Assembly: GCF_007752345.1 (NCBI RefSeq)
Contig: NZ_CP036299.1
Coordinates: 2,557,001 to 2,621,000, forward strand
Origin: Planctopirus ephydatiae
GTDB taxonomy: Bacteria; Planctomycetota; Planctomycetia; Planctomycetales; Planctomycetaceae
Direction of reading: 5' to 3'
Length of the DNA stretch: 64,000 nt
Positions 1-64,000 of this stretch are shown here, one piece after another. The notes beneath the pieces were generated by a model, which had not been told where the DNA came from, searched no databases, and was given only the letters and a program-made list of their open reading frames with translations. The translations under genes were made by a program, and so were the position numbers. The number at the start of each line of letters is the position of its first letter. Positions within the stretch are counted from its first letter, which is position 1.

Positions 1-122
1 AGTTAGCCAGTGTCCTGAAGGCAGGCCAGGCATTACCAGCCATACCCATCCGGTTGATGCGACTCGAAGGCGGAAAATCGGTCGAGCATGTCGTGCAACT
101 GCCGCAATCGAAACTGCAGTAA
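1..122 (+). CDS. C-terminal fragment of an unidentified protein
   Basis: An open frame enters from the left edge and stops at a TAA at 120-122. The visible 39 residues begin LASVLKAGQALPAIPIRL and end LPQSKLQ. They look like ordinary folded protein rather than noise, with hydrophobic residues alternating with charged ones. The next gene starts only 15 bases later, so both could share one transcript. I do not recognise the family from so short a tail. Confidence 0.5.
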   Translation, partial: LASVLKAGQALPAIPIRLMRLEGGKSVEHVVQLPQSKLQ

Positions 123-137
123 GCGCATGTCTTCCAG

Positions 138-668
138 GTGCACTGGTTGGGTAGGGAGAGATCATTGGCGTCAAACGATCACTGGCGTATCGAAGTAGCC
201 GCCTCTCAATCGCCGTGGACTCATCCCCACTGGGTTCAATGGATCAAGCGGGTAGTAGCCTCATATGCTCAATGGACGGGTAAAGCCCTTTCCGATGCAG
301 GCGCGGAAGAATTGCCTAAATTACTGTACCATGCCCCATTCGTGCTGGTCTCGCATGGACAGGAAGCCGACCCAATCCTGTGCTATGGAAACCAGCAAGC
401 TCTCGAATTGTGGGAAATGAGCCTCTCTCAGTTTCTCGAAACACCTTCGCGATACACCGCTGAACCCATGCATCGTGATGAACGGGCACAACTCCTCGAA
501 CGTACGACCAGATACGGATTTGTCGACGATTACCAGGGAATCCGCATCTCTGCATCCGGAGCCCGATTTCGCATCCATCAGGCAACGGTCTGGAATGTGG
601 TCGATGAAGTGGGCGTCTATCAGGGTCAGGCCGCCATGTTCCACGAATGGACACTACTTGGTCAGTAA
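138..668 (+). CDS. MEKHLA-domain (PAS-like) protein
   Basis: A protein of 176 residues starting at GTG. Residues about 65-175 look like a MEKHLA domain, a PAS-related sensor or ligand-binding fold: there is the typical DPILCYGNQQALELW segment (79-92), an arginine/glutamate-rich helix with MHRDER (111-116) and LLERT (119-123), and a C-terminal beta region with GVYQGQAAMF (159-168). Residues 1-60 are a tryptophan-rich helical lead-in. Bacterial stand-alone members of this family are of unknown function. There is no signal peptide, so it should be cytoplasmic. It follows the preceding partial gene closely and runs convergent to mtnA, with 36 bases between the two stops. The family assignment is by motif recall only. 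The GTG start has no strong ribosome binding site, and an internal start is possible. Confidence 0.75.
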   Translation: MHWLGRERSLASNDHWRIEVAASQSPWTHPHWVQWIKRVVASYAQWTGKALSDAGAEELPKLLYHAPFVLVSHGQEADPILCYGNQQALELWEMSLSQFLETPSRYTAEPMHRDERAQLLERTTRYGFVDDYQGIRISASGARFRIHQATVWNVVDEVGVYQGQAAMFHEWTLLGQ

Positions 669-704
669 GTTTCAGTCGGTGTGTAACTATTGTCGTCAAA
701 CCGC

Positions 705-1793
705 TCAGGCACTCAAGACTTTGCGGACGTTGGCTTCGGTGACCGGCTGAATAATGCCCTTTTCAGTGATGATTGCCGTAATGAGTTCCGCCGGTGCGAA
801 ATCGAATGCCGGGTTGTAGACATTGGCACCTGCGGGGGCAAGTTGGGCACCCCCAGGATGAGTAATCTCAGTGGAGACTCGTTCTTCGATGGGAATTGAT
901 TTCCCTTCGATAAGCGTCAGGTCGAATGTGGAGGATGGGGCTGAGACGTAAAACGGAATTTTGTGGTAATGGCATAACACCGCCACGCTGTATGTCCCAA
1001 TTTTATTGGCGGCATCGCCACGTGCGGTGATACGATCAGCCCCGACAATAGCAGCACCAATCCGGCCTTCCTTCATGACCTGCCCGGCCATGGAATCGGT
1101 GATGAGTGTGCAGGGGATTCCTCTTTGCATGAGTTCCCACATGGTCAGTCGGGCCCCCTGAAGCAGCGGGCGGGTTTCATCAGCGTAAACATGAATCCGC
1201 TTGCCAGCGGCATGCGCATGAGCCAGAGCGGCGAACGCTGTTCCATCGCCAGCGGTGGCCAATCCGCCTGTATTGCAGTGTGTCAGAATCCCAGTATTAG
1301 TAGGGAGGAGCGAGGCTCCGAATTCTCCCAGTCTGGCACACATCGCACGGTCTTCAGTTTCAATGGCCTGTGCCTCAAGAAGTAGTCTCTGCTGAAGATC
1401 GGCAGCACTGCATTGTGGGTGGTCTTTGGCCACCTGTTCCATACGCTGAATGGCCCAGAAGAGATTGACAGCCGTGGGCCGACTTTCGGCCAGGTATTTG
1501 GCCACCTTGGCCAGTTGTCGATCAAACTCTCGCCGCGAGACTTCTGCCCCTGGCTGAAAGAGTGGTTGAAGGCCGACAACGATTCCATAGGCCGCCGCCA
1601 CGCCAATGGCAGGAGCCCCGCGAACTTTGAGCTGCTTGATCGCCTCCCAGATGAGTTCCACGGTGTTCCCATCAATATGCTTCAGTTGCGTGGGCAATAC
1701 CGTCTGGTCGATCAGCTTCAGTGATCCGGTCAATTCGTCGCCTTGCCACTCCAGAGCACGATAACTGGGCAACGACACAGGATTGGACACCAT
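705..1793 (-). CDS. mtnA: Methylthioribose-1-phosphate isomerase
   Basis: Converts 5-methylthioribose 1-phosphate to 5-methylthioribulose 1-phosphate in the cytoplasmic methionine salvage pathway. It is an aldose-ketose isomerase of the eIF2B-alpha-like fold. The 362 residues show the family hallmarks: KVRGAPAIGVAAAYG (57-70), the catalytic cysteine in THCNTGG (Cys173), YADETRPLLQGARLT (203-217), and the catalytic aspartate in GADRI (Asp253), followed by NKIGTY. The frame stays open another 68 codons upstream, but the ATG at 1793 gives the usual family length and has an AGAGAA-like ribosome binding site. The upstream part does not resemble MtnA. The gene is divergent from the ThuA-like gene (255 bases apart). 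No other methionine-salvage gene lies nearby. Confidence 0.95.
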   Translation of the reverse strand: MVSNPVSLPSYRALEWQGDELTGSLKLIDQTVLPTQLKHIDGNTVELIWEAIKQLKVRGAPAIGVAAAYGIVVGLQPLFQPGAEVSRREFDRQLAKVAKYLAESRPTAVNLFWAIQRMEQVAKDHPQCSAADLQQRLLLEAQAIETEDRAMCARLGEFGASLLPTNTGILTHCNTGGLATAGDGTAFAALAHAHAAGKRIHVYADETRPLLQGARLTMWELMQRGIPCTLITDSMAGQVMKEGRIGAAIVGADRITARGDAANKIGTYSVAVLCHYHKIPFYVSAPSSTFDLTLIEGKSIPIEERVSTEITHPGGAQLAPAGANVYNPAFDFAPAELITAIITEKGIIQPVTEANVRKVLSA

Positions 1794-2048
1794 TGGGAAT
1801 TCTCTTTGGCTGGGCAGAACATTCGGGAAGAATCTCAAGAGTTGGTACGCTAACCGAAATGACTGGGACGTACCAACGAAGGCCACTTTCCCAGCGGTTT
1901 GAAGCTCAAAGTCGCCGATTTCAATCGAGGTCGTTCGGGACGAGACAAACTTTTTCGGAAAGAGGTGAACCCGAACCCGACAGTTGATAACATGCAAATC
2001 TGTTCATGGAACATGAAATTGGGATGTTTTGACCTCTGGAGTCTGGCC

Positions 2049-2939
2049 ATGCGAGTGATCTGCAAAAGTTTTCTGGTGCTGGCGTTGGGTTGGTTGAGCC
2101 TGTTCGCGGGACAGGAAGGATCTTTACAAGCCGCTGATGCACCTGCCAAGAAGTACAAAGCCCTCATGCTGACTCAAAGTGCAGGATTTACACATGGCTC
2201 GGTTCGTCGCCCGAAAGCTGAAGGCGATGCGCCACAGAAGCTGAGTGCTTCAGAAATTGCGATGACACAACTCGGTCAGCAGACCGGTCTGTTTGATGTG
2301 ACCTGTACGCAGGATGCCGCCAGCGATTTCACGAAAGAGAACCTTTCGAAATACGACATGGTGATCTTCTACACGACTGGCAATCTGCCCATTGCCGATG
2401 CCGATAAAGAATACTTCCTCAATGACTGGCTGAAGCAGGAAGGTCATGCCTTTATCGGGTTCCATTCCGCGACAGATACGTTCAACAACTACAAACCCTA
2501 TTTTGATTTTGTGGGTGGTACGTTTGATGGACATCCCTGGGGAGCCGGCGAGACTGTCACCATCAAGATTCACGATCCTGAGTTTCCTGCGATGAAGCCA
2601 CTGGGGAGTGAACTGGTCATCAAGGACGAAATCTATCAGTACAAGAATTATCGGCCTGAAAACGTGCGGGTATTGATGAGCCTCGATATGTCCAAGTGCA
2701 AAACCAAGCGTCCTTACATGGTGCCGGTCTCGTGGGTAAAAGAACATGGCAAGGGCCGATTGTTCTACACGAATCTCGGCCATAATGAAGGGACCTGGAC
2801 CAACCCCACTTTCCTGGAGCATGCTCATCAGGGAATTCGTTGGGCTCTGCGGCTCGAAGAAGGAAATGCCACACCCAATCCAGAGCTCCAGGCCAAACTT
2901 CAGGAAGAGGCCAAAGCAGCTGCAGAGCCTGCAAAGTGA
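2049..2939 (+). CDS. Secreted ThuA-like domain protein
   Basis: An exported protein of 296 residues with one ThuA domain, a class I glutamine-amidotransferase-like fold. In this family it is linked to carbohydrate (trehalose) use but biochemically poorly defined. Residues 1-29 form a signal peptide (hydrophobic 7-20, probable cleavage after SLQAA). Family motifs are GFHSATDTF (137-145), GGTFDGHPW (156-164), DEIYQY (193-198) and GKGRLFYTNLGHNEGTW (234-250). The C-terminus is a short charged tail rich in alanine and glutamate. The ATG at 2049 is preceded by GGAG at 2038-2041. Upstream in-frame starts would put about 50 unrelated residues before the signal peptide. The gene is single and ends in a strong terminator. 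Planctomycetes carry many such exported ThuA proteins. The substrate cannot be read from sequence. Confidence 0.88.
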   Translation: MRVICKSFLVLALGWLSLFAGQEGSLQAADAPAKKYKALMLTQSAGFTHGSVRRPKAEGDAPQKLSASEIAMTQLGQQTGLFDVTCTQDAASDFTKENLSKYDMVIFYTTGNLPIADADKEYFLNDWLKQEGHAFIGFHSATDTFNNYKPYFDFVGGTFDGHPWGAGETVTIKIHDPEFPAMKPLGSELVIKDEIYQYKNYRPENVRVLMSLDMSKCKTKRPYMVPVSWVKEHGKGRLFYTNLGHNEGTWTNPTFLEHAHQGIRWALRLEEGNATPNPELQAKLQEEAKAAAEPAK

Positions 2940-2992
2940 TGAATGAATAAGTCGTCGATGATTCTGATCGAGACAAGGATTTGACAAGCAAC

Positions 2993-3036
2993 AAAGCTCC
3001 CGGCAACGCGCATGTGTTGCCGGGAGCTTTGGCTTT
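2993..3036 (+). terminator. Strong intrinsic terminator of the ThuA-like gene
   Basis: A perfect 15-bp stem (2993-3007 pairing with 3016-3030, arms aaagctcccggcaac and its complement) with an 8-base loop, followed by GGCTTTTT. It lies 53 bases after the ThuA-like stop. Because the left arm begins with AAA and the right arm ends with TTT, it may also work on the minus strand, where the methyltransferase gene ends at 3084. Confidence 0.9.
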
Positions 3037-3083
3037 TTCTGTGAATCAGAAATCCAGATGTCAGAGGATTTCAGTGTCCGAAG

Positions 3084-3854
3084 TCACTGTTTGCGGCGAA
3101 TTTCAAAAAGCTGAAAGCGGCCGAATCGAGGTTTGGCCAGAGGCTGATAGTTTTCGTCGTAGAGCTGATATTCAAAGGGTGTGAATTTGAGTTTCTCGGC
3201 AAACCATTCAGCCCGCGTACGACCGGCATCACCAATCCAGCAGAGCCCGTCACATGCGAGCGTTTTGTCGATCAGTTGAAGAATCGGTGCGTGATTGCGC
3301 TCTTCATAAAGCACTTCGCTGGCAATGATCACCGGGAATGATTCGGCGGGTGGGTCTCTCCAATCGAGCTGCCGGGCCTGCGCCTCAACCTGATTAAGTC
3401 GGGCGTTTTCCCGGGCCACGAGAATCGCTTCGTGATCATAATCGGTGATCGTTACATCATCACCACGCACAGCGGCAGACACACCCACAAGCCCCACACC
3501 GGCACCCAGTTCAAGAAGACGTGTTCCTTTCGGCCAGGGGGCATTCCGCAAGACTCGAGCCATGACGACCGCCGCTGGCCACAGATAAGCCCAGTACGGC
3601 ATATAACCATCGGCCTCATGACGAGCTAGAACAGTATCGGATTCCAGAAAAGCATCCGGATCGGCAGGTTGATAGAGCTGAACAGGTCGAGGCCCGCCGA
3701 CATCGTAAGTGGCCAGTGCCCAGCCGGAGGGAATCTCGAACAATCCCGGTGGTGTCTGAGGCAATCGCTCGGCTGGATGTCGGATTTCCTGAAGTAAAGG
3801 TGGTGCAACAGCGGGGGCTTCTGCCGGTGCGGGAAAAGATGATTCCTCGTTCAA
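3084..3854 (-). CDS. Class I SAM-dependent methyltransferase (METTL21/family-16-like)
   Basis: A protein of about 256 residues with a Rossmann methyltransferase fold at 85-250. Visible elements are YWAYLWPAAVVMAR (87-100), the SAM-binding glycine motif LLELGAGVGLVG (113-124), the acidic end of strand 2 (TDYD 137-140), the DW pair (164-165) and the motif IV equivalent ASEVLYEERN (178-187). The WPAA and LELGAG combination is characteristic of Methyltransf_16 proteins, many of which methylate protein lysines, but the target here is unknown. Residues 1-45 are proline/alanine-rich and probably disordered. The start is uncertain: the first in-frame initiator after a stop is a TTG at 3854 without a clear ribosome binding site, and a shorter form lacking part of the proline-rich region is possible. 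It is divergent from hrpA (173 bases). Confidence 0.82.
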   Translation of the reverse strand: MNEESSFPAPAEAPAVAPPLLQEIRHPAERLPQTPPGLFEIPSGWALATYDVGGPRPVQLYQPADPDAFLESDTVLARHEADGYMPYWAYLWPAAVVMARVLRNAPWPKGTRLLELGAGVGLVGVSAAVRGDDVTITDYDHEAILVARENARLNQVEAQARQLDWRDPPAESFPVIIASEVLYEERNHAPILQLIDKTLACDGLCWIGDAGRTRAEWFAEKLKFTPFEYQLYDENYQPLAKPRFGRFQLFEIRRKQ

Positions 3855-4027
3855 TCTTGATACTCAATTAATAAGTTCTGGATAATCGAAAAGAACTTTC
3901 TCACGAACATCCTGCCAATGAACACTGTCAGCTACAATTGAGGCACGGCAGATTTGTCGGGAATTGCTGCAAGATGGCCTATGGCCGCTCCTGAGTTTTC
4001 GTCATTGACTGGATTTCGCTTTTTAAC

Positions 4028-7000
4028 ATGGATGCGCTCTCACCGGCCCCTGCGGCCCCAGACTTCGCTGCGTTGAAAAAGCGATTGCCCGAAGCAATGG
4101 CTGCTGATCGATCCGGGCTTTCAAAGCTGCTCGAAACGACAGCTCGCATGGCCCAGCGGGGCCAGCCGTTTGATCGCAATCTGCATCGATTCACAGAGTG
4201 GCTGGAAAAGTCGATCACGGCCCGCAAAGACCGCATGGCGCGCAGGCCAGTCATTCATTACGACAACGAACTGCCAATTATGCAGCGGCGGGAAGAGTTT
4301 CTGGAACTTTTGTCGCAGCATTCGGTCATCATCGTTTGCGGAGAAACAGGCTCAGGAAAATCGACGCAATTGCCCAAATTCTGCCTTGAGGCCCAGCGCG
4401 GGATTGATGGACTGATTGGGCATACTCAGCCACGGCGAATTGCCGCTCGATCAGTCGCCATGCGGCTTTCCGAAGAACTTCGTGCACCTTTAGGGCAGGC
4501 TGTTGGCTACAAAGTTCGCTTTCAGGAGGCCGTGGGAGCTGAGTCATACATCAAGCTGATGACGGACGGGATTCTCCTTGCAGAGATTCAATCTGACCCG
4601 CACTTGCGTCGTTACGACACAATCATCATCGATGAGGCGCACGAGCGGTCGCTCAATATCGATTTTTTGCTCGGTTACCTCAAGCGATTGCTGACACAGC
4701 GCAAAGATCTCAAGGTGATCATTACTTCGGCGACAATCGATGCGGAACGGTTCAGCCAGCATTTTGCAGTGGATGGCAAGCCCGCTCCGATCATTGAAGC
4801 CTCCGGAAGAAGTTATCCTGTCGAGATTCTTTACCGGCCCATTTTGAGTAAGGGCGATGCAGCAGAAGACAACGATATCGACATGCAACAGGCGATTGTC
4901 GAAGCGGTTCAAGAAGCGACTTCGCAGGGCTTTGGAGACATTCTGGTTTTCTTGCCCACCGAGCGGGAAATCCACGAGACAGCGAAGATATTGCGTGGTG
5001 GTGAGCGCGCGGCTTCTCATCGTGAGATTCTGCCGCTCTATGCGCGACTTTCTGCAGCCGAGCAACAGCGGGTGTTTCAAGTTTCTCAGAGCCAGCGCAG
5101 AATCATTCTCGCAACCAACGTGGCCGAGTCGTCACTGACTGTTCCCGGCATTCGCTATGTGATCGATACAGGAACCGTGAGGCTCAGCCGGTATTCGCCA
5201 CGTTCGAAGATCCAGCGATTGCCCATTGAACCAGTCTCCCAGGCATCGGCCAATCAGCGGGCTGGCCGCTGCGGGCGTGTCGGCCCCGGAATCTGCTATC
5301 GATTGTATGATGAAGCGGATTTTGCAGCGCGTGATCCGTTCACAGTTCCAGAGATTTTGCGAACGAACCTGGCTCAGGTGATTCTTAAAACAGAATCGCT
5401 CGGGCTCGGAAGCCTGTCGAGTTTTCCGTTTCTGGATCCACCTCGAACTGAATCAATTCGAGATGGTTATCGTACGTTGTTCGAGCTGGGTGCCGTCGAT
5501 CTGGACAATCGTCTGACGGAACTCGGGAAGAAGCTGTCGCGGATACCGACCGATCCTCGCATTGCCCGTGTGTTGTTCGCCGCTGACGAACAGCTTTGCC
5601 TCGCAGAAATGCTAATCATTGCCTCTGCCTTGGAAACGCAGGATGTGCGCGAGCGGCCTGTTGGGAAACAGGATGCAGCCGATGAAGCCCATGCGAAGTT
5701 TCTGGACGAAACCTCTGATTTTGTGACGTATCTCAAAATCTGGGATTTTTATCACGAATTGAAGGCCAAGCTGTCGCACAGCCAGCTTAAAAAGGCGTGC
5801 TCCCAGAATTATCTCTCATTAACCAGATTGAGAGAGTGGAGCGATCTGCATCGAGAGTTGTCTGAACTCGTTCGTGCCGCAGGGTTAAAGATTCGCCCCC
5901 GTTTGCAGGATACCTCTGCCATCCATCGGGCGATTCTGGCTGGATTCCCAACCAACATCGCAATGAAAACTGATAGCGGTGAGTATCAGATGGGTGGTGG
6001 AGCACTGGGTGTCATCTGGCCTGGTTCCGGGATGGCGAAACAGAAGCCTCGCTGGATTGTGGCTGCCGAGTTTGTGGAAACGACTCGCCGCTTTTTGCGA
6101 ATTGCAGGAAAGATTGAATCCGAGTGGGTCGAGCCCTATGTCGAACATCTGGTCAATCGAACTTATCACGATCCTCACTGGGATGCTCGCAGTCGGAGTG
6201 TGGTCGCTTATGAAAAGGTGAGTCTGCAAGGATTGCCAATCGTCAACCGGCGTAAGACTCAATTCGGACGAGTGAATGCGGCCCAGGCACAGGAGATTTT
6301 TATCCGTCAAGCTCTGGTGGAAGGTGATTACCCGAATCCCCCGGCGTTCCTGGCTCATAATCTGGCATTAAGGCAGGAGCTGGAAGATCTGCAGGCGCGG
6401 CTGAGAAAAACCTCGCTCATTGCTGATCCTGAAACCCAGGCGAAGTTCTATGCTCAAAGATTGCCTCCTGATATCTACGACGGCCCGCGTCTTGATAAAT
6501 GGCTGAGAATTGCTACCAAAGATTCGCCCGATCTCCTCAAAATGACACGAGAAGATCTGCTGGCCCAGGAGGCCGATGAGGACTGGCGAGAACGATTTCC
6601 CGACCAGATTCGTGTGGGAAGTCTGCAGGCCGAAGTCGAATATCACCTGGAACCAGGGACGGCTCAGGATGGGATTACGATCAAGGTTCCACAGGCGGCG
6701 TTTCGTCAACTGGAGTGGCAGCGATTGGGTTGGCTCGTTCCTGGCCTTCTGGAAGAGAAAATTGTCGCGTTGCTCCGAGGATTACCCAAAGAGTATCGGG
6801 TGACGCTTTCCCCGATCCCGGAATCTGTCAAACAGATTCTCCCTTTGCTGAAGATGGGACAAGGTTCACTCGTCGATCAACTGGCAGATATCGTCCGGAG
6901 TCGCTTCGGAGCCAGAGTCCTCCCAGCCATGTTCGATGAATCGAAGCTCCCGAATCATCTGCGAATGAACATCCGCCTGATTGATAACTCAGGTCAGGAA

Positions 7001-7945
7001 GTCCTCTCCAGTCGAGAACAAACTCAGCTGGAAGCTCATGCCGGCCAGCTGATTCCCAGTGAACTGATTTCCAAATCGATGGAGCGAACGGGCCTTAAGA
7101 CCTGGGACTTTGCGACTGTCCACGAGAAGGTGATCGTACGGCAGAACGGGCTCGAAATTGATGGTTTTCCTGCCACTGTCGATGAGGGGAAAACGGTGGG
7201 TCTGAAGCTCTTCGATACCGCCATTCGCGCACTTCACGAGCATAAGCGGGGCGTGCGGCGACTGGCTGTGCTGAAGCTGCAGAAAGAACTCTCGATGCAG
7301 GTGACCCACCTCCCAGAGATCAAGCGTTGGGAACTGGCCGCGAAAGCGCTCCCACAACCCTTCCCACTCAAAGAGCATTTGATCGATCTGTTGGCGATGA
7401 GGGCCGTCTGTGAGGGAAAAGTCTTGCCGCGCTCTCCCGAACAATTCCAGTTAGCGATTGATGCCGGTTTTGATGAACTGGGAAATGCTGTCACTGAAGT
7501 GATGCGATTGATGAGCAGCATTTTTCAGCAGACGGCAGAAATTCGAGTGCGATTGGATCGTTTTCCGCCCGTGCATGATCTGACCAAACGCGATCTGCAA
7601 AGACAGTATCAATGGCTGTTAACGACTGGATTTCTGACGCAGACACCGTGGTTCTGGCTGGCGCAGTTCCCCAAATATCTGAAAGCGATGCTGCTGCGAA
7701 TGGATCGACTGACGGGCAACGCGGCCAAAGATCGTGATCGAATCATGAATCTGGAGCCGTGGATTGTGCGTTACGCCCAAAGATGGAATGAACACAAGCG
7801 GCGAAAATTCGTCGATGTTGAATTAGAAACCTTCCGCTGGATGATTGAAGAATATCGGATTCATCTGTTTGTTCAGGAAATGGCGACCGCTGTGCCCGTT
7901 TCGGATAAACGGCTGGAGAAACAGTGGCTGGCGACCACCCCTTAG
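4028..7945 (+). CDS. hrpA: ATP-dependent RNA helicase HrpA (DEAH box)
   Basis: A DEAH-family 3'-5' RNA helicase of 1305 residues, the usual length for bacterial HrpA (the E. coli protein is near 1300). The helicase core is at about 75-560: Walker A GETGSGKST (105-113), motif Ia TQPRRIAARS (133-142), DEAH (202-205), SATIDAERF (motif III), the DTG segment of motif V, and QRAGRCGRVGPG (motif VI). The helicase-associated 2, OB-fold and DUF3418 C-terminal regions follow to the end. Known roles in this family include mRNA cleavage linked to fimbrial regulation and rescue of collided ribosomes. The gene begins a likely operon: the rhomboid gene starts 33 bases after its stop. The ATG at 4028 has only a weak ribosome binding site (GGAT). 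A TACAAT hexamer at 3933-3938 could be a -10 element. Confidence 0.95.
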   Translation: MDALSPAPAAPDFAALKKRLPEAMAADRSGLSKLLETTARMAQRGQPFDRNLHRFTEWLEKSITARKDRMARRPVIHYDNELPIMQRREEFLELLSQHSVIIVCGETGSGKSTQLPKFCLEAQRGIDGLIGHTQPRRIAARSVAMRLSEELRAPLGQAVGYKVRFQEAVGAESYIKLMTDGILLAEIQSDPHLRRYDTIIIDEAHERSLNIDFLLGYLKRLLTQRKDLKVIITSATIDAERFSQHFAVDGKPAPIIEASGRSYPVEILYRPILSKGDAAEDNDIDMQQAIVEAVQEATSQGFGDILVFLPTEREIHETAKILRGGERAASHREILPLYARLSAAEQQRVFQVSQSQRRIILATNVAESSLTVPGIRYVIDTGTVRLSRYSPRSKIQRLPIEPVSQASANQRAGRCGRVGPGICYRLYDEADFAARDPFTVPEILRTNLAQVILKTESLGLGSLSSFPFLDPPRTESIRDGYRTLFELGAVDLDNRLTELGKKLSRIPTDPRIARVLFAADEQLCLAEMLIIASALETQDVRERPVGKQDAADEAHAKFLDETSDFVTYLKIWDFYHELKAKLSHSQLKKACSQNYLSLTRLREWSDLHRELSELVRAAGLKIRPRLQDTSAIHRAILAGFPTNIAMKTDSGEYQMGGGALGVIWPGSGMAKQKPRWIVAAEFVETTRRFLRIAGKIESEWVEPYVEHLVNRTYHDPHWDARSRSVVAYEKVSLQGLPIVNRRKTQFGRVNAAQAQEIFIRQALVEGDYPNPPAFLAHNLALRQELEDLQARLRKTSLIADPETQAKFYAQRLPPDIYDGPRLDKWLRIATKDSPDLLKMTREDLLAQEADEDWRERFPDQIRVGSLQAEVEYHLEPGTAQDGITIKVPQAAFRQLEWQRLGWLVPGLLEEKIVALLRGLPKEYRVTLSPIPESVKQILPLLKMGQGSLVDQLADIVRSRFGARVLPAMFDESKLPNHLRMNIRLIDNSGQEVLSSREQTQLEAHAGQLIPSELISKSMERTGLKTWDFATVHEKVIVRQNGLEIDGFPATVDEGKTVGLKLFDTAIRALHEHKRGVRRLAVLKLQKELSMQVTHLPEIKRWELAAKALPQPFPLKEHLIDLLAMRAVCEGKVLPRSPEQFQLAIDAGFDELGNAVTEVMRLMSSIFQQTAEIRVRLDRFPPVHDLTKRDLQRQYQWLLTTGFLTQTPWFWLAQFPKYLKAMLLRMDRLTGNAAKDRDRIMNLEPWIVRYAQRWNEHKRRKFVDVELETFRWMIEEYRIHLFVQEMATAVPVSDKRLEKQWLATTP

Positions 7946-7977
7946 TTCGATTTTGAGCTTGGAAAAGAGATCGATCC

Positions 7978-8859
7978 GTGAGAGAGATTGGTGTTCTCGA
8001 TAACGTTCAGCAAGCCGATCTGCTGGCAGATTTTCTGCTGTCAAAAGGCATCAAATGCCATATCGATAACGACAATTCGCGGTATGTCCTGTGGGCTCTG
8101 GATGACGATCTGGTGGCGACAGCTCGGGCTCATCTGGCTGCATTCAGGCAGAATCCCGGCAGCTCGATCTATGTCGAAGGCGCCAGATCCGCCCGGCAGA
8201 TCAGAAGTCAGGAACTTGCCAGACGAAAAGAGTACCGCAAGAACGTTAAAGACATTCGTTCCACGTGGGTACTGACGGCATCTGGCGGGCCAACGGTGGT
8301 TTCAGGCTTGCTGCTTGCTGCCTGCATTATTGCCGGAATCTTTACGGGCTTGGGTGCAAATGACAACTCGGTTGTTCCGTGGCTGCTTTTCTCAACCGAC
8401 ATGAACTGGACAGAACTCAAAGAGGGGGAACTCTGGAGGTTGGTGACACCGATTTTTTTGCACTTCGGATTGATGCATATCGTTTTTAACGCAATGTGGC
8501 TGATGGATTTAGGCCCCATGATTGAGCGACGTAAAGGCGCTCTCTGGCTGGTTGGTTTTGTGCTGATCACCGCTGTGGCTTCGAACTTTGCTCAAGCATA
8601 TTTTGTCAGTCCCGCATTTGGCGGGTTCAGTGGCGTTAATTACGGATTGATTGGCTACGCCTGGATCATGGGACGACGTGCACCTGGCTCGGGTATTGGA
8701 TTATCGAACGTGGCTGCGGGCCTGGCCATAGCCTGGGGCTTATTGGGAATTGCCGGTGAACTGGTTCATCATGAATCATGGATGGCCAACTGGGCTCACG
8801 GCGTGGGCTTTGCCGTCGGTTGTTTCTGGGCATGGGCTGAAACTGAAAAGAGCAGGTGA
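7978..8859 (+). CDS. Rhomboid-family intramembrane serine protease
   Basis: A membrane protein of 293 residues. Residues 1-65 form a small cytoplasmic alpha/beta domain resembling DUF2007 or the N-terminal domain of GlpG. Six membrane helices follow from about 103. The rhomboid signature is intact: LHFGLMHIVFNAMWL gives the oxyanion-side residues His162, His167 and Asn171. GGFSGVNYG carries the nucleophile Ser218, and WAHGVGF carries the dyad partner His274. It should cut membrane proteins within or near transmembrane helices. Start is GTG at 7978, 33 bases after hrpA, and the glycosylase gene starts 9 bases after its stop, so the three are probably co-transcribed. Substrates cannot be inferred. 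Confidence 0.93.
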   Translation: MREIGVLDNVQQADLLADFLLSKGIKCHIDNDNSRYVLWALDDDLVATARAHLAAFRQNPGSSIYVEGARSARQIRSQELARRKEYRKNVKDIRSTWVLTASGGPTVVSGLLLAACIIAGIFTGLGANDNSVVPWLLFSTDMNWTELKEGELWRLVTPIFLHFGLMHIVFNAMWLMDLGPMIERRKGALWLVGFVLITAVASNFAQAYFVSPAFGGFSGVNYGLIGYAWIMGRRAPGSGIGLSNVAAGLAIAWGLLGIAGELVHHESWMANWAHGVGFAVGCFWAWAETEKSR

Positions 8860-8868
8860 TGGATTCCG

Positions 8869-9570
8869 ATGGTTGAGCCTCTGGAAAATCTGAATCAACA
8901 GATTGTGACCTGTGCACGCTGCCCCCGTTTGCGCGAATGGTGCCAGAACGTGGCCCGTGAGAAAAAACGCGAGTTTATGAATGATGATTATTGGGGGCGT
9001 CCTGTTCCAAATCTGCTTCCTGTGCAAACGCAACCTGGTGATCGCGGACTGCTCATCATTGGACTGGCACCGGCAGCACATGGTGCCAATCGCACCGGCA
9101 GAATGTTCACGGGTGACCGCAGTGGCGAGTGGCTGTATCGAGCGCTTCACAAGGCAGGTTTTGCGAACCAGGCCACCAGTCGACATCTCGATGATGGGTT
9201 AACTCTTTCCCGCTGCGCAATTACAGCCGTCTGTCATTGTGCACCACCTGATAACAAGCCCGACAAATTGGAGATTGCGAACTGCCAGGAGTATCTCACT
9301 CAGACAATCGAATTTTTTAAGCCCCAGGTTTTTCTGGCACTTGGGCAAATTGCCTGGAATGGCTTAATGGACTATGCGAAAGCTCATCAGATGCTTTCCC
9401 ATAAGCCAGTCAAGTTTGCTCATGGCGCCTCCATCACTTTCAATGACGGGCGTCATGGGCTGGCCAGTTATCATCCCAGCCAGCAGAACACCTTCACAGG
9501 GCGACTGACCGAATCAATGTTCGACAGTATCTTTCAGGAAACCAATCGTCTACTGGCGATCGCCGACTGA
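8869..9570 (+). CDS. Family 5 uracil-DNA glycosylase (UdgB type)
   Basis: Removes uracil, and in this family often other deaminated bases, from DNA to start base excision repair. The 233 residues show motif A GLAPAAHGANRTG (65-77) and MFTGDRSG (79-86), in which alanine replaces the catalytic acid of other families as is usual for family 5. The C-terminal HPSQQN motif is at 202-207. Four cysteines likely hold a 4Fe-4S cluster: Cys15 and Cys18 at the N-terminus, then Cys124 and Cys139, a spacing like that of family 4 and 5 enzymes. It starts at ATG 8869, 9 bases after the rhomboid gene, and ends convergent with the HAD gene (18 bases apart). The family call is firm from motif A. Confidence 0.93.
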   Translation: MVEPLENLNQQIVTCARCPRLREWCQNVAREKKREFMNDDYWGRPVPNLLPVQTQPGDRGLLIIGLAPAAHGANRTGRMFTGDRSGEWLYRALHKAGFANQATSRHLDDGLTLSRCAITAVCHCAPPDNKPDKLEIANCQEYLTQTIEFFKPQVFLALGQIAWNGLMDYAKAHQMLSHKPVKFAHGASITFNDGRHGLASYHPSQQNTFTGRLTESMFDSIFQETNRLLAIAD

Positions 9571-9588
9571 ATGAGTCTTTGGAAGCAT

Positions 9589-10398
9589 CTAGAGCAATGC
9601 CACGGATTTGAGCAGTTCGGTTTGCAAAAGGTAATTCGGCGTCAGAAGTTGGACTCCAGCGGGCTTTAATTGTGCTGACTTTTCGTGATCCATGACGAAA
9701 GGATTGAGTTCTTCACCCACAATTCCTATGGGATAACCACCTAACTGACTGCAGGCACGAATCTCGGTCACGCCATCTCCAAAGGCGACCATTTCCTGTG
9801 GTGAGCAGTTTGTCTTTGCAATCCATTCGGCCATGACACTTTGCTTGCTGAAAACATGGGGCCCGTCATCTGGTGCGTAGATCCGGCCTTCGAAAAAGTG
9901 GCTGAGCCCAAGCTTCCCCAGTTCATGAACCACATCCGGTCGATAAGTACCACTCGCCAGCACGAGAGTCACATTACGACTGGCCAGGGCTTCCAGAAAC
10001 TTATGTGCACCCGGCAATGCGAGATCAGAGATGGTCTTTTCACCGCGATTGAGCTTCGTCAGACGATCATCAATGGTTTGTCGCAAATCGTGAGCAAACT
10101 CGTCGAAGTAATATCTGGGATGCTCTGGCGTTCCACCACGGGTGAGAATCGAGTGGGCCAGCCGTTCCATTTGCAGAATCGTGGGCTGCCCATTGAGCGA
10201 GAGAATTTCTGTCCGCAACTGTGGAATGAGCTGTTCCCGCTGCTCATGCGGTGTGAGCGTGGGTTCGAGATGCTTGAGCATCATTTCGAGCATGATGGGC
10301 AGCCAACCAGCTCGGACGAGGCTTAATGTCCCATCAAAATCAAAGACAGCCAGACGCACCGGGACATCCACCGATCGTGACAAAACGACTTCCAGCAC
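9589..10398 (-). CDS. HAD-superfamily phosphatase
   Basis: A soluble hydrolase of 269 residues with all four HAD motifs: FDFDGTLS (19-26, nucleophile Asp20 and acid Asp22), LVLASGTYRP (145-154, Ser149), the lysine near FSKQS (Lys185) and VAFGDGVTE (204-212). A helical cap domain lies between motifs I and II at about 30-125, giving the subclass I layout seen in phosphoserine and sugar phosphatases. The start is GTG at 10398 with GAGGAG nine bases before it. It is divergent from the ROK kinase gene with about 120 bases between, which raises the possibility of opposed phosphorylation and dephosphorylation of one sugar. That is inference, and the substrate is unknown. Confidence 0.87.
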   Translation of the reverse strand: MLEVVLSRSVDVPVRLAVFDFDGTLSLVRAGWLPIMLEMMLKHLEPTLTPHEQREQLIPQLRTEILSLNGQPTILQMERLAHSILTRGGTPEHPRYYFDEFAHDLRQTIDDRLTKLNRGEKTISDLALPGAHKFLEALASRNVTLVLASGTYRPDVVHELGKLGLSHFFEGRIYAPDDGPHVFSKQSVMAEWIAKTNCSPQEMVAFGDGVTEIRACSQLGGYPIGIVGEELNPFVMDHEKSAQLKPAGVQLLTPNYLLQTELLKSVALL

Positions 10399-10518
10399 AG
10401 AATCGACTCCTCAAGATTCCAGAAAAGATTTTCTTGATGAATTGAATCCGAGTAATGTTCAATACGCCAGCCACAATCTCTTGCGACCGCTGAGTGATGT
10501 CACTTGAAGGATTCGAAA

Positions 10519-11475
10519 ATGTACCAGATGGGAATTGAAATCGGAGGAACCAAACTTCAATTGGCTGTCGGTCAAGCTGGCGAAACCAGTTTTTTAGAAA
10601 TCGTACGGCATGATGTCGACCGGTCATTAGGAGCCCCGAGCATTTTGAGCGTCCTGGAAGTTGAAGTTCCCAGGCTTTGCCAGCAGTATCAGATCAGTGG
10701 TGTGGGTGTGGGTTTCGGTGGCCCCGTCTGGTCTGATCAAGGCGTTGTGCAGACCTCACATCAGGTTCGTGGCTGGGATCACTTTCCATTGGGAAACTGG
10801 CTTCATGAACGGTCACGTTGCCCCGTCATCCTGGCTAATGACTGTGACACGGCTGGTCTGGCTGAGGCTCGATTTGGAGCCGGGATGGGCAAATCGTCGA
10901 TGTTCTACATCACTGTAGGGACAGGAATTGGTGGCGGGCTGATTCTTAATGGCCGCATTCATGGCACATCACGACCAGCTGCGGCAGAGATCGGGCATTT
11001 GCGACCCGGCCTCGATGCCTGCAGCCCGAGCCAGACAATTGAGGCTTTGGCAGCAGGGCCGGCGATCAGTGAGTTCACTGCCCGCCAGCTTCTTGTACTG
11101 ACGGAAACCGAAACTCTCTCTTCGGATGCGCGAGAAATCCTGGATAGTTGCGAAGGAGATCTTGATCGCCTCACGACCCGGCTGTTGGGAATTCACGCTG
11201 GTAATGGCAACAGCATTGCTCTACGTGCATTTGCCGAGGCGGCTCATGCTCTGGGCTGGGGCATTGCTCAGATGATCACCTTGATCGCCCCGGAAAGAGT
11301 GGTCATTGGTGGAGGTGTCTCTCTCACGAAACCGCACGTTTTTCTCGAACCCCTTACCAAGTTCACGGAAACCTATGTCTTTGGTCAACTGAAAGACTCG
11401 TATGACATTGTTCCCGCTGCACTGGGTGAGACTGTTGTCCTGCACGGAGCCTTGGCACTTGCCCAGAATGCCTGA
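10519..11475 (+). CDS. ROK-family sugar kinase
   Basis: A protein of 318 residues of the ROK group (glucokinase-like). It shows the phosphate-binding GIEIGGTK (5-12), the catalytic-aspartate segment ANDCD (106-110, Asp108), the second phosphate motif VGTGIGGG (133-140) and EIGH (157-160). There is no DNA-binding N-terminal domain, so it is a kinase type rather than a repressor. Odd point: the zinc motif CxCGxxGCxE that normally follows EIGH is missing. The stretch is shortened to LRPGLDACSPSQTIEALAAG with a single cysteine. A TTG five codons upstream keeps the frame open, but ATG 10519 has GAAGGA at 10506-10511, well spaced. Substrate (glucose, fructose, mannose or an amino sugar) cannot be read. 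Confidence 0.88.
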   Translation: MYQMGIEIGGTKLQLAVGQAGETSFLEIVRHDVDRSLGAPSILSVLEVEVPRLCQQYQISGVGVGFGGPVWSDQGVVQTSHQVRGWDHFPLGNWLHERSRCPVILANDCDTAGLAEARFGAGMGKSSMFYITVGTGIGGGLILNGRIHGTSRPAAAEIGHLRPGLDACSPSQTIEALAAGPAISEFTARQLLVLTETETLSSDAREILDSCEGDLDRLTTRLLGIHAGNGNSIALRAFAEAAHALGWGIAQMITLIAPERVVIGGGVSLTKPHVFLEPLTKFTETYVFGQLKDSYDIVPAALGETVVLHGALALAQNA

Positions 11476-11543
11476 CGAGGACGTCTGGCTCTTGAGATGA
11501 AACAAGTGGTGAGATGACGAATGTGGCAACGCCATTAATGACA

Positions 11544-11604
11544 ATCACGGCTTTGCTCAAGAGTGAACGATGTGTGGTCATCAACTCTTGAGCAAAACCG
11601 TGAT
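11544..11604. repeat. 21-bp inverted repeat (long hairpin)
   Basis: The arms at 11544-11564 and 11584-11604 are complementary at 20 of 21 positions around a 19-base loop. The odd pair is C-A when read on the plus strand but G-U on the minus strand, so a minus-strand RNA would form an unbroken stem. It lies between the end of the ROK gene and the end of the minus-strand 61-residue gene. Neither side is followed by a clear run of T. It may end convergent transcripts or stabilise a 3' end. Confidence 0.8.
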
Positions 11605-11684
11605 GGATGGGACTGAAAAGATCGGGTACTACTCAATCAGCCGATACTCAACCTGTGAGTCGATCAATTCTGCTTGTGTGAAAA

Positions 11685-11870
11685 TTACTTGGCGGCTTCG
11701 AGCTGGCGAAGTGTTTCACTCATGACGGCCACTTGGTTATTGAAGCGGTTGGAGTGAAACATGAAGGTTGCCCGCTTGACAGAGCTACCAGCAATATTGG
11801 CAAGGTTGGAGTACTTGGCAGCGAGAGCTTTCTTGACTTCGATCTTGTTCTTCAAAACTTTCAGAGACAT
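11685..11870 (-). CDS. Small basic protein of 61 residues, unknown function
   Basis: Starts MSLKVLKNKIEVKKALAA and ends LRQLEAAK, lysine-rich at the N-terminus with two likely helices (about 1-20 and 45-61). No signal peptide or membrane segment. An alternative TTG start two codons upstream exists, but ATG 11870 is the natural choice, with GGATGA a few bases before it. I do not recognise the family. It reads as real because the composition is balanced and no other gene explains the segment. It is transcribed in the same direction as the STAS, flhB and ktrA-like genes, but 213 bases separate it from the STAS gene, and its 3' side carries the long hairpin. Confidence 0.6.
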   Translation of the reverse strand: MSLKVLKNKIEVKKALAAKYSNLANIAGSSVKRATFMFHSNRFNNQVAVMSETLRQLEAAK

Positions 11871-12083
11871 GTTCAATCATCCATTCAGCAAAGCAATGAT
11901 CATCAATAAAGAGACACACTTCCGGTGTGGCTCTGTAAGTTGTGGGAGAATAACACGTTGCTACCGCTTTGTCACGTCTGAGGGGGGCAATCCTCCAGCA
12001 GACACTTAAGAGGTCCCCAACGGCAGACCTCGTTATGTCCGAGTCTCGTTCAGAAGTATTTCAAGTTCTGATTTCTGAAGTGG

Positions 12084-12542
12084 TCACGAGGCCACGGTAA
12101 TCGACTTAACCTCAAACATAGGAAGGAGATTCGTCAATCGAAGCGACTGCTGAATGTCATCGCTCGGGTTGTAAAGTTCGATCCTGTCAACCTGCTTTCG
12201 CAGGGTTGTGAGCAAGCCGAGCATGCCACTGGGCATTAATTTGACGCCACTGCAGTCAAATGCGAGGACTGAACAAGTGTTGTCTTCGAGGAGTTTTCGC
12301 AATTGCTCGCGATAGGAAGCAATGCAGAATTCATCGGGAACATCCTGCCCGCCAAAGCCCACCACCGTCAAAGCCCCGGTCTGATAGACCTGGAGGACGT
12401 CATTTCGGACGGCCGGTTTTTGACGTGGTTTGGATTGTGGGCAGGCAGTGTCTCCATCATCAAAGATACTGCCAGTGTTTGGACTTGCATCTGATGCTTT
12501 TTCGCTGTGCGAATCACCAGGAAGATCTGCCGTATCTGCCAT
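12084..12542 (-). CDS. STAS-domain protein (anti-sigma factor antagonist-like)
   Basis: A cytoplasmic protein of 152 residues. The first 45 are acidic, serine-rich and probably disordered. A STAS domain fills about 48-150. The characteristic strand-turn-helix reads VLAFDCSGVKLMPSGMLGLL (92-111). Ser105 sits where anti-sigma antagonists are phosphorylated, although the usual D-SSG is MPSG here. Such domains bind anti-sigma kinases or act as signalling adaptors, but no kinase or sigma gene is adjacent. ATG 12542 is preceded by CTGGAG. It lies 221 bases downstream of flhB on the same strand. A 6-bp hairpin (12080-12095) overlaps the stop codon. Confidence 0.8.
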   Translation of the reverse strand: MADTADLPGDSHSEKASDASPNTGSIFDDGDTACPQSKPRQKPAVRNDVLQVYQTGALTVVGFGGQDVPDEFCIASYREQLRKLLEDNTCSVLAFDCSGVKLMPSGMLGLLTTLRKQVDRIELYNPSDDIQQSLRLTNLLPMFEVKSITVAS

Positions 12543-12763
12543 TTCGGAGTCTCCAGAAAACTTAGGGACTCAAACTTGCCTGCCCAAATCCATTTGTTGG
12601 ATGATCAGTAAACACTCTCGATCAATCCAGACAACATCGTGCCAATCCAACCTGACAACCGCAAGCAGTTGTTCACCTTTCTGCTGATGAAATCTGTAAA
12701 CATTGAGGTTTGAGCATCTTCGATCAAGAATGTTCATTTCTCGCCCAGAAACGACCCGGGGCC

Positions 12764-13846
12764 TTACCTGAGGTTTCGAGGAGGCTTTCGACCGGTGATT
12801 TTGTAAACGTATGCAAGAATTTCTGCGAAGACAGCGTAGAGGTCTGAAGGGATGGGGTCACCCACTCGCGTGAGTTTGTAAAGCGCCCGGGCGACAGGTT
12901 TTCGTTCAATAATTGGAACGCCGTTCTCTGCTGCCAGCCGTCGAATCTGGGCTGCCAATTCTCCCGCTCCTTTGGCGACAACAATCGGTGCAGGCATCGT
13001 GGCGACGTCATATTTGATCGCAATAGCAATTTCTGTTGGGTTAGTGATGACGACATCGGCCGTCTTGACTGACTGAAGTTCACGCCCTTGAGTCAATTTG
13101 CGATGCGCTTCGCGCCGGCGCATGCGAATCAAAGGATCGCCGTCCATCTCCTTGTATTCGTCCCGGATTTCCTGCTTACTCATCTTCAGATCCTGCTCAT
13201 ACTTCCACCACTGAAAGGCAAAATCAGCGAGAGCAGCGACGAAGATCGCCAAAGCCATCCAGAAAATGAGAGAGATCAGTTCTGAGCCAGCCACCACAGC
13301 GACGACTGTCAAAGGTTGATGTGCCAGGGCGGCAAACCGGTGTAACCCGTCGTATACAAACCAGGTCGCCACAGACCCCAGTAACACCAGTTTTGCCAGA
13401 TTTGCACCCAGCCGAGCGACCGAAGAAATCGAGAATAACCGCTGAATTCCCGAGAGCGGATTGATCCTCTCCCATTTGGGCTGAAGCACTTCGGGTGAAA
13501 ACAAAAATCCGACTTGCAGGAGATTAATTGCAATCGCAGCCAGAGCCAGCAGTATGAGTAGTGGCGCTACCTGCCAGCCCGATTCGCCCAGGTGCGCCCA
13601 TGCCAGAGAGACAAGATCATTCTGGTCAAACGTCGTCCAGGGAGCTGCGGAAAGGCTGTTTCTCATCAAGCGGGCCATGTATTCGGCCACATTCCGACCA
13701 TGCCACCAGAGAACTCCCGCAGAGCCAAGCATTAAGGCTGCTGCCGTGAGATCCTGGCTTTTGACGACATTTCCCTGCTCGCGCGCTTCGCTACGCCTGC
13801 GCTCGGTCGGGTCTTCGGTTTTGTCGCCGGATTCATCTTCGGCCAT
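12764..13846 (-). CDS. flhB: Flagellar export-gate protein FlhB
   Basis: Inner-membrane component of the flagellar type III export apparatus that switches substrate specificity after self-cleavage. The 360 residues show the FlhB layout: an N-terminal charged segment with KTEDPTERRRSEAREQGNV (9-27), four membrane helices (about 33-50, 93-113, 145-165, 186-208), a linker with KMSKQEIRDEYKEMDGDP (221-238), and the cytoplasmic domain from 255. The cleavage motif reads NPTE (269-272) instead of the usual NPTH; the cleavable Asn-Pro is kept. ATG 13846 is preceded by AGGAGGTG. The GTG at 13858 lies inside that ribosome binding site and was rejected. It might be the paralogous EscU, but no other secretion genes are in the window, so the name rests on overall likeness. 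Confidence 0.9.
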   Translation of the reverse strand: MAEDESGDKTEDPTERRRSEAREQGNVVKSQDLTAAALMLGSAGVLWWHGRNVAEYMARLMRNSLSAAPWTTFDQNDLVSLAWAHLGESGWQVAPLLILLALAAIAINLLQVGFLFSPEVLQPKWERINPLSGIQRLFSISSVARLGANLAKLVLLGSVATWFVYDGLHRFAALAHQPLTVVAVVAGSELISLIFWMALAIFVAALADFAFQWWKYEQDLKMSKQEIRDEYKEMDGDPLIRMRRREAHRKLTQGRELQSVKTADVVITNPTEIAIAIKYDVATMPAPIVVAKGAGELAAQIRRLAAENGVPIIERKPVARALYKLTRVGDPIPSDLYAVFAEILAYVYKITGRKPPRNLR

Positions 13847-13980
13847 GGCCTGAGGCACCTCCTGTCGAGGTGATCATGCCAAACAAAGGGTGTTTCCAGA
13901 AAGATCAGTTTATTGATCCAATTCCGGGAGGTTAGGGCAGCAAATCAATTCGGGAAAATTCGTCCCAAATTTGGAAGAGA

Positions 13981-14664
13981 TCACTCGTGTGGCAATTTAC
14001 CCAGATTCTCATTCGCTCCAATCAGCATGAGAATATCCTGCTCTTCGATGACTTCATCGGGTTGTGGCACGCCGATCATTTTCCGAGTCTCTTCGAGTTC
14101 GCTCCCTGCCGGGGCTGGGATTGACCGACGGATGGCGACCAGATTGACGCCATATTTCGCTCGCAGATTCAGCTCGCGAAGTGTCTTGCCACGAAAAGCA
14201 CTGGGGGCTCTCAATTCAATCAGCGTGTAACCTTCACCCAGATCGACGAAATCCTCGAGTGAAGGGTTGGCCAGCCTTCTGGCCAGTGCAATGCCAGCTT
14301 CCGATTCGGGCTGAATCACTTCGTCGGCACCGATCTTGAGAAAAATCTGTGCATGCATCGAAGTGGTGGCTCGCACAATCACCTTGGGAATGCCCAGTTT
14401 TTTGGCCAGCACCGCCGTCAGAAGTGCTGCCTCAAAATTCTCGCCAATCGCCACAACCAGATAATCACATTTGTGAACGTCCTGGCCCCTCAAGGCCCGT
14501 TCATCGGTGGCGTCGAGCACAACAGCCACATCGACCAGATCCTTGACATCAGCCACCGCATCTGCCGAAGTATCGATGGCAATCACTTGCGCCCGCGTCG
14601 AGGCCAGTTGCTCGATGACAGCGATTCCAAATCGACCAAGACCAACAATCGCGACTCTTTGCAC
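13981..14664 (-). CDS. KtrA/TrkA-type potassium-channel regulatory subunit
   Basis: A cytoplasmic RCK protein of 227 residues that should gate a potassium uptake channel by binding nucleotide. The RCK_N Rossmann half has GLGRFG (8-13) with the strand-2 acid at Asp31, then DATDERAL and YLVVAIGENFEAALLTAV. The RCK_C half runs from about 140 to the end, with the typical ELRAPSAFRGKTLREL segment and DILMLIG. A single RCK unit means the KtrA type rather than the duplicated TrkA. The start is GTG 14664, preceded by GGGGAACAGG. No KtrB/TrkH membrane partner is adjacent. It is followed 134 bases on by flhB, a pairing that need not be functional. Confidence 0.9.
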   Translation of the reverse strand: MQRVAIVGLGRFGIAVIEQLASTRAQVIAIDTSADAVADVKDLVDVAVVLDATDERALRGQDVHKCDYLVVAIGENFEAALLTAVLAKKLGIPKVIVRATTSMHAQIFLKIGADEVIQPESEAGIALARRLANPSLEDFVDLGEGYTLIELRAPSAFRGKTLRELNLRAKYGVNLVAIRRSIPAPAGSELEETRKMIGVPQPDEVIEEQDILMLIGANENLGKLPHE

Positions 14665-14899
14665 TTGGCCTGTTCCCCAGTGAAATACTCAGCATTCTGT
14701 TTTTGAAGATGTCAGAGCCGGAAAAATTGACTGTCAATAAAGCGAGAGTCAACTTTCCATACAATGACATTTCGGACCCGCGAAACAATAATGGATTTCG
14801 TGGCTTGTGAGAAACAGAAGCACTTTGAAAGATGTCTTGGCATTTGTTTGTTCATCACATCATACCAGTTTTCGAGAATCATCAACTGGTAAGATTCTG

Positions 14900-15214
14900 A
14901 TGATGACACTCCAGTCGAATCGTTTGGAGCATGCGGAGATGTTGGAAAGAATCTGGCAGCCCGTCAGACTTTGTCATGTGACGACGGAAGTCGAGGCTCA
15001 ATTGATCGTTTCCATCTTGGATCGGGCCGGGATCCATGCTCGAGCACTCGGAGGTTATATTTCGGGCTTTCGAGCGGAAGTTCCCGGCATGGTCTCAATA
15101 CTGGTCGATCAGCTCGATTATCAGGCAGCCCGGCAGATTTACGCACAACAGCAGAAACTGGCTCAACAAATCGACTGGGACCGAATTGATGTGGGCAATC
15201 CGGAGGAAGAATAG
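14900..15214 (+). CDS. DUF2007-like putative signal-transducing protein
   Basis: About 104 residues (ATG at 14900; tandem ATG at 14903; a later ATG at 14940 is also possible). The core WQPVRLCHVTTEVEAQLIVS followed by ILDRAGIHARALGG is the beta-alpha-beta start of DUF2007 proteins, and SILVDQLDYQAARQIYAQ is the second half. The family occurs alone or fused to other domains and its function is unknown. The N-terminal domain of the rhomboid protease at 7978 has the same layout. The frame extends 31 codons further upstream, but that part is unlike the family. It is divergent from the ktrA-like gene, so the 236 bases between them must hold both promoters. Confidence 0.75.
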   Translation: MMTLQSNRLEHAEMLERIWQPVRLCHVTTEVEAQLIVSILDRAGIHARALGGYISGFRAEVPGMVSILVDQLDYQAARQIYAQQQKLAQQIDWDRIDVGNPEEE

Positions 15215-15301
15215 TTCACTTCAAAATTTCTTCTTCAAATTCCCCTCATCATTTTCGACCATCTCCAGATTCCTGATCCGGCTCTGAAAGAAAGACAACT
15301 C

Positions 15302-15700
15302 ATGGAAGAACTCATTTCAAAAGGAGCCGATTTCCTCCTCGCTGCCGGAAATCTGCTGCTGGCTTTAGCGGATGTTGGCCGAACCTGGTTACCCTGGATT
15401 TGCTGGTGCGGGTTCAGTTTGTTCTGTATCGACTGGCACAGCGCTTACCGCCTGCTGAGCCGGCAAACGGCACTTCCATTACTCCTGCTGTTCGGATTGA
15501 TCTGTACGGTGACGACATTTCTGCAGAGCACCTCGGGCGTCGTGCCGGCAACACCCATGGCTGGCGGATGGCAACTTTCTCCCTGGACGATTTCGATCAT
15601 ACAGGTTTCACTCGCAGCCAGTTTGGCCATGTTCATGGGCACAATTCAGCTGCTGGTGGCTCCTCCAGGAATCGCTGTCCGGCCAATGAGTGGTCAGTGA
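15302..15700 (+). CDS. Small membrane protein, unknown function
   Basis: A protein of 132 residues with four hydrophobic stretches: about 8-25 (amphipathic), 28-45 (tryptophan/cysteine-rich), 56-75 and 96-118. Start ATG 15302, with a weak AAAGAAAG upstream. It follows the DUF2007-like gene by 87 bases and precedes aspA by 150. I do not recognise the family. The last segment resembles TM proteins in which the C-terminus faces the cytoplasm. Confidence 0.6.
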   Translation: MEELISKGADFLLAAGNLLLALADVGRTWLPWICWCGFSLFCIDWHSAYRLLSRQTALPLLLLFGLICTVTTFLQSTSGVVPATPMAGGWQLSPWTISIIQVSLAASLAMFMGTIQLLVAPPGIAVRPMSGQ

Positions 15701-15850
15701 AACCTTTAACCAGAATGTTTTCGATATCTGGCCCTCGTGTAGTAACGGGCAATCTTTTGCCTTGCCATGATTGAAAACCACGTCTTGATTCACTCAAACT
15801 CTTAACCAAACAACTTTGTCGAGTGCTGAGAGTTCTTCAGAGAGAGACCG

Positions 15851-17287
15851 ATGACTGCCAATGCCCGACGACATGAACTCGATCCGCAAGTCCGAATCGA
15901 GCAAGATTTAATCGGTCCCAAAGAAGTTCCTGCAGACGCCTATTTTGGCGTACAGACTGTCCGAGCGATCGAAAACTTTTCGATCTCAGGCGTGCCGATC
16001 AATCATTATCCGCATCTGATTCGTGCGCTGGCCATGGTGAAAATGGCTTGTGCGAGAGCCAATTTTGATGTGGGTAAACTTTCTCCCGAAATTCTGGCGG
16101 GCATTGAGAAAGCCTGTGAAGATCTCATTGAGGGCAAACTTCACGAACACTTCGTACTGGATGTCCTTCAGGGAGGGGCTGGCACATCGACCAATATGAA
16201 TGCCAACGAAGTCATTGCCAACCGGGCACTGGAACATATGGGGCACACCAAAGGTGAGTATCGCTTCTGCGATCCCCACGACCATGTCAACAAATCTCAA
16301 TCAACGAACGATGTCTACCCCTCCGCACTTCATCTGGCTCTACTCTTGGGCAATACCGACCTGATGGGTGAATTCCGCCTGCTGATCAATTCCTTCCGTG
16401 CGAAGGCCGACGAGTTCTCTGATATCGTCAAGATGGGGCGCACCCAGCTTCAAGATGCTGTCCCCATGACTTTGGGTCAGGAGTTTCTGGGCTGGGCCAA
16501 CAGTCTCGAAGACGAACTTGATGCGCTGCAGTTCGTCGAACAGGTGCTCTACGAGGTGAATCTGGGCGGCACTGCGATTGGAACGGGCCTCAATGCCCCT
16601 CGAGGCTATGCCGCCAAATGTGTCGAACATCTCGCTGTCATTTCAAAAAAGCCGATTCATCTGGCTCGAAATCTCGTTGAAGCTACGCAGGATACTCAGG
16701 CTTTTGTGCTCTACTCAGCCACACTCAAAAGCCTGGCCATTAAGCTCTCCAAAATCTGTAATGATCTGAGATTACTCTCTTCAGGCCCGCGAACTGGTAT
16801 TAACGAAATCAACCTGCCAGCGTTACAGCCAGGCTCAACAATCATGCCGGGGAAGGTTAATCCGGTGATGCCGGAAGTGGTCAACATGGTCTGTTTTCGG
16901 GTCATCGGAAATGACCTGACAGTCACGATGGGTGCCGAGGCGGGCCAGTTACAGCTCAATGTGATGGAACCTGTGATTGCCGCCTGTCTGCTCGAATCAC
17001 AAACGCTCTTTATGAATGCTGCCCGATCGTTAAGAACCTTCTGCATCGACGGGATCACGGCCAATCGCGATGTTTGCCAGAGGTACATCGAACAGAGTGT
17101 TGGCGTGGTCACGGCATTGAATCCTCTGCTCGGATACGAGAAGGCGACTGTTCTTGCCGCTGAAGCTATGCGAACGGGCAAGGGGATTGTGCAACTTGTT
17201 CGTGAACAGCAACTTCTGACTGAAGAACAGATTCAGCATGTGCTGGATCCCTCAGCCATGACAGGGCGATCATCACATCGAGAGTAA
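15851..17287 (+). CDS. aspA: Aspartate ammonia-lyase
   Basis: Reversibly converts L-aspartate to fumarate and ammonia in the cytoplasm. The 478 residues match class II fumarase/aspartase proteins throughout: RIEQDLIGPKEVPADAYFG (15-33), GTSTNMNANE (111-120), HDHVNKSQSTNDVYPSA (143-159) and the flexible catalytic-loop signature GSTIMPGKVNP (328-338, Ser329 the likely base). Immediately after, VMPEVVNMVCFRVIGND (339-355) follows the aspartase pattern. Fumarase has a polar TQCE there, so I call aspartase rather than fumarase. Start ATG 15851 with AGAGAGA upstream. It appears to stand alone: 92 bases separate it from the ABC ATPase gene. The C-terminal tail after LDPSAM is short. Confidence 0.94.
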   Translation: MTANARRHELDPQVRIEQDLIGPKEVPADAYFGVQTVRAIENFSISGVPINHYPHLIRALAMVKMACARANFDVGKLSPEILAGIEKACEDLIEGKLHEHFVLDVLQGGAGTSTNMNANEVIANRALEHMGHTKGEYRFCDPHDHVNKSQSTNDVYPSALHLALLLGNTDLMGEFRLLINSFRAKADEFSDIVKMGRTQLQDAVPMTLGQEFLGWANSLEDELDALQFVEQVLYEVNLGGTAIGTGLNAPRGYAAKCVEHLAVISKKPIHLARNLVEATQDTQAFVLYSATLKSLAIKLSKICNDLRLLSSGPRTGINEINLPALQPGSTIMPGKVNPVMPEVVNMVCFRVIGNDLTVTMGAEAGQLQLNVMEPVIAACLLESQTLFMNAARSLRTFCIDGITANRDVCQRYIEQSVGVVTALNPLLGYEKATVLAAEAMRTGKGIVQLVREQQLLTEEQIQHVLDPSAMTGRSSHRE

Positions 17288-17379
17288 AAGACTTCAGAAC
17301 CTCCCGGCTTTCTATTGAATTCACTTACCAGATGCGGGCGAATTTCGTGCTCCTGCATCGGCATCATTGAAAAGCATCC

Positions 17380-18375
17380 ATGAGCATCATCGAGGCACAG
17401 CAGCTTTCCAAAAGCTATAAGGTCTTCCGCAAGAAAGAAGGTCTGCTCGGTTCGATCCAGGGAGTCTTTCATCGAGAATACAAGGTGATTGAAGCGGTTC
17501 GAGATGTCAGTTTCTCTATTGAAAAAGGGGAAATGGTCGCGTTCCTGGGGGCGAATGGTGCCGGCAAGACCACCACTCTCAAACTCCTCTCAGGATTGAT
17601 TCATCCCACGACTGGTGAAGCTCACGTATTAGGTCACGTTCCCTGGAAGCGGGAAAATGCTTACCGCAGACGCTTCTCCCTTGTCATGGGTCAAAAGAAT
17701 CAGCTCTGGTGGGATTTGCCCGCGGTCGAATCTTTCCGTCTACACCAGGAAATCTATCGGATCGACAAGGCGGTCTATGACCGGCGGCTCGATGAACTGA
17801 CTTCGCTGCTCGAAGTGAAGCCTCTCGTTCGACAAGCGGTGCGGGAACTCTCTTTAGGCGAACGCATGCGTATGGAATTGATTGCTGCCTTGCTTCACGC
17901 ACCTGAGGTGCTTCTTCTCGATGAACCTACAATTGGCCTCGATGTCGTCTCGCAGCGTCGAGTGCAGGATTTTCTCAAGTTCTACCAGCAGTCACAACAG
18001 ATTACGGTCATTCTCACCAGCCACTATATGAAGGACGTGCAGGCTCTCTGCAAGCGGGCCATTATCATCAGCGGCGGCACACTTCGATACGATGGCCCGC
18101 TGGCCGAACTGGTCGAAAAATTCAGCCAGTACAAGCTGCTTTCCTTGCAGTTTGCCGGCGAGTTCAATGCGGACGAACTGCAGACTTACGGCCGTATTAT
18201 CGAGCACTTGCCCCCACGGGTGAAACTTGAAGTTCCCCGGCACAATCTTCCCGAACTCCTTTCAAATCTGCTCGCCCGCTACTCCATCGAGGATCTTGAA
18301 GTCCAGGAGCGACCTCTGGAAGATGTGATTGCCGAAGTCTTCACGGCGGCCAAGTCACAATCAACTGAGAAGTAG
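17380..18375 (+). CDS. ABC transporter ATP-binding protein (ABC-2 exporter type)
   Basis: ATPase of 331 residues: Walker [10 protein letters not shown] (57-65), Q-loop MGQKNQLWW (103-111), signature LSLGER (157-162), Walker B VLLLDEP (177-183) and the switch histidine in LTSHYMKD. The long insert before the first strand ([19 protein letters not shown], 19-36) and the QLWWDLP Q-loop mark the COG4586 group, which normally pairs with two ABC-2 type permeases. Residues 240-331 are a C-terminal regulatory extension. No permease follows; the next gene, 32 bases later, is a TPR protein. The membrane partner must be elsewhere or has been lost. Start ATG 17380. Confidence 0.92.
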
Positions 18376-18407
18376 GTTCTCAGTTTCCAGCGAAAGTGAT
18401 CACTGAA

Positions 18408-19205
18408 ATGACAAGCCATCGCAGTTGTCTCAACACGCTTCTAATGTTCCCTTTCGCTCTGGCATTCCTGCTGGGTGTGAATCAATCTGCGATTGCGAAT
18501 GAAGAAACTCCTGCTGAAGCCGCATTCCAGAAGCTGCACGAGAGCGAGCAGAAAAAGTACGCTCAGTTGGCCGAATCGTATTTGATGGCTCTTAAAGATC
18601 AGCCCGATAACCCGGTACTCTGGTTGCAGGCTGGTGATGCCCGCTTTTTTGCCGGCGATAGCGCCGGGGCACTGGCGGCATACGATGAATGCCTGAGAAT
18701 CTCTCCCGCGCGCTATGCTTCATTCTGGCAACGTGGGCTGGTGCTGCATTCATTGGGCAAGTGGAAGGACGGGGCCCTTCAGTTTGAAGCTTACCATGAG
18801 CAGATCAGTCAGTCAGACCGCGAAAATGGCCTGTGGCAGTTTCTCTGTAACCGGGAACAATTCGACGAAAAAACAGCACTTCAAAAACGAATCCGCTACG
18901 ACAAAGCGGATCGACAACCTTTTCCACTCGTCTATCGCTATTACGAAGGAGAAGTGACTCTCGAACAAGTCAAAGAACAGCTTGCGAAAGCCTCGCTCTC
19001 AAAAAATGAGCAGCAATCGACCAATTTTTATCTACCACTCTACGTTGCCCTGTTGACGGATGCTCGTGGTCAGAAGGACAAAGCCAGAGCTTTGTACGAC
19101 GAAGCACTCATATCGACCTGGGCACGAGAAGCAGGTTATGGCCCGCAATACATGTGGCAAGTTGCCCGCCTCTACCGCAATCGATTGAATTTGGCCACAC
19201 CCTAA
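18408..19205 (+). CDS. Exported TPR-repeat protein
   Basis: A protein of 265 residues with an N-terminal signal peptide (MTSHRSCLNTLLMFPFALAF and on to QSAIA, cleavage near residue 31) and two clear tetratricopeptide repeats at about 60-130 (PVLWLQAGDARFFAGDSAGA, then YASFWQRGLVLHSLGKWKDG). A further repeat-like segment with DKARALYDEALI lies near the C-terminus. It is a periplasmic scaffold by type; no enzymatic motif is seen. A GTG at 18396 would add four residues, and neither start has a clear ribosome binding site. It lies 32 bases after the ABC ATPase gene and is probably co-transcribed, so a link to that transporter is possible. Confidence 0.8.
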   Translation: MTSHRSCLNTLLMFPFALAFLLGVNQSAIANEETPAEAAFQKLHESEQKKYAQLAESYLMALKDQPDNPVLWLQAGDARFFAGDSAGALAAYDECLRISPARYASFWQRGLVLHSLGKWKDGALQFEAYHEQISQSDRENGLWQFLCNREQFDEKTALQKRIRYDKADRQPFPLVYRYYEGEVTLEQVKEQLAKASLSKNEQQSTNFYLPLYVALLTDARGQKDKARALYDEALISTWAREAGYGPQYMWQVARLYRNRLNLATP

Positions 19206-19361
19206 GCCAACGGTCTGTTCACTTATCAACCAAAATGACAGAACCAAAGATCGTCAAAGAGAACAGGTTCCCGCTTCAGATCCCAAAATGCCTCAAGCAC
19301 ACAACAAAGCCAACGCAATTTGAATTTCCGATGAATACCGCCGAGAACCTTTCATGATCGA

Positions 19362-19389
19362 AGAGACTGTCTCTTAGCCATAGTATAAC
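19362..19389 (+). promoter_or_regulatory. Possible operator and -10 element upstream of the first TMTC-like gene
   Basis: A 13-base perfect palindrome AGAGACTGTCTCT (19362-19374) sits ten bases before TATAAC (19384-19389), a good -10 match. The palindrome therefore covers the spacer/-35 side of a putative promoter, about 70 bases ahead of the ATG at 19459. No convincing -35 hexamer is seen. The remaining bases of the 254-base gap (19206-19458) are AT-rich without other structure. Confidence 0.3.
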
Positions 19390-19458
19390 AACACGTCCGA
19401 AATCAATTCCCCAAGAATACTTTCAGCGAAACAGACTTTCCATCACCAGGCATTCCCA

Positions 19459-21396
19459 ATGGCCCGCAAGTCCAACATCGCTCCACAAAAACTCTCGAAC
19501 AGCGAACCACAACGCTCAACCATTCACGACATCAAGACATCTTCGATGGGTCACTCACAGAATGAAAAATGGTCAACAACCGGCCTGATCACGGTGATCC
19601 TGAGCCTTACTGTTCTGACACTTATCACCTATCACAATATTTATTCTGTCGAGTTTATCTTTGACAGCCGACAATACATTCTCTTCTATCCACCAGTCCA
19701 CAAACTCTGGCCGCCGGATTATTTGTTTCAAAGTGCACGACCGATTCCATTTATAACTTTTGCACTGAACTATGCACTGACCCAGGAGCAGATCTGGAGC
19801 TACCAACTTGTCAACGTGGTCACTCATATCACTAACGGAATACTGCTGTTTATCATTGTCGACCAAACCATCCGATATAGCCCCTATTGCAGCAACTCTC
19901 TGAAGTCTGATGCGTGGTGGATCTCTCTATTCGTTTCACTACTCTGGTTGGTCCACCCGCTTCAAACACAGGCTGTCACTTACACTGTTCAGCGACAGGA
20001 ATCGCTGGCCTGCACATTCTATCTGCTCGCCATCTTCTGCTTTGTCAAGCAGTCAGTCTCGCGATATCTCTTCTGGAAGTTCGCTACGTTTATCGCAGTC
20101 CTGTTCGGTATGCTTTCCAAAGAGTTCGTTATCACAGCCCCTTTCCTGATTCTTTGGTTCGACTGGGCATTCTTCCATCGGTCACTCTCAGATCTCTGGA
20201 AAGCGAACGGCAAGCTGCATATCTCCCTCTGGCTGACGTCGATTGCCCCTCTACTGATCATCTGGAGTCTTCGAGATGCTTATGCGAGCGCAGGCTTAGG
20301 AGTTGCATACAATACCACCTGGTGGCAATACGCGATCACACAGCCAAGCGTGATTACTCAATACCTGCGCCTCGTGGTCTGGCCTGATCAATTGGTCATG
20401 GATCCTGGTTGGCCTTGGCGACTTAGCCTTTGGGCTTCAGCCCCGGAATGGTTGCCATTTTTGATGATGATTGGCGGATTGATTTATCTCGCCTGTCGCA
20501 TTCCAACACTTGGTTTCGTTGCATTGGCATGGATCGTGATTCTGAGTCCGACGTCGAGCATTGTTAAAATTGTTGACAACTATTTCGAACACCGAATGTA
20601 TATGCCTTTAGCATTCATCTCACTTTTGTTCGTGATCGGAGTCAGAGCACTCTTTATTTGGGCAATGAAGCAGGATCATCATCCGAACATAACAAATTGG
20701 CTGATACGCCTCAGGACGATGCTATTGGTGGGCATCATTAGTTCACTCGCAATTGCCACGAATCTTCGAAATCAGGTATACGCGACTTCAGAAGGATTCT
20801 GGACTGATAATCTCCAGAAGTATCCAGACAGCTTTCGCCCCCGCAGTCTATTGGCTCTCTCGCTTCTGGCCAGAGGAGAGTCTATAGCTGCTGCTGAACA
20901 TGCCGCCAGACTTGTCCGGTCATTCCCTGACTTTGCAGGCTCATACAGCACTTTTGGCCTTTGCCTCATGTCACTTGGCGAATATCAAGACGCGGCCATC
21001 ATGTTTCGCAAGGCCATCGAAATCGATCCGTCGAACGCCCTCAATATGACTCATCTTGGTGAAGCTCTGTTAGTTTCAGACCCACCACAGTCCATTCCTA
21101 TACTTGAACTTTCTGCTCGAATGCAACCGAATCATGCTCTCACTCAGTATACACTCGGCAAAGCCTACTTCGCTGTAGAAAAGAATGTGCAGAAGGCCAG
21201 AGAGCATCTGTTCCATGCATTGGAACTCCCGGGACCGAAGACGGGTTGCCTTGAACTCTTGGGTGACATCGCGTCATCAGAAGGAAGATTTGCTCAAGCC
21301 GTCGAATACTATTCGCTGGCTATTGAGGACAAAACACGCGCAGCGGCCCTGGCGTCAAAGCTTGAAGCGGCGAAGAGGAATCTCAAAGATCTGTAA
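19459..21396 (+). CDS. TMTC-like multi-pass membrane protein with TPR domain
   Basis: A protein of 645 residues: a hydrophilic N-terminus (1-38), about ten membrane helices at 40-435, and TPR repeats at about 460-640 (for example PDFAGSYSTFGLCLMSLGEY, then QDAAIMFRKAIEIDPS). After the second helix group it has LVHPLQTQAVTYTVQRQESL, close to the HP..TE.V motif of TMTC proteins, which are GT-C fold O-mannosyltransferases in animals. DSRQY in the first loop may correspond to the acidic catalytic site. Substrate and donor are unknown in bacteria. A paralogue lies at 39338-41617. Third-position A/T looks commoner here than in neighbouring genes, so transfer is possible. It is a single gene, convergent with the GH16 gene. 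Confidence 0.82.
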   Translation: MARKSNIAPQKLSNSEPQRSTIHDIKTSSMGHSQNEKWSTTGLITVILSLTVLTLITYHNIYSVEFIFDSRQYILFYPPVHKLWPPDYLFQSARPIPFITFALNYALTQEQIWSYQLVNVVTHITNGILLFIIVDQTIRYSPYCSNSLKSDAWWISLFVSLLWLVHPLQTQAVTYTVQRQESLACTFYLLAIFCFVKQSVSRYLFWKFATFIAVLFGMLSKEFVITAPFLILWFDWAFFHRSLSDLWKANGKLHISLWLTSIAPLLIIWSLRDAYASAGLGVAYNTTWWQYAITQPSVITQYLRLVVWPDQLVMDPGWPWRLSLWASAPEWLPFLMMIGGLIYLACRIPTLGFVALAWIVILSPTSSIVKIVDNYFEHRMYMPLAFISLLFVIGVRALFIWAMKQDHHPNITNWLIRLRTMLLVGIISSLAIATNLRNQVYATSEGFWTDNLQKYPDSFRPRSLLALSLLARGESIAAAEHAARLVRSFPDFAGSYSTFGLCLMSLGEYQDAAIMFRKAIEIDPSNALNMTHLGEALLVSDPPQSIPILELSARMQPNHALTQYTLGKAYFAVEKNVQKAREHLFHALELPGPKTGCLELLGDIASSEGRFAQAVEYYSLAIEDKTRAAALASKLEAAKRNLKDL

Positions 21397-21522
21397 GATG
21401 CCAGGGGATGCGTAATTGCCCGTGTTCCACGTGGTCGAACCGATGGCACCCCCCAAGCATTTTTGCTGACAAAGAAACTCCTCTCCGATGCGTTCCCGGG
21501 GAAAGTGTACGAGCTTTTGCCG

Positions 21523-22509
21523 CTATGGCTGGAATGGTAAAGCACCCTTTCCACGGGGAGGCACGTTCTTCGTCGGGTTCGTTGAACGATAGACTCTCAC
21601 GTAGTCCACAATCATCTCTGCAGGAAACTGGGATGTCTCATCGGGTCGGCCCAGAAAGTTTCCACCAACGGCAACATTCATGATCAGGTAAAACGGCTGA
21701 TCAAATGGTGCGGGCCAGGGATTCAGATCCTGCTCACTGGCCGGCTTTTGCCCTTGTCCGGAAGCTCCCTGAACACCGCTGCTGCTCCACCAGAAGTTTT
21801 GAGTCTGATACACTTTTCCATCCACCAGCCAGCGAATCTCCCCCGGTTCCCACTCGACAGCATAAGTGTGAAAGTCAGCAATCGTTGTCCCTGCCGGGAA
21901 GACGAACTCGCCTCCACTATGTGCATTCTGAGGCCACCGCCCGCCATAGTGCAGAGTCCCCAACACCTTTCCAGGTTCCTGTCCGCGCGCTTCCATGACA
22001 TCGATCTCCCCGGAGGCCGCCCAGGAGCCATATCGATCTTCTTGAGGCAGCATCCAGAGGGCTGGCCAGACACCCTTCTCTGTGGGCAATTTGGCGCGAA
22101 ACTCAAACTTGCCATACTTCTGATCAAAGAGGGGAGAACCATCCCGCTGACGAGTCTTCAACTTGGCAGATGTATAGCCACAACCCTGATACGATTCCTT
22201 GACGGCTCGAATATGCAGCATCCCGTCGTGAATGAACGCATTCTCAGGTTCTTTGGTGTAATACTGCAGTTCGTTGTTACCCCAGCCACTGATCCATTGG
22301 TTGGAATGGTAGTTGTAGAAGCCGTTCCCGAGATCGAAATCCCACTTGGTGCGATCAATTTCGCTGCCAGCAAACTCGTCGCTCCACGTGAGCGTCCACT
22401 CGCTGGCTGGCTCGGCCGCTTTATTTCGTCCGGGAGATAAGCCACCAATCGTTGAAAGGGCGATTCCAACCGCAAAGATCTGGAAGTTAGAGCGCGCGAT
22501 GGAGTTCAT
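21523..22509 (-). CDS. Exported family 16 glycoside hydrolase (beta-glucanase/laminarinase type)
   Basis: A secreted endo-acting polysaccharide hydrolase of 328 residues. After a signal peptide (1-32, ending NKAAEP) the GH16 jelly-roll fills about 37-312. The catalytic strand reads GEIDVMEARG (167-176), with Glu168 as nucleophile, Asp170 and Glu173 as acid/base. The ExDxxE spacing is the beta-bulge type found in laminarinases, agarases and related enzymes. Supporting motifs are WSDEFAG (42-48), GKFEFRAKLP (133-142), GVWPALWMLP (146-155) and FYLIMNVAVGGNFLG. Beta-1,3-glucan is the likeliest substrate but is not proven by sequence. ATG 22509. It is preceded on the same strand by the phosphoesterase gene (129 bases). 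Confidence 0.93.
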   Translation of the reverse strand: MNSIARSNFQIFAVGIALSTIGGLSPGRNKAAEPASEWTLTWSDEFAGSEIDRTKWDFDLGNGFYNYHSNQWISGWGNNELQYYTKEPENAFIHDGMLHIRAVKESYQGCGYTSAKLKTRQRDGSPLFDQKYGKFEFRAKLPTEKGVWPALWMLPQEDRYGSWAASGEIDVMEARGQEPGKVLGTLHYGGRWPQNAHSGGEFVFPAGTTIADFHTYAVEWEPGEIRWLVDGKVYQTQNFWWSSSGVQGASGQGQKPASEQDLNPWPAPFDQPFYLIMNVAVGGNFLGRPDETSQFPAEMIVDYVRVYRSTNPTKNVPPRGKGALPFQP

Positions 22510-22638
22510 AAAATGTCTTACGAAGATGGGATGACTGTTACGCGAGATACAACCAACCAGAGTTGATCGATCTATTTCTAAAGTTACCCCGCTTCTCAGT
22601 TCATTAGTGAAGATTTTTGCAAATGAAACCTTGGGTTG

Positions 22639-23130
22639 TCAGCTTCTTGGAATTTCCAGCCATTGAACATGACTGTTGGTCGTTTCAAAGACGGCAACAG
22701 TGAATTTTGCAGCTCGATGGAGTGCCCCCGGATTGATCCGTCTGAGACCATCAATCGTTAATTCCCCAGCGAGATGCGAATGCCCGCAGAAGAGAACTTC
22801 TGGGCTGTCTCGAGTGATTCTTTTGATGTCCAACGTTAAATGGCCATGTACCACTCCAAGCGTGCGGCCACCCAGCAAAATGACATCACCCCAGCCCAGA
22901 CATGTTGCATGGAGTTCAGCAGCGGCGAACTTCAATTCTGAGGCGGAGTCCGCATCATGATTCCCGAATACAAACCACAGGGGCAGGCAAGAGCAAATCT
23001 CCAAGATAGGAGTACTGGCCAGATCCCCGCAATGAATCAAACCCTCCACACCGGCTTGGCGTAATACTTCAACAGCGACGCGCGTACGGGCCAATTCGTT
23101 GTGAGTATCCGAGAGGATCCCAAGCAGCAC
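22639..23130 (-). CDS. YfcE-type metallophosphoesterase
   Basis: A small cytoplasmic phosphodiesterase of 163 residues with a complete binuclear metal site: SDTHN (7-11), HCGDLAS (33-39), FGNHDAD (55-61) and the paired GHSHLAG and VHGHL segments. The length and the early DTH are those of the MJ0936/YfcE family, which act on phosphodiesters; the natural substrate is not known. The start is GTG 23130, preceded by GGAAGGA. It lies 43 bases after the FIST gene and is probably in one transcript with it. Confidence 0.9.
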   Translation of the reverse strand: MLLGILSDTHNELARTRVAVEVLRQAGVEGLIHCGDLASTPILEICSCLPLWFVFGNHDADSASELKFAAAELHATCLGWGDVILLGGRTLGVVHGHLTLDIKRITRDSPEVLFCGHSHLAGELTIDGLRRINPGALHRAAKFTVAVFETTNSHVQWLEIPRS

Positions 23131-23173
23131 TTAGGGTGTTCCTTCCAATGAGCGTAAAAAATGCCTCTTGCCA

Positions 23174-24358
23174 TCATCCGAATAAACCAATGCTTGCCGT
23201 AAATCCATGCAGGAAGTTCTTTGTGCCGACTTGACCAAGTTCTCCCTGGGCAAAAAATCCTGCGACAGGAATGGGGCCCAGAAATTCTTCCAGTTTTTGG
23301 GCATCGTGGTGAGGAGCGGAAAACAACCGCGTCCCTCGGCCGTTGCAGGTAAAGAGCAGGGCGGCTTGCGGTGTCGGATGGCTGGAACGGGCCGACTGTA
23401 GCATTTCGACCAGATCCTCGCTGGCCGTCACATGATCACGCAGATGAAATTGCACGGTTTGGCCGACTCGTGCTTTTCCGCCAATGGCCAGCACTCCGGT
23501 ATTACGATCAGCACCAATCACATTGGCGATCAGAAAATCGCCCCTGCGGAACTGATCGCGATACTCGGTCATGGCCAATCCGAGGTGTAAGCCGTTTTCG
23601 ATCAGCCTCTGGTCAGTGGCGGATAAGTCAGCGTAAAGCTGTTCCAGACGGGCCAGTGGCGATTCACCACCCAGTTCCACGATAAAGTTTCGATCGGCCT
23701 TCGTCACCACATAGGTCGTTCCCACCGGTTTACACCCTTGTGAGACCACTGGTGTAAACGTCAGATTTCCCGAGAGAATGACTCCAATCGCCCCTTCTTC
23801 GAAAACCCTCGGCTCAATTCCCTCGTGAGCATAAAACAGGCGGTTTTCGCCCGGTCCACCGCCGCTGGCCATACCACCAATGACCGGCAGGTTCGGCAAA
23901 TCCTCGGATAAATGATCTGTGATCAGATCTGTCAATGAGGAATACGGATCGGCCAGCACAATCGCGCAGCAAGCATTCCCCTGAAGAAGTCCATTGACTC
24001 CCTGTGGTAAACCCGTAGTGACGATGCCATCCGGCGTGCGTTCAAAAGTTGCCTGAAAAGGGATCATTCCCACGCCGTCCCACGAGGCCGCCCAGACGGA
24101 AAGTGCCGGGCCGTTTTCAATTTCCCGGCCGGTGGCCACAATCGATTCGCCCGAACAGCCCAGCAGCACTTTGGCACCCGTTGTTGAGACGAGCCCAGCC
24201 GACAGATTCTGCCAGGCATCCGCATAATGGTGGGAGCAAAACACCAGCAGCAAATCGGGGTGTCGCCCCTCAAGCTGGCTTTGAATCTCAATAGCAACCT
24301 GTTCCATCGCACGAACTAATGAAACTTCTGTCGTCCAGGCGGCTGCGTATCGGTTCAT
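23174..24358 (-). CDS. FIST-domain sensory protein
   Basis: A soluble protein of 394 residues with FIST_N (about 35-215) and FIST_C (about 225-375) domains, a combination predicted to bind small ligands such as amino acids and often linked to signalling. Visible signature parts are LLGCSGESIVATGREIENGP, the VIGGMASGGG segment, GAIGVILSG, and the C-terminal LLFTCNGRG followed by VAGFFAQGELG. Stand-alone FIST proteins of this type are common in planctomycetes and cyanobacteria. Start choice: ATG 24358 (MNRYAAAWTTEVS). Two earlier in-frame starts at 24370 and 24394 are possible. No kinase or regulator is fused or adjacent. Confidence 0.88.
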   Translation of the reverse strand: MNRYAAAWTTEVSLVRAMEQVAIEIQSQLEGRHPDLLLVFCSHHYADAWQNLSAGLVSTTGAKVLLGCSGESIVATGREIENGPALSVWAASWDGVGMIPFQATFERTPDGIVTTGLPQGVNGLLQGNACCAIVLADPYSSLTDLITDHLSEDLPNLPVIGGMASGGGPGENRLFYAHEGIEPRVFEEGAIGVILSGNLTFTPVVSQGCKPVGTTYVVTKADRNFIVELGGESPLARLEQLYADLSATDQRLIENGLHLGLAMTEYRDQFRRGDFLIANVIGADRNTGVLAIGGKARVGQTVQFHLRDHVTASEDLVEMLQSARSSHPTPQAALLFTCNGRGTRLFSAPHHDAQKLEEFLGPIPVAGFFAQGELGQVGTKNFLHGFTASIGLFG

Positions 24359-24448
24359 AAAGGCAATCATCCTCAGGTGACTCAAGGTTATCACCTAAGG
24401 ATGAGCAGTTTGTTAACCATCGGCAAGTGTTACGGAGTCACCGGGTCA

Positions 24449-24481
24449 GGATCCAACTGAGTTTGGTCTCAGTTGGAATCC
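24449..24481 (-). other. Stem-loop spanning a stop codon
   Basis: A 9-bp perfect stem (24453-24461 with 24468-24476, arms ccaactgag/ctcagttgg, 6-base loop), extended by ggat/atcc after a one-base bulge. It contains the TGA (24469-24471) of the exported-protein gene. No T-run follows on the minus strand, so it may be a processing or attenuation hairpin before the FIST gene rather than a classic terminator. Confidence 0.5.
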
Positions 24482-25296
24482 GGGAGGTCACTCGTCGCGT
24501 CAGTTCCAGTTCCAGAGAGGCGAACGGATGACTTGACTGTACTCACCGTTTTGAAGTCATCTCGCGGGGCTCGTTCATCCTTGACCTGACGAACCACGTT
24601 CGCAGTCCAGCCCGCGACACCAAACGGAATCTCGGCAGAGCGCCAGATGGTGGAGTCTTCCTGAGTTCGGCTGCCGGCTCGCTCGACTTCGAGTTTACCT
24701 TCGTACTTCGTCGCCGATTGACGGCCGGCCGGGGTGGAGAGATCTTCCGGAGCGTTACCGACTGTCATGGTGCGGTAATATCCTGCCAGCACGCCGAGTG
24801 GATAGAGCTGCAAAGCTGGGGAGACAATGGGAGTGATCTCGCCGCTTCCCACTTTGCGGTAACCTTTCACCACGGGCAGGAAGGAGAGTGGAATCCCTTC
24901 CTGATTAGTAATTCCTTGAGGAATCGCAGTCTCGGGGACGAGCACTTTGTAGATCTCCAGCCCAGCCAGACCAGTATCCAGCTTGCCATCGACTTCTTTG
25001 CCACGCTCGATACGGATCTCAATCCATCGGCAAGGCTTCTGTTCTCCTGCTACTTCGGCCATCTCTGATCCCAGCGCCTTGATGGTCACCTGCTCTGACC
25101 ACGGTGGTAAATCCAGATCACCACCGGCAGCTCCCGGCCTGGCTTCTGTCTGCTCGAAGGTTCCCTGAAAACGAACCCAGCTCCCCTCAGCAGGCAAATT
25201 CCAGATCAACGTTTGTGCTGAGACGTGCGCCTGAATCCCGAAGACCAGAGCCAGTGCGAACATCCAAGCAAGCTTTTGCGGCTGCCAACGTCTCAT
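24469..25296 (-). CDS. Exported protein of unknown function
   Basis: A protein of 275 residues. The N-terminus (MRRWQPQKLAWMFALALVFG, cleavage near HVSAQ, residue 26) is a signal peptide. The mature part is soluble, beta-rich and contains WNLPAEGSWVRFQGTFEQ, QKPCRWIEIRIERGK and GYYRTMTVGNAPEDL. I do not recognise a named family; planctomycetes encode many such exported proteins. Starts further up (25314 and beyond) add residues before the signal peptide. ATG 25296 has AAAGGG six bases upstream. It is the first gene of the minus-strand series leading to FIST, the phosphoesterase and GH16. The final 25 residues are serine/threonine-rich. Confidence 0.75.
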   Translation of the reverse strand: MRRWQPQKLAWMFALALVFGIQAHVSAQTLIWNLPAEGSWVRFQGTFEQTEARPGAAGGDLDLPPWSEQVTIKALGSEMAEVAGEQKPCRWIEIRIERGKEVDGKLDTGLAGLEIYKVLVPETAIPQGITNQEGIPLSFLPVVKGYRKVGSGEITPIVSPALQLYPLGVLAGYYRTMTVGNAPEDLSTPAGRQSATKYEGKLEVERAGSRTQEDSTIWRSAEIPFGVAGWTANVVRQVKDERAPRDDFKTVSTVKSSVRLSGTGTDATSDLPDSN

Positions 25297-25881
25297 AACG
25301 AACCCTTTTGCCATCGACTTTCGGAGTGAAAGCATCTGAAGTGAATTTCTGAAAGAGTGTGCTTTTGAACACATTTCAATAATTGGGGAGATTTGGTTGT
25401 GACTATTCACGATCCAAGAAGCTGCCCACCACACGCCAGTCACAACTTCATCGATCCGGCGTGTTCTTGAGTTTTGCCCGAACAGAGGGCACAAAACAAG
25501 CCGATTTCTTTGAGTTTGTTGGCTTCATGAGAGAAGTGTAAGCCCGTCAGCCCGAACATTCTGTGAAATCGACATGCGAAACGGGTATGTCAATGAGAGG
25601 GTATCCACTGGCGGTGATCGGTCCCCAGGCACTTCTCCAAAGACAGGTCATATGGCCAGTGTCTCTCTTGGCATCAATAAGTTTGATTAAATGCCCGGGT
25701 GTTGAAGGGTTTGCAGCGAATCATTTTGAGGAAAAACTTTGCGAAAACAGGTCCGAATAGATTGTTCATTTCGCAAGTTGGCATGATATTGTCGTACAAC
25801 TGCAGGAAGTCTTCATCAGTAAAGAAGATCGGGCGAATTTTCTCAATGCTGACTTCTCAAACGAGCCAAGGAATCGTCTCT
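25297..25881. other. Divergent intergenic region, 585 bases
   Basis: Lies between the exported-protein gene (minus) and sppA (plus), so both promoters should be here. Short open frames occur on both strands but show no recognisable protein. The frame of sppA is open from 25699, yet the residues before the signal peptide look non-coding. An imperfect inverted repeat (ttttgccc/gggcacaaaa near 25473-25498) is the only structure I saw. Confidence 0.4.
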
Positions 25882-27816
25882 ATGCTGAGTCATTCGTTTT
25901 TCTGTCGAGTTCTGGGCGTCGCCATGTGGCTGGCTGCAAGTGGTCTGTACCAGTCGTCGCAAAGCGTTGCGAGTGAGCCTGTCCTGGTAAAGCCAACGCA
26001 GGAAAAGCCAGCGGAAGATGCACCAGCGACTTCGGCCACAACGACCATCACTCCTGGCTCAGAAAAAGCAGGTACGGGAACCGCAGGTAACAAAGTTCCG
26101 GAAGCTGAAGTCAAGCCTCTCAAGATTGCTCATTTGAAGATCTCCGGTGCCTTAACTGAGGGAGCACCACTCGAAGGGCTGTTTGGTGAAACTTCAGAAA
26201 CCTTGTTCACTCTCATTGCTCGCCTCGACAAAGCGGCAGCCGACAAAGAAATCCAAACGGTTGTCCTCGAGTTTGGTGACCTTGCTCTCGGTCGCGGCAA
26301 GATCTACGAACTTCGTTCCGCCATTTCCCGCATTCGCGCTGCCGGAAAAGATGTCTGGGCTTATCTTGATTCCGCCGATACCACTGCGTATCTCCTCGCT
26401 TCGGCCTGTGACAAAATCGTGATGCCCGAACCCGCCATGCTCATGATCCCCGGCGTGCGGGCTGAAGTCTGGTTCTACAAAGAGATGCTCTCCAAGCTCG
26501 ATGTAGAGCCCGAAGTGGTGCGGATTGGCGAGTTCAAATCGGCCGGTGAACCTTACACCCGCAAAGATATGAGCCCCGAGTTCAAAAAAGAGATGGATGA
26601 ACTCCTCGACGACGTCTACTCCCAGATTGTGTCAACCATCGCGGAAAGTCGAAAAATTCCCGCAGACAAAGTTCGCGAGTTGATCGACACCGCCGTCTTC
26701 ACCAGCGAAAAAGCCAAAGCCGCCGGTCTTCTGGATGATGTGCAGTACGAATCTGGTCTCTATGAGGCGATCAAAAAGTCTCACAATGTTACTTCCGCGA
26801 AACTGACTCGCAACTATGGTCGTAAGAAGACAGACGCCGACCTTTCTGGCCTGAATGGCATTATTACTTTGATGAATGCACTCTCCGGGCAAACACCCGC
26901 TTCTCGGAAGTCATCGGCACCCAAAGTTGGCATTCTCTATGCCAGTGGCATGATTTCTACCGGCAGCAGCCAGAACAGTCCCCTTTCGGGCGAAGTGCTG
27001 GGCTCAGATACGTTTATTAAGGCTGTTCGCCAATTGCGAGACGACGACACCGTGAAGGCAGTTGTGTTGCGGATTGACAGCCCTGGTGGAAGTGCTCTGG
27101 CCAGTGATCTCATGTGGCACGAACTGGAACTTCTCAAAGCGAAAAAACCACTCGTCGCCAGCATGAGCGATGTCGCCGGCAGCGGCGGTTATTACATCGC
27201 GATGGGAACTCAGAAGATTTACGCTGCCCCCGGAACTGTGACGGGTTCCATCGGTGTCGTCGGTGGCAAGGTGGCACTCGAAAAACTCTACAACAAACTC
27301 GGCATTAACGTCGTTGTTCTCGAGCGCGGCAAAAACAGCGGTGTACTCTCGACCACTACGGGCTTTACGGAGTCTCAGCGAGAAGCGACTCGACTGCTAA
27401 TGAATGAAATTTACGAGCAGTTCACCAGCAAGGCAGCGGCAGGACGAAAAATGGAGGTCGCACAACTGGAAAAGCTGGCCCGCGGCCGGATCTACTCGGG
27501 CAATCGTGCTCTCGAAATCGGCCTCGTGGATGAGATCGGCACTTTGGAAGATGCGATCAAGGGAGCCATCGCCCTCGCCAAGATCGAAAACCCCGCCAAG
27601 CTCGAACGCCTGGAACTCCCCAAACCTGGCAGTCCACTGGAATCGTTGCTGGGCCCCATGGGTGCTGAATCACGTATGGAAGCCCGTCTGGAACAACGTC
27701 TTAAAGATCTGATTCCCACCGCACTTCAACCCGCTCTGCAGGATGAACTGCTCATGCGCATGCTGGCAAATCAACCCGTGCTGACAGTGATGCCCTACCG
27801 TCTCGAACTGAAGTAG
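25882..27816 (+). CDS. sppA: Signal peptide peptidase SppA, long form
   Basis: An exported or membrane-anchored protease of 644 residues that degrades cleaved signal peptides and other short membrane peptides. N-terminal signal/anchor at 1-30, then a proline/threonine-rich linker to about 75, then two tandem crotonase-like domains as in the 67-kDa class. The catalytic lysine is in GEFKSAGEP (Lys219, first domain) and the nucleophile in DVAGSGGYY (Ser434, second domain), as in E. coli SppA (Lys209, Ser409). RIDSPGGSALAS (398-409) is the oxyanion strand. ATG 25882 has AAGGA nine bases before it; upstream starts were rejected. The gene is followed by a peptide ABC transporter, which suggests joint handling of peptides. 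Confidence 0.93.
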   Translation: MLSHSFFCRVLGVAMWLAASGLYQSSQSVASEPVLVKPTQEKPAEDAPATSATTTITPGSEKAGTGTAGNKVPEAEVKPLKIAHLKISGALTEGAPLEGLFGETSETLFTLIARLDKAAADKEIQTVVLEFGDLALGRGKIYELRSAISRIRAAGKDVWAYLDSADTTAYLLASACDKIVMPEPAMLMIPGVRAEVWFYKEMLSKLDVEPEVVRIGEFKSAGEPYTRKDMSPEFKKEMDELLDDVYSQIVSTIAESRKIPADKVRELIDTAVFTSEKAKAAGLLDDVQYESGLYEAIKKSHNVTSAKLTRNYGRKKTDADLSGLNGIITLMNALSGQTPASRKSSAPKVGILYASGMISTGSSQNSPLSGEVLGSDTFIKAVRQLRDDDTVKAVVLRIDSPGGSALASDLMWHELELLKAKKPLVASMSDVAGSGGYYIAMGTQKIYAAPGTVTGSIGVVGGKVALEKLYNKLGINVVVLERGKNSGVLSTTTGFTESQREATRLLMNEIYEQFTSKAAAGRKMEVAQLEKLARGRIYSGNRALEIGLVDEIGTLEDAIKGAIALAKIENPAKLERLELPKPGSPLESLLGPMGAESRMEARLEQRLKDLIPTALQPALQDELLMRMLANQPVLTVMPYRLELK

Positions 27817-27950
27817 TCGTCCAGAAATTCAGCCGAGGGCAGACCGGTTTCCCTGTGAATGACTCATCATTCACAGGCGAGTCTGGTACGGCACAGTTCA
27901 TTCGGCACAGTTCATTATTGTTCAGAAGACTCTTGCGAAAGATTGGTGAT

Positions 27951-30596
27951 ATGCGGAGATCCGCACGAAGGATTTCTTTCAGTGGGTTGGCAATGGTCGG
28001 CCTGCTTGTCGGAACTCAGGGATGTTTCATCACATCATCTCCACCTGTTGCGAATCAGGGCGGGGGAGATGCAGCAGCCGAAAAACTCACCGCGGCAGCT
28101 CTCAAGATGGAACAGGCCGCTGATCGACTCGCTGCCGCAGCCGAACGATTGTCGAAGCTCGAAGTGAGGGTGGCTTCCGGGACAGGCTCCGCTCCTGCAG
28201 AAGTGAGCACAGAAGTCAAACCTCTCGTATCCGAGGCTGATCCAGGCAAAGCTGCAACCTCTGCCGAAGCCAAACTGATCCGCGAAGTTGATGAGCTCTA
28301 CGCCAAATACCCCGATGTCCCTCGAGTCGAAATCCTGAAAGAACTCGATGGCATCGAAATTCCTCGTGTCAAAGCCGGCAGCGGCAAAACGCTGGAATTG
28401 GGTGCAGGCATACCAGTGGACGTCGGGAACCCGCACGCGGCGAGCAAACCCAGCCAACCGGTCAAGGGTGATCAGGTCATTGTGCGGTTCAATTCCGAGC
28501 CCAAATCGTTGAACCCCGTCATCGAACAGTCAGCAGTCCAAACCTACATGGGCCAATACATTCAGGAAGCTCTGGCGCGGCAGGACAATGAGACCTTCGA
28601 GTTCGTGCCTCACCTCGCCACAAAATGGATCATCGAAGATTCCGTCAAGCTCTCGCCTGATTATCCCGGTAAGAAATATCGCCTCATCCTGAGTGACGGC
28701 AGCCCGCTTCCCTCAGCTGAAATCGAGTATCTGGCACCTGTCAAGAAGGAATCGAAAGGCGAACCCGAAGTCATGAAGATCGTTGTCAAAACGGTCAATG
28801 AGGAAGGTCAGGCGATTGCCAAAGGCTGGGTTGGCCTTTTCCCCATCGGCAAGATTCTGGGAGCGCCAACTACTGGCTATCACAACTGGAGCAATGAACA
28901 AGGCGAACTCGTCATCAGCGGGATCATTCCCGGCAAGTACCGCGTCCTGACGGGGAGCGAGATTTATGGAAAAGTGAAGCCGCTAGCCGATGGAGCTATC
29001 GAAGTCACTCCGCTTTCCGAAGAGAATCCGCTCAAGCAGGCACTTCCACCCGGCCAGACATCGCTCGTTCTCAAAGCCGATGAATACCAGGATATTCAGC
29101 GCGAGACGTGGATGACGTTTTATCTCGATCCCCGAGCCAAATGGTCTGATGGCACTCCCTTTACGAGTACCGATCTCAAGTTTGCCTTTGCAGTCTTGAA
29201 CAACAACACGGTTGATTGCGATGCCGTTCGTACCTATTACTCAGATCTCACAGATCTGGATGCCCTTTCGCCGCTGGTCGTGCGCATGCGGTATCGGCAG
29301 CAATATTTCAAAGCCTTTGAGTTTGGTGCTGGCATTGGCCTCTACACCCCTCCTTTTGAGTTCTTCAAGAATCGACTGAAAACGCAGACCACCGAACCTG
29401 CGATCACAGGCTACGAACTGACTCTCGATCGACTCACTGAAGCGGAAGAAGATGCTCAGAAAAAGGTGAGTGCGCACGGAAAACGGTTCGGAAAATTCTT
29501 TAATCTCGACACGGCCTACAACCAGACGCCTCTGGGAACTGGCCCTTACATGGTCGAAAGCTGGAAGAAGACCGATCGCGTCATTCTCAGCAGAAATGAC
29601 AGCTACTGGCTGCCCGAACGCAGTGGTTACCTTGATAAGCTGATCTTCCGTTTTCTTCCCGATAATACGACCGCGCTGCAATCGTTGCGTGCCGGTGAAA
29701 TTGATTTCAATTACCGGATGGATCCCGAGCAATTCACCAAGGATTTGGCTGGTCCGCCCGATTGGTTCAAAGACAAGTTCATCAAAGCTGATTGGTACAC
29801 CCCCAACTACGGTTATTACTGCTGGAATCTCAACCGGCCCTACTTCAAAGACCAGCGTGTGCGCATGGCTCTGGCTATGCTGTTCGAGAAAGAAGCGTTC
29901 CTGAAAAACAAGATGTACAATCTGGGAACGATGGTCAGTGGCAGCCAGTACTACTTTGGTCCCGGCTATGACCACTCGGTCAAATCGGTCGATTACAGTC
30001 CTGAAACGGCTCGCGATCTCCTCGCGACCGCTGGGTGGATCGATACAAATCGGGATGGCATTCTTGACCGAGACGGTGTGAAACTCAGCTTCGAAGCTCT
30101 GATCCCGCCTGGCAATCCCGTGATTGACGACCGCACAGCTCTGCTGCAGAAAACACTGAAGCAGGTCGGGGTCGACATGCAGATTTCCCGCATGGAATGG
30201 GCGGCTTTTGTCGAGCGACTCAAAGCCAAGGATTTCGATGTTGTCACCCTCTCGTGGGCCATGCCTGTTGAGAGTGATCCCTTCCAGCTCTGGCACAGTT
30301 CGGGAGCTACGCCTGAATCGCGAGGCAGTAATGCGGGATCTTTTGCGAACAATCTGGCCGATGAACTGATCGAGAAAATTCGAGTCACGCTTGAACCCGA
30401 TAAGCGGGCGCTTCTGAACTATTCACTCCATCGACTGCTCGATGCCCAGCAGCCCTATTTGTTCCTTTATTGCTCAAAAGACCTGGGGGCGTATCACAAA
30501 CGCTTCCGGGGGGTGAAGTGGTATCGTCTGCGGCCCGGTTTTGATCTGGCTGAGTGGTATGTCCCCAAGGATGAGCAGGTTCATAAGTCGGAATAA
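27951..30596 (+). CDS. Peptide ABC transporter substrate-binding lipoprotein (SBP_bac_5) with inserts
   Basis: An extracytoplasmic peptide-binding protein of 881 residues. Residues 1-25 form a lipoprotein signal (GLLVGTQGC, lipidated Cys25). An alanine-rich coiled coil follows (about 40-75, LTAAALKMEQAADRLAAAAE). The SBP_bac_5 fold starts near 165 (VIVRFNSEPKSLNPVIEQSA) and continues to the end, with NQTPLGTGPYMVESWKKTDR as the family signature. An extra beta domain at about 255-320 (KIVVKTVNEEGQAIAKGWVG onward to IIPGKYRV) resembles a carboxypeptidase-regulatory or SpaA-like Ig fold. Typical members are about 500-600 residues, so this one is clearly enlarged. ATG 27951; 78 bases separate it from the first permease gene. 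Confidence 0.9.
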   Translation: MRRSARRISFSGLAMVGLLVGTQGCFITSSPPVANQGGGDAAAEKLTAAALKMEQAADRLAAAAERLSKLEVRVASGTGSAPAEVSTEVKPLVSEADPGKAATSAEAKLIREVDELYAKYPDVPRVEILKELDGIEIPRVKAGSGKTLELGAGIPVDVGNPHAASKPSQPVKGDQVIVRFNSEPKSLNPVIEQSAVQTYMGQYIQEALARQDNETFEFVPHLATKWIIEDSVKLSPDYPGKKYRLILSDGSPLPSAEIEYLAPVKKESKGEPEVMKIVVKTVNEEGQAIAKGWVGLFPIGKILGAPTTGYHNWSNEQGELVISGIIPGKYRVLTGSEIYGKVKPLADGAIEVTPLSEENPLKQALPPGQTSLVLKADEYQDIQRETWMTFYLDPRAKWSDGTPFTSTDLKFAFAVLNNNTVDCDAVRTYYSDLTDLDALSPLVVRMRYRQQYFKAFEFGAGIGLYTPPFEFFKNRLKTQTTEPAITGYELTLDRLTEAEEDAQKKVSAHGKRFGKFFNLDTAYNQTPLGTGPYMVESWKKTDRVILSRNDSYWLPERSGYLDKLIFRFLPDNTTALQSLRAGEIDFNYRMDPEQFTKDLAGPPDWFKDKFIKADWYTPNYGYYCWNLNRPYFKDQRVRMALAMLFEKEAFLKNKMYNLGTMVSGSQYYFGPGYDHSVKSVDYSPETARDLLATAGWIDTNRDGILDRDGVKLSFEALIPPGNPVIDDRTALLQKTLKQVGVDMQISRMEWAAFVERLKAKDFDVVTLSWAMPVESDPFQLWHSSGATPESRGSNAGSFANNLADELIEKIRVTLEPDKRALLNYSLHRLLDAQQPYLFLYCSKDLGAYHKRFRGVKWYRLRPGFDLAEWYVPKDEQVHKSE

Positions 30597-30673
30597 TACG
30601 GGAATCGTGAAGCTTTCAGGACGACTTGCTGAGGCACTGAATCCATAGCCCGACCATCTGATGTGTGGAATGC

Positions 30674-31678
30674 ATGGCGACGTATATCTTTCGACGACTG
30701 CTGCTGATGATTCCGACATTGTTCGGAATTCTCGTGCTGTCATTCATCGTCATTAAATCCACACCTGGCGATCCTGCCTCTGGTCGTTTTGGTGGTGCTG
30801 CCTCAGCGCAAGGCGGAATGAATGCCGAGCGTGGGACTGAGGACGCGGAAAAAGCCTTCCGTAAGAACTTCAAACTGGATGAACCGCTGTATGTCCAGTT
30901 TTTCTGGTTTGTGGGCCGCATCTTCCGTGGCGAGATGATTTATTACACCAAGCAAGGCTCCATCTGGCCTGATCTCATCCCGGCAATGAAGATCACACTC
31001 ATGATCAACTCGATCGTGTTCTTGCTGGTCTATCTCCTGGCAATTCCCATGGGGATCTTCAGTGCCACCGCCCCTCACAGCACGGGCGATCGAATCATGA
31101 CGCTCACTCTGTTTGTGCTCTACAGCCTCCCGTCCTTCTGGGTGGCGGAAATGCTGCGGCTGGGAGTGCTCGAATCGAATTTAGGCCTCCCAGTCAGCGG
31201 ATTGCAGAGCCCCAATGCCGATCGATTGAGTCTGCTCCCCTGGCTTTGGGACTACACACTGCATCTGGTGCTCCCGATACTTTGTATGACCTACGCGTCG
31301 TTGGCCTACATCAGTCGACAAATGCGGGCCGGCATGCTTGAAGTCGTCCGGCAGGATTACATTCGCACAGCCAAAGCCAAAGGCTGTAGCCCCGCGCGAG
31401 TCATCTGGGTGCATGCCCTGCGCAACAGCCTCTTTCCCATCATCACGTTATTCGCTTCACTTCTTCCCGCTCTGATTGGCGGCAGTGTCATCATCGAGTA
31501 CATCTTCAACATTCCCGGCATGGGCAAACTCACCATCGACAGTGTGTTTTCGCGTGAGTACGACATGATTCTCGTCACGATGATGCTTTCAGCAGTCTTG
31601 ACGCTCCTTGGAATTCTGATTTCCGACATCATGTACGTTCTGGTCGATCCCCGCGTCTCGTTCGAAAGCAAGAACTGA
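30674..31678 (+). CDS. Peptide ABC transporter permease, DppB/OppB type
   Basis: Inner-membrane permease of 334 residues with six helices. The N-terminus MATYIFRRLLLMIPTLFGIL is the usual DppB start. The EAA loop that contacts the ATPase reads AKGCSPARVIWVHALRNSLF. GSVIIEYIFNIPGMGKL is the conserved segment before the last helix. A loop at about 35-75 is longer than usual, glycine- and alanine-rich (GRFGGAASAQGGMNAERGTE). Start ATG 30674; a GTG three codons earlier is possible. Its TGA overlaps the ATG of the next permease by one base, so the two are translationally coupled. Confidence 0.92.
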   Translation: MATYIFRRLLLMIPTLFGILVLSFIVIKSTPGDPASGRFGGAASAQGGMNAERGTEDAEKAFRKNFKLDEPLYVQFFWFVGRIFRGEMIYYTKQGSIWPDLIPAMKITLMINSIVFLLVYLLAIPMGIFSATAPHSTGDRIMTLTLFVLYSLPSFWVAEMLRLGVLESNLGLPVSGLQSPNADRLSLLPWLWDYTLHLVLPILCMTYASLAYISRQMRAGMLEVVRQDYIRTAKAKGCSPARVIWVHALRNSLFPIITLFASLLPALIGGSVIIEYIFNIPGMGKLTIDSVFSREYDMILVTMMLSAVLTLLGILISDIMYVLVDPRVSFESKN

Positions 31679-33408
31679 TGGCTGCGGATCGCCCATTCGA
31701 CACGACAACGCCTTCATCGTCTCAGCTGACCGGGCCAACGGCAGCGAGTGGAGCCTCTCCAGTCGCTGCTGGTGAGAAGGTGGCCTCACCTCTCAGTACG
31801 AGTTCAACCTCGTCTACGGGTGTTCAAACCTCTCGCAGTGAACAGTCGCAGGCCGCTCAGATCTGGCGCGAGTTCAAGAAACGAAAACTCGCTGTCTGTG
31901 CTGCCATTCTGATGATCGTCGAGATCATGATTGCGGTCTTTGCACCGTTCATTGCGAATGACAGGCCGATGGCCTTTCGCGGCGTGAACCGCTTCGAATT
32001 TCAGCAGTTGATTCAGACTGTGGAATCTCTGATGGCAATGGCCAATGGTGAAAGTCGCCAGGAAAGTGGGGCGGCAAAAAAGGTCTATCCAGTTCTGGAA
32101 AAGGCCCGGTCACTGCTGGAAACAGCCGCTGCAGAGATCGATGTCTCCACATCCAACGGCAGCGAATCTCACCAGCAATTTGAGGGTTTGATCCGACGAA
32201 TTCAGGATATGCAGAAACCCCTCGGCTCGTTTCCCGACCAGACCTCGGCGTTGCCGCCAGAACTGATTCAGGGAATTCAGGCACTTCTTAAAGATGTCAA
32301 AACGCTGAAGAAAAGCGAATTGCCTCCACTTCTTTCCCGCTGGTACTTTCCGGCTCTCGTACAACTCAATGGAATCGACTTCTGGTTTATTGCCGCTGCC
32401 ATTTTCTGGCCTGTCTGGTGGTTGACCACGCGCCTGTGGACGTTTGCTTATCGACAACCCCGCTGGCTACAACTGCTCGTTCTGGCTGGCGTTCCCACAC
32501 TGGCTGCAGGCATTTGGGTCGAAATCAACCCCTCTCGACTCGATCAGACCAATTACAAGCAAGGTGTGCTGACGGCCTACGACTTCTCCCGCACAGCCCC
32601 AGTGATCTTCGATGTCGTCGTCTGGCCGCTCGTCCCTTTCGGCATCGATGAGTACGACACGACCAATCAGACACAGCCGCCGGCCTTTTCGCTCAAGGAA
32701 CCGCAAAAACTTGCTACGCCGTGGGATCGCCCACACTGGCTGGGGACAAATCACAATGGTGTCGATCTCCTGACACTTCTCATCTGGGGAGCACGCATCA
32801 GCCTTTCGGTAGGTCTGGTCGCGGTATTGATCTACATGTCGATCGGGATTGTGCTCGGTGCGCTGGCGGGCTACTTCCGCGGTTGGGTCGATATTCTGAT
32901 CTCACGCCTGATTGAAGTCGTCATCTGCTTCCCGACGTTATTCCTCGTGCTGACGATTGTGGCCCTCCTCAAGCCCAGCCTGATCAATATCATGATTGTC
33001 ATCGGCTTGACCGGCTGGACAGGTGTGGCCCGGTTGGTTCGCAGCGAGTTTTTGCGGCTGGTGAATCAGGAATTTGTGCTGGCTGGCAAGTCGATTGGCT
33101 TTTCCTCCACGCGGCTCATTTTCCGCCATATCCTCCCGAATGCCCTGGCACCTGTGGTGGTGGCGGCCACATTTGGCATTGCGGGCGCCATCCTGCTCGA
33201 AAGCTCACTGTCATTTTTAGGGCTGGGTGTCCGTGTTCCCACACCGTCTTGGGGCACAATTCTCAGTGAAGGCCGCACTCGCCTGCTCCAGGCTCCCTGG
33301 CAGATGACTTACCCCGGATTCGCCATTTTTATCACCGTCACTTGTTACAACCTGATTGGAGAGGCGCTGCGGGATGCGGCTGATCCAAGACTTCGCGGCA
33401 CACGATAA
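31678..33408 (+). CDS. Peptide ABC transporter permease, DppC/OppC type, with a long insertion
   Basis: A protein of 576 residues, nearly double the usual 280-310. Residues 1-60 are serine/threonine/alanine-rich and disordered. TM1 lies at 71-94 (KLAVCAAILMIVEIMIAVFA). The normal DppC region resumes at HWLGTNHNGVDLLTLLIWG (353-370) and includes the EAA loop GKSIGFSSTRLIFRHILPNA and SSLSFLGLGVRVPTPSWG. Between them about 260 residues are inserted: a helical soluble part (105-215) and two extra membrane helices (about 233-255 and 263-283). The insertion faces outside by topology. No DppD/DppF ATPase gene follows; they must be encoded elsewhere. Confidence 0.9.
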   Translation: MAADRPFDTTTPSSSQLTGPTAASGASPVAAGEKVASPLSTSSTSSTGVQTSRSEQSQAAQIWREFKKRKLAVCAAILMIVEIMIAVFAPFIANDRPMAFRGVNRFEFQQLIQTVESLMAMANGESRQESGAAKKVYPVLEKARSLLETAAAEIDVSTSNGSESHQQFEGLIRRIQDMQKPLGSFPDQTSALPPELIQGIQALLKDVKTLKKSELPPLLSRWYFPALVQLNGIDFWFIAAAIFWPVWWLTTRLWTFAYRQPRWLQLLVLAGVPTLAAGIWVEINPSRLDQTNYKQGVLTAYDFSRTAPVIFDVVVWPLVPFGIDEYDTTNQTQPPAFSLKEPQKLATPWDRPHWLGTNHNGVDLLTLLIWGARISLSVGLVAVLIYMSIGIVLGALAGYFRGWVDILISRLIEVVICFPTLFLVLTIVALLKPSLINIMIVIGLTGWTGVARLVRSEFLRLVNQEFVLAGKSIGFSSTRLIFRHILPNALAPVVVAATFGIAGAILLESSLSFLGLGVRVPTPSWGTILSEGRTRLLQAPWQMTYPGFAIFITVTCYNLIGEALRDAADPRLRGTR

Positions 33409-33802
33409 CCTCTTGTCTAGAATGATGTTGCGTTGTTCATCTTTCGCCTGTGAGTGGGCGGTTTTTGCAGGAATTGACCTCCTGATAACGCTCCATCGAT
33501 TTGTCTCACGAACCCGCCCAGCGTCCCAGGTGTCCGCTTCTCCAGTGGATAAAGAACTCAGATCGAAAGTCCGAGAGTTCTCAAGGTGCTGGTTTTCGCG
33601 TTGCGAATTGCGTAAAATCCTGCGTCAACACATTTTTCTCTTTCACATCGAGTCGTGACGAAAGAGAGAATAAAGTGCCTTGCGACCAGAAACTGCCAAA
33701 ACAGAGAGTTGGCCGCGAACGACCAAGGGATCGATCAAGGGGTTTGCACCGCCCCAATTTTTGAACTGGTGCCTGACTGAATTCTCAAGAAGGAACGACA
33801 TC
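33409..33802 (+). other. Intergenic region and ilvB leader, 394 bases
   Basis: Holds a weak terminator (33444-33466) and the 5' leader of ilvB. TAAAAT at 33613-33618 could be a -10 element, without a good -35. Short open frames in the leader show no run of leucine, valine or isoleucine codons, so I see no sign of classical attenuation. Confidence 0.4.
33444..33466 (+). terminator. Weak intrinsic terminator after the permease genes
   Basis: A short stem (33444-33449 with 33456-33461, four G-C pairs flanked by G-U pairs, 6-base loop) followed by TTTTT. It begins 36 bases after the second permease stop. Confidence 0.4.
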
Positions 33803-35584
33803 GTGGCGATCGTCGAGCGACCGCAGACCAAAACGCAAACCATCAACGGCGCGGAAATTCTGGTGCGGGGGCTAATTCGTCAGGGTGTAGACGTCATTTT
33901 CGCCTACCCTGGTGGATGTAGTATGCCGCTGCACCAGGCACTGACCTTCCACCCGGACGAGATCCGCACGATCCTCCCGCGTCATGAACAGGGTGGCGGA
34001 TTCGCCGCACAGGGTGTGGCCCGCACAACCGGTGAAGTCGGCGTGTGTATGGCGACCAGTGGCCCCGGTGCCACGAATCTCGTCACCGCAATCGCTGATG
34101 CCAAGATGGATAGTATTCCGCTGGTGGCCATTACTGGTCAAGTTCCCACCACAGTTATCGGCACCGATGCTTTTCAAGAAACACCGATTGTCGAGATCTG
34201 TCGCGCGATCACCAAGGCCCATTACCTGATCACCGATGTGCGCGATACTGCACGCATCGTTAAAGAGGCCTTCTATATCGCCCGCACCGGGCGACCAGGC
34301 CCTGTGCTCATCGACTTCCCGAAGAACGTGCAGCTCGCCACGGTTGAGGAAGAGATCGATCTCGATCCCCCGATGAATCTGCCCGGTTACCATCCGGAGA
34401 TTCGCAAACCGACCTCGACTCAGATTCGCGAAATTCTGGCGGCAATCCGCGAATCCAAGAAGCCAATTTTTTACATCGGTGGTGGTGTCGTTCAATCGGA
34501 TGCATCCGAAGAGTTCACCAAGTTCGCTCTCAAGACGGGCATCCCGGTCGCCACGACTGTGATGGGGATCGGGGCTTTCCCGGGTGATCATCCGCAGTCG
34601 CTGCACATGCTCGGCATGCATGGTACGGCCTACTCGAATATGGCCATCGCTGAAGCCGACCTGCTCATTGCTCTGGGTGTACGTTTCGATGATCGCGTCA
34701 CAGGGAAACTCGACGAGTTCGCCAAGCATGGCCGCATCATCCACGTCGATATCGATCCTTCGGAACTTCACAAGAACAAAAAAGCTCACATCCCGATTGT
34801 TGGGAACGTGAAGGATGTTCTCCATGGGCTAAATGCTCTGGTGAGCGATGATGACATTCCTGAGATGGATGCCTGGTGGCGGCAACTCAATGAATGGCGC
34901 GACAAATATCCTTTGAAATACCGCGATTCGGGAGACTTTATCATCCCGCAGTACGCGATTGACGAGCTCTGGCGACAGACCAAAGATCGCGATGCTTACG
35001 TCAGTGTGGGGGTGGGTCAGCACCAGATGTTTGCAGCTCAGTTCTACAAGTTCAGCAAGCCTCGCCGCTGGCTGAGCAGCTCGGGACTGGGAACGATGGG
35101 TTTCGGTTTGCCAGCCGCCATGGGTGTTCAGGCCGCCTTCCCCGATGCTTTGAGTATTGATATCGATGGTGATGGCTGCATGCTCATGAATGTTCAGGAG
35201 CTGGCCACTCTTGCCTGCGAAAAACTCCCCGTGAAAATTCTCCTGTTGAACAATCAGCACCTGGGGATGGTGGTTCAGTGGGAAGATCGCTTCCATGAAG
35301 GGAATCGGGCACACACCTATCTGGGGCCGATCGATCACCCGGAAGCCGTAGGCGCCGGGGATGGAACTCACTACGAAGAGACCTATCCAAACTTTGTGCA
35401 GATCGCCAAAGGCTTTGGTGTCGAAGCGAGTCAGGTGCGGAGTAAGAAGGAGTTCCCGGCAGCGGTTGCCAAAATGCTGGCTTACCCGGGGCCCTACCTA
35501 CTCGATGTGCTGACACCGTACCAGGAACATGTTCTGCCCATGATCCCCAGTGGGAAAACGGTGAAAGATATCATCCTCGAGTAG
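33803..35584 (+). CDS. ilvB: Acetolactate synthase, catalytic subunit
   Basis: ThDP- and FAD-dependent enzyme joining two pyruvates, or pyruvate and 2-oxobutyrate, in branched-chain amino acid synthesis. It has 594 residues: the N-terminal ThDP pyrimidine domain with [15 protein letters not shown] (33-47) and the catalytic glutamate in [13 protein letters not shown] (Glu62), a central FAD domain, and a C-terminal ThDP-binding domain with [16 protein letters not shown] and [16 protein letters not shown] ending in NN. The start is GTG 33803 with AAGGA nine bases upstream. The frame is open for 41 more codons, but those residues look non-coding. The regulatory subunit gene ilvN does not follow; a terminator does. 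Confidence 0.94.
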
Positions 35585-35615
35585 TTCAGTTCTTTGAGGA
35601 TGTCTTGTGAAAAAG

Positions 35616-35654
35616 AGAACCCCATACCGACTTAAGGCGTGGGGTTCTTGTTTT
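35616..35654 (+). terminator. Intrinsic terminator of ilvB
   Basis: A 9-bp stem (35616-35624 with 35640-35648, arms agaacccca/tggggttct) around a loop of about 15 bases that can add two further pairs, followed by TGTTTT. It starts 32 bases after the ilvB stop. Confidence 0.85.
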
Positions 35655-35760
35655 ACTCAACCCAAGCGGTTTCGTTTCTCCGGCAGTCAAGCTCGTTGAA
35701 ACTCTCGTCGCCAAAGTTCAACTGGATCATAAGTCGCTGGCTCACTACCATTCATGAAAT

Positions 35761-35788
35761 GATTCTTACCGGAGATGGAGTAAGAATC
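35761..35788. promoter_or_regulatory. 9-bp inverted repeat upstream of the haem-dehydrogenase gene
   Basis: GATTCTTAC (35761-35769) is repeated inverted at 35780-35788 with ten bases between. It ends 32 bases before the ATG and just ahead of the ribosome binding site (AAGGA). It could be an operator half-site pair or a leader hairpin. Confidence 0.35.
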
Positions 35789-35819
35789 GCCGGTGGCACT
35801 GTGGCAAGGATGAACACAA

Positions 35820-38800
35820 ATGGCTTTGCAAAGGCTCGCTGTTCAACGATTTCTGTGGTGCTTGTTCGGACTTTCATGGGCCTTTAGCAGTGTCATTTCT
35901 GCGCAACTTGTGGTCGCCGAGGACGTGCAACAGCCCTTTCAGGAAATGCATGGATTCCGGGTGCATCCCGACTTTCTGATCGAACCTTTTGCCGATGACA
36001 AACTGGCACATGACATTTACTGTATGACCATCGACCCGCAAGGACGGGTCGTTGTCGCTGGTCCAGGCTATATTCGCATCCTGATCGATGAAGATCAAAA
36101 CGGCATAGCAGACAAAGCCATCACCTTCGCCAGCGAGCCTCGCAATGGCGCCCAGAGTCTGGTCTATCATGGACGAGACCTCCTGGCGGTAGGAGATCGT
36201 GGCGTACTTCACTTCGAAGATCGCGATGGTGACGATATCGCCGATGGCCCTGCCAAAGTCTACCTGCAGATCAAGACTGGCGGTGAACATGATGCTCATT
36301 CGCTTCAGAAAGGGGCCGATGGCTGGTGGTATCTTCTGGCCGGAAATATGGCCAGGGCCGACAGTCGGTATGTCACGCTCAAGTCTTCTCCCATCACCAA
36401 TCCCGTTCATGGCGTGTGGATGCGGATCCGCCCTGATATGAAGGCCGCCGAGGTTTTGACGGATGGTTTACGTAATGCCTACGACTTTGCCTTCGATCAA
36501 CAGGGCCGGGCTGTCACTTTCGACAGCGATGATGAACGTGACATTTCGCTGCCATGGTATCGGCCGACTCGCGTGCTTGAGCTGACGCCCACTTTTCACA
36601 TGGGCTGGGAAAGCAACAGTTGGAAGCGTCCTGACGATTGGTTTGATTCGCCCCGTGTACTCGCGACAGCAGGCCGTGGTTCCCCGACAGGTGTTCTTTC
36701 TTATCAGCACGACGCCTTCGGTGAATCATGGCGTAACACGCTTTTTCTGCTCGATTGGACCTATGGCCGACTCCTGGCGATACCTCCCCATCAGGTTACA
36801 GCAACTGACAAAGATACTCGCCAGGAACCACAGCCCCCCGAACTGATTCTCACCGCAGCACCAGGATTTGGTTTCGCCCCCACCGATATGGAAGTCGGGC
36901 CGGATGGAAGCATTTACATCTGTGTGGGTGGTCGCGGCACACAAGGCGGAATCTACCGCTTACGACCGAAGCAGGCTGTCTCTACAGCACAGCCTGACTC
37001 TGCGTCATCGCCAGTCGATAAATCCATGCAGGCGATCTTGAATGCTCCCCAACCTTTAAGCAGTTGGTCACGGGCTCGGTGGATCCCACTTGCGCGAATG
37101 GCTGGCCGGGAATCACTTCTGGCAGCAGCGCTGGAGACTTCCAGATCTGATGCCGAGAGAATCCGTGCCATTGAAGCCATAACCGAACTCTATGGCGGGC
37201 TGAAGGCCGTCGAACTGCTGAATCTTACTCCTGATGCTCAAGCCAGTCGACCTGTCATAGCCCGGGCGGTTTGGTCAGTCTTCCGTAACGGTGAGTTCCC
37301 ACCGGTCGAGGCGATCCAAAAGATGATCCCCGCAATGCAGCAAGAACCCAAGTCTGCGGCAGGCCGTGATGAGAGCAGCCTTTTGGAACAGTCTCTGCTC
37401 GAAGGTTTATTGACAATCGAAGCTTCGCAGATATCGAATTCTGACTGGAAAGAGTTTTCTCCCGTCATCATCTCCTGCCTGTCTCACTCTCATCGCCTGG
37501 TGCGTACTTTGGCTGCGCGAGTTGTCGCCAGAATTCCTGAGGATCTTCTCCCACAGATTGCCAGCGAAGCCGGAAAACGCGGCCCCAAAGCAGCGATTGC
37601 CTATGCGTTTGGTTGGATCGATCGCACAGATACTCTGCCAACCAGGTTGGAAAGTTCCGCTGCTTCAGTCGCCTTGAAAGTTCTGGAGCGATCCAGCGAC
37701 ATCGAAGCTCAACAAGAAGCCATTCGACTTCTGCAAAAAATTCTGGGTGGTGTCGGCGGACCGACTGATGTTCCACCAGCATTTCTCGGATACGTTGCTG
37801 GTGCCAATCTCTCGACAGTCGAACGCCAGATTGACCAGTTAAGAGTTGACGTGGCCAGAATCTACCTGGGCCGAACATCGGGCAATCAGGTCGAACTGGA
37901 ACGAGTTCTCGCCATGATCGAACTCGCGCATGAACCTGTCCTCACAAAGCTCCTTAGCCAACTGAGCGAAACATCGAACCCGATCGACGATATACACGTG
38001 CTCGCGGTTTCCGCCTGTATGCGAGTGGCTCGCACCAGCAGCCATCGCGAGGCGATTATCAGCGCGTTTCTCGATCTTGATCGCAAGATCATGGCACACA
38101 AACTTCCACGTGACACCTATTGGAATGACCGCATCCGCGACATTTATCTGGCCCATTGCGCCATTGATGAAATGCTGCCAGTCGTGATGGCGCAGCATCC
38201 AAAACTGGGCAGGTCTCATCATGTGCTGTATCTCAGTAAGTTCCCCGGCGAGTTGTTTGGAATTGCCCTGGGTGGTTTCGTGAAGCAGATTGAAACGGAT
38301 CCTGATTATCTGTGGACAGGCGATGTGCTCTTCCTGCTTGCCTCAGCGAACGATCCCAAGCTTCGAGAACTCATCCGCAAGCAGGCTCAGGAATTTCGAT
38401 TGAAATCTCCTGCCACGATTGCACTTTCCGAACATCCTGAAGAAGCCGAGCGATCACTTTTTGTGGAGGGATTGGCCTCCCCGCAACGGGAAGTCTTCAC
38501 AGCGTCGATTCAGGCCCTGGGGCAACTCGCGCCAGCGACCGATGCTGCAACACAACTGGCACTTTTAGCCCTCGCACGCCGATTGAATACAGATGCTCAG
38601 GAATACCGGTTGCGTGAACAGGTGATTGCCCTTCTAGAGCGGAATCTCCAGTACACCGAAAACTCCTTTGTTAAAGGGGAAGCTGGCTTTGTTCCGCAGA
38701 CAGAAGCACTGGCGGCCTGGGAACAATACCTGTCCCGTCTCTATCCAGAGGAAATGACGCGTCTGGTGAACATTAGTAAAGCCGAGCAGAAGGCTCTGGT

Positions 38801-39248
38801 GGATAACTGGCAGGTTGCCCGCTCTCTCACGGGCGATTCACAGCGTGGTGCGACGGTCTTTCGCAATCGAACATGCCAGCAGTGCCATTCCGGTGCAGGG
38901 CTGTCGACATCCAGTGCTCTGGGGCCGAATCTGGCGGGTGCCGCGAAACGATTCAGTCGAGATGATCTGCTGATCGCGATGATTGATCCCAGTCGCGATG
39001 TTTCTTCAAGGTACCAAGCCACTCTCATTGAGCATATCGACGGAAGGACACTCACAGGGATGATTGTGTATGAATCGACGGATGGCCTGCTCATGCGAAA
39101 TGCCACGGGGCAGGTTTTTCGTGTGGAATCGAAAGAGATTGAGAATCGCCGTCCACTCACGACTTCTCTGATGCCAGTCGGCTTACTCAATGGCGTCTCA
39201 GCCCAGGATCTCGCCGACCTCGAAGCCTATCTGCAACTCACTGAATAG
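35820..39248 (+). CDS. PVC-type dehydrogenase with HEAT-like repeats and C-terminal cytochrome c domain
   Basis: An exported protein of 1142 residues. After a signal peptide (1-34) comes a beta-propeller of the planctomycete membrane-bound dehydrogenase/sorbosone-dehydrogenase type (about 40-385), with FRVHPDFLIEPFADDKLAHD, FDSDDERDISLPWYRPTRV and VGPDGSIYICVGGRGTQGGIY. Residues about 400-980 are helical and HEAT-like. The C-terminus (about 1005-1142) is a haem-binding domain with TCQQCHSG (Cys1019, Cys1022, His1023) and the following GPNLAGAAKRFSRDDLLIAMIDPSRD typical of the PVC CxxCH family. It probably oxidises a sugar or alcohol in the periplasm and passes electrons to the haem. Substrate unknown. 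ATG 35820 with AAGGA. It stands as a single gene. Confidence 0.92.
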   Translation: MALQRLAVQRFLWCLFGLSWAFSSVISAQLVVAEDVQQPFQEMHGFRVHPDFLIEPFADDKLAHDIYCMTIDPQGRVVVAGPGYIRILIDEDQNGIADKAITFASEPRNGAQSLVYHGRDLLAVGDRGVLHFEDRDGDDIADGPAKVYLQIKTGGEHDAHSLQKGADGWWYLLAGNMARADSRYVTLKSSPITNPVHGVWMRIRPDMKAAEVLTDGLRNAYDFAFDQQGRAVTFDSDDERDISLPWYRPTRVLELTPTFHMGWESNSWKRPDDWFDSPRVLATAGRGSPTGVLSYQHDAFGESWRNTLFLLDWTYGRLLAIPPHQVTATDKDTRQEPQPPELILTAAPGFGFAPTDMEVGPDGSIYICVGGRGTQGGIYRLRPKQAVSTAQPDSASSPVDKSMQAILNAPQPLSSWSRARWIPLARMAGRESLLAAALETSRSDAERIRAIEAITELYGGLKAVELLNLTPDAQASRPVIARAVWSVFRNGEFPPVEAIQKMIPAMQQEPKSAAGRDESSLLEQSLLEGLLTIEASQISNSDWKEFSPVIISCLSHSHRLVRTLAARVVARIPEDLLPQIASEAGKRGPKAAIAYAFGWIDRTDTLPTRLESSAASVALKVLERSSDIEAQQEAIRLLQKILGGVGGPTDVPPAFLGYVAGANLSTVERQIDQLRVDVARIYLGRTSGNQVELERVLAMIELAHEPVLTKLLSQLSETSNPIDDIHVLAVSACMRVARTSSHREAIISAFLDLDRKIMAHKLPRDTYWNDRIRDIYLAHCAIDEMLPVVMAQHPKLGRSHHVLYLSKFPGELFGIALGGFVKQIETDPDYLWTGDVLFLLASANDPKLRELIRKQAQEFRLKSPATIALSEHPEEAERSLFVEGLASPQREVFTASIQALGQLAPATDAATQLALLALARRLNTDAQEYRLREQVIALLERNLQYTENSFVKGEAGFVPQTEALAAWEQYLSRLYPEEMTRLVNISKAEQKALVDNWQVARSLTGDSQRGATVFRNRTCQQCHSGAGLSTSSALGPNLAGAAKRFSRDDLLIAMIDPSRDVSSRYQATLIEHIDGRTLTGMIVYESTDGLLMRNATGQVFRVESKEIENRRPLTTSLMPVGLLNGVSAQDLADLEAYLQLTE

Positions 39249-39337
39249 CTGGCTTCACCCACCCACACAAGAAGCTTTATGAAGATATGATTTCTCTCTG
39301 GTTGGATGACAGGCACAAAATATCCCTTATCTGGAGA

Positions 39338-41617
39338 TTACTGCGTCAACTTTTTCCGTAATTCCATGACTGTGAGTCGTTGGGCATCATTTTCTGGAAG
39401 CAACTTCAAATATCGATCGACGAGCTGCCCCGCAGCGATCGTGTCACCTGACGCGAGGAATACCTGCACCAATCGCAACAATGTAGGCAGGCCGCCATTT
39501 CTGAGTTGTGCCCCCGCTGCAGATGCAGTCAGAGCCTGATTAAGAATCAGCCTGGCCAATGCAGCATCCTGCTCAGCAGGCATCTCTCCATGAGTCAGTT
39601 GCCAGGCATACTCCTCAACAATCGAAAGATCGAGGGGGAGCTTCTGATGGGCCAACCGCATCGTCTCAAGTGATTTGCTGGGCTGACCATGCTGCAAGTA
39701 CCACTGGGCAAGATTTTTCCAGCCTTCAGCCATGGAAGGCGATTTCTGAGTGGCCATCTGAAACGCCTCAAGTGCCTCTTCCGGTCTATTCATTTGCATC
39801 AGACAAATCCCCAGATCCGACCACGCCTGCCCATTCAATGGTTCAATCGCGGTTGCTTTAAGAAGCTGAGACTCTGCTTCAGCAAACTTGCCTCGTCTGA
39901 TTAGAAAAGCACCGTAATCGCCAGCCAGCGAACTATCTTCTGGAAAGCGAGTAACTCCCTCCGCAAAGGTTTTCTCGGCTTGACTGGTCTCATTGAACCC
40001 CAGGAACATCATCGCCATCAATCGATGGAACTCAGCATGCGGGTCAAGTCGTTGACTGAGTTCTTCTAACTTGTCGCGTACGTCGGGAAACTGTTGAAGC
40101 TGGATCTTGGCTGTCATCCAGTTGAGCAGATTCGTGTCCAGTATGGGATCCTGTCGGTAAGCCTCTTCGATATGAACTAATGCCGCTTGTACATCGCCTT
40201 TTTGCAGCATCAATTTCCCGAGATTGGCCTGTGCGACAGTTGCCCTGGGATTGGCTTGGACAGTCGTACTCCACAGTGTCCAGACATCCTTGTAAATTTC
40301 GGTTTGTGACCGGGAAATGAATGCCAGCAACGCGACGATCAAACCCATTCCCAGAATGGGAACGACGCTTGGCCATTGGAAGCGTCTCGCGGCCGCTTGC
40401 CATGTGATTGTTAAACCGGTACCTGCCAACGCAATGATCCCTAAGCTCGCCAGATAGGCAAAATGATCGGCAACAAAGGAAAACCTCATGGGGTAAACAT
40501 TAAAGAAGCCAAGTGCCGGAAAGAGCGTGCCAATAAAGTACGCAATTCCTACAAATACTCCTCGGCCAAGTTGCCTTCTGAAGAGTAACGTACCGAGTAA
40601 AACTCCCAGCGTAGCCAGAGGGTACAGCCATTGTACGGGCTGAGAGGCGTCGATTAACCACTTGGGGTAAATGAAAATCAGCGTTTGCGGCCACACAATC
40701 TGCCACGCATAAAACCAGGGAATTCGGCCTGCCAGAACGAGTCGATCCCAGAAACTCAAAGGCACATATTCAGACGTTGCACCCACATGGGTCACTTCCA
40801 GATAAGCCGTGAGCATGCCCATCGAAATACCCAGCACAAAAAACGGAGCTGTGATCTTCACATCCCGCCAGGTCAGTCTGCCACGAACTCCCCACGCCAC
40901 GAGCAGTGCCGCTGCAGGAAGTGTGCATGTGACGGTCTTGCTGAGTAATGCTGCCAGAAACAACACGAAGGCCAGAATCCAGTTCTTCCAGAACAATTCG
41001 ACGCCAGAATCGGGCGACATTTGTTGTTGAGAGAAATCTCTTTCGTTGCGAAGCACACCTAGACATTCAAGCAGTGGCGTCGCTGCGAGGAAATAGAACA
41101 CGCCGGAAAGCACATTCTTCCGTTCGGTGATCCAGGCCACAGATTCCACATGCAGTGGGTGAACAGCAAAGAATAGCGCAATCAACCACGCTCCCGGGAC
41201 TTGCAAACGAACCAGCAGGCGGCCAATCAGAATACTGCAGATGGCATGGAGGAAAATGTTGGTCGCGTGGTAGCCGGCTGGCCACAAACCCCACAGGTGG
41301 TACTCGATCCAGAACGTTGTGTGAACCAGCGGATAGTACTGCGGTGTACTCTCGGGACTGCTCCAGATGAGCCACAAGCCCTGCCATGTTCGCAGAGTCT
41401 TGTTTTGTTCAACATAAGCGTCATCATCCCAGATGTAGCCGCAAGCCAGCCCCTGGCCATGTGCGAAAATCGTCGCAACGACGATGACGAGCACCCAAAT
41501 CCAGAGACGACGACTGCTTTGAACATCACCGGCCAGGCTGCCCCAAGGTTGTGATGATGTGGTGGAATGCACTCGAGAATCATCGCGCATATCAAAGGTT
41601 TCACGAGTCAAAGTCAT
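39338..41617 (-). CDS. TMTC-like multi-pass membrane protein with TPR domain (second copy)
   Basis: A protein of 759 residues. A hydrophilic start (1-36) is followed by about eleven membrane helices (37-430) and TPR repeats from about 445 to 735 (ATVAQANLGKLMLQKGDVQA and AWSDLGICLMQMNRPEEALE are clear units). IWDDDAYVEQN in the first loop supplies the DD pair expected at a GT-C catalytic site, and AVHPLHVESVAWITERKNVL is the TMTC motif. Layout and motifs match the protein at 19459, making the two paralogues, though sequence identity looks low. Donor and acceptor are unknown. ATG 41617 has only a weak ribosome binding site. Single gene, convergent with the haem-dehydrogenase (90 bases). Confidence 0.83.
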   Translation of the reverse strand: MTLTRETFDMRDDSRVHSTTSSQPWGSLAGDVQSSRRLWIWVLVIVVATIFAHGQGLACGYIWDDDAYVEQNKTLRTWQGLWLIWSSPESTPQYYPLVHTTFWIEYHLWGLWPAGYHATNIFLHAICSILIGRLLVRLQVPGAWLIALFFAVHPLHVESVAWITERKNVLSGVFYFLAATPLLECLGVLRNERDFSQQQMSPDSGVELFWKNWILAFVLFLAALLSKTVTCTLPAAALLVAWGVRGRLTWRDVKITAPFFVLGISMGMLTAYLEVTHVGATSEYVPLSFWDRLVLAGRIPWFYAWQIVWPQTLIFIYPKWLIDASQPVQWLYPLATLGVLLGTLLFRRQLGRGVFVGIAYFIGTLFPALGFFNVYPMRFSFVADHFAYLASLGIIALAGTGLTITWQAAARRFQWPSVVPILGMGLIVALLAFISRSQTEIYKDVWTLWSTTVQANPRATVAQANLGKLMLQKGDVQAALVHIEEAYRQDPILDTNLLNWMTAKIQLQQFPDVRDKLEELSQRLDPHAEFHRLMAMMFLGFNETSQAEKTFAEGVTRFPEDSSLAGDYGAFLIRRGKFAEAESQLLKATAIEPLNGQAWSDLGICLMQMNRPEEALEAFQMATQKSPSMAEGWKNLAQWYLQHGQPSKSLETMRLAHQKLPLDLSIVEEYAWQLTHGEMPAEQDAALARLILNQALTASAAGAQLRNGGLPTLLRLVQVFLASGDTIAAGQLVDRYLKLLPENDAQRLTVMELRKKLTQ

Positions 41618-42033
41618 CAGATTTCAATCGCATCTTTCCAGTGAGATCTAGGCCACACAGGCTACCGCACATATTCATGAACATCGGGCGATACTGCATT
41701 TGCCTCATGGGCTTTGCCAGGAAAGAGTAGAACTCCGATCTGTGAAGAAATGATGAGAAACCCGTCCCGGCGTCCGTTTGATGGCACAGAAAGCCTGTTG
41801 ATTGTCACAGGCCAAGGCATTTTGGCTGTGGTCATCTTTTGGACATCAGTTTCAGTCGGCAGTTTGCATTTCCGAAATGGCGTTTTCACTCAGTTTTGAA
41901 GATGTCATCTGATTTTCGATGGTTTTCTGGTACGCTTCACGCAGTAAGATTTGCCTGCTGAACGCATGAAGTGTAAACCTCATGGATTCAGGGCTAGCTG
42001 ACGGATAAAAAATCAACGAAGGAAACTGGTTTC
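41618..42033. other. Divergent intergenic region, 416 bases
   Basis: Lies between the second TMTC-like gene and pgm. Open frames of about 60-75 codons exist on both strands, but their proteins show no recognisable features and no ribosome binding sites. TAAGAT at about 41946 could be a -10 element for pgm. Confidence 0.35.
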
Positions 42034-43680
42034 ATGGGTCTGCATCAATTGGCTGGCAAGAAAGCCCCCCCTGAGATTCTTGTCGATATCGACCGCCTCT
42101 TGCAGGATTACCATGACCGCCAGCCTGACTTAAGCGATCCAGCCCAGCGAGTTTCCTTTGGAACCAGTGGCCATCGGGGAACGTCCCAAAACGGATCGTT
42201 CACCGATGCACACATTGCCGCCATCACTCAAGCGATCGTCGAATATCGGAGGGCCCAAGGAGTCACGGGCCCGCTTTACATGGGCCGTGATACTCATGCC
42301 CTCTCGACACCCGCACAACTGACAGCCATCGAAGTCCTCGCTGCCAATGACGTCACGACGGTCATTCACGCCAGGAATCGAGCCACTCCTACACCAGTCA
42401 TTTCGCATGCCATTCTCACTCAGAATCGAGGGCGAACTTCCGGTCTGGCTGATGGTGTCGTCATCACTCCTTCGCACAATCCTCCTGAAGATGGTGGCTT
42501 CAAGTACAATGGAACAAATGGCGGACCTGCCGATACCGATGCGACCTCTGTCATTCAGGATCGGGCAAATGAGATTCTTTCCAGTGGCCTCAAAGCCGTA
42601 AAGCGGGTCTCTTTATCATCCGCCATGGCTTCAGGCCATGTGACTGAAGTCGATCTCATCACTCCCTATGTCAACGATCTGGGGAGCATCATTGATATGG
42701 ACGTCATCCAGAAAAGTGGCCTCTCGATTGGTGTCGATCCCCTGGGAGGATCATCGCACGATTACTGGGCTCCTGTCGCGGAAAAGTACGGCCTGAATCT
42801 GCAGGTGGTGAATCCCATCATCGATCCGCAATTTGCCTTCATGACGGTCGATCATGATGGAAAAATCCGTATGGATTGCTCCAGCCCCTGGGCCATGGCG
42901 AGCCTTGTTTCTTTAAAGGACAAATTTGGTATTGCTTTCGCCAACGATCCTGATGCCGACCGCCACGGCATTGTCACACCGACGGGTGGGCTAATGAACC
43001 CCAACAGCTACCTCGCCGTTTGTATCCAGTACCTCTTTAAGCATCGCCAGAACTGGAAGTCCACAGCGGGTGTCGGCAAAACACTCGTTTCCAGTGCGAT
43101 GATCGACCGTGTCGCGCATGCTCTGGGACGCAAGCTCGTCGAAGTCCCCGTCGGCTTCAAATGGTTCGTCAGCGGACTTTTCGACGGTTCCCTCGGTTTT
43201 GGTGGTGAAGAAAGTGCGGGTGCCAGTTTCCTGCGAAAAGATGGTTCGGTCTGGTCGACCGATAAGGATGGCCTGATTCTCGGTTTACTGGCCGCAGAAA
43301 TCACTGCTACCACTGGCAAAGATCCCAGCCAGCACTTCGCCGAACTGGCGGCGAAATTTGGTTTGCCCGAATACACACGCATCGATCAGCCAGCCACTCT
43401 CGAACAGAAGTCGATCCTCAAGAAGCTCTCACCACAGGATGTTCAGGCGACCACATTAGCGGGCGATCTCATCACGCAGCGTTTGACTTCCGCACCTGGT
43501 AATCATGCTGCGATCGGTGGCCTGAAAGTCGCGACTGATTTCGGATGGTTTGCCGCCCGCCCATCCGGTACAGAAAACGTCTACAAGATTTACGCCGAGA
43601 GCTTTCGCGACAAGCAACATCTCGATCGAATTGTCAGCGAAGCCCGCGATATTGTCTCGGCTGCCTTGGCCAAAGCATAA
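42034..43680 (+). CDS. pgm: Phosphoglucomutase, alpha-D-glucose-specific
   Basis: Interconverts glucose 1-phosphate and glucose 6-phosphate in the cytoplasm, linking glycogen and nucleotide-sugar metabolism to glycolysis. The 548 residues agree with the E. coli enzyme (546). The phosphoserine loop reads [20 protein letters not shown] (144-163, Ser147), the metal loop NDPDADRHG (near 304-312) and the sugar loop [10 protein letters not shown]; the phosphate-binding end is [25 protein letters not shown] (41-51) is the N-terminal signature. Start ATG 42034, with GAAGGAAA upstream. malQ follows 140 bases later on the same strand; both act in alpha-glucan turnover. Confidence 0.96.
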
Positions 43681-43820
43681 GACGCGGGCATTTGTTATTC
43701 GTGTCGAGTCGTGAATTCGATAGATTCGAGATCAGCCCTGCCAGTCAGATATCACATGGACAGTTCAATCCGTCTGGTGTATGGGCACTGTCTAATAAGT
43801 TTTTGAGGAACTACTGATTC

Positions 43821-45368
43821 ATGGATCGTGCGAGTGGTGTGCTGCTGCATCCGACATCATTTCCCAGTCGTTTTGGTACGGGAGATCTCGGTCATGAGGC
43901 CTATCAGTTTGTCGATTGGCTGGCTGCTGCCGGCCAATCGTACTGGCAGGTACTCCCACTGAATCCTGTCGATGCCGGCTATTCTCCCTATCAAAGTCCC
44001 TCTTCGTTTGCTGGCAATCCGCTGCTTATCAGCCTGGAAAAGCTGGCTGACGACGAACTTCTCACTCGAGAGGAACTCGATCAGGCAGCGATTGCCGGCG
44101 CCTATGGGAGTGGCAGTGCCAGCTTTGAACTGGCCTTCGAGGGGAAAATGCCGTTGCTGCACCGCGCTGCGGAACGGTTTCATCAGCTTCATGACGACCA
44201 CGAACTTCGAGTGGCATTTCGAACATTCTGCAGTGCGCAAGCAGGCTGGCTCGATCAGATGGCCTTGTTTGAAGCCCTGAAAGGTGCCAATGCAGGCCGC
44301 CCCTGGACGACTTGGACACATCTCGTCGATCATTGGCATTACCCTGGGCCCGAAGCCATCACGGTTCTTCAAGAGCCCATCTTCGTGGCCAAGTTCCAGC
44401 AGTTCATGTTCTTCAGGCAGTGGAACGAATTGCGTGCCTATGCCCGAAACAAAGGCATTCTCATCATTGGCGATGTCCCGATTTATGTCGCTCACGACAG
44501 TGCCGATGTCTGGTCGAATCGTCGCTTCTTTCAACTCAACGAAGCCGGGCAGGCTCTGCAGGTTGCGGGCGTGCCTCCGGACTACTTCTCGGCCACAGGT
44601 CAACTCTGGAACAACCCGGTCTACGATTGGCGAGCACTTGAAGAAGATGAGTACCGCTGGTGGGCCAGGCGATTACAAGCAGTTATGGAAGCGGTCGATC
44701 TTGTGCGGCTGGATCATTTCCGTGGCTTTGAAGCCTATTGGTCAGTTCCCGCGGGCCATGAGACGGCCGAGCAGGGTACATGGGTCCCCGGGCCGGGGCA
44801 TCGCCTGTTTAATGCTCTCAAGTCGCAACTGCGAATACCCGAAGGGATGACACGCCTCCCGATTATTGCGGAAGATCTCGGCACCATTACTGCTGAGGTC
44901 GATGAACTGCGCCTTGCCTATGGTTTACCAGGGATGAAGGTGCTCCAGTTCATGATTGCTGATAACGATCCTTTCCAGCCTCAAGAATTTCCTCCCGAAT
45001 CGATCTGCTATACAGGGACTCACGATAACGACACCACGGTCGGTTGGTTCCAGTCGCACGTGGCGTCGTTTGCCGATCGCTTCGATCGCCTGCGCCAACG
45101 TATTGAATTCTCGAATGAAGACATTGCGTGGGATCTCATAGCCGTGGCCTGGAAGAGCCGCTCAAATATCGCGATTGCACCCCTTCAAGATCTCCTTTCT
45201 CTCCCGGCTGCGGCCCGCATGAATACTCCAGGAACTTTTGGCGCCTCAGCTCGTAACTGGATCTGGCAATACGAACCCGGTGTCCTTACAAAAGACCTTG
45301 CTGATCGTTTGCATCGACTGACAGTGGCCAATCATCGTTTCCTTGGAGATCGCCCGCCACAATTCTAG
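43821..45368 (+). CDS. malQ: 4-alpha-glucanotransferase (amylomaltase)
   Basis: Transfers alpha-1,4-glucan segments between chains, GH77 family, cytoplasmic. At 515 residues it is the short type, as in Thermus. The N-terminus RASGVLLHPTSFPSRFGTGDLG (3-24) is diagnostic. The catalytic residues fall at the expected spacing: nucleophile Asp298 in RLDHFRGFEAYW, acid/base Glu351 in IIAEDLG, and Asp402 in GTHDNDT. RNWIWQYEPG is the conserved C-terminal segment. ATG 43821. With pgm upstream, the pair can turn maltodextrin or glycogen fragments and glucose 1-phosphate toward glucose 6-phosphate. No maltose-uptake or phosphorylase gene is nearby. Confidence 0.96.
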   Translation: MDRASGVLLHPTSFPSRFGTGDLGHEAYQFVDWLAAAGQSYWQVLPLNPVDAGYSPYQSPSSFAGNPLLISLEKLADDELLTREELDQAAIAGAYGSGSASFELAFEGKMPLLHRAAERFHQLHDDHELRVAFRTFCSAQAGWLDQMALFEALKGANAGRPWTTWTHLVDHWHYPGPEAITVLQEPIFVAKFQQFMFFRQWNELRAYARNKGILIIGDVPIYVAHDSADVWSNRRFFQLNEAGQALQVAGVPPDYFSATGQLWNNPVYDWRALEEDEYRWWARRLQAVMEAVDLVRLDHFRGFEAYWSVPAGHETAEQGTWVPGPGHRLFNALKSQLRIPEGMTRLPIIAEDLGTITAEVDELRLAYGLPGMKVLQFMIADNDPFQPQEFPPESICYTGTHDNDTTVGWFQSHVASFADRFDRLRQRIEFSNEDIAWDLIAVAWKSRSNIAIAPLQDLLSLPAAARMNTPGTFGASARNWIWQYEPGVLTKDLADRLHRLTVANHRFLGDRPPQF

Positions 45369-45435
45369 GTTCTTCAGCTAGGATTCTTGTTGGCAAATAT
45401 CTTGACAAGCTGTCTCCTCGATCCAAGGAAGTCCC

Positions 45436-45654
45436 ATGAGTTCACTGCCGATCCATCCTTATGATCTCGCACCTTCCGGCGACCTCGCTGCCAGCACCGC
45501 CGCCGATAAGCAGGAAGTGAACCATGCTCACGATTCGGTTTGTTCCCCAGGTTGCCCGGTTTGCGGTGGTCAACTGATAGAAATCCGGCATAAGCTCATA
45601 TGCTCGCAATGTCATGCGATCTGCGAAACCTGTTGTGAAGGAGGGCGCGGCTGA
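45436..45654 (+). CDS. Small cysteine-rich zinc-ribbon-like protein
   Basis: A protein of 72 residues. The first 32 are polar and probably flexible. The rest carries eight cysteines (36, 40, 43, 56, 59, 63, 66, 67). CPVCGGQLIEIRHKLICSQC is a plausible zinc ribbon, with pairs at 40/43 and 56/59, followed by a second CxxCC cluster. ATG 45436 has AAGGAAG at a good distance and a TTGACA 30 bases upstream. It follows malQ by 67 bases on the same strand. I do not recognise a named family. Small ribbons of this kind are usually metal-site proteins. Confidence 0.7.
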   Translation: MSSLPIHPYDLAPSGDLAASTAADKQEVNHAHDSVCSPGCPVCGGQLIEIRHKLICSQCHAICETCCEGGRG

Positions 45655-45747
45655 GGCCTCCGATCTTCCCAGTGTCAGCGAGGATCGTCCCGTCAGCCCT
45701 TTTGAGTATACTCTTTCTAAATCAGGGCTTATCTGTCTTCTTGGAAC

Positions 45748-46551
45748 ATGCAGGATATGGAACTTCGTGAGTTTGCGGAACAGGTGCTGAAGTCACCTTC
45801 CTGCATGCAAAAAATCCAGGCCTTACGGGAGCCATTGACCGACCAGACTCCTGGCATGGCAGAGAAACTCACACTTCCCGCTCGCGAAGAAAAGCTCACT
45901 TTTGGTGCCCGGAGGACGGCACCACCCATGCCGGCCATTCCGCGATTTTCTGAACCGGCTCAACGCGCGATTGCCCATCATATTATGGCTAATCACGAAT
46001 TGCAGGCACTCGAAGTCATGGCGTGGGTATTGCTCGCATTTCCCGAGGCACCGACTGAGTTTCGCCTGGGGCTGGCAAAAGTCATGAAAGACGAACAGCG
46101 GCACACCCGCATGCACATGGAACGCTGCAAAGCTCTCGGGATCGAGTTTGGATCACTACCCGTCAACTCGTACATCTGGCGGCAGGCCATGACCTTCACA
46201 TCCGTGATGGATTACCTGGCTGGACTCCCTTTGACGTTCGAAGGCTGCAATCTCGATCACAGTCTGGAACTCGAAGACGTTTTCCAATCGGTTGGTGATC
46301 TCAAAAGCGCTGCCATCATGCGGAGGATTCATGAAGATGAAATCGAACATGTGCGTTTTGGTCTCGAATGGCTGCGCAGACTCAAGCCACCCACAATGAC
46401 CGATTGGGAAGCGTATGAAACGCATCTGCACTTTCCCATGAGGCCCGCCAAATCCGTCGGTCACCAACTCGATGAAGCTTCAAGATACAAAACAGGGATG
46501 GATGAAGAATTCGTATCGAGGCTCAAAGCCTCTCAAACAGGGTCGATTTGA
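45748..46551 (+). CDS. DUF455 ferritin-like protein
   Basis: A cytoplasmic protein of 267 residues of the DUF455 (COG2833) family, a ferritin-like four-helix bundle expected to hold two iron ions. Likely ligands are in HHIMANHELQALEVMAW (77-93, Glu84), MKDEQRHTRMH (113-123, an ExxH at Glu116/His119) and RIHEDEIEHVRFG (a second ExxH). The N-terminal 60 residues contain the family's PGRP-like lead-in in altered form (LTLPAREEKLTFGARR). The biological reaction is unknown; relatives include tRNA hydroxylases. ATG 45748, with an internal ATG at 45757 as alternative. Confidence 0.88.
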   Translation: MQDMELREFAEQVLKSPSCMQKIQALREPLTDQTPGMAEKLTLPAREEKLTFGARRTAPPMPAIPRFSEPAQRAIAHHIMANHELQALEVMAWVLLAFPEAPTEFRLGLAKVMKDEQRHTRMHMERCKALGIEFGSLPVNSYIWRQAMTFTSVMDYLAGLPLTFEGCNLDHSLELEDVFQSVGDLKSAAIMRRIHEDEIEHVRFGLEWLRRLKPPTMTDWEAYETHLHFPMRPAKSVGHQLDEASRYKTGMDEEFVSRLKASQTGSI

Positions 46552-46888
46552 AAGTAACGCTTTCTAAACCTTGAGAGCCCCTTTGTGCCGTGTGCATGCT
46601 CACTTTGCTCGCGTCCTCCGCGGTCTGCGATGAGGCTTTCAATTGATGATTCGTTTCAGCAGCGAGCTTCATGCAAAACATCATGATCTCATGGTGCTTG
46701 TCGCTGATTTCACTGGCTGAGAAGGGGCGTTTTGAAACATTTTCAATCCTCTGCAAATTGCGTTTGCTCACTCAGGTAGCCAGAATCACATCACTTAACT
46801 CTGATTTGAAGTCGGCATCAGACATTTGAATGAATTGCCGACCATCATCAACCATCCTCGCTGATGTGAAATCCTTGAAAGACCATCC
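46552..46888. other. Intergenic region, 337 bases, with a doubtful minus-strand frame
   Basis: A GTG-started minus-strand frame of 82 codons (46523-46771, MSKRNLQRIENVSKRPFSAS...) overlaps the end of the DUF455 gene by 29 bases. Its composition is protein-like, but it has no ribosome binding site and no recognisable family. Otherwise the region holds the promoter of the MFS gene; I saw no structure. Confidence 0.3.
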
Positions 46889-48487
46889 ATGAGTCATGAT
46901 CCTCTGGCTGCATCTCAGGCCAATTCTGATTCGTCTCGATCGAAAGACTGGGGCAAGTGGATGGCTTTGACAGCCGCACTCCTGGGATGGATGTTCGACG
47001 GCGCTGAAATGGGTGTCTTTTCGATGGTGGGCCGCCGGGCGGTTCAGGATCTGTTGGGCATCCCGCTCATTGCCACCAAAGAACAGGAGGCGTTGATTGG
47101 CCCCGTTTTCGGAATGATCATTGCCGTCTTTCTCGTGGGAGCAGCGACTGGCGGTGTGCTGTTCGGTTGGCTGGGTGATCGCGTCGGACGAGTACGCGCC
47201 ATGAGTCTTTCGGTGCTCACGTATGCCATTTTTACGGGACTTTGTGGTTTCGCCCAGACTCCTTTGCAACTGGGGGTCTTGAGATTTATTGCAGCACTGG
47301 GCATGGGTGGCGAATGGTCGCTGGGGGTCGCACTCGTCATGGAAGTCTGGCCCAATCGTTCGCGCGCACTCATGGCGGGGCTCATTGGTGCTGCTGCCAA
47401 TGCCGGCTATTTTCTCGTTGGTATTGTCGGAATTTTGCTCACCCAGGTGATTAAGTCGCTGGAGAGCGGCTTGTTATGGGCAGGCTTACCGGAAGCCACT
47501 GTTCAGATGCTTGTAGCCTATGATGGTTGGCGGATCATGATGATGCTCGGCACATTACCCGCTGTCCTGACTTTCTTCTTTCGGATCTTTGTCCCTGAAT
47601 CTGAACGCTGGCTGGAGGAGAAAGCTGGTGGCAGTACAGCCTCCATGTCCTCTGTCGATCTCTGGGGTGTTCTTATTGGAACTGCAGGCCCGGCACTCGT
47701 GATTGCCATGTGTGTCCTGCCGGGAATCATCATGCCACTGCGTCTTCTCGGGATTGTGTCGGGCGTTGTGATTGCTGCCGGTGGCTTTCTATTCCCTGCG
47801 ATTCGGTTTGTTCAGCGGGATCGCGCTTTAGGGCGTGTCCCGCCATTGCAGTTTCCCATTCAACGCATGCTCCTGGGTGCCGGTCTGAGTGGTGTGGCAC
47901 TCCTGGGTACCTGGGGCTCCACACAGTGGGCTATGGCCTGGGCCGGTCAACTCACGCAAGGGATGGATCGCACAGAATTGGGTCTGTTGTGGCAGCATCC
48001 CAAGGAGTACACCCAACTCACCACATCCACGGGGGCGATTGTGGGGACAATTCTGGCCGCTTACTTTGGCAATTTGCTCGGGCGTCGCGTGAGCTATTTT
48101 GCACTCTGTATTTTGTCTCTGCTCTCCGTCCTAGGTTTCTACCAATTGCAGAACCAGTATGGCCCGATGTTTCTGTTCACCTCATTTATTCTCGGAGTCA
48201 TGACGGCGTCGTTCTATGGTTGGCTCCCGCTCTATCTGCCGGAACTTTTCTCGACGAGGCTGCGGGCGACAGGTCAGGGCTTTGCTTTCAATTTCGGGCG
48301 TGTCATCGCTGCCATTGGAGCTCTTCAGATTGGTTCATTGTTGGCACTTCTCAAGGATGTGCAGACTCTTGCGGGCGTTCAAGGAGGATATGCCGTCGCG
48401 TGCAGTGTCATCTGTCTGGTCTACATCGCTGGTGCGATCCTGATCTGGTTCGCTCCCGAAACCAATGGAAAAGGACTTCCTGAGTAG
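46889..48487 (+). CDS. MFS transporter, metabolite:H+ symporter type
   Basis: A 12-helix major facilitator protein of 532 residues. After a short polar N-terminus, TM1 contains LLGWMFDGAEMGVFSM with an acidic pair (Asp37, Glu40). The loop between TM2 and TM3 has the family signature GWLGDRVGRVR (93-103). IAALGMGGEWSLGVALVMEV in TM4/5 and WLPLYLPELFSTRLRATGQG in TM11 point to the sugar/aromatic-acid:H+ symporter branch. A large periplasmic loop (about 50-70) and an extra hydrophobic pair in the middle make it slightly longer than usual. ATG 46889, GAAAGA upstream. Substrate not readable. Confidence 0.9.
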   Translation: MSHDPLAASQANSDSSRSKDWGKWMALTAALLGWMFDGAEMGVFSMVGRRAVQDLLGIPLIATKEQEALIGPVFGMIIAVFLVGAATGGVLFGWLGDRVGRVRAMSLSVLTYAIFTGLCGFAQTPLQLGVLRFIAALGMGGEWSLGVALVMEVWPNRSRALMAGLIGAAANAGYFLVGIVGILLTQVIKSLESGLLWAGLPEATVQMLVAYDGWRIMMMLGTLPAVLTFFFRIFVPESERWLEEKAGGSTASMSSVDLWGVLIGTAGPALVIAMCVLPGIIMPLRLLGIVSGVVIAAGGFLFPAIRFVQRDRALGRVPPLQFPIQRMLLGAGLSGVALLGTWGSTQWAMAWAGQLTQGMDRTELGLLWQHPKEYTQLTTSTGAIVGTILAAYFGNLLGRRVSYFALCILSLLSVLGFYQLQNQYGPMFLFTSFILGVMTASFYGWLPLYLPELFSTRLRATGQGFAFNFGRVIAAIGALQIGSLLALLKDVQTLAGVQGGYAVACSVICLVYIAGAILIWFAPETNGKGLPE

Positions 48488-48899
48488 ACTGAATGGTGCG
48501 GGCTGATTCTCTGTTTGCAATTCCGTTGTCGCAGCTGGCAACTTTTCCGAGAATTGTCATCCAGACTGACAAATGACAAAAAGTTCGCGTTTCCTGCTCA
48601 TTCCGGCGTAACCAACCCCAATGACGGCAACAAATGTGTTGTAGAGTCACCCGTCGAAGAATGGTGGTTCTGTTTATGTTCTGAAACATTGATGGCCAGC
48701 CATTCTTAATCCCTTTCATTTCTAACAATTTTGATATTGTAGACATTCGCTCGACTATTCAGTTTTCCAGCCAGAGAATCTGGAATGCATCGCGGAAAAC
48801 GTGACTGTTTCGAGTGAGAAATCCCATCCGGTTGACTAAGAGTTCGAAATTCATACGCGCCCCCGGTTTTTCGGAACGGAATGTAACAAAGCAGTTTTT
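48488..48899 (+). other. Intergenic region, 412 bases
   Basis: AT-rich toward its right end. TTGATA at 48731-48736 may be a -35 element for the toroid-protein gene, but the -10 match is poor. Short open frames on both strands look like chance. Confidence 0.35.
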
Positions 48900-50165
48900 A
48901 TGAACCTTGCCAGATGCTGGACATTGCTGCTTTCTCGAAATCGAACTCCTCACCACCATGAGTCGTCTTGGCGTCTTTGCTGCGGTATGGTTGGCTTACT
49001 GCTGTTAGCAGATCGATGCCTTAATGTTGCGGGTCAGCGGCTCGCAATTGCTCAGGACGGAGCGAATCAAGTCAGTTCCAGCAAGCCGATCCCCGGTTGG
49101 GAAGTGACTCCAGAGAGCGAAGCAGCACTTCAGAAAGGGTTGGCCTGGCTCGCTCGAAATCAGGGGACCGAAGGGAACTGGGAGTCGGAAGATCTTGGTC
49201 TTGTCGGTCTCGGCGGTCTCTCGTTTCTAGCGGCAGGTCACCTGCCACAGCGGGGGCGGTATGGGGATACGGTTGATCGCGCATTCAAATATGTGCTCAA
49301 AAAAGCCAAACCTTCGGGGCTTCTCAATTCCGCTGATGCCCAACGCGATATGTACAACCACGGGCTCGCTGCTTTTGTGCTTGGGCAGGCTTACGGCATG
49401 ACTGGCGACCCGCAAATTGGCCGCGTGCTCGATAAATCTTTAAGGCTGATATCGAATACCCAGTGCGAAGACGGGGGATGGGATTATCGCGCCAAAAGGC
49501 AGCAGCATGGCCATGATCTGAGTCTTGTCGTGATGCAGGCCAAGGCACTTCGAAGTGCTGTCGATAGTGGTTTCGAAGTGCGGAACGATGTCGTTCGCCT
49601 TGCGATACAGAGTGTGCGAGATCATTACAAAGCCGAAAATGGTGCTCGTGGCTTTGATGAGAAAGCTCAGGAAGGGCCTGGTCAGTTCACTTACGATGGG
49701 AATCGTACCACGCTCGCGATGGCAGCTTGCGGAGTTGTTTGTCTACAGGAGTTTGGCCAATACGACGACTGGCGGATTGCCAAGAACATGGAACAGATCT
49801 CGAGAGAAGTCAGTCGCATTCGCCCCAATCGTGGTAGTGGTGAAGTCCCTTTTGATGCTTATACGCTCTACTACGTCGGACAGGCAATTTATCAGACAGG
49901 TGGAGCCGACTGGCAGAAGAATTATCCTGCACTTCGAGATTATCTCGTCGCTTCCCAGGTCAAGCGTCCGGAGAATCCCGGTGAAGACGGCAGTTGGCGC
50001 GATACCCGCTGGGTGCATGGAAAACAGGGTCAACTCTACGGGACAGCCGTCGCCTGTTTTATTCTGGCAATGCCCAATCGATATCTGCCGATTCTCCAGG
50101 AAGGGAAGATCGAAGGCCTGAAAGATCAGTTATCCGGGCCACCTGCGGCGAATAAACCCCGGTAA
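48900..50165 (+). CDS. Exported terpenoid-cyclase-like alpha/alpha-toroid protein, probably non-catalytic
   Basis: A protein of 421 residues. A signal peptide with a hydrophobic stretch lies at about 28-45 (MVGLLLLADRCLNVAG). The rest is an alpha/alpha toroid of the prenyltransferase/squalene-cyclase repeat type: ALQKGLAWLARNQGTEGNWE, NTQCEDGGWDYRAKRQQHGH, KVLKK and the repeated GxGW-like units (GEDGSWRDTRWVHGKQGQLY). No DxDD motif of squalene-hopene cyclase is present. The enzyme role is therefore doubtful, and a binding or scaffold role is likelier. It precedes the BatA/VWA-like operon by 70 bases on the same strand and may belong to it. ATG 48900; an internal start at MVGLLLL cannot be excluded. 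Confidence 0.85.
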   Translation: MNLARCWTLLLSRNRTPHHHESSWRLCCGMVGLLLLADRCLNVAGQRLAIAQDGANQVSSSKPIPGWEVTPESEAALQKGLAWLARNQGTEGNWESEDLGLVGLGGLSFLAAGHLPQRGRYGDTVDRAFKYVLKKAKPSGLLNSADAQRDMYNHGLAAFVLGQAYGMTGDPQIGRVLDKSLRLISNTQCEDGGWDYRAKRQQHGHDLSLVVMQAKALRSAVDSGFEVRNDVVRLAIQSVRDHYKAENGARGFDEKAQEGPGQFTYDGNRTTLAMAACGVVCLQEFGQYDDWRIAKNMEQISREVSRIRPNRGSGEVPFDAYTLYYVGQAIYQTGGADWQKNYPALRDYLVASQVKRPENPGEDGSWRDTRWVHGKQGQLYGTAVACFILAMPNRYLPILQEGKIEGLKDQLSGPPAANKPR

Positions 50166-50235
50166 AGCCCGCGACCATAGTCAGGAATTTCTCTCTGATT
50201 GGATTGGTACTCGACCAAGGCAAGCAGTTTTTCAC

Positions 50236-53052
50236 ATGTTCGGTTTTGATGCCTACAGTTTCGCTATCGCTGGTCTGGTCGCTGCTGCGTCGCCACTGCT
50301 GATCCATTTGTTCAATCGCCGTCGATTTCGACAGGTTGAGTGGGCAGCCATGGAGTTTCTCCGCAAGGCGATCGAGCGCCAGAAAAGAATTCTGCATTTG
50401 CGAGACTGGCTGCTGCTCATTCTGCGTATGAGTGCATTGATCTGCCTCGGTCTCGCTTTGGCCAGGCCCTGGGTTTCTGGCGGTTCTGCCTGGATGACGA
50501 GTTTATTCGTTGTGGCTGGTCTCGTTGGGATGGCAGGCATGGCCGCCATGGTGATCAATCAAGGATTCAAGGCCCGCGCCATTGCTGCCACCGTCAGTTT
50601 GTTTTCGTTGGTCGCAATCTGCGGGTTATGGTGGAGCCTGGGAGCCGGGAACACAGGGGGTGCTGGTCTCGCCAGCTCACTGAATCCTGTGCATGCCATT
50701 CTGATACTCGATAACAGTCGGAGTATGGGAGCGGGTGTCATCAGTGGAACACGCTGGGATGCTGCCCGAAGATCGTCACTGGAGTTTTTGAGCAGTTTAC
50801 CACCCGGAAGCCGTGCCACAGTCCTGCCACTGGCGGGAAGCTCTGACTCCTGGCCGACAGATCCTTTTCGCTCGATGGATGATGCCCGGCAGGCGATTGA
50901 GCAGATTCGAGTGGCCGATACGATTGGCTCACCACGTTTAGCTGCCGAACTCGCCTTAGAAGCGAGTCGAACTTCAACGGATCTGCCCGTCAAGCGGGTC
51001 GTGATCTTTTCCGATCTGCAAGGGGCGCTCTGGAAAGATGCTTCACTCAAGGAGCGTTTTGAAGAGTTAGCCGATGTGCAGATTGTTCCCTGTGGAACTG
51101 CCGATTCCGGCAATGTTCACATTGCCAGCCTCGCGGTTGAAGATGGCCTGATCAGTGTCGAGACACCGGCCCGGATCATCGCTCGAATTGAAGCGGGTGC
51201 CGATCAAGCTCCCACAACGGTGTATGCCCGCTTGCTCGCTGACCGGACTGAGGTTGCCAATCAGGTCATTCCTCTATTGCCCAATCAGCAATACGAGGCT
51301 GAATTCTTCTGGAGTTACGATGGCCAGGTCGATCCAGAGCGTCCGCAATGGGTCGAATTAACACTTGAAATCTCTTCCGAGACTCCTGAAGCCGATCTTC
51401 TTCTGGCAGACAATCGTCGTACGATTCTGGCGCCCGTGCTGACAGCCGTCCCGATTGTGTTTGTCGATCAATGGGGTGAACAGGCCAATGCGGCCAAAGG
51501 ACAAATTGGCGAGACCGAGGCTTTGCAGCATCTGCTGGCCCCCAGGTCAACCTCTGAATTTGCACACCGTCCTCTCTATCAGGTCATCCGTCGCCGCATC
51601 GATGAACTTGATCAGGAAACTCTCGCTCAGGCTCGTTGTGTTGTTATCGCCGGAATTGAACGACCCGGTGTCACAACACAATTACTGCTCGAATATGTCC
51701 GGCAAGGTGGCCCTCTTTTGATTTGTGCCGGCGGTGAATTTGATCCCCGTGGCTGGATGGAGGATGCCTGGCTGGATGGCGAAGGTCTGTTGCCTCTCCC
51801 TCTGGAAACAGAGTTTCTCGGAACAACACCGGAAGAATCACCTAACCAGCTCATGCCATTTGCAATCACCTCAGAATCATTGAACAGCGAGTTATTTCAG
51901 GTTGAGGGCGAAGACCCTCAAGCCATCAAGTCGCTTTTTGAATCGGTGCTGTTTTTCAAGGCCGTTAAAGCTAATGCCAGTCAAGAATCGATCGATGCCA
52001 TCCTGCAGTCTGTCCAACAGCGAATGGCGTTCAAGGCCGGCCTTGGGAGTGGATCATCTGCCGATCAGCAGTCTCGCTTGCCGGCTGCGCAAACGGCGAA
52101 CTGGTGGAACTGGAGAGCACCCAGCACTCCACTTCGCCAGGAACTTCAGCAGCTGACGGAGTTAAAACGGACTGAACACGATCAATTCCCACAGAATCAA
52201 ATTCAGCAGAAGCCGACGGATCTGACACAACCGTCCGAACCGCAGTCCCGCAACTTATTGGCATCACCTCTGCAATCTAAAACAGAAATCGATGAGCGGC
52301 TTTCTAAGTTGGCTCGCCGGGAAACGCCTCAGGTTCTCGCCAGGTACTCAACGGATAACTTGCCTTTTCTCATTGAGCGGCAAGTCGAAGATGGTCGCGT
52401 CCTCTTTTGCACCAGCGGTATTACCAGCGACTGGAACCTCATACGCCTCTCACCAGCGATGTTCATGTACCATCGACTGCTCACACAGATGGCGTCTCAA
52501 TCATTGCCACAAAGAAATTTTGAAGCCGGCTCCCGCATCCAGTGGTTAGCTCCCACGACCAGCGATTCTCTGCTTCTCAAACGGCCCGAAGGATCTGTCA
52601 ATGTCGTTTCCGTGGAAGCCCTGAGTTCCGATGTCTATGGCTACATCGTTCGACGGCCAGTCATGTCGGGGCTCTATGAATTTCAGTCACAAGGGAGTGA
52701 TGCTTCTGCAAATCCTGCCCCTGATGCGAGCACTCCTGTCGATAATTCTCAAACGGGTAATCAATCGACCGCTTCCGGAATTGAAAAGCGGGCCATTTAT
52801 TCTGTGGCTGTCAGTGCCCCTGCGATCGAATCCAGTCTCGAAACATTACCCACAGATGAACTTGTCGAACTGGTTTCATCAGCACATGTTCGTGTTCTTG
52901 CAGCAGGGGAAAAACCTTTGCTGACTGGTGGCAGCCATCGTGGCCAGAGCTTATGGCAACTGGCAATTGGATTGATGATCGCGTCTTTGCTCCTCGAAAT
53001 GTTTGTTGCTTCGCGGCGAGCTTTCTCAGGAAGGAAAGGAGCGCAGCCATGA
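50236..53052 (+). CDS. BatA-like membrane protein with VWA and amidotransferase-like domains
   Basis: A protein of 938 residues. Residues 1-80 form the BatA (aerotolerance N-terminal) domain, with two helices around LLIHLFNRRRFRQVEWAAME. Two more helices lie at 85-135. A von Willebrand A domain begins at HAILILDNSRSMG (153-165) with the metal motif DxSxS (Asp159, Ser161, Ser163). An amidotransferase-like fold follows at about 440-620 (LLLEYVRQGGPLLICAGGEF). A C-terminal helix (about 905-928) anchors it again. The middle 620-740 is glutamine/serine-rich linker. It is the first gene of the coupled series: the next ATG overlaps its TGA. Typical planctomycete BatA-like protein; function in the envelope is inferred from gene context. 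Confidence 0.9.
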   Translation: MFGFDAYSFAIAGLVAAASPLLIHLFNRRRFRQVEWAAMEFLRKAIERQKRILHLRDWLLLILRMSALICLGLALARPWVSGGSAWMTSLFVVAGLVGMAGMAAMVINQGFKARAIAATVSLFSLVAICGLWWSLGAGNTGGAGLASSLNPVHAILILDNSRSMGAGVISGTRWDAARRSSLEFLSSLPPGSRATVLPLAGSSDSWPTDPFRSMDDARQAIEQIRVADTIGSPRLAAELALEASRTSTDLPVKRVVIFSDLQGALWKDASLKERFEELADVQIVPCGTADSGNVHIASLAVEDGLISVETPARIIARIEAGADQAPTTVYARLLADRTEVANQVIPLLPNQQYEAEFFWSYDGQVDPERPQWVELTLEISSETPEADLLLADNRRTILAPVLTAVPIVFVDQWGEQANAAKGQIGETEALQHLLAPRSTSEFAHRPLYQVIRRRIDELDQETLAQARCVVIAGIERPGVTTQLLLEYVRQGGPLLICAGGEFDPRGWMEDAWLDGEGLLPLPLETEFLGTTPEESPNQLMPFAITSESLNSELFQVEGEDPQAIKSLFESVLFFKAVKANASQESIDAILQSVQQRMAFKAGLGSGSSADQQSRLPAAQTANWWNWRAPSTPLRQELQQLTELKRTEHDQFPQNQIQQKPTDLTQPSEPQSRNLLASPLQSKTEIDERLSKLARRETPQVLARYSTDNLPFLIERQVEDGRVLFCTSGITSDWNLIRLSPAMFMYHRLLTQMASQSLPQRNFEAGSRIQWLAPTTSDSLLLKRPEGSVNVVSVEALSSDVYGYIVRRPVMSGLYEFQSQGSDASANPAPDASTPVDNSQTGNQSTASGIEKRAIYSVAVSAPAIESSLETLPTDELVELVSSAHVRVLAAGEKPLLTGGSHRGQSLWQLAIGLMIASLLLEMFVASRRAFSGRKGAQP

Positions 53053-55538
53053 TGAAGTGGTTGGGACAACTTCTGGGGATCGATAATCTTAACGAACTCT
53101 CCGGCGGGAGGATCTCGTTCGCAGCTCCCTGGGTGCAGGAAAATGGCTGGCTGCTCATCGTTCTACTGGCTGCCGCTGCCATTTTGAGTGGTCTCTATTA
53201 TCTCTGTTTTCAAGGCGGGCAGTGGTCGAAAACCAGAGGGTTATTGGCAGCGATTCGTGCTCTCGTACTGGCTTTACTGGTACTCATTCTTGCAGAGCCG
53301 ATTTTGGAGCTGAAGTTTATCAGTTACCCCAAACCATGGCTCTGGGTGCTGCTGGATGGCAGTGAAAGCATGGAAATCACTGATGAAAATGAGGTGGAAC
53401 CAGATGTTCCCCTGAACCAAGGCACTGGTGCCAGTGAAGCCTCTCGTCCCTCGTCTCAGCAGCTATTGTCTCGATCGGAACGAGTCCGCCAGGCCTTGGA
53501 GAAGGACGGTGGAAAGGCTGTTCAGGAACTGGCTGATAAGTTTCGTATTCGACTCTTTTCCATGGTCGATCATCAGGGTGTTCGTGTCCTGTCTGCGGAA
53601 AAGAAAGACTCAACTCCCGTCCAGAACTCCATGGCTCTCGCTGGCCTCCTGGGTTCAGGTGAAAACGACGAACAGCACTCCACCAATCACCTCTTGAGTT
53701 CACTCAAGCTGTGGGAAACCAAAGGCGAGGTTTCTGCTCATGGAGCAGCAATTGACGATCTGGCAAGGAGATATTCGACCGATCATCTGGCGGGGCTGGT
53801 CGTCGTCAGTGACTTTGATCAGAACTCTGGCCCAAATGCTGTTTCCAGTGCCAGGCGGCTCAATGTCCCTGTCTATGCCGTGGGTGTCGGGCCAACTTCA
53901 GCGAGAGATCTTTCTGTCGATTTGCTCGTTCCTCCGACAATGAAAAAGGCAGAAACATCGACGGTCGTTGTGACAGTCAGGCAACGCGAAAACCAGGGAG
54001 AAACGGTTCAGGTGAAGTTGAGTGTGCAGCCTGCCAGTGGCGAAACTCCTCCTAGTCTGATCGGGTCACAACAGATTCGCCTTTCTTCGGCGAGTGTCCC
54101 CGTGGAGTTTCCTTACTTGCCCGATCAGGCTGGACGGATGGTATTCGTTGCTGAAGTCGAGGCAATCACTGGTGAGACAGTTGTCGAAAACAATCGTGTC
54201 ATGAAAGACGTCAACGTTATCGATGATTTCCTTAGACTGCTGTTTGTGGAGTACGAACCCACCTGGGAATGGCGGTTCATCAAGGAGGTCTTCCATCGAG
54301 ACCGTCTCGTGGGGATGCGGGGATTTCGTACTTATCTTCGCTCGGCCGATCCTGTCGTTCGCGAGACCAATGATCTCTTTCTGCCGTCCCTCACTCTTCC
54401 TCGCAATGAATTCTTTCAAACGGATGTGATTTTTCTCGGTGATATGCCGGCAGCCTCGCTGACCAGTCGCTTCTGCGAATTGACGCGAGAATTTGTAGGT
54501 CAATTTGGAGGTGGTCTGGTTGTGATGGCCGGGCCTCGTTTCGGGCCAGGTGAATTGGCTCAAACACCCTTGGCCGATATGCTCCCGGTGGTCGTCGATC
54601 CCGATGGTCGTCTCGATGATCGGGAGGAGTTCGCGATGAAGCTGACACCACTGGCCAGCCAGTTCGACTTCATGCGCTTGGGGCAAACGGCCGAAGAAGA
54701 TCGTCGGGCTTGGGCAAATCTGGGCAAGGTACCGTGGTATCAGCCTGTCTTGAGAGTCGAACCACGCTCGACAACAGTATTGGCAGAACACCCCACGGCT
54801 CTTTGTGCGGATGGAAAAACCCATCAGCCATTAATCGCTATTCGAAAGTATGGCCGGGGCGAAGTGATTTACATCGCCCATAACGAAATGTGGCGGCTGC
54901 GCCGACTCTATGGCGAGGCTTATTACCGCCAATTCTGGGGACAACTCATTCACCGTTTAGGGTTGAGTCATGCTGTCGGTAACCAGAAACGATTTGTCGT
55001 GCGGACGGATAAATCCCGCTATCGCGCCGATGAAAAGATTGTTGTGACTGTCGAAGCGTACGATCAGAACTTCAATCCTCTTGGGGCAGATCAGATCCCT
55101 GATGGTCGATTGAATTCCGAATTGAGTAATCTGGAAACTCCCGGCTTGGAACCTCAGCAGCTATTGATCCCTGCCTTGAAGCCAGGCGTCTTTGAAACCA
55201 GGCTGCAGGTTACACAAGGGGGGGAACACCAGTTAACGATCTTTGACCCCATTGAGAAACAATCGGTTTCGACCTCATTTCATGTGGCTTCTTCATCTGC
55301 CGAGAGACGTTCAGCCGTCAGGAACAGCGCACTCCAGATCTCTCTGGCAACAGAAACCGGTGGCAAAGCCTGCGAATTGAACGAACTCGATCAACTGGCT
55401 CACGAAATCAGAGCGCCGCAATTCCAGGCTCAACAGGTTGTGATTCTTCCGATCTGGGCTACCTGGCTTTGCCTTGGCTTGATTGTCACGTTACTCAGCC
55501 TCGAATGGGCCATTAGAAAAGGAGTGAACCTGCCATGA
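53049..55538 (+). CDS. Large membrane protein with VWA-like and amidotransferase-like domains
   Basis: A protein of 829 residues. Two N-terminal helices (about 32-52 and 66-84) are followed by a VWA-like domain starting WLWVLLDGSESMEI (98-110, DxSxS at Asp103, Ser105, Ser107). Beta-sandwich segments come next (about 310-400), then an amidotransferase-like domain (about 410-660) with EFVGQFGGGLVVMAGPRFG and YGRGEVIYIAHNEMWRLR. The last helix is at about 805-825 (ILPIWATWLCLGLIVTLLSL). ATG 53049 overlaps the preceding stop (ATGATGA) and has AGGAG at 53037-53041. Its own stop overlaps the next start. It looks like a divergent paralogue of the preceding gene product. Confidence 0.87.
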   Translation: MMKWLGQLLGIDNLNELSGGRISFAAPWVQENGWLLIVLLAAAAILSGLYYLCFQGGQWSKTRGLLAAIRALVLALLVLILAEPILELKFISYPKPWLWVLLDGSESMEITDENEVEPDVPLNQGTGASEASRPSSQQLLSRSERVRQALEKDGGKAVQELADKFRIRLFSMVDHQGVRVLSAEKKDSTPVQNSMALAGLLGSGENDEQHSTNHLLSSLKLWETKGEVSAHGAAIDDLARRYSTDHLAGLVVVSDFDQNSGPNAVSSARRLNVPVYAVGVGPTSARDLSVDLLVPPTMKKAETSTVVVTVRQRENQGETVQVKLSVQPASGETPPSLIGSQQIRLSSASVPVEFPYLPDQAGRMVFVAEVEAITGETVVENNRVMKDVNVIDDFLRLLFVEYEPTWEWRFIKEVFHRDRLVGMRGFRTYLRSADPVVRETNDLFLPSLTLPRNEFFQTDVIFLGDMPAASLTSRFCELTREFVGQFGGGLVVMAGPRFGPGELAQTPLADMLPVVVDPDGRLDDREEFAMKLTPLASQFDFMRLGQTAEEDRRAWANLGKVPWYQPVLRVEPRSTTVLAEHPTALCADGKTHQPLIAIRKYGRGEVIYIAHNEMWRLRRLYGEAYYRQFWGQLIHRLGLSHAVGNQKRFVVRTDKSRYRADEKIVVTVEAYDQNFNPLGADQIPDGRLNSELSNLETPGLEPQQLLIPALKPGVFETRLQVTQGGEHQLTIFDPIEKQSVSTSFHVASSSAERRSAVRNSALQISLATETGGKACELNELDQLAHEIRAPQFQAQQVVILPIWATWLCLGLIVTLLSLEWAIRKGVNLP

Positions 55539-57370
55539 GTTCAACTCCCTTTCCCCATCCCGGCGACGATTCGATCCTCGAATTGAATCCGTCGATGTCC
55601 GTCAGAAATTCTGCAACACCACTTAGTTTGCTGACGAACGAACTCCGTCGTTTGCAGAGCCGGAAGTGGCTTCGCAGCGGTCTGCGCTCCACGTTATATC
55701 TCGTCACTTTGGCAGGAGTGGTGGGCCTGCTTCTCTTTGCTGTGGATTATTCATTCCGCTTGTCGTTGGTTGCCAGACTTGCCTCAGGTCTGGCAGCGGC
55801 CACACTTCTGCTCGCGCTCGTGATTCGCTACGTCATTCCCGCGTGGAAGAACTGGGAAGATCTCGAATCCCTGGCATTGCAGGTGGAAAAGCAGCACGAG
55901 ATCGAAAGTGATCTGGTCGCTGCGCTGCAATTCGCTAACCCCACTCAGCGGCGTTATGGTTCACGAGTACTGGCGCGAGCTGTCGTCGAGTATGTTGATG
56001 AGTTTACTCCTTCACTGAATGTCTTTGATGGATTTTCGTGGCTACCTCTTCGAAACAGTCTATTGGCAGCTTTATGTGGACTTCTGATCTGGAGCGGACT
56101 GGCAGTCTTCGCTCCTCAGGCAACAAGAGTCTTTTTCAGTCGTCTCCTGTTAAGTCATGAGAGCTATCCGACTCGCACACAGATCGAATGGATTCGCGTT
56201 AATGGAAAAACAGCTCATCAACAAGGCCTCTTCCGTATTGTGGAAGGAGAAGCACTTGCCATCGAAGTGCAGACTTCCGGCGAAGATCCGCATATCGCTA
56301 CCTGGGAGATGCAGGCTGCTCCTGGTGAATCCCTGATCGTCGAACTCAAAGCGGATGGTCTGAAGAATCAAAAGCCTGCTGATGCCAAGGCTTCCATAAG
56401 CCAAAGTGCTGATCATAAGCTGAAAACTTATGGCGCAGTCATTCCTGAACTTCGACAATCGGTTCGAGGGATCGTTCGTGCTGGAGATACCCAGAGTCAG
56501 CCATTGATGATCGACTTGATCATGCGCCCCGTTGTCGAGGTTTCAGTTCTTGTCGAACAACCAGAATATACCCGTCTCAAAGAGGGCAATCGTCCACCAG
56601 CGCGAGGGCAACTGCAGGTTTCTGTCCTCGAAGGCTCAAAAGTGGCACTCGACATTACTTCAGTCAAGCCCTTACGCAAAGTGACGATGACGATCAATGG
56701 GCAGCTCTTTGAACTTTCACCCGTCGATAAGAGCTCTACGAAAATCACCTCACAGTCTCAGGTGTCGAGTTTCTCAAGTTTACAGTCAACAGGCTTTACG
56801 CACTGGATGACGGAGCCGGGTTCACCGCTGGATACTCTGAAAGAGAATCTTACTTTTCAGCTGGATGTCGAAGATCTTGATGGCTTGAAACTGGCCGAAC
56901 CTGTGACGGGAATGCTGCGGATCAAACTCGATAAACCACCGCGTGTCGCTGCAGTGGCGATCAGCAAGCTGATTCTTCCGCAGGCGTCTCCCGTCATCAC
57001 CTGGGGGGCGACTGATGATTACGCTCTCAAAACTGTCTCACTCAACGTGACAGCCACCACAGAGTCTGGTCAACAACGCTCGATCAAGCAGCCTGTTCCT
57101 TTAAAGGATCAGAGTTCTTTGCAAAGAGGGCAGACAGCTCTTGATCTCACGAGCCTGGGGCTGACCAAAGGTGACGAAGTGCGTGTCATCGTCGAAGCTG
57201 TCGACGAGCGGGGACATCTTCCATCACAAGTTGGACGCAGTGAGCCTCTCACGTTTCAGGTCACTGATCAAAGTGGCATTCTTGCCGGATTACTTGAAAC
57301 CGATCAGCAGTCAGCCAGACAACTCGATGCCATTATCCAGCGCGAACTGGGAATTGGAGGTACCAAGTGA
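55535..57370 (+). CDS. DUF4175-like membrane protein
   Basis: A protein of 611 residues. Three helices occur near the N-terminus (about 52-72, 75-95 and 168-190). Between the second and third comes the DUF4175-type segment NWEDLESLALQVEKQHEIES (108-127). The remaining 400 residues are extracytoplasmic beta-sandwich repeats, with VEVSVLVEQPEYTRLKEGNR and SPVITWGATDDYALKTVSLN as clear units, ending in a helix. Planctomycetes and alphaproteobacteria carry such proteins next to MoxR/VWA genes; the function is unknown. ATG 55535 overlaps the preceding TGA (ATGA), and its stop overlaps the GTG of the next gene. In this family the coiled-coil part is often in the same polypeptide, whereas here it is a separate gene. 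Confidence 0.82.
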   Translation: MSSTPFPHPGDDSILELNPSMSVRNSATPLSLLTNELRRLQSRKWLRSGLRSTLYLVTLAGVVGLLLFAVDYSFRLSLVARLASGLAAATLLLALVIRYVIPAWKNWEDLESLALQVEKQHEIESDLVAALQFANPTQRRYGSRVLARAVVEYVDEFTPSLNVFDGFSWLPLRNSLLAALCGLLIWSGLAVFAPQATRVFFSRLLLSHESYPTRTQIEWIRVNGKTAHQQGLFRIVEGEALAIEVQTSGEDPHIATWEMQAAPGESLIVELKADGLKNQKPADAKASISQSADHKLKTYGAVIPELRQSVRGIVRAGDTQSQPLMIDLIMRPVVEVSVLVEQPEYTRLKEGNRPPARGQLQVSVLEGSKVALDITSVKPLRKVTMTINGQLFELSPVDKSSTKITSQSQVSSFSSLQSTGFTHWMTEPGSPLDTLKENLTFQLDVEDLDGLKLAEPVTGMLRIKLDKPPRVAAVAISKLILPQASPVITWGATDDYALKTVSLNVTATTESGQQRSIKQPVPLKDQSSLQRGQTALDLTSLGLTKGDEVRVIVEAVDERGHLPSQVGRSEPLTFQVTDQSGILAGLLETDQQSARQLDAIIQRELGIGGTK

Positions 57371-60300
57371 ACGAGTCGAAGTCACTGTTCAATCGCGTCT
57401 ATGTTCGTCACGGTTTGAGCCTCTTGCTGGTTGTGGCCAGTAACGGGGTCGTTGCTGATTGGTCGGCATGCCCGGCTCTAGCTGCTCCGCCTGCGATTGA
57501 CGGCGCGATGTTGCGCCGAAAACAGGATGATCAGCAGCGTGCCCGTGCCATGGCACGCGACCTGTTAACCAGCGTCCTCGATGTGCAACTTCGACAACTC
57601 GAAGAGAACGGCCTTACGGAAATTTCGGTCTATCGCGACATCAAGGTGATGCACAGCAACATCGGTAATCTTGTCGATACCGAGATGGCACAGGTCGTTC
57701 AGCAATTGGCAGACGCTCAGGATCTAGATCCCGAAGAACGGGAATCCAGCTTTATCGAAGCCCGGCAAACCATTCGCAATATCGTGATCCGTCTCTCGGC
57801 CGAGCGGCAGAATCTTCTGCGCAGGCTCAAATCGGCGGAACTGGCCGAGCAGGTCAAGCGGTTAATCAAACATCAGACCGCAGTGCAGGAACAGACCGTC
57901 CGTATTCCTGAAGAATCGAAAACTCTTCAGGAAAGCCTGGCCATTCGTACTCGCGAAGATCAGCGGGATGTGGGTGGTCTGTTTGTGCAACTTGTGGGGA
58001 CACTTTCAGATGTCCGCAACTGGGGTGGCACGATTGGCGAAGGCGCGACTGCCGGGATCGCACTCTTGTCAGAAAAGCAGGTGGGCAAGCATCTCGATCA
58101 GGCCGAAAAAAAACTTCGCGATGCAGACTATACAGTCGCCAGTCATCAACAGGTTCTGGTCATTGCAGGGCTGCAGGATTTGTTGCGTGTGATCGAACGA
58201 ACTCAAGGGCTTCTCGACTCCCGCGAACAACAGACGATTGAGAAAGTCAGAGAGCTGCTGGCAGCCGAAAAGGCTTTGCGTGATCAGGTTGCTCAACTTG
58301 ATCAGGGTGTGGCAGTTCCCGAAGAAATCGTCAATCAGCAATCAGCTCTCCAGCAGAAGGTGGCAGCACTTTCCAGCGAGATCACCGGAACCCGCACTGC
58401 GCAGGAGCACGTCGAAGCGGCCGCGCAGGCGGCTTTTGAAGCCACAGCCAAGCTGCTGGAAAATGAGACAAACTCTGCACTCGCTTCGCAGAACTCCGTG
58501 ATTGGGCGACTGTCGGCACTTGAAGCCGAATTGACTCGTCAAGCCGCCAGTTCAACGACTGATCAGGCGGCAGCTGAATTGAAAGCCGATGTCGCCCGGC
58601 TCGAACAGGCCGAAAAACTGATTTCTGAAGCGGCAACACGAATTGACACAGCCTTGGAAAAGGTCGCGGAAGCTCCTGCTGCAACTCCCGAAAGTGCAGT
58701 GGAAGCAGCAGCCCAGGCGAAAGAAAAAACACAGCAGGCCAAGGAAATCGGTCAGTTACCCCAGAATGTTGATGCCGCCATCGAAATGGCTGCTGAAACC
58801 ACAGCCGCAGCCGCCAAACCAGCGAACGAGCTCAACGCCGAAGAACTCACTGAAGCCAAAAGTGCTCTGGAGTTAGCACAGGCGACGATCAAGCGGGAAA
58901 AGTCGGCCGCCGAGAGAAGAGCTTCTGCCCTCGAAATTGGAGAACTCGCCCGCGCTGCGGAGATTCTGGAACGGGCGGCCTCAGAAGAACGGGCCATTGC
59001 AGCGAAAGCACAAGATCTGGCAAAGACTCCTCCAGCTCAGCCAGCGCAGGCTGCAACAGAGCTGGCCGAACGAGCGAAAGATGTGGCCGATGTCGCCAAG
59101 TTGATTGAGAAATCAACACAAGAAGCCGATGTCGCTTCACAAGCAGCACTTACGCAGGCCCAGGCTGCTGCTCAGAAGTCGACTGAGGCATTCGATCAGG
59201 CTAGGAATCAAAGCTCCCAAGATCCTTCCAGTAATGAGTCACTCCAGAAAGCGGGACAGGCCGCTGAAAACGCTGCACAAAAACTGGCAGAAGCGGCGAA
59301 CGCCTTACGAGATGACGTACAGAAAAAGGCAGAAGCTCTCGCGAAACTAAGTGAACAGGCCGCTGATGAGGCTGCTCAGGTAAAAGCTGCAGCTGAAGAG
59401 GTTCTCGCCCAGGAGATGGAAGCTCGTTCCAATCTTGTTGAGCAGATTGCTCAGGCCCAGGAACTGCTCAGCGATGCCGTTGAAGCTCAGTTGAAAGCCA
59501 GTGGGTCGAAGGAAGCTGCCACAGCCAGTGCCGTCGAACGGGAATTGAATCAACTTTCGCAAGCCATGCAGAAAGCCAGCGAGGCTAATCCCGCGACTAA
59601 GGAAACTTCCAGATCAGGATCTGAGACTGCTCCCGCTCTCTCCGCGGCAGAGCGCGTTGAACAAGCTGCCAGACAGCAGGAGATTGCTGATCAACTCAAG
59701 GCGGCAGCCAGTCGTGTCGCGAAAGAACTTCCGATGGAAACTGGTCTGCAGGAACAACTCTCTCAGGCTGCTTCCAATGCGGAAGCTGCGGCACAGGCCT
59801 TGGCATCATCGAAAGCGACACAGGCCGCTGAAGCACAGCAGAAAGCCAGCCAACAGATGCAGCAGGCTCAAGAGACCGCTCGTCAGAAGGCACAAGCCTC
59901 TCGCGATCAGGCAGCTGAAAATCCAGCAGATAAAAATCCAGCAGCGAATAGTGGCAACGTTCAGGATCAGCAAGTGGCGAATCGTGCCATTGAGGCTTCG
60001 CAAAAGGCCGTGCAAAAAGCCGCCAATTCAGGCGATAAAATGAACGCTGCACCCCAAGCGGCATTGCAGGAACTGCAAGAAGCGAAGACTGCTGGAGAGA
60101 AAGCCGCCAGTCAGCTTGAAGAGGGAGATCAAACGACGGCTTCCCAGAATCAGCAGGAAGCCTTAGCTGCACTGCAAGCAGCTCAAAGTTCGTTGAAGCA
60201 GGCGCTCAAACAGGCTATGGCCGAACAGGCCAGTCAACTGGCCAGGACAGCCGATCAGGCGGGTGATCTGGTTGCCAAAGCTGCTGAAATCGATGAAGCG

Positions 60301-61728
60301 GCTGCAGCAGCATTGGCACACGCTGCGAATGAAGGTGACGACGTTGCTTCACAAGCTTCGCGTCAAGGCATGGCCTCAAAGGGAGAAAGCCCAGAGGCAC
60401 AGACTCAGGGTACTGATAACGCCAACCTGCCCCAAAAATCTGCTCAAACAGCTTCTACGGACACCTCTCAACCGGGTGCCAATTCATCGCCATCCAATCC
60501 ATCGAACAGCGACAGCGCGCAGGCAGCCAACCCATCAAAAGCCGATCAGGAGGCTGCGGGAACATCAAAAAGCCAAGCCAGTTCGTCGAAAACAGCAATG
60601 ACTCAGGCAGCAACTGGAGATTCGCCTTCATCAACCGATTCCAAAGCTTTGGCACAAACACGGGATCAGGTAGAAACTGACCTGGCGAGAGCTGCTGCGA
60701 ATCTGGCTGCCGCTGAGCAGAAGCTCAGGCAGGAAGCCGCCATTGCCCAGGCCATTGCCGACCAGTCCAAAGCCCAACAGGCGGCTGCCCAGCAGATCAA
60801 TGATCAGCGGGAAATGGCCCAACAGGTGGCAGAGAACGGTTCTGCTGCACCCGGTATGAACGCGGCTGAGTTGGCCAAAGCCACTCAAAAATTTGCCCAG
60901 GCCCAGCGGGCCACTGGTCAAGCGGTCTCGCGCTTATCTGGACAGCAGGCAGTCGGGAATTCGGCACTTAAGGAAGCTTTGAAATCAGCGGGAGAACTTG
61001 CTGGCGAACTTTCGAATCAGCCATCCTCTCCTTCGGACAATTCACCGGCTGGTCAAGCTGCCGATGCTGGCAACGCTCAAGCTTCTGCCAGTGAGAACAA
61101 TAATCCCGCTGGCCAAACTCCAGGTCAAAGTTCCGGGAAAGCCAGCCAGGCCCCATCGCAGGGGGCTCCCGGAAAAGGCTCCGAGAAATCTTCAACCGAG
61201 GGTGCTTATCCGAATGATCTGGGAAGTGATTTCGTACCTTCTTCGCCCGAAATCACCGCCCGCATGATGGCGGGAAGTGCAGCCCAGGAGGCTTTGAATG
61301 CCGCTCTCGCCGATCTGGCATCTTCTGAAACGGGAGCGATGAACGACAGCCAGAGTGCTCTGGCTGAAGCGACGGGAGATGCTCCGGGAACTCCCAGCCC
61401 TGAATCGGCAGCCATGTCGAACCAGGCTTCGAATGCCAGTTCAGCACAATCCACTTCTGCTCAAGGGGTACAACAGGGGGAGGGTACTGAGAATCAAGGC
61501 CTCAAGGCGAATGGAGAAGTTCCCGCTGATGCTGAAAAAGTGCCTCCCACTCAGGCAGGAAAAGTGGCTGGGCGCGACAGTTCAGGTGGAACCAGACCTG
61601 TCGAACAGCAGCCGTGGTTTGCCAAACTTCCCCCCGAATTGAGAAATGCCATTCGAGCAAACAGTCAACAGAAAGCACCACGGGCTTACGAAGAAAAGCT
61701 GAAACGCTACTTCGAGAGCAAGGACTGA
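57367..61728 (+). CDS. Giant exported alanine/glutamine-rich coiled-coil protein
   Basis: A protein of 1453 residues. A signal peptide at about 1-40 is followed by a globular-looking alpha-helical part (about 45-340, with RARAMARDLLTSVLDVQLRQ). Residues about 340-1200 are very long alanine/glutamine/glutamate heptad-type helices (QAAAQKSTEAFDQARNQSSQ is typical). Short flexible linkers such as NPADKNPAANSGN occur near 860. About 1200-1420 is low-complexity serine/alanine/glycine-rich. The C-terminus (WFAKLPPELRNAIRANSQ, then LKRYFESKD) is a conserved-looking end. No enzyme motif. The GTG 57367 overlaps the preceding TGA, with TGGAGG at 57355-57360. It probably spans a long distance as a rod in the periplasm, next to the VWA proteins. 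Confidence 0.85.
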   Translation: MNESKSLFNRVYVRHGLSLLLVVASNGVVADWSACPALAAPPAIDGAMLRRKQDDQQRARAMARDLLTSVLDVQLRQLEENGLTEISVYRDIKVMHSNIGNLVDTEMAQVVQQLADAQDLDPEERESSFIEARQTIRNIVIRLSAERQNLLRRLKSAELAEQVKRLIKHQTAVQEQTVRIPEESKTLQESLAIRTREDQRDVGGLFVQLVGTLSDVRNWGGTIGEGATAGIALLSEKQVGKHLDQAEKKLRDADYTVASHQQVLVIAGLQDLLRVIERTQGLLDSREQQTIEKVRELLAAEKALRDQVAQLDQGVAVPEEIVNQQSALQQKVAALSSEITGTRTAQEHVEAAAQAAFEATAKLLENETNSALASQNSVIGRLSALEAELTRQAASSTTDQAAAELKADVARLEQAEKLISEAATRIDTALEKVAEAPAATPESAVEAAAQAKEKTQQAKEIGQLPQNVDAAIEMAAETTAAAAKPANELNAEELTEAKSALELAQATIKREKSAAERRASALEIGELARAAEILERAASEERAIAAKAQDLAKTPPAQPAQAATELAERAKDVADVAKLIEKSTQEADVASQAALTQAQAAAQKSTEAFDQARNQSSQDPSSNESLQKAGQAAENAAQKLAEAANALRDDVQKKAEALAKLSEQAADEAAQVKAAAEEVLAQEMEARSNLVEQIAQAQELLSDAVEAQLKASGSKEAATASAVERELNQLSQAMQKASEANPATKETSRSGSETAPALSAAERVEQAARQQEIADQLKAAASRVAKELPMETGLQEQLSQAASNAEAAAQALASSKATQAAEAQQKASQQMQQAQETARQKAQASRDQAAENPADKNPAANSGNVQDQQVANRAIEASQKAVQKAANSGDKMNAAPQAALQELQEAKTAGEKAASQLEEGDQTTASQNQQEALAALQAAQSSLKQALKQAMAEQASQLARTADQAGDLVAKAAEIDEAAAAALAHAANEGDDVASQASRQGMASKGESPEAQTQGTDNANLPQKSAQTASTDTSQPGANSSPSNPSNSDSAQAANPSKADQEAAGTSKSQASSSKTAMTQAATGDSPSSTDSKALAQTRDQVETDLARAAANLAAAEQKLRQEAAIAQAIADQSKAQQAAAQQINDQREMAQQVAENGSAAPGMNAAELAKATQKFAQAQRATGQAVSRLSGQQAVGNSALKEALKSAGELAGELSNQPSSPSDNSPAGQAADAGNAQASASENNNPAGQTPGQSSGKASQAPSQGAPGKGSEKSSTEGAYPNDLGSDFVPSSPEITARMMAGSAAQEALNAALADLASSETGAMNDSQSALAEATGDAPGTPSPESAAMSNQASNASSAQSTSAQGVQQGEGTENQGLKANGEVPADAEKVPPTQAGKVAGRDSSGGTRPVEQQPWFAKLPPELRNAIRANSQQKAPRAYEEKLKRYFESKD

Positions 61729-61805
61729 TTGACTCATTGACAGTTTCCTAACTTGCCTTACATCAAACACCGAATTGTCGGATACAGAATCAAAGGCCTT
61801 ATCGC

Positions 61806-62843
61806 ATGAGTGAGATCCAGAACTCTGACGACCTTGCCACCGTACAGCGCTGTGAGCAGTCGTATAACAAACTTCGTGATGAGCTTTCGAAGGTGATCGT
61901 GGGGCAGGGGGATGTCATTGAGCAGGTGCTGGTGGCTATCTTTGCACGCGGGCATGCATTGCTGGAAGGGGTGCCTGGTCTCGCCAAAACCCTGCTGGTC
62001 AGCTCGTTAGCCCAGGCCCTGCATCTGTCGTTTAAGCGGATTCAATTCACTCCCGATTTAATGCCCAGCGATGTCTCCGGGACAGATATCATTCAGGAGA
62101 ATCTGCAGACGCGTGAGCGTGAGTATCGATTTCTGCCGGGTCCACTATTCGCCAACATGATTCTTGCGGATGAAATCAACCGAACTCCTCCCAAAACACA
62201 GGCCGCGATGCTCGAAGCCATGCAGGAACGGCAGGTTTCTGCGGGTGGAAAAGTCCACAAGCTGCCGAATCCGTTCTTTGTCCTGGCCACCCAAAATCCG
62301 CTCGAGCAGGAAGGCACCTATCCTTTACCGGAAGCACAGCTTGACCGCTTCCTGTTGCATATTCGCGTCGATTATCCGTCGGCGGCCGACGAGTGGGAGG
62401 TTGCCCGAAGAGTCACTTCAGGTGAAATGGGCACCATCGAACCTGTCATGACTGCCGCCGATATTGTCGAGTTTCAGAAACTCGTCACGAGAGTTCCCGT
62501 CAGCGATCAGGTGCTGGGATATGCCTGGGCACTCGTGCGTGGTTCTCGGCCCAATTCCAAAGAGGCTCGCGAGTTTGTCAACAAGTGGGTCAACTGGGGT
62601 GCCGGCCCGCGCGGCGTGATCACTTTAGTCACATGTGCGAAAGCCAGAGCCGTCCTTTACGGTCGATATCATGCGACCACGGCTGATGTTCAGGCGATCG
62701 CACGGGGCGCTTTGCGTCATCGAATTGCACCGAATTATGCTGCGCAAGCTGCGGATATCAACAGCGATCGTTTGATCGAGATGCTGCTCGAAGAAATCCC
62801 TGCTGACCGAAAATACTCCAAACCAGCAGCCGTCGCGGTGTAG
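61806..62843 (+). CDS. MoxR-family AAA+ ATPase
   Basis: A cytoplasmic AAA+ protein of 345 residues that in this family works as a chaperone for VWA-domain partners. It shows Walker A GVPGLAKT (55-62), Walker B MILADEINRTPPKTQAAMLE (118-137), sensor 1 LATQNPLEQEGTYPLPEAQL (160-179), an arginine finger just after in DRFLLHI, and a C-terminal lid (about 205-335). Start ATG 61806 with AAAGG nine bases before it. A TTGACA lies at 61737-61742 in the 77-base gap, but the matching -10 is poor, so an extra promoter is possible. The DUF58 gene follows 41 bases later, as is usual for MoxR. Confidence 0.95.
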   Translation: MSEIQNSDDLATVQRCEQSYNKLRDELSKVIVGQGDVIEQVLVAIFARGHALLEGVPGLAKTLLVSSLAQALHLSFKRIQFTPDLMPSDVSGTDIIQENLQTREREYRFLPGPLFANMILADEINRTPPKTQAAMLEAMQERQVSAGGKVHKLPNPFFVLATQNPLEQEGTYPLPEAQLDRFLLHIRVDYPSAADEWEVARRVTSGEMGTIEPVMTAADIVEFQKLVTRVPVSDQVLGYAWALVRGSRPNSKEAREFVNKWVNWGAGPRGVITLVTCAKARAVLYGRYHATTADVQAIARGALRHRIAPNYAAQAADINSDRLIEMLLEEIPADRKYSKPAAVAV

Positions 62844-62884
62844 TGTCAACGGTTCGTCGAATTGCATTTCTTTGAGGATGGCCC

Positions 62885-63793
62885 ATGGCTGGCAGTCTGT
62901 TATCCCGCTACCTCGATGCGGAAACACTCGGTCGAGTGGCGGATCGAACCATTGAGCCGCGGGGGATGGTGCTGGGCAATCTTGCCGGTGCTCACAAATC
63001 TCCCCTTTGTGGCTTTGCTGTTGAGTTCGCCAGTCATCGCGAGTACGTGCTTGGTGATGATGTCCGGCACATTGACTGGCGTTTGTACTACAAGAGGGAT
63101 CGTTACTTCATCAAGCAGTACGAGATGGAGACGAACTTCGTCGCCCATCTGATTCTCGATATCAGTGCTTCGATGAGATATGGCGACGGGCTCGAACAAA
63201 AACTTGCATACGCAGCCCAGCTGGCAACGACTCTGGGTTATTCGATTGTCCGGCAGAACGATAAAGTCTCATTAGCTACGTTTGATAATCGCGTTCGCGG
63301 CTCGATTCCTGCCGGTAATTCGATGTCACAAATCATACGTATGGCCCGGCATCTGGATGAATGCGATGCGGTTGACAAGACCGATATGGCCAGTTGCCTG
63401 TCGCAACTCAACAGCCGTTTTGCGCGTCGTGAAATCATCATGATCTTCAGTGATTTTTTGACAGATGTCGAATCGCTGGAACCTGTCCTGCAGCGGATGC
63501 GCTATAACAACCACGAAGTCGTGTTATTTCATGTTCTTCACCATCATGAAGTTGCTTTCGACTTCACGGGAATGGTGAAATTCAAAGGGCTTGAACTTCC
63601 GGAGGAGTATCTTACTCAGACTGAAGATGTGCGGCGTGAGTATCTGGCTGCCTTCAATGAGTATCTTGAAAACTTCAAACAGATGTGCCTGCGAAATCGC
63701 ATTGAACACATTGTGATGGATACAAGAATCCCTGTTGCCGAAACCTTGATCGATTACCTGAACCGCAGGTCACTGGTCAAAGCCATTCGATAG
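62885..63793 (+). CDS. DUF58-domain protein
   Basis: A protein of 302 residues of the DUF58 family, partner of MoxR ATPases. The family motif is DDVRHIDWRLYYKRDRYFIK (58-77). It is followed by a VWA-like domain from about 85 with LILDISASMRYG (89-100, DxSxS at Asp92, Ser94, Ser96). No membrane segment, so cytoplasmic. ATG 62885 has GAGGA upstream. It is the last gene of the series that begins at 50236. A gene on the other strand ends 3 bases beyond its stop. Confidence 0.94.
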   Translation: MAGSLLSRYLDAETLGRVADRTIEPRGMVLGNLAGAHKSPLCGFAVEFASHREYVLGDDVRHIDWRLYYKRDRYFIKQYEMETNFVAHLILDISASMRYGDGLEQKLAYAAQLATTLGYSIVRQNDKVSLATFDNRVRGSIPAGNSMSQIIRMARHLDECDAVDKTDMASCLSQLNSRFARREIIMIFSDFLTDVESLEPVLQRMRYNNHEVVLFHVLHHHEVAFDFTGMVKFKGLELPEEYLTQTEDVRREYLAAFNEYLENFKQMCLRNRIEHIVMDTRIPVAETLIDYLNRRSLVKAIR

Positions 63794-63796
63794 CCA

Positions 63797-64000
63797 TCAC
63801 GTTTGGCGAGCGATCAGCCATTCACCGCGACCAATCGATCGTTGATCACCCAGATATCGATCAAACATGGGCGGCTTCTGTTCGCGGAACAACCATTGTT
63901 CGGCCAATTGATGGTCAAATTGCGAATAGAGCCGATGCAGTCGTCGAAAGAGCAGACTCAAATAGTTTGATGAAATCAGCCCTGCATAACGCCACGAACC
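63797..64000 (-). CDS. C-terminal fragment of an unidentified protein
   Basis: A minus-strand frame enters from the right edge and ends at TGA (63797-63799). The 67 residues visible include SSNYLSLLFRRLHRLYSQFD and end GRGEWLIARQT. The composition is clearly protein-like (aromatic and arginine-rich helices). A methyltransferase tail (the GRGEWLIA strand) is one possibility; I cannot name it. It is convergent with the DUF58 gene, only 3 bases apart. Confidence 0.55.
   Translation of the reverse strand, partial: GSWRYAGLISSNYLSLLFRRLHRLYSQFDHQLAEQWLFREQKPPMFDRYLGDQRSIGRGEWLIARQT

Follow-up and report, generated by a model that had tools for sequence, protein, structure and literature searches.

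The flhB gene of the window, the 64,000-nucleotide stretch of Planctopirus ephydatiae DNA analysed here, encodes NPTE at the self-cleavage site, where NPTH has been stated to be present in all family members (PMC4875606). This raises the question of whether an FlhB with Glu in place of the His is still a working, self-cleaving switch protein of the flagellum. The first-pass annotation had proposed that cleavage rate or substrate switching could differ. We compared the protein with its relatives in the phylum, with the flagellar gene content of their genomes, and with published mutants.

FlhB of the window

The following features were assigned on the minus strand of the window.

12764-13846, minus strand: flhB, flagellar export gate and substrate-specificity switch protein (TIGR00328, 360.7 bits; PF01312, 400 bits)
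13031-13042, minus strand: self-cleavage motif NPTE, N269-P270-T271-E272 in numbering from the ATG (codons AAC CCA ACA GAA)
13042-13040 and 13039-13037, minus strand: codons flanking the predicted scissile bond between N269 and P270
12767-13210, minus strand: cytoplasmic switch domain FlhB-C, about residues 213-360 (AlphaFold2 model, VIA-align, and sequence conservation with L018)

Translated from the ATG, the product has 360 residues and begins MAEDESGDKTE. This start is more likely than an in-frame GTG (12764-13858), which is also possible. The score against TIGR00328, the FlhB equivalog model, is above the curated cut-off of 349.25. The injectisome switch SctU/EscU (TIGR01404) was rejected, with 309.5 bits against a cut-off of 358. 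PF01312 matched residues 12-351 over model positions 2-335 of 335, and this was the only PF01312 match in the genome. The AlphaFold2 model of residues 219-360 had a mean pLDDT of 86.8, and VIA-align aligned it with a Z of about 17 to the C domains of EscU, CT091, and Shewanella FlhB (for Shewanella FlhB 6z0w, Z 17.1 over 102 residues with rmsd 1.6). The protein is thus predicted to be a membrane part followed by a cytoplasmic switch domain with the EscU/FlhB fold. Its C domain has no amino-acid differences from that of L018 at a synonymous divergence of 0.28. The codons read on the minus strand from 13042 to 13031 bear out the earlier reading of NPTE at residues 269-272, followed by IAIAIKYD, with the scissile Asn-Pro pair kept.

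Outside the flhB locus, the window's genome (G000) contains matches to Flagellin_N (2), the FliK C-domain, FlhA, rod/hook domains (5), and FliF. A STAS-domain gene and a TrkA-domain gene lie on either side of flhB (window 12084-14664). The FliK match is 2.2 Mb away from flhB in this genome; it is about 10 kb away, on the same contig, in the relatives G018, G023, G050, and G097.

NPTE among planctomycetes and other bacteria

FlhB typing covered 101 genomes from the window's family, and a genome with any Asn-Pro FlhB was typed by that copy. NPTE was found in 13 genomes, NPTH in 51, and NPTR or NPVH in 3; Asn-Pro was lost in 4, the FlhB match was confined to the membrane part in 19, fragments were found in 2, and 9 had no match. 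In a phylum sample of 392 genomes, the NPTE DNA pattern gave 28 matches in 27 genomes. Three of these (L111, L113, L123) were not FlhB and were dropped. The other 25 matches were within FlhB and came from 25 genomes in 13 families, a lower bound since the pattern demands I, L, V, M, or F after the Glu. The NPTH DNA pattern matched 151 of the 392 genomes; these matches were confirmed as FlhB for the 30 loci retrieved, and the rest are pattern matches only.

A tree of 135 FlhB rows contained 37 NPTE rows, among which the window's gene stands twice (win, L125), and 87 NPTH rows. Glu and His interchanged at least nine times on this tree. There were eight such changes on a careful tree of 62 rows, which included two supported mixed sister pairs (L034/L014, 100/91; L103/L131, 100/98). 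Both trees were built without the site columns, and membrane-part-only (TM-only) rows, fragments, and the duplicates L001, L002, L124, and L126 were left out; L125 was kept in the 135-row tree. Independent E/H contrasts on strongly supported branches number at most three. Other FlhB variants that keep Asn-Pro are NPTY, NPVH, NPTR, and NPDH. NPTY or NPTR is found in L004 from Chitinispirillaceae and in L035 and L072 from the window's family.

Judged from these sequences, NPTE is old and recurrent in planctomycetes with flagellar genes. Since 37 of the 135 tree rows are NPTE, the His does not appear to be a family-defining residue of FlhB in this phylum. The earlier claim that the His is nearly universal therefore failed inside Planctomycetota. 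It stood outside the phylum, in a small sample of 9 loci and 12 plasmid-borne genes picked to avoid the plasmids of pathogens. The fourth motif position was His in eight and Tyr in one of the nine loci not labelled planctomycete (two of them labelled only 'bacterium'). The 12 plasmid-borne FlhB/SctU genes, out of 443 matching records, had NPTH in nine and no Asn-Pro in three. None of these loci and plasmid-borne genes had Glu at this position. The three without Asn-Pro are SctU-type proteins from Bradyrhizobium, Sinorhizobium, and Paracoccus (L188, L189, L190) with TGPAM, RGTAV, and RAGTR at the cut site; because the Asn-Pro pair is absent, they are probably unable to self-cleave there.

Co-occurrence with flagellar genes

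Among the 101 family genomes, flagellin was found in all 13 NPTE and all 51 NPTH genomes, and NPTE was confined to flagellin-bearing genomes. A FliK domain was present in 12 of the 13 and 48 of the 51, respectively, where presence includes matches under the Pfam cut-off at E<=0.001 (G064, G092, G063). The one NPTE genome with no FliK match (G045) is 89% complete. FlhA was present in all 13 NPTE genomes. In G067 (NPVH, flagellin present), no FlhA match was found.

The 23 genomes whose FlhB lacks Asn-Pro or the switch domain are different, with flagellin absent from 21 and FliK absent from 22. The association of flagellin with Asn-Pro kept versus lost had a Fisher p of about 1.5e-18, not corrected for kinship. 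Likewise, Asn-Pro was missing in four of the 135 tree rows, all from genomes with no flagellin match. The exceptions to the association are G083 and G010, which have a TM-only FlhB and flagellin. In G083, contig C53 carries flagellin, FliK, and rod/hook matches together with a second, far better-scoring FliF, which points either to a second flagellar cluster or to a contig of foreign origin.

Selection on the switch domain

The dN/dS of the C domain was 0-0.14 in nine NPTE pairs, several of which have a synonymous divergence above 1, and 0.02-0.05 in four NPTH pairs. A tenth NPTE pair (L117/L118) was saturated in the C domain and gave no value. These sequence comparisons indicate that purifying selection acts on the NPTE switch domain, with a constraint like that of its NPTH relatives, which speaks for function rather than for cleavage. 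Among proteins that have lost Asn-Pro, the sole measurable pair (L089/L090) had a dN/dS of 0.37 in the C domain versus 0.12 in the membrane part; L091/L090 was saturated in the C domain.

One further row, L082 (NGAD, from a genome with no flagellin match), is sister to the NPTE row L047 (100/95). Between these two, pN was 0.36 in the C domain and 0.33 in the membrane part, and between the NPTE rows L047 and L021 it was 0.19 and 0.32, respectively. Divergence of the C domain kept pace with that of the membrane part in the pair with the lost site and fell short of it in the NPTE pair, a third indirect sign, after the flagellar gene content and the dN/dS values, that an NPTE FlhB still works. By dN/dS, no relaxation was apparent in L047/L082, whose C domain gave 0.175 and membrane part 0.179, with both values close to saturation.

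Role of the residue after Asn-Pro-Thr

For HrcU of Xanthomonas, PMC3040844 reports that mutating T266 or H267 (H267A) has only a slight effect on cleavage and that N264A abolishes detectable cleavage. In the PDB, EscU H265A (3bzx), like native EscU, is present as two pieces of 54 and 83 residues divided at the cut site. The entries for EscU N262A, N262D, and P263A have 137-residue chains, and 3c03 (P263A) also has split chains. The FlhB chains of 8z5s, 6s3l, and 12du read NPEH as deposited. By analogy, the HrcU and EscU mutants show that the His should not be essential for cleavage in FlhB. In Spa40, the P-T-H loop is described as surface-exposed once cleaved (PMC2615192). Because the mutants still cut and this loop is exposed, the His probably serves in surface contact or in fine tuning, and Glu would be sufficient for either. 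The open-access literature searched contained no paper naming both NPTE and FlhB, both H265A and EscU, or both H272A and FlhB, and no assay of any NPTE FlhB was found there.

We hold with good confidence that the window encodes a working, self-cleaving flagellar FlhB in which the His is replaceable. This reading is based on sequence, family assignment, recurrence of NPTE, co-occurrence with flagellin and FliK, and purifying selection; from these we infer that an NPTE FlhB is cleaved, when it is cleaved, and which partners it contacts. Asn269 would cyclise on its own backbone and the Asn-Pro bond would break, as in other FlhB/SctU proteins. The cutting chemistry would rely on the Asn, the Pro, and the tight turn, and the His side chain would be dispensable. 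After the cut, the P-T-E loop would swing out into a surface that FliK or the substrates may meet. Glu could replace His on that surface, and exchange between the two residues has recurred in planctomycetes. The window protein is thus most likely functionally ordinary despite its Glu. The altered cleavage rate or substrate switching proposed earlier found no support, since NPTE is old and recurrent, occurs with flagellin, and is constrained like NPTH relatives. The first-pass annotation had named frequent NPTE among cleaving FlhB homologs as evidence that would refute its claim, and the comparison it suggested did find NPTE to be common among the planctomycete homologs, whose cleavage is predicted.

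It is rather unlikely, though worth considering, that an NPTE FlhB cuts more slowly or with another pH response, so that the hook-to-filament switch comes later or is pH-insensitive. PMC3504009 describes the His of YscU as shared by every known YscU ortholog. It gives this residue a pKa near 6 and attributes pH-dependent dissociation to it; citing Wiesand 2009, it also says that mutation of His266 affects autoproteolysis. Glu is not expected to titrate near pH 6 or to copy His in pH-dependent dissociation. Moreover, in 74 family rows the residue after Glu was always I, L, or F (Y in 0/13), while Y followed His in 21/55; this difference, not corrected for kinship, may reflect a compensating neighbour. 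Independent-pair tests for covariation with the E/H swap had 2-3 supported contrasts among the columns listed, and significance was unreachable. However, flagellin and FliK content showed no visible difference across the repeated swaps of Glu and His, and the slight effect of H267A in HrcU also argues against slower cutting.

Relatives with a switch-less FlhB

The 23 family genomes without Asn-Pro (4) or, by Pfam coverage, without the switch domain (19) show what happens when the site is given up. One example is a 273-aa FlhB with no cut site (L088:2576-3397). In the 19 TM-only genomes, Pfam coverage ends by position 254 of 335, and 10 of the 19 were also read as sequence. The gene is in two pieces in G099, contains an internal stop in G010, and starts at a contig end in G093. 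A weak C-domain-like match stands apart in G072 (positions 233-324 with E 2e-7, within a 954-aa frame at G072:C265:4577-4849), so part of the switch domain may persist there. Short or separate C-domain-like matches with no Asn-Pro motif were also seen in L092, L093, and L094, and we presume that these and the one in G072 are possibly FlhX-type paralogues. The C-domain-like matches in G012 and G014 adjoin a FliK-domain match.

FliF was kept in 22 of the 23 genomes and FlhA in all 20 tested. Rod/hook matches were found in one, where the profile PF00460 has 31 positions and divergent genes could escape it. Two of these genomes, from two genera, have a compact export locus.

L191:5974-14285 (G009): compact type III export locus with FliF-FliG fusion, FliH, FliI, FliN, FliP, FliR, switch-less FlhB, FliQ, and marginal FliO
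L192:4847-13365 (G055): compact type III export locus with FliF-FliG fusion, FliH, FliI, FliN, FliP, FliR, and switch-less FlhB

FliQ and FliO were scored in L191 only, and L192 has masked bases at the expected place of FliQ. Profile searches of G009 and G055 found FlhA and no flagellin, FliK, or rod/hook match. Parallels are the Myxo type III systems without core genes and the non-flagellated Lysobacter, in which flagellar export genes are active in export and twitching (PMC3459982 and PMC7277350, respectively). Among the titles and opening lines of abstracts surveyed, no planctomycete report naming such a compact locus was found.

These relatives bear on the idea that the NPTE FlhB stays uncut and that switching was taken over by another mechanism or given up, which we regard as very improbable. 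Flagellin-less relatives do give up the site, and no cleavage data for planctomycete FlhB were found in the literature searched. However, where the switch is abandoned the Asn-Pro pair goes as well, and in L089/L090 it is the C domain that is relaxed and not the membrane part. NPTE lineages retain both Asn-Pro and constraint, with flagellin in every NPTE genome of the family.

A sequencing or assembly error at 13031-13033 has practically no chance of explaining the Glu: His to Glu takes two base changes and neither Gln nor Asp occurs as an intermediate in 131 Asn-Pro-bearing rows, but two other genomes of the genus (G033 and G095) and 12 other families of the phylum also have NPTE, which excludes the error suspected earlier at about 13030-13042. 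A public MAG contig, L002, also has NPTE and is probably the same assembly as G095. The genus has one more genome, G074 (88% complete), in which no FlhB match was found.

We tentatively extend the reading of a self-cleaving FlhB with a replaceable His to the whole phylum, as a proposal somewhat short of an even chance. The fourth residue of NPTH may be a tunable contact outside the cutting machinery, swapped among E, H, and R in planctomycetes while Asn-Pro stays as long as the flagellum does. In a lineage that has lost filament, hook, and FliK, either the cut site or all of the switch domain would then be dropped. What is left would be a compact type III exporter that has a FliF-FliG fusion and no switch, and planctomycetes would thus offer a natural series of deletions in the FlhB switch. 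That the cut site or the switch domain tends to be lost along with flagellin links self-cleavage to axial assembly and not to export per se. Glu recurs naturally in bacteria with flagellar genes, which suggests that the His is replaceable, against the statements that all members have NPTH, and matched E/H sister proteins are now at hand for probing the role of the residue.

Comparison with known systems

The same His is lost in EscU H265A, which is split into two chains at the cut site in 3bzx, and in Xanthomonas HrcU H267A, with its slightly affected cleavage. Both differ from the window protein in that they are laboratory mutants of injectisome proteins and have Ala, not Glu. The NPEH FlhB chains in the PDB and the NPTY, NPVH, NPTR, and NPDH variants keep Asn-Pro like the window protein and also depart from NPTH, but they differ from it in motif position or in the substituting residue. 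Salmonella FlhB is the flagellar switch with NPTH, cut between Asn269 and Pro270 (PMC3640470). The window protein has Glu in place of His at the fourth motif position, and its cleavage is predicted. The two proteins are alike in family model, domain order, and the residue numbers of the Asn and Pro, and the window's genome resembles the Salmonella FlhB system in having flagellin and FliK domains.
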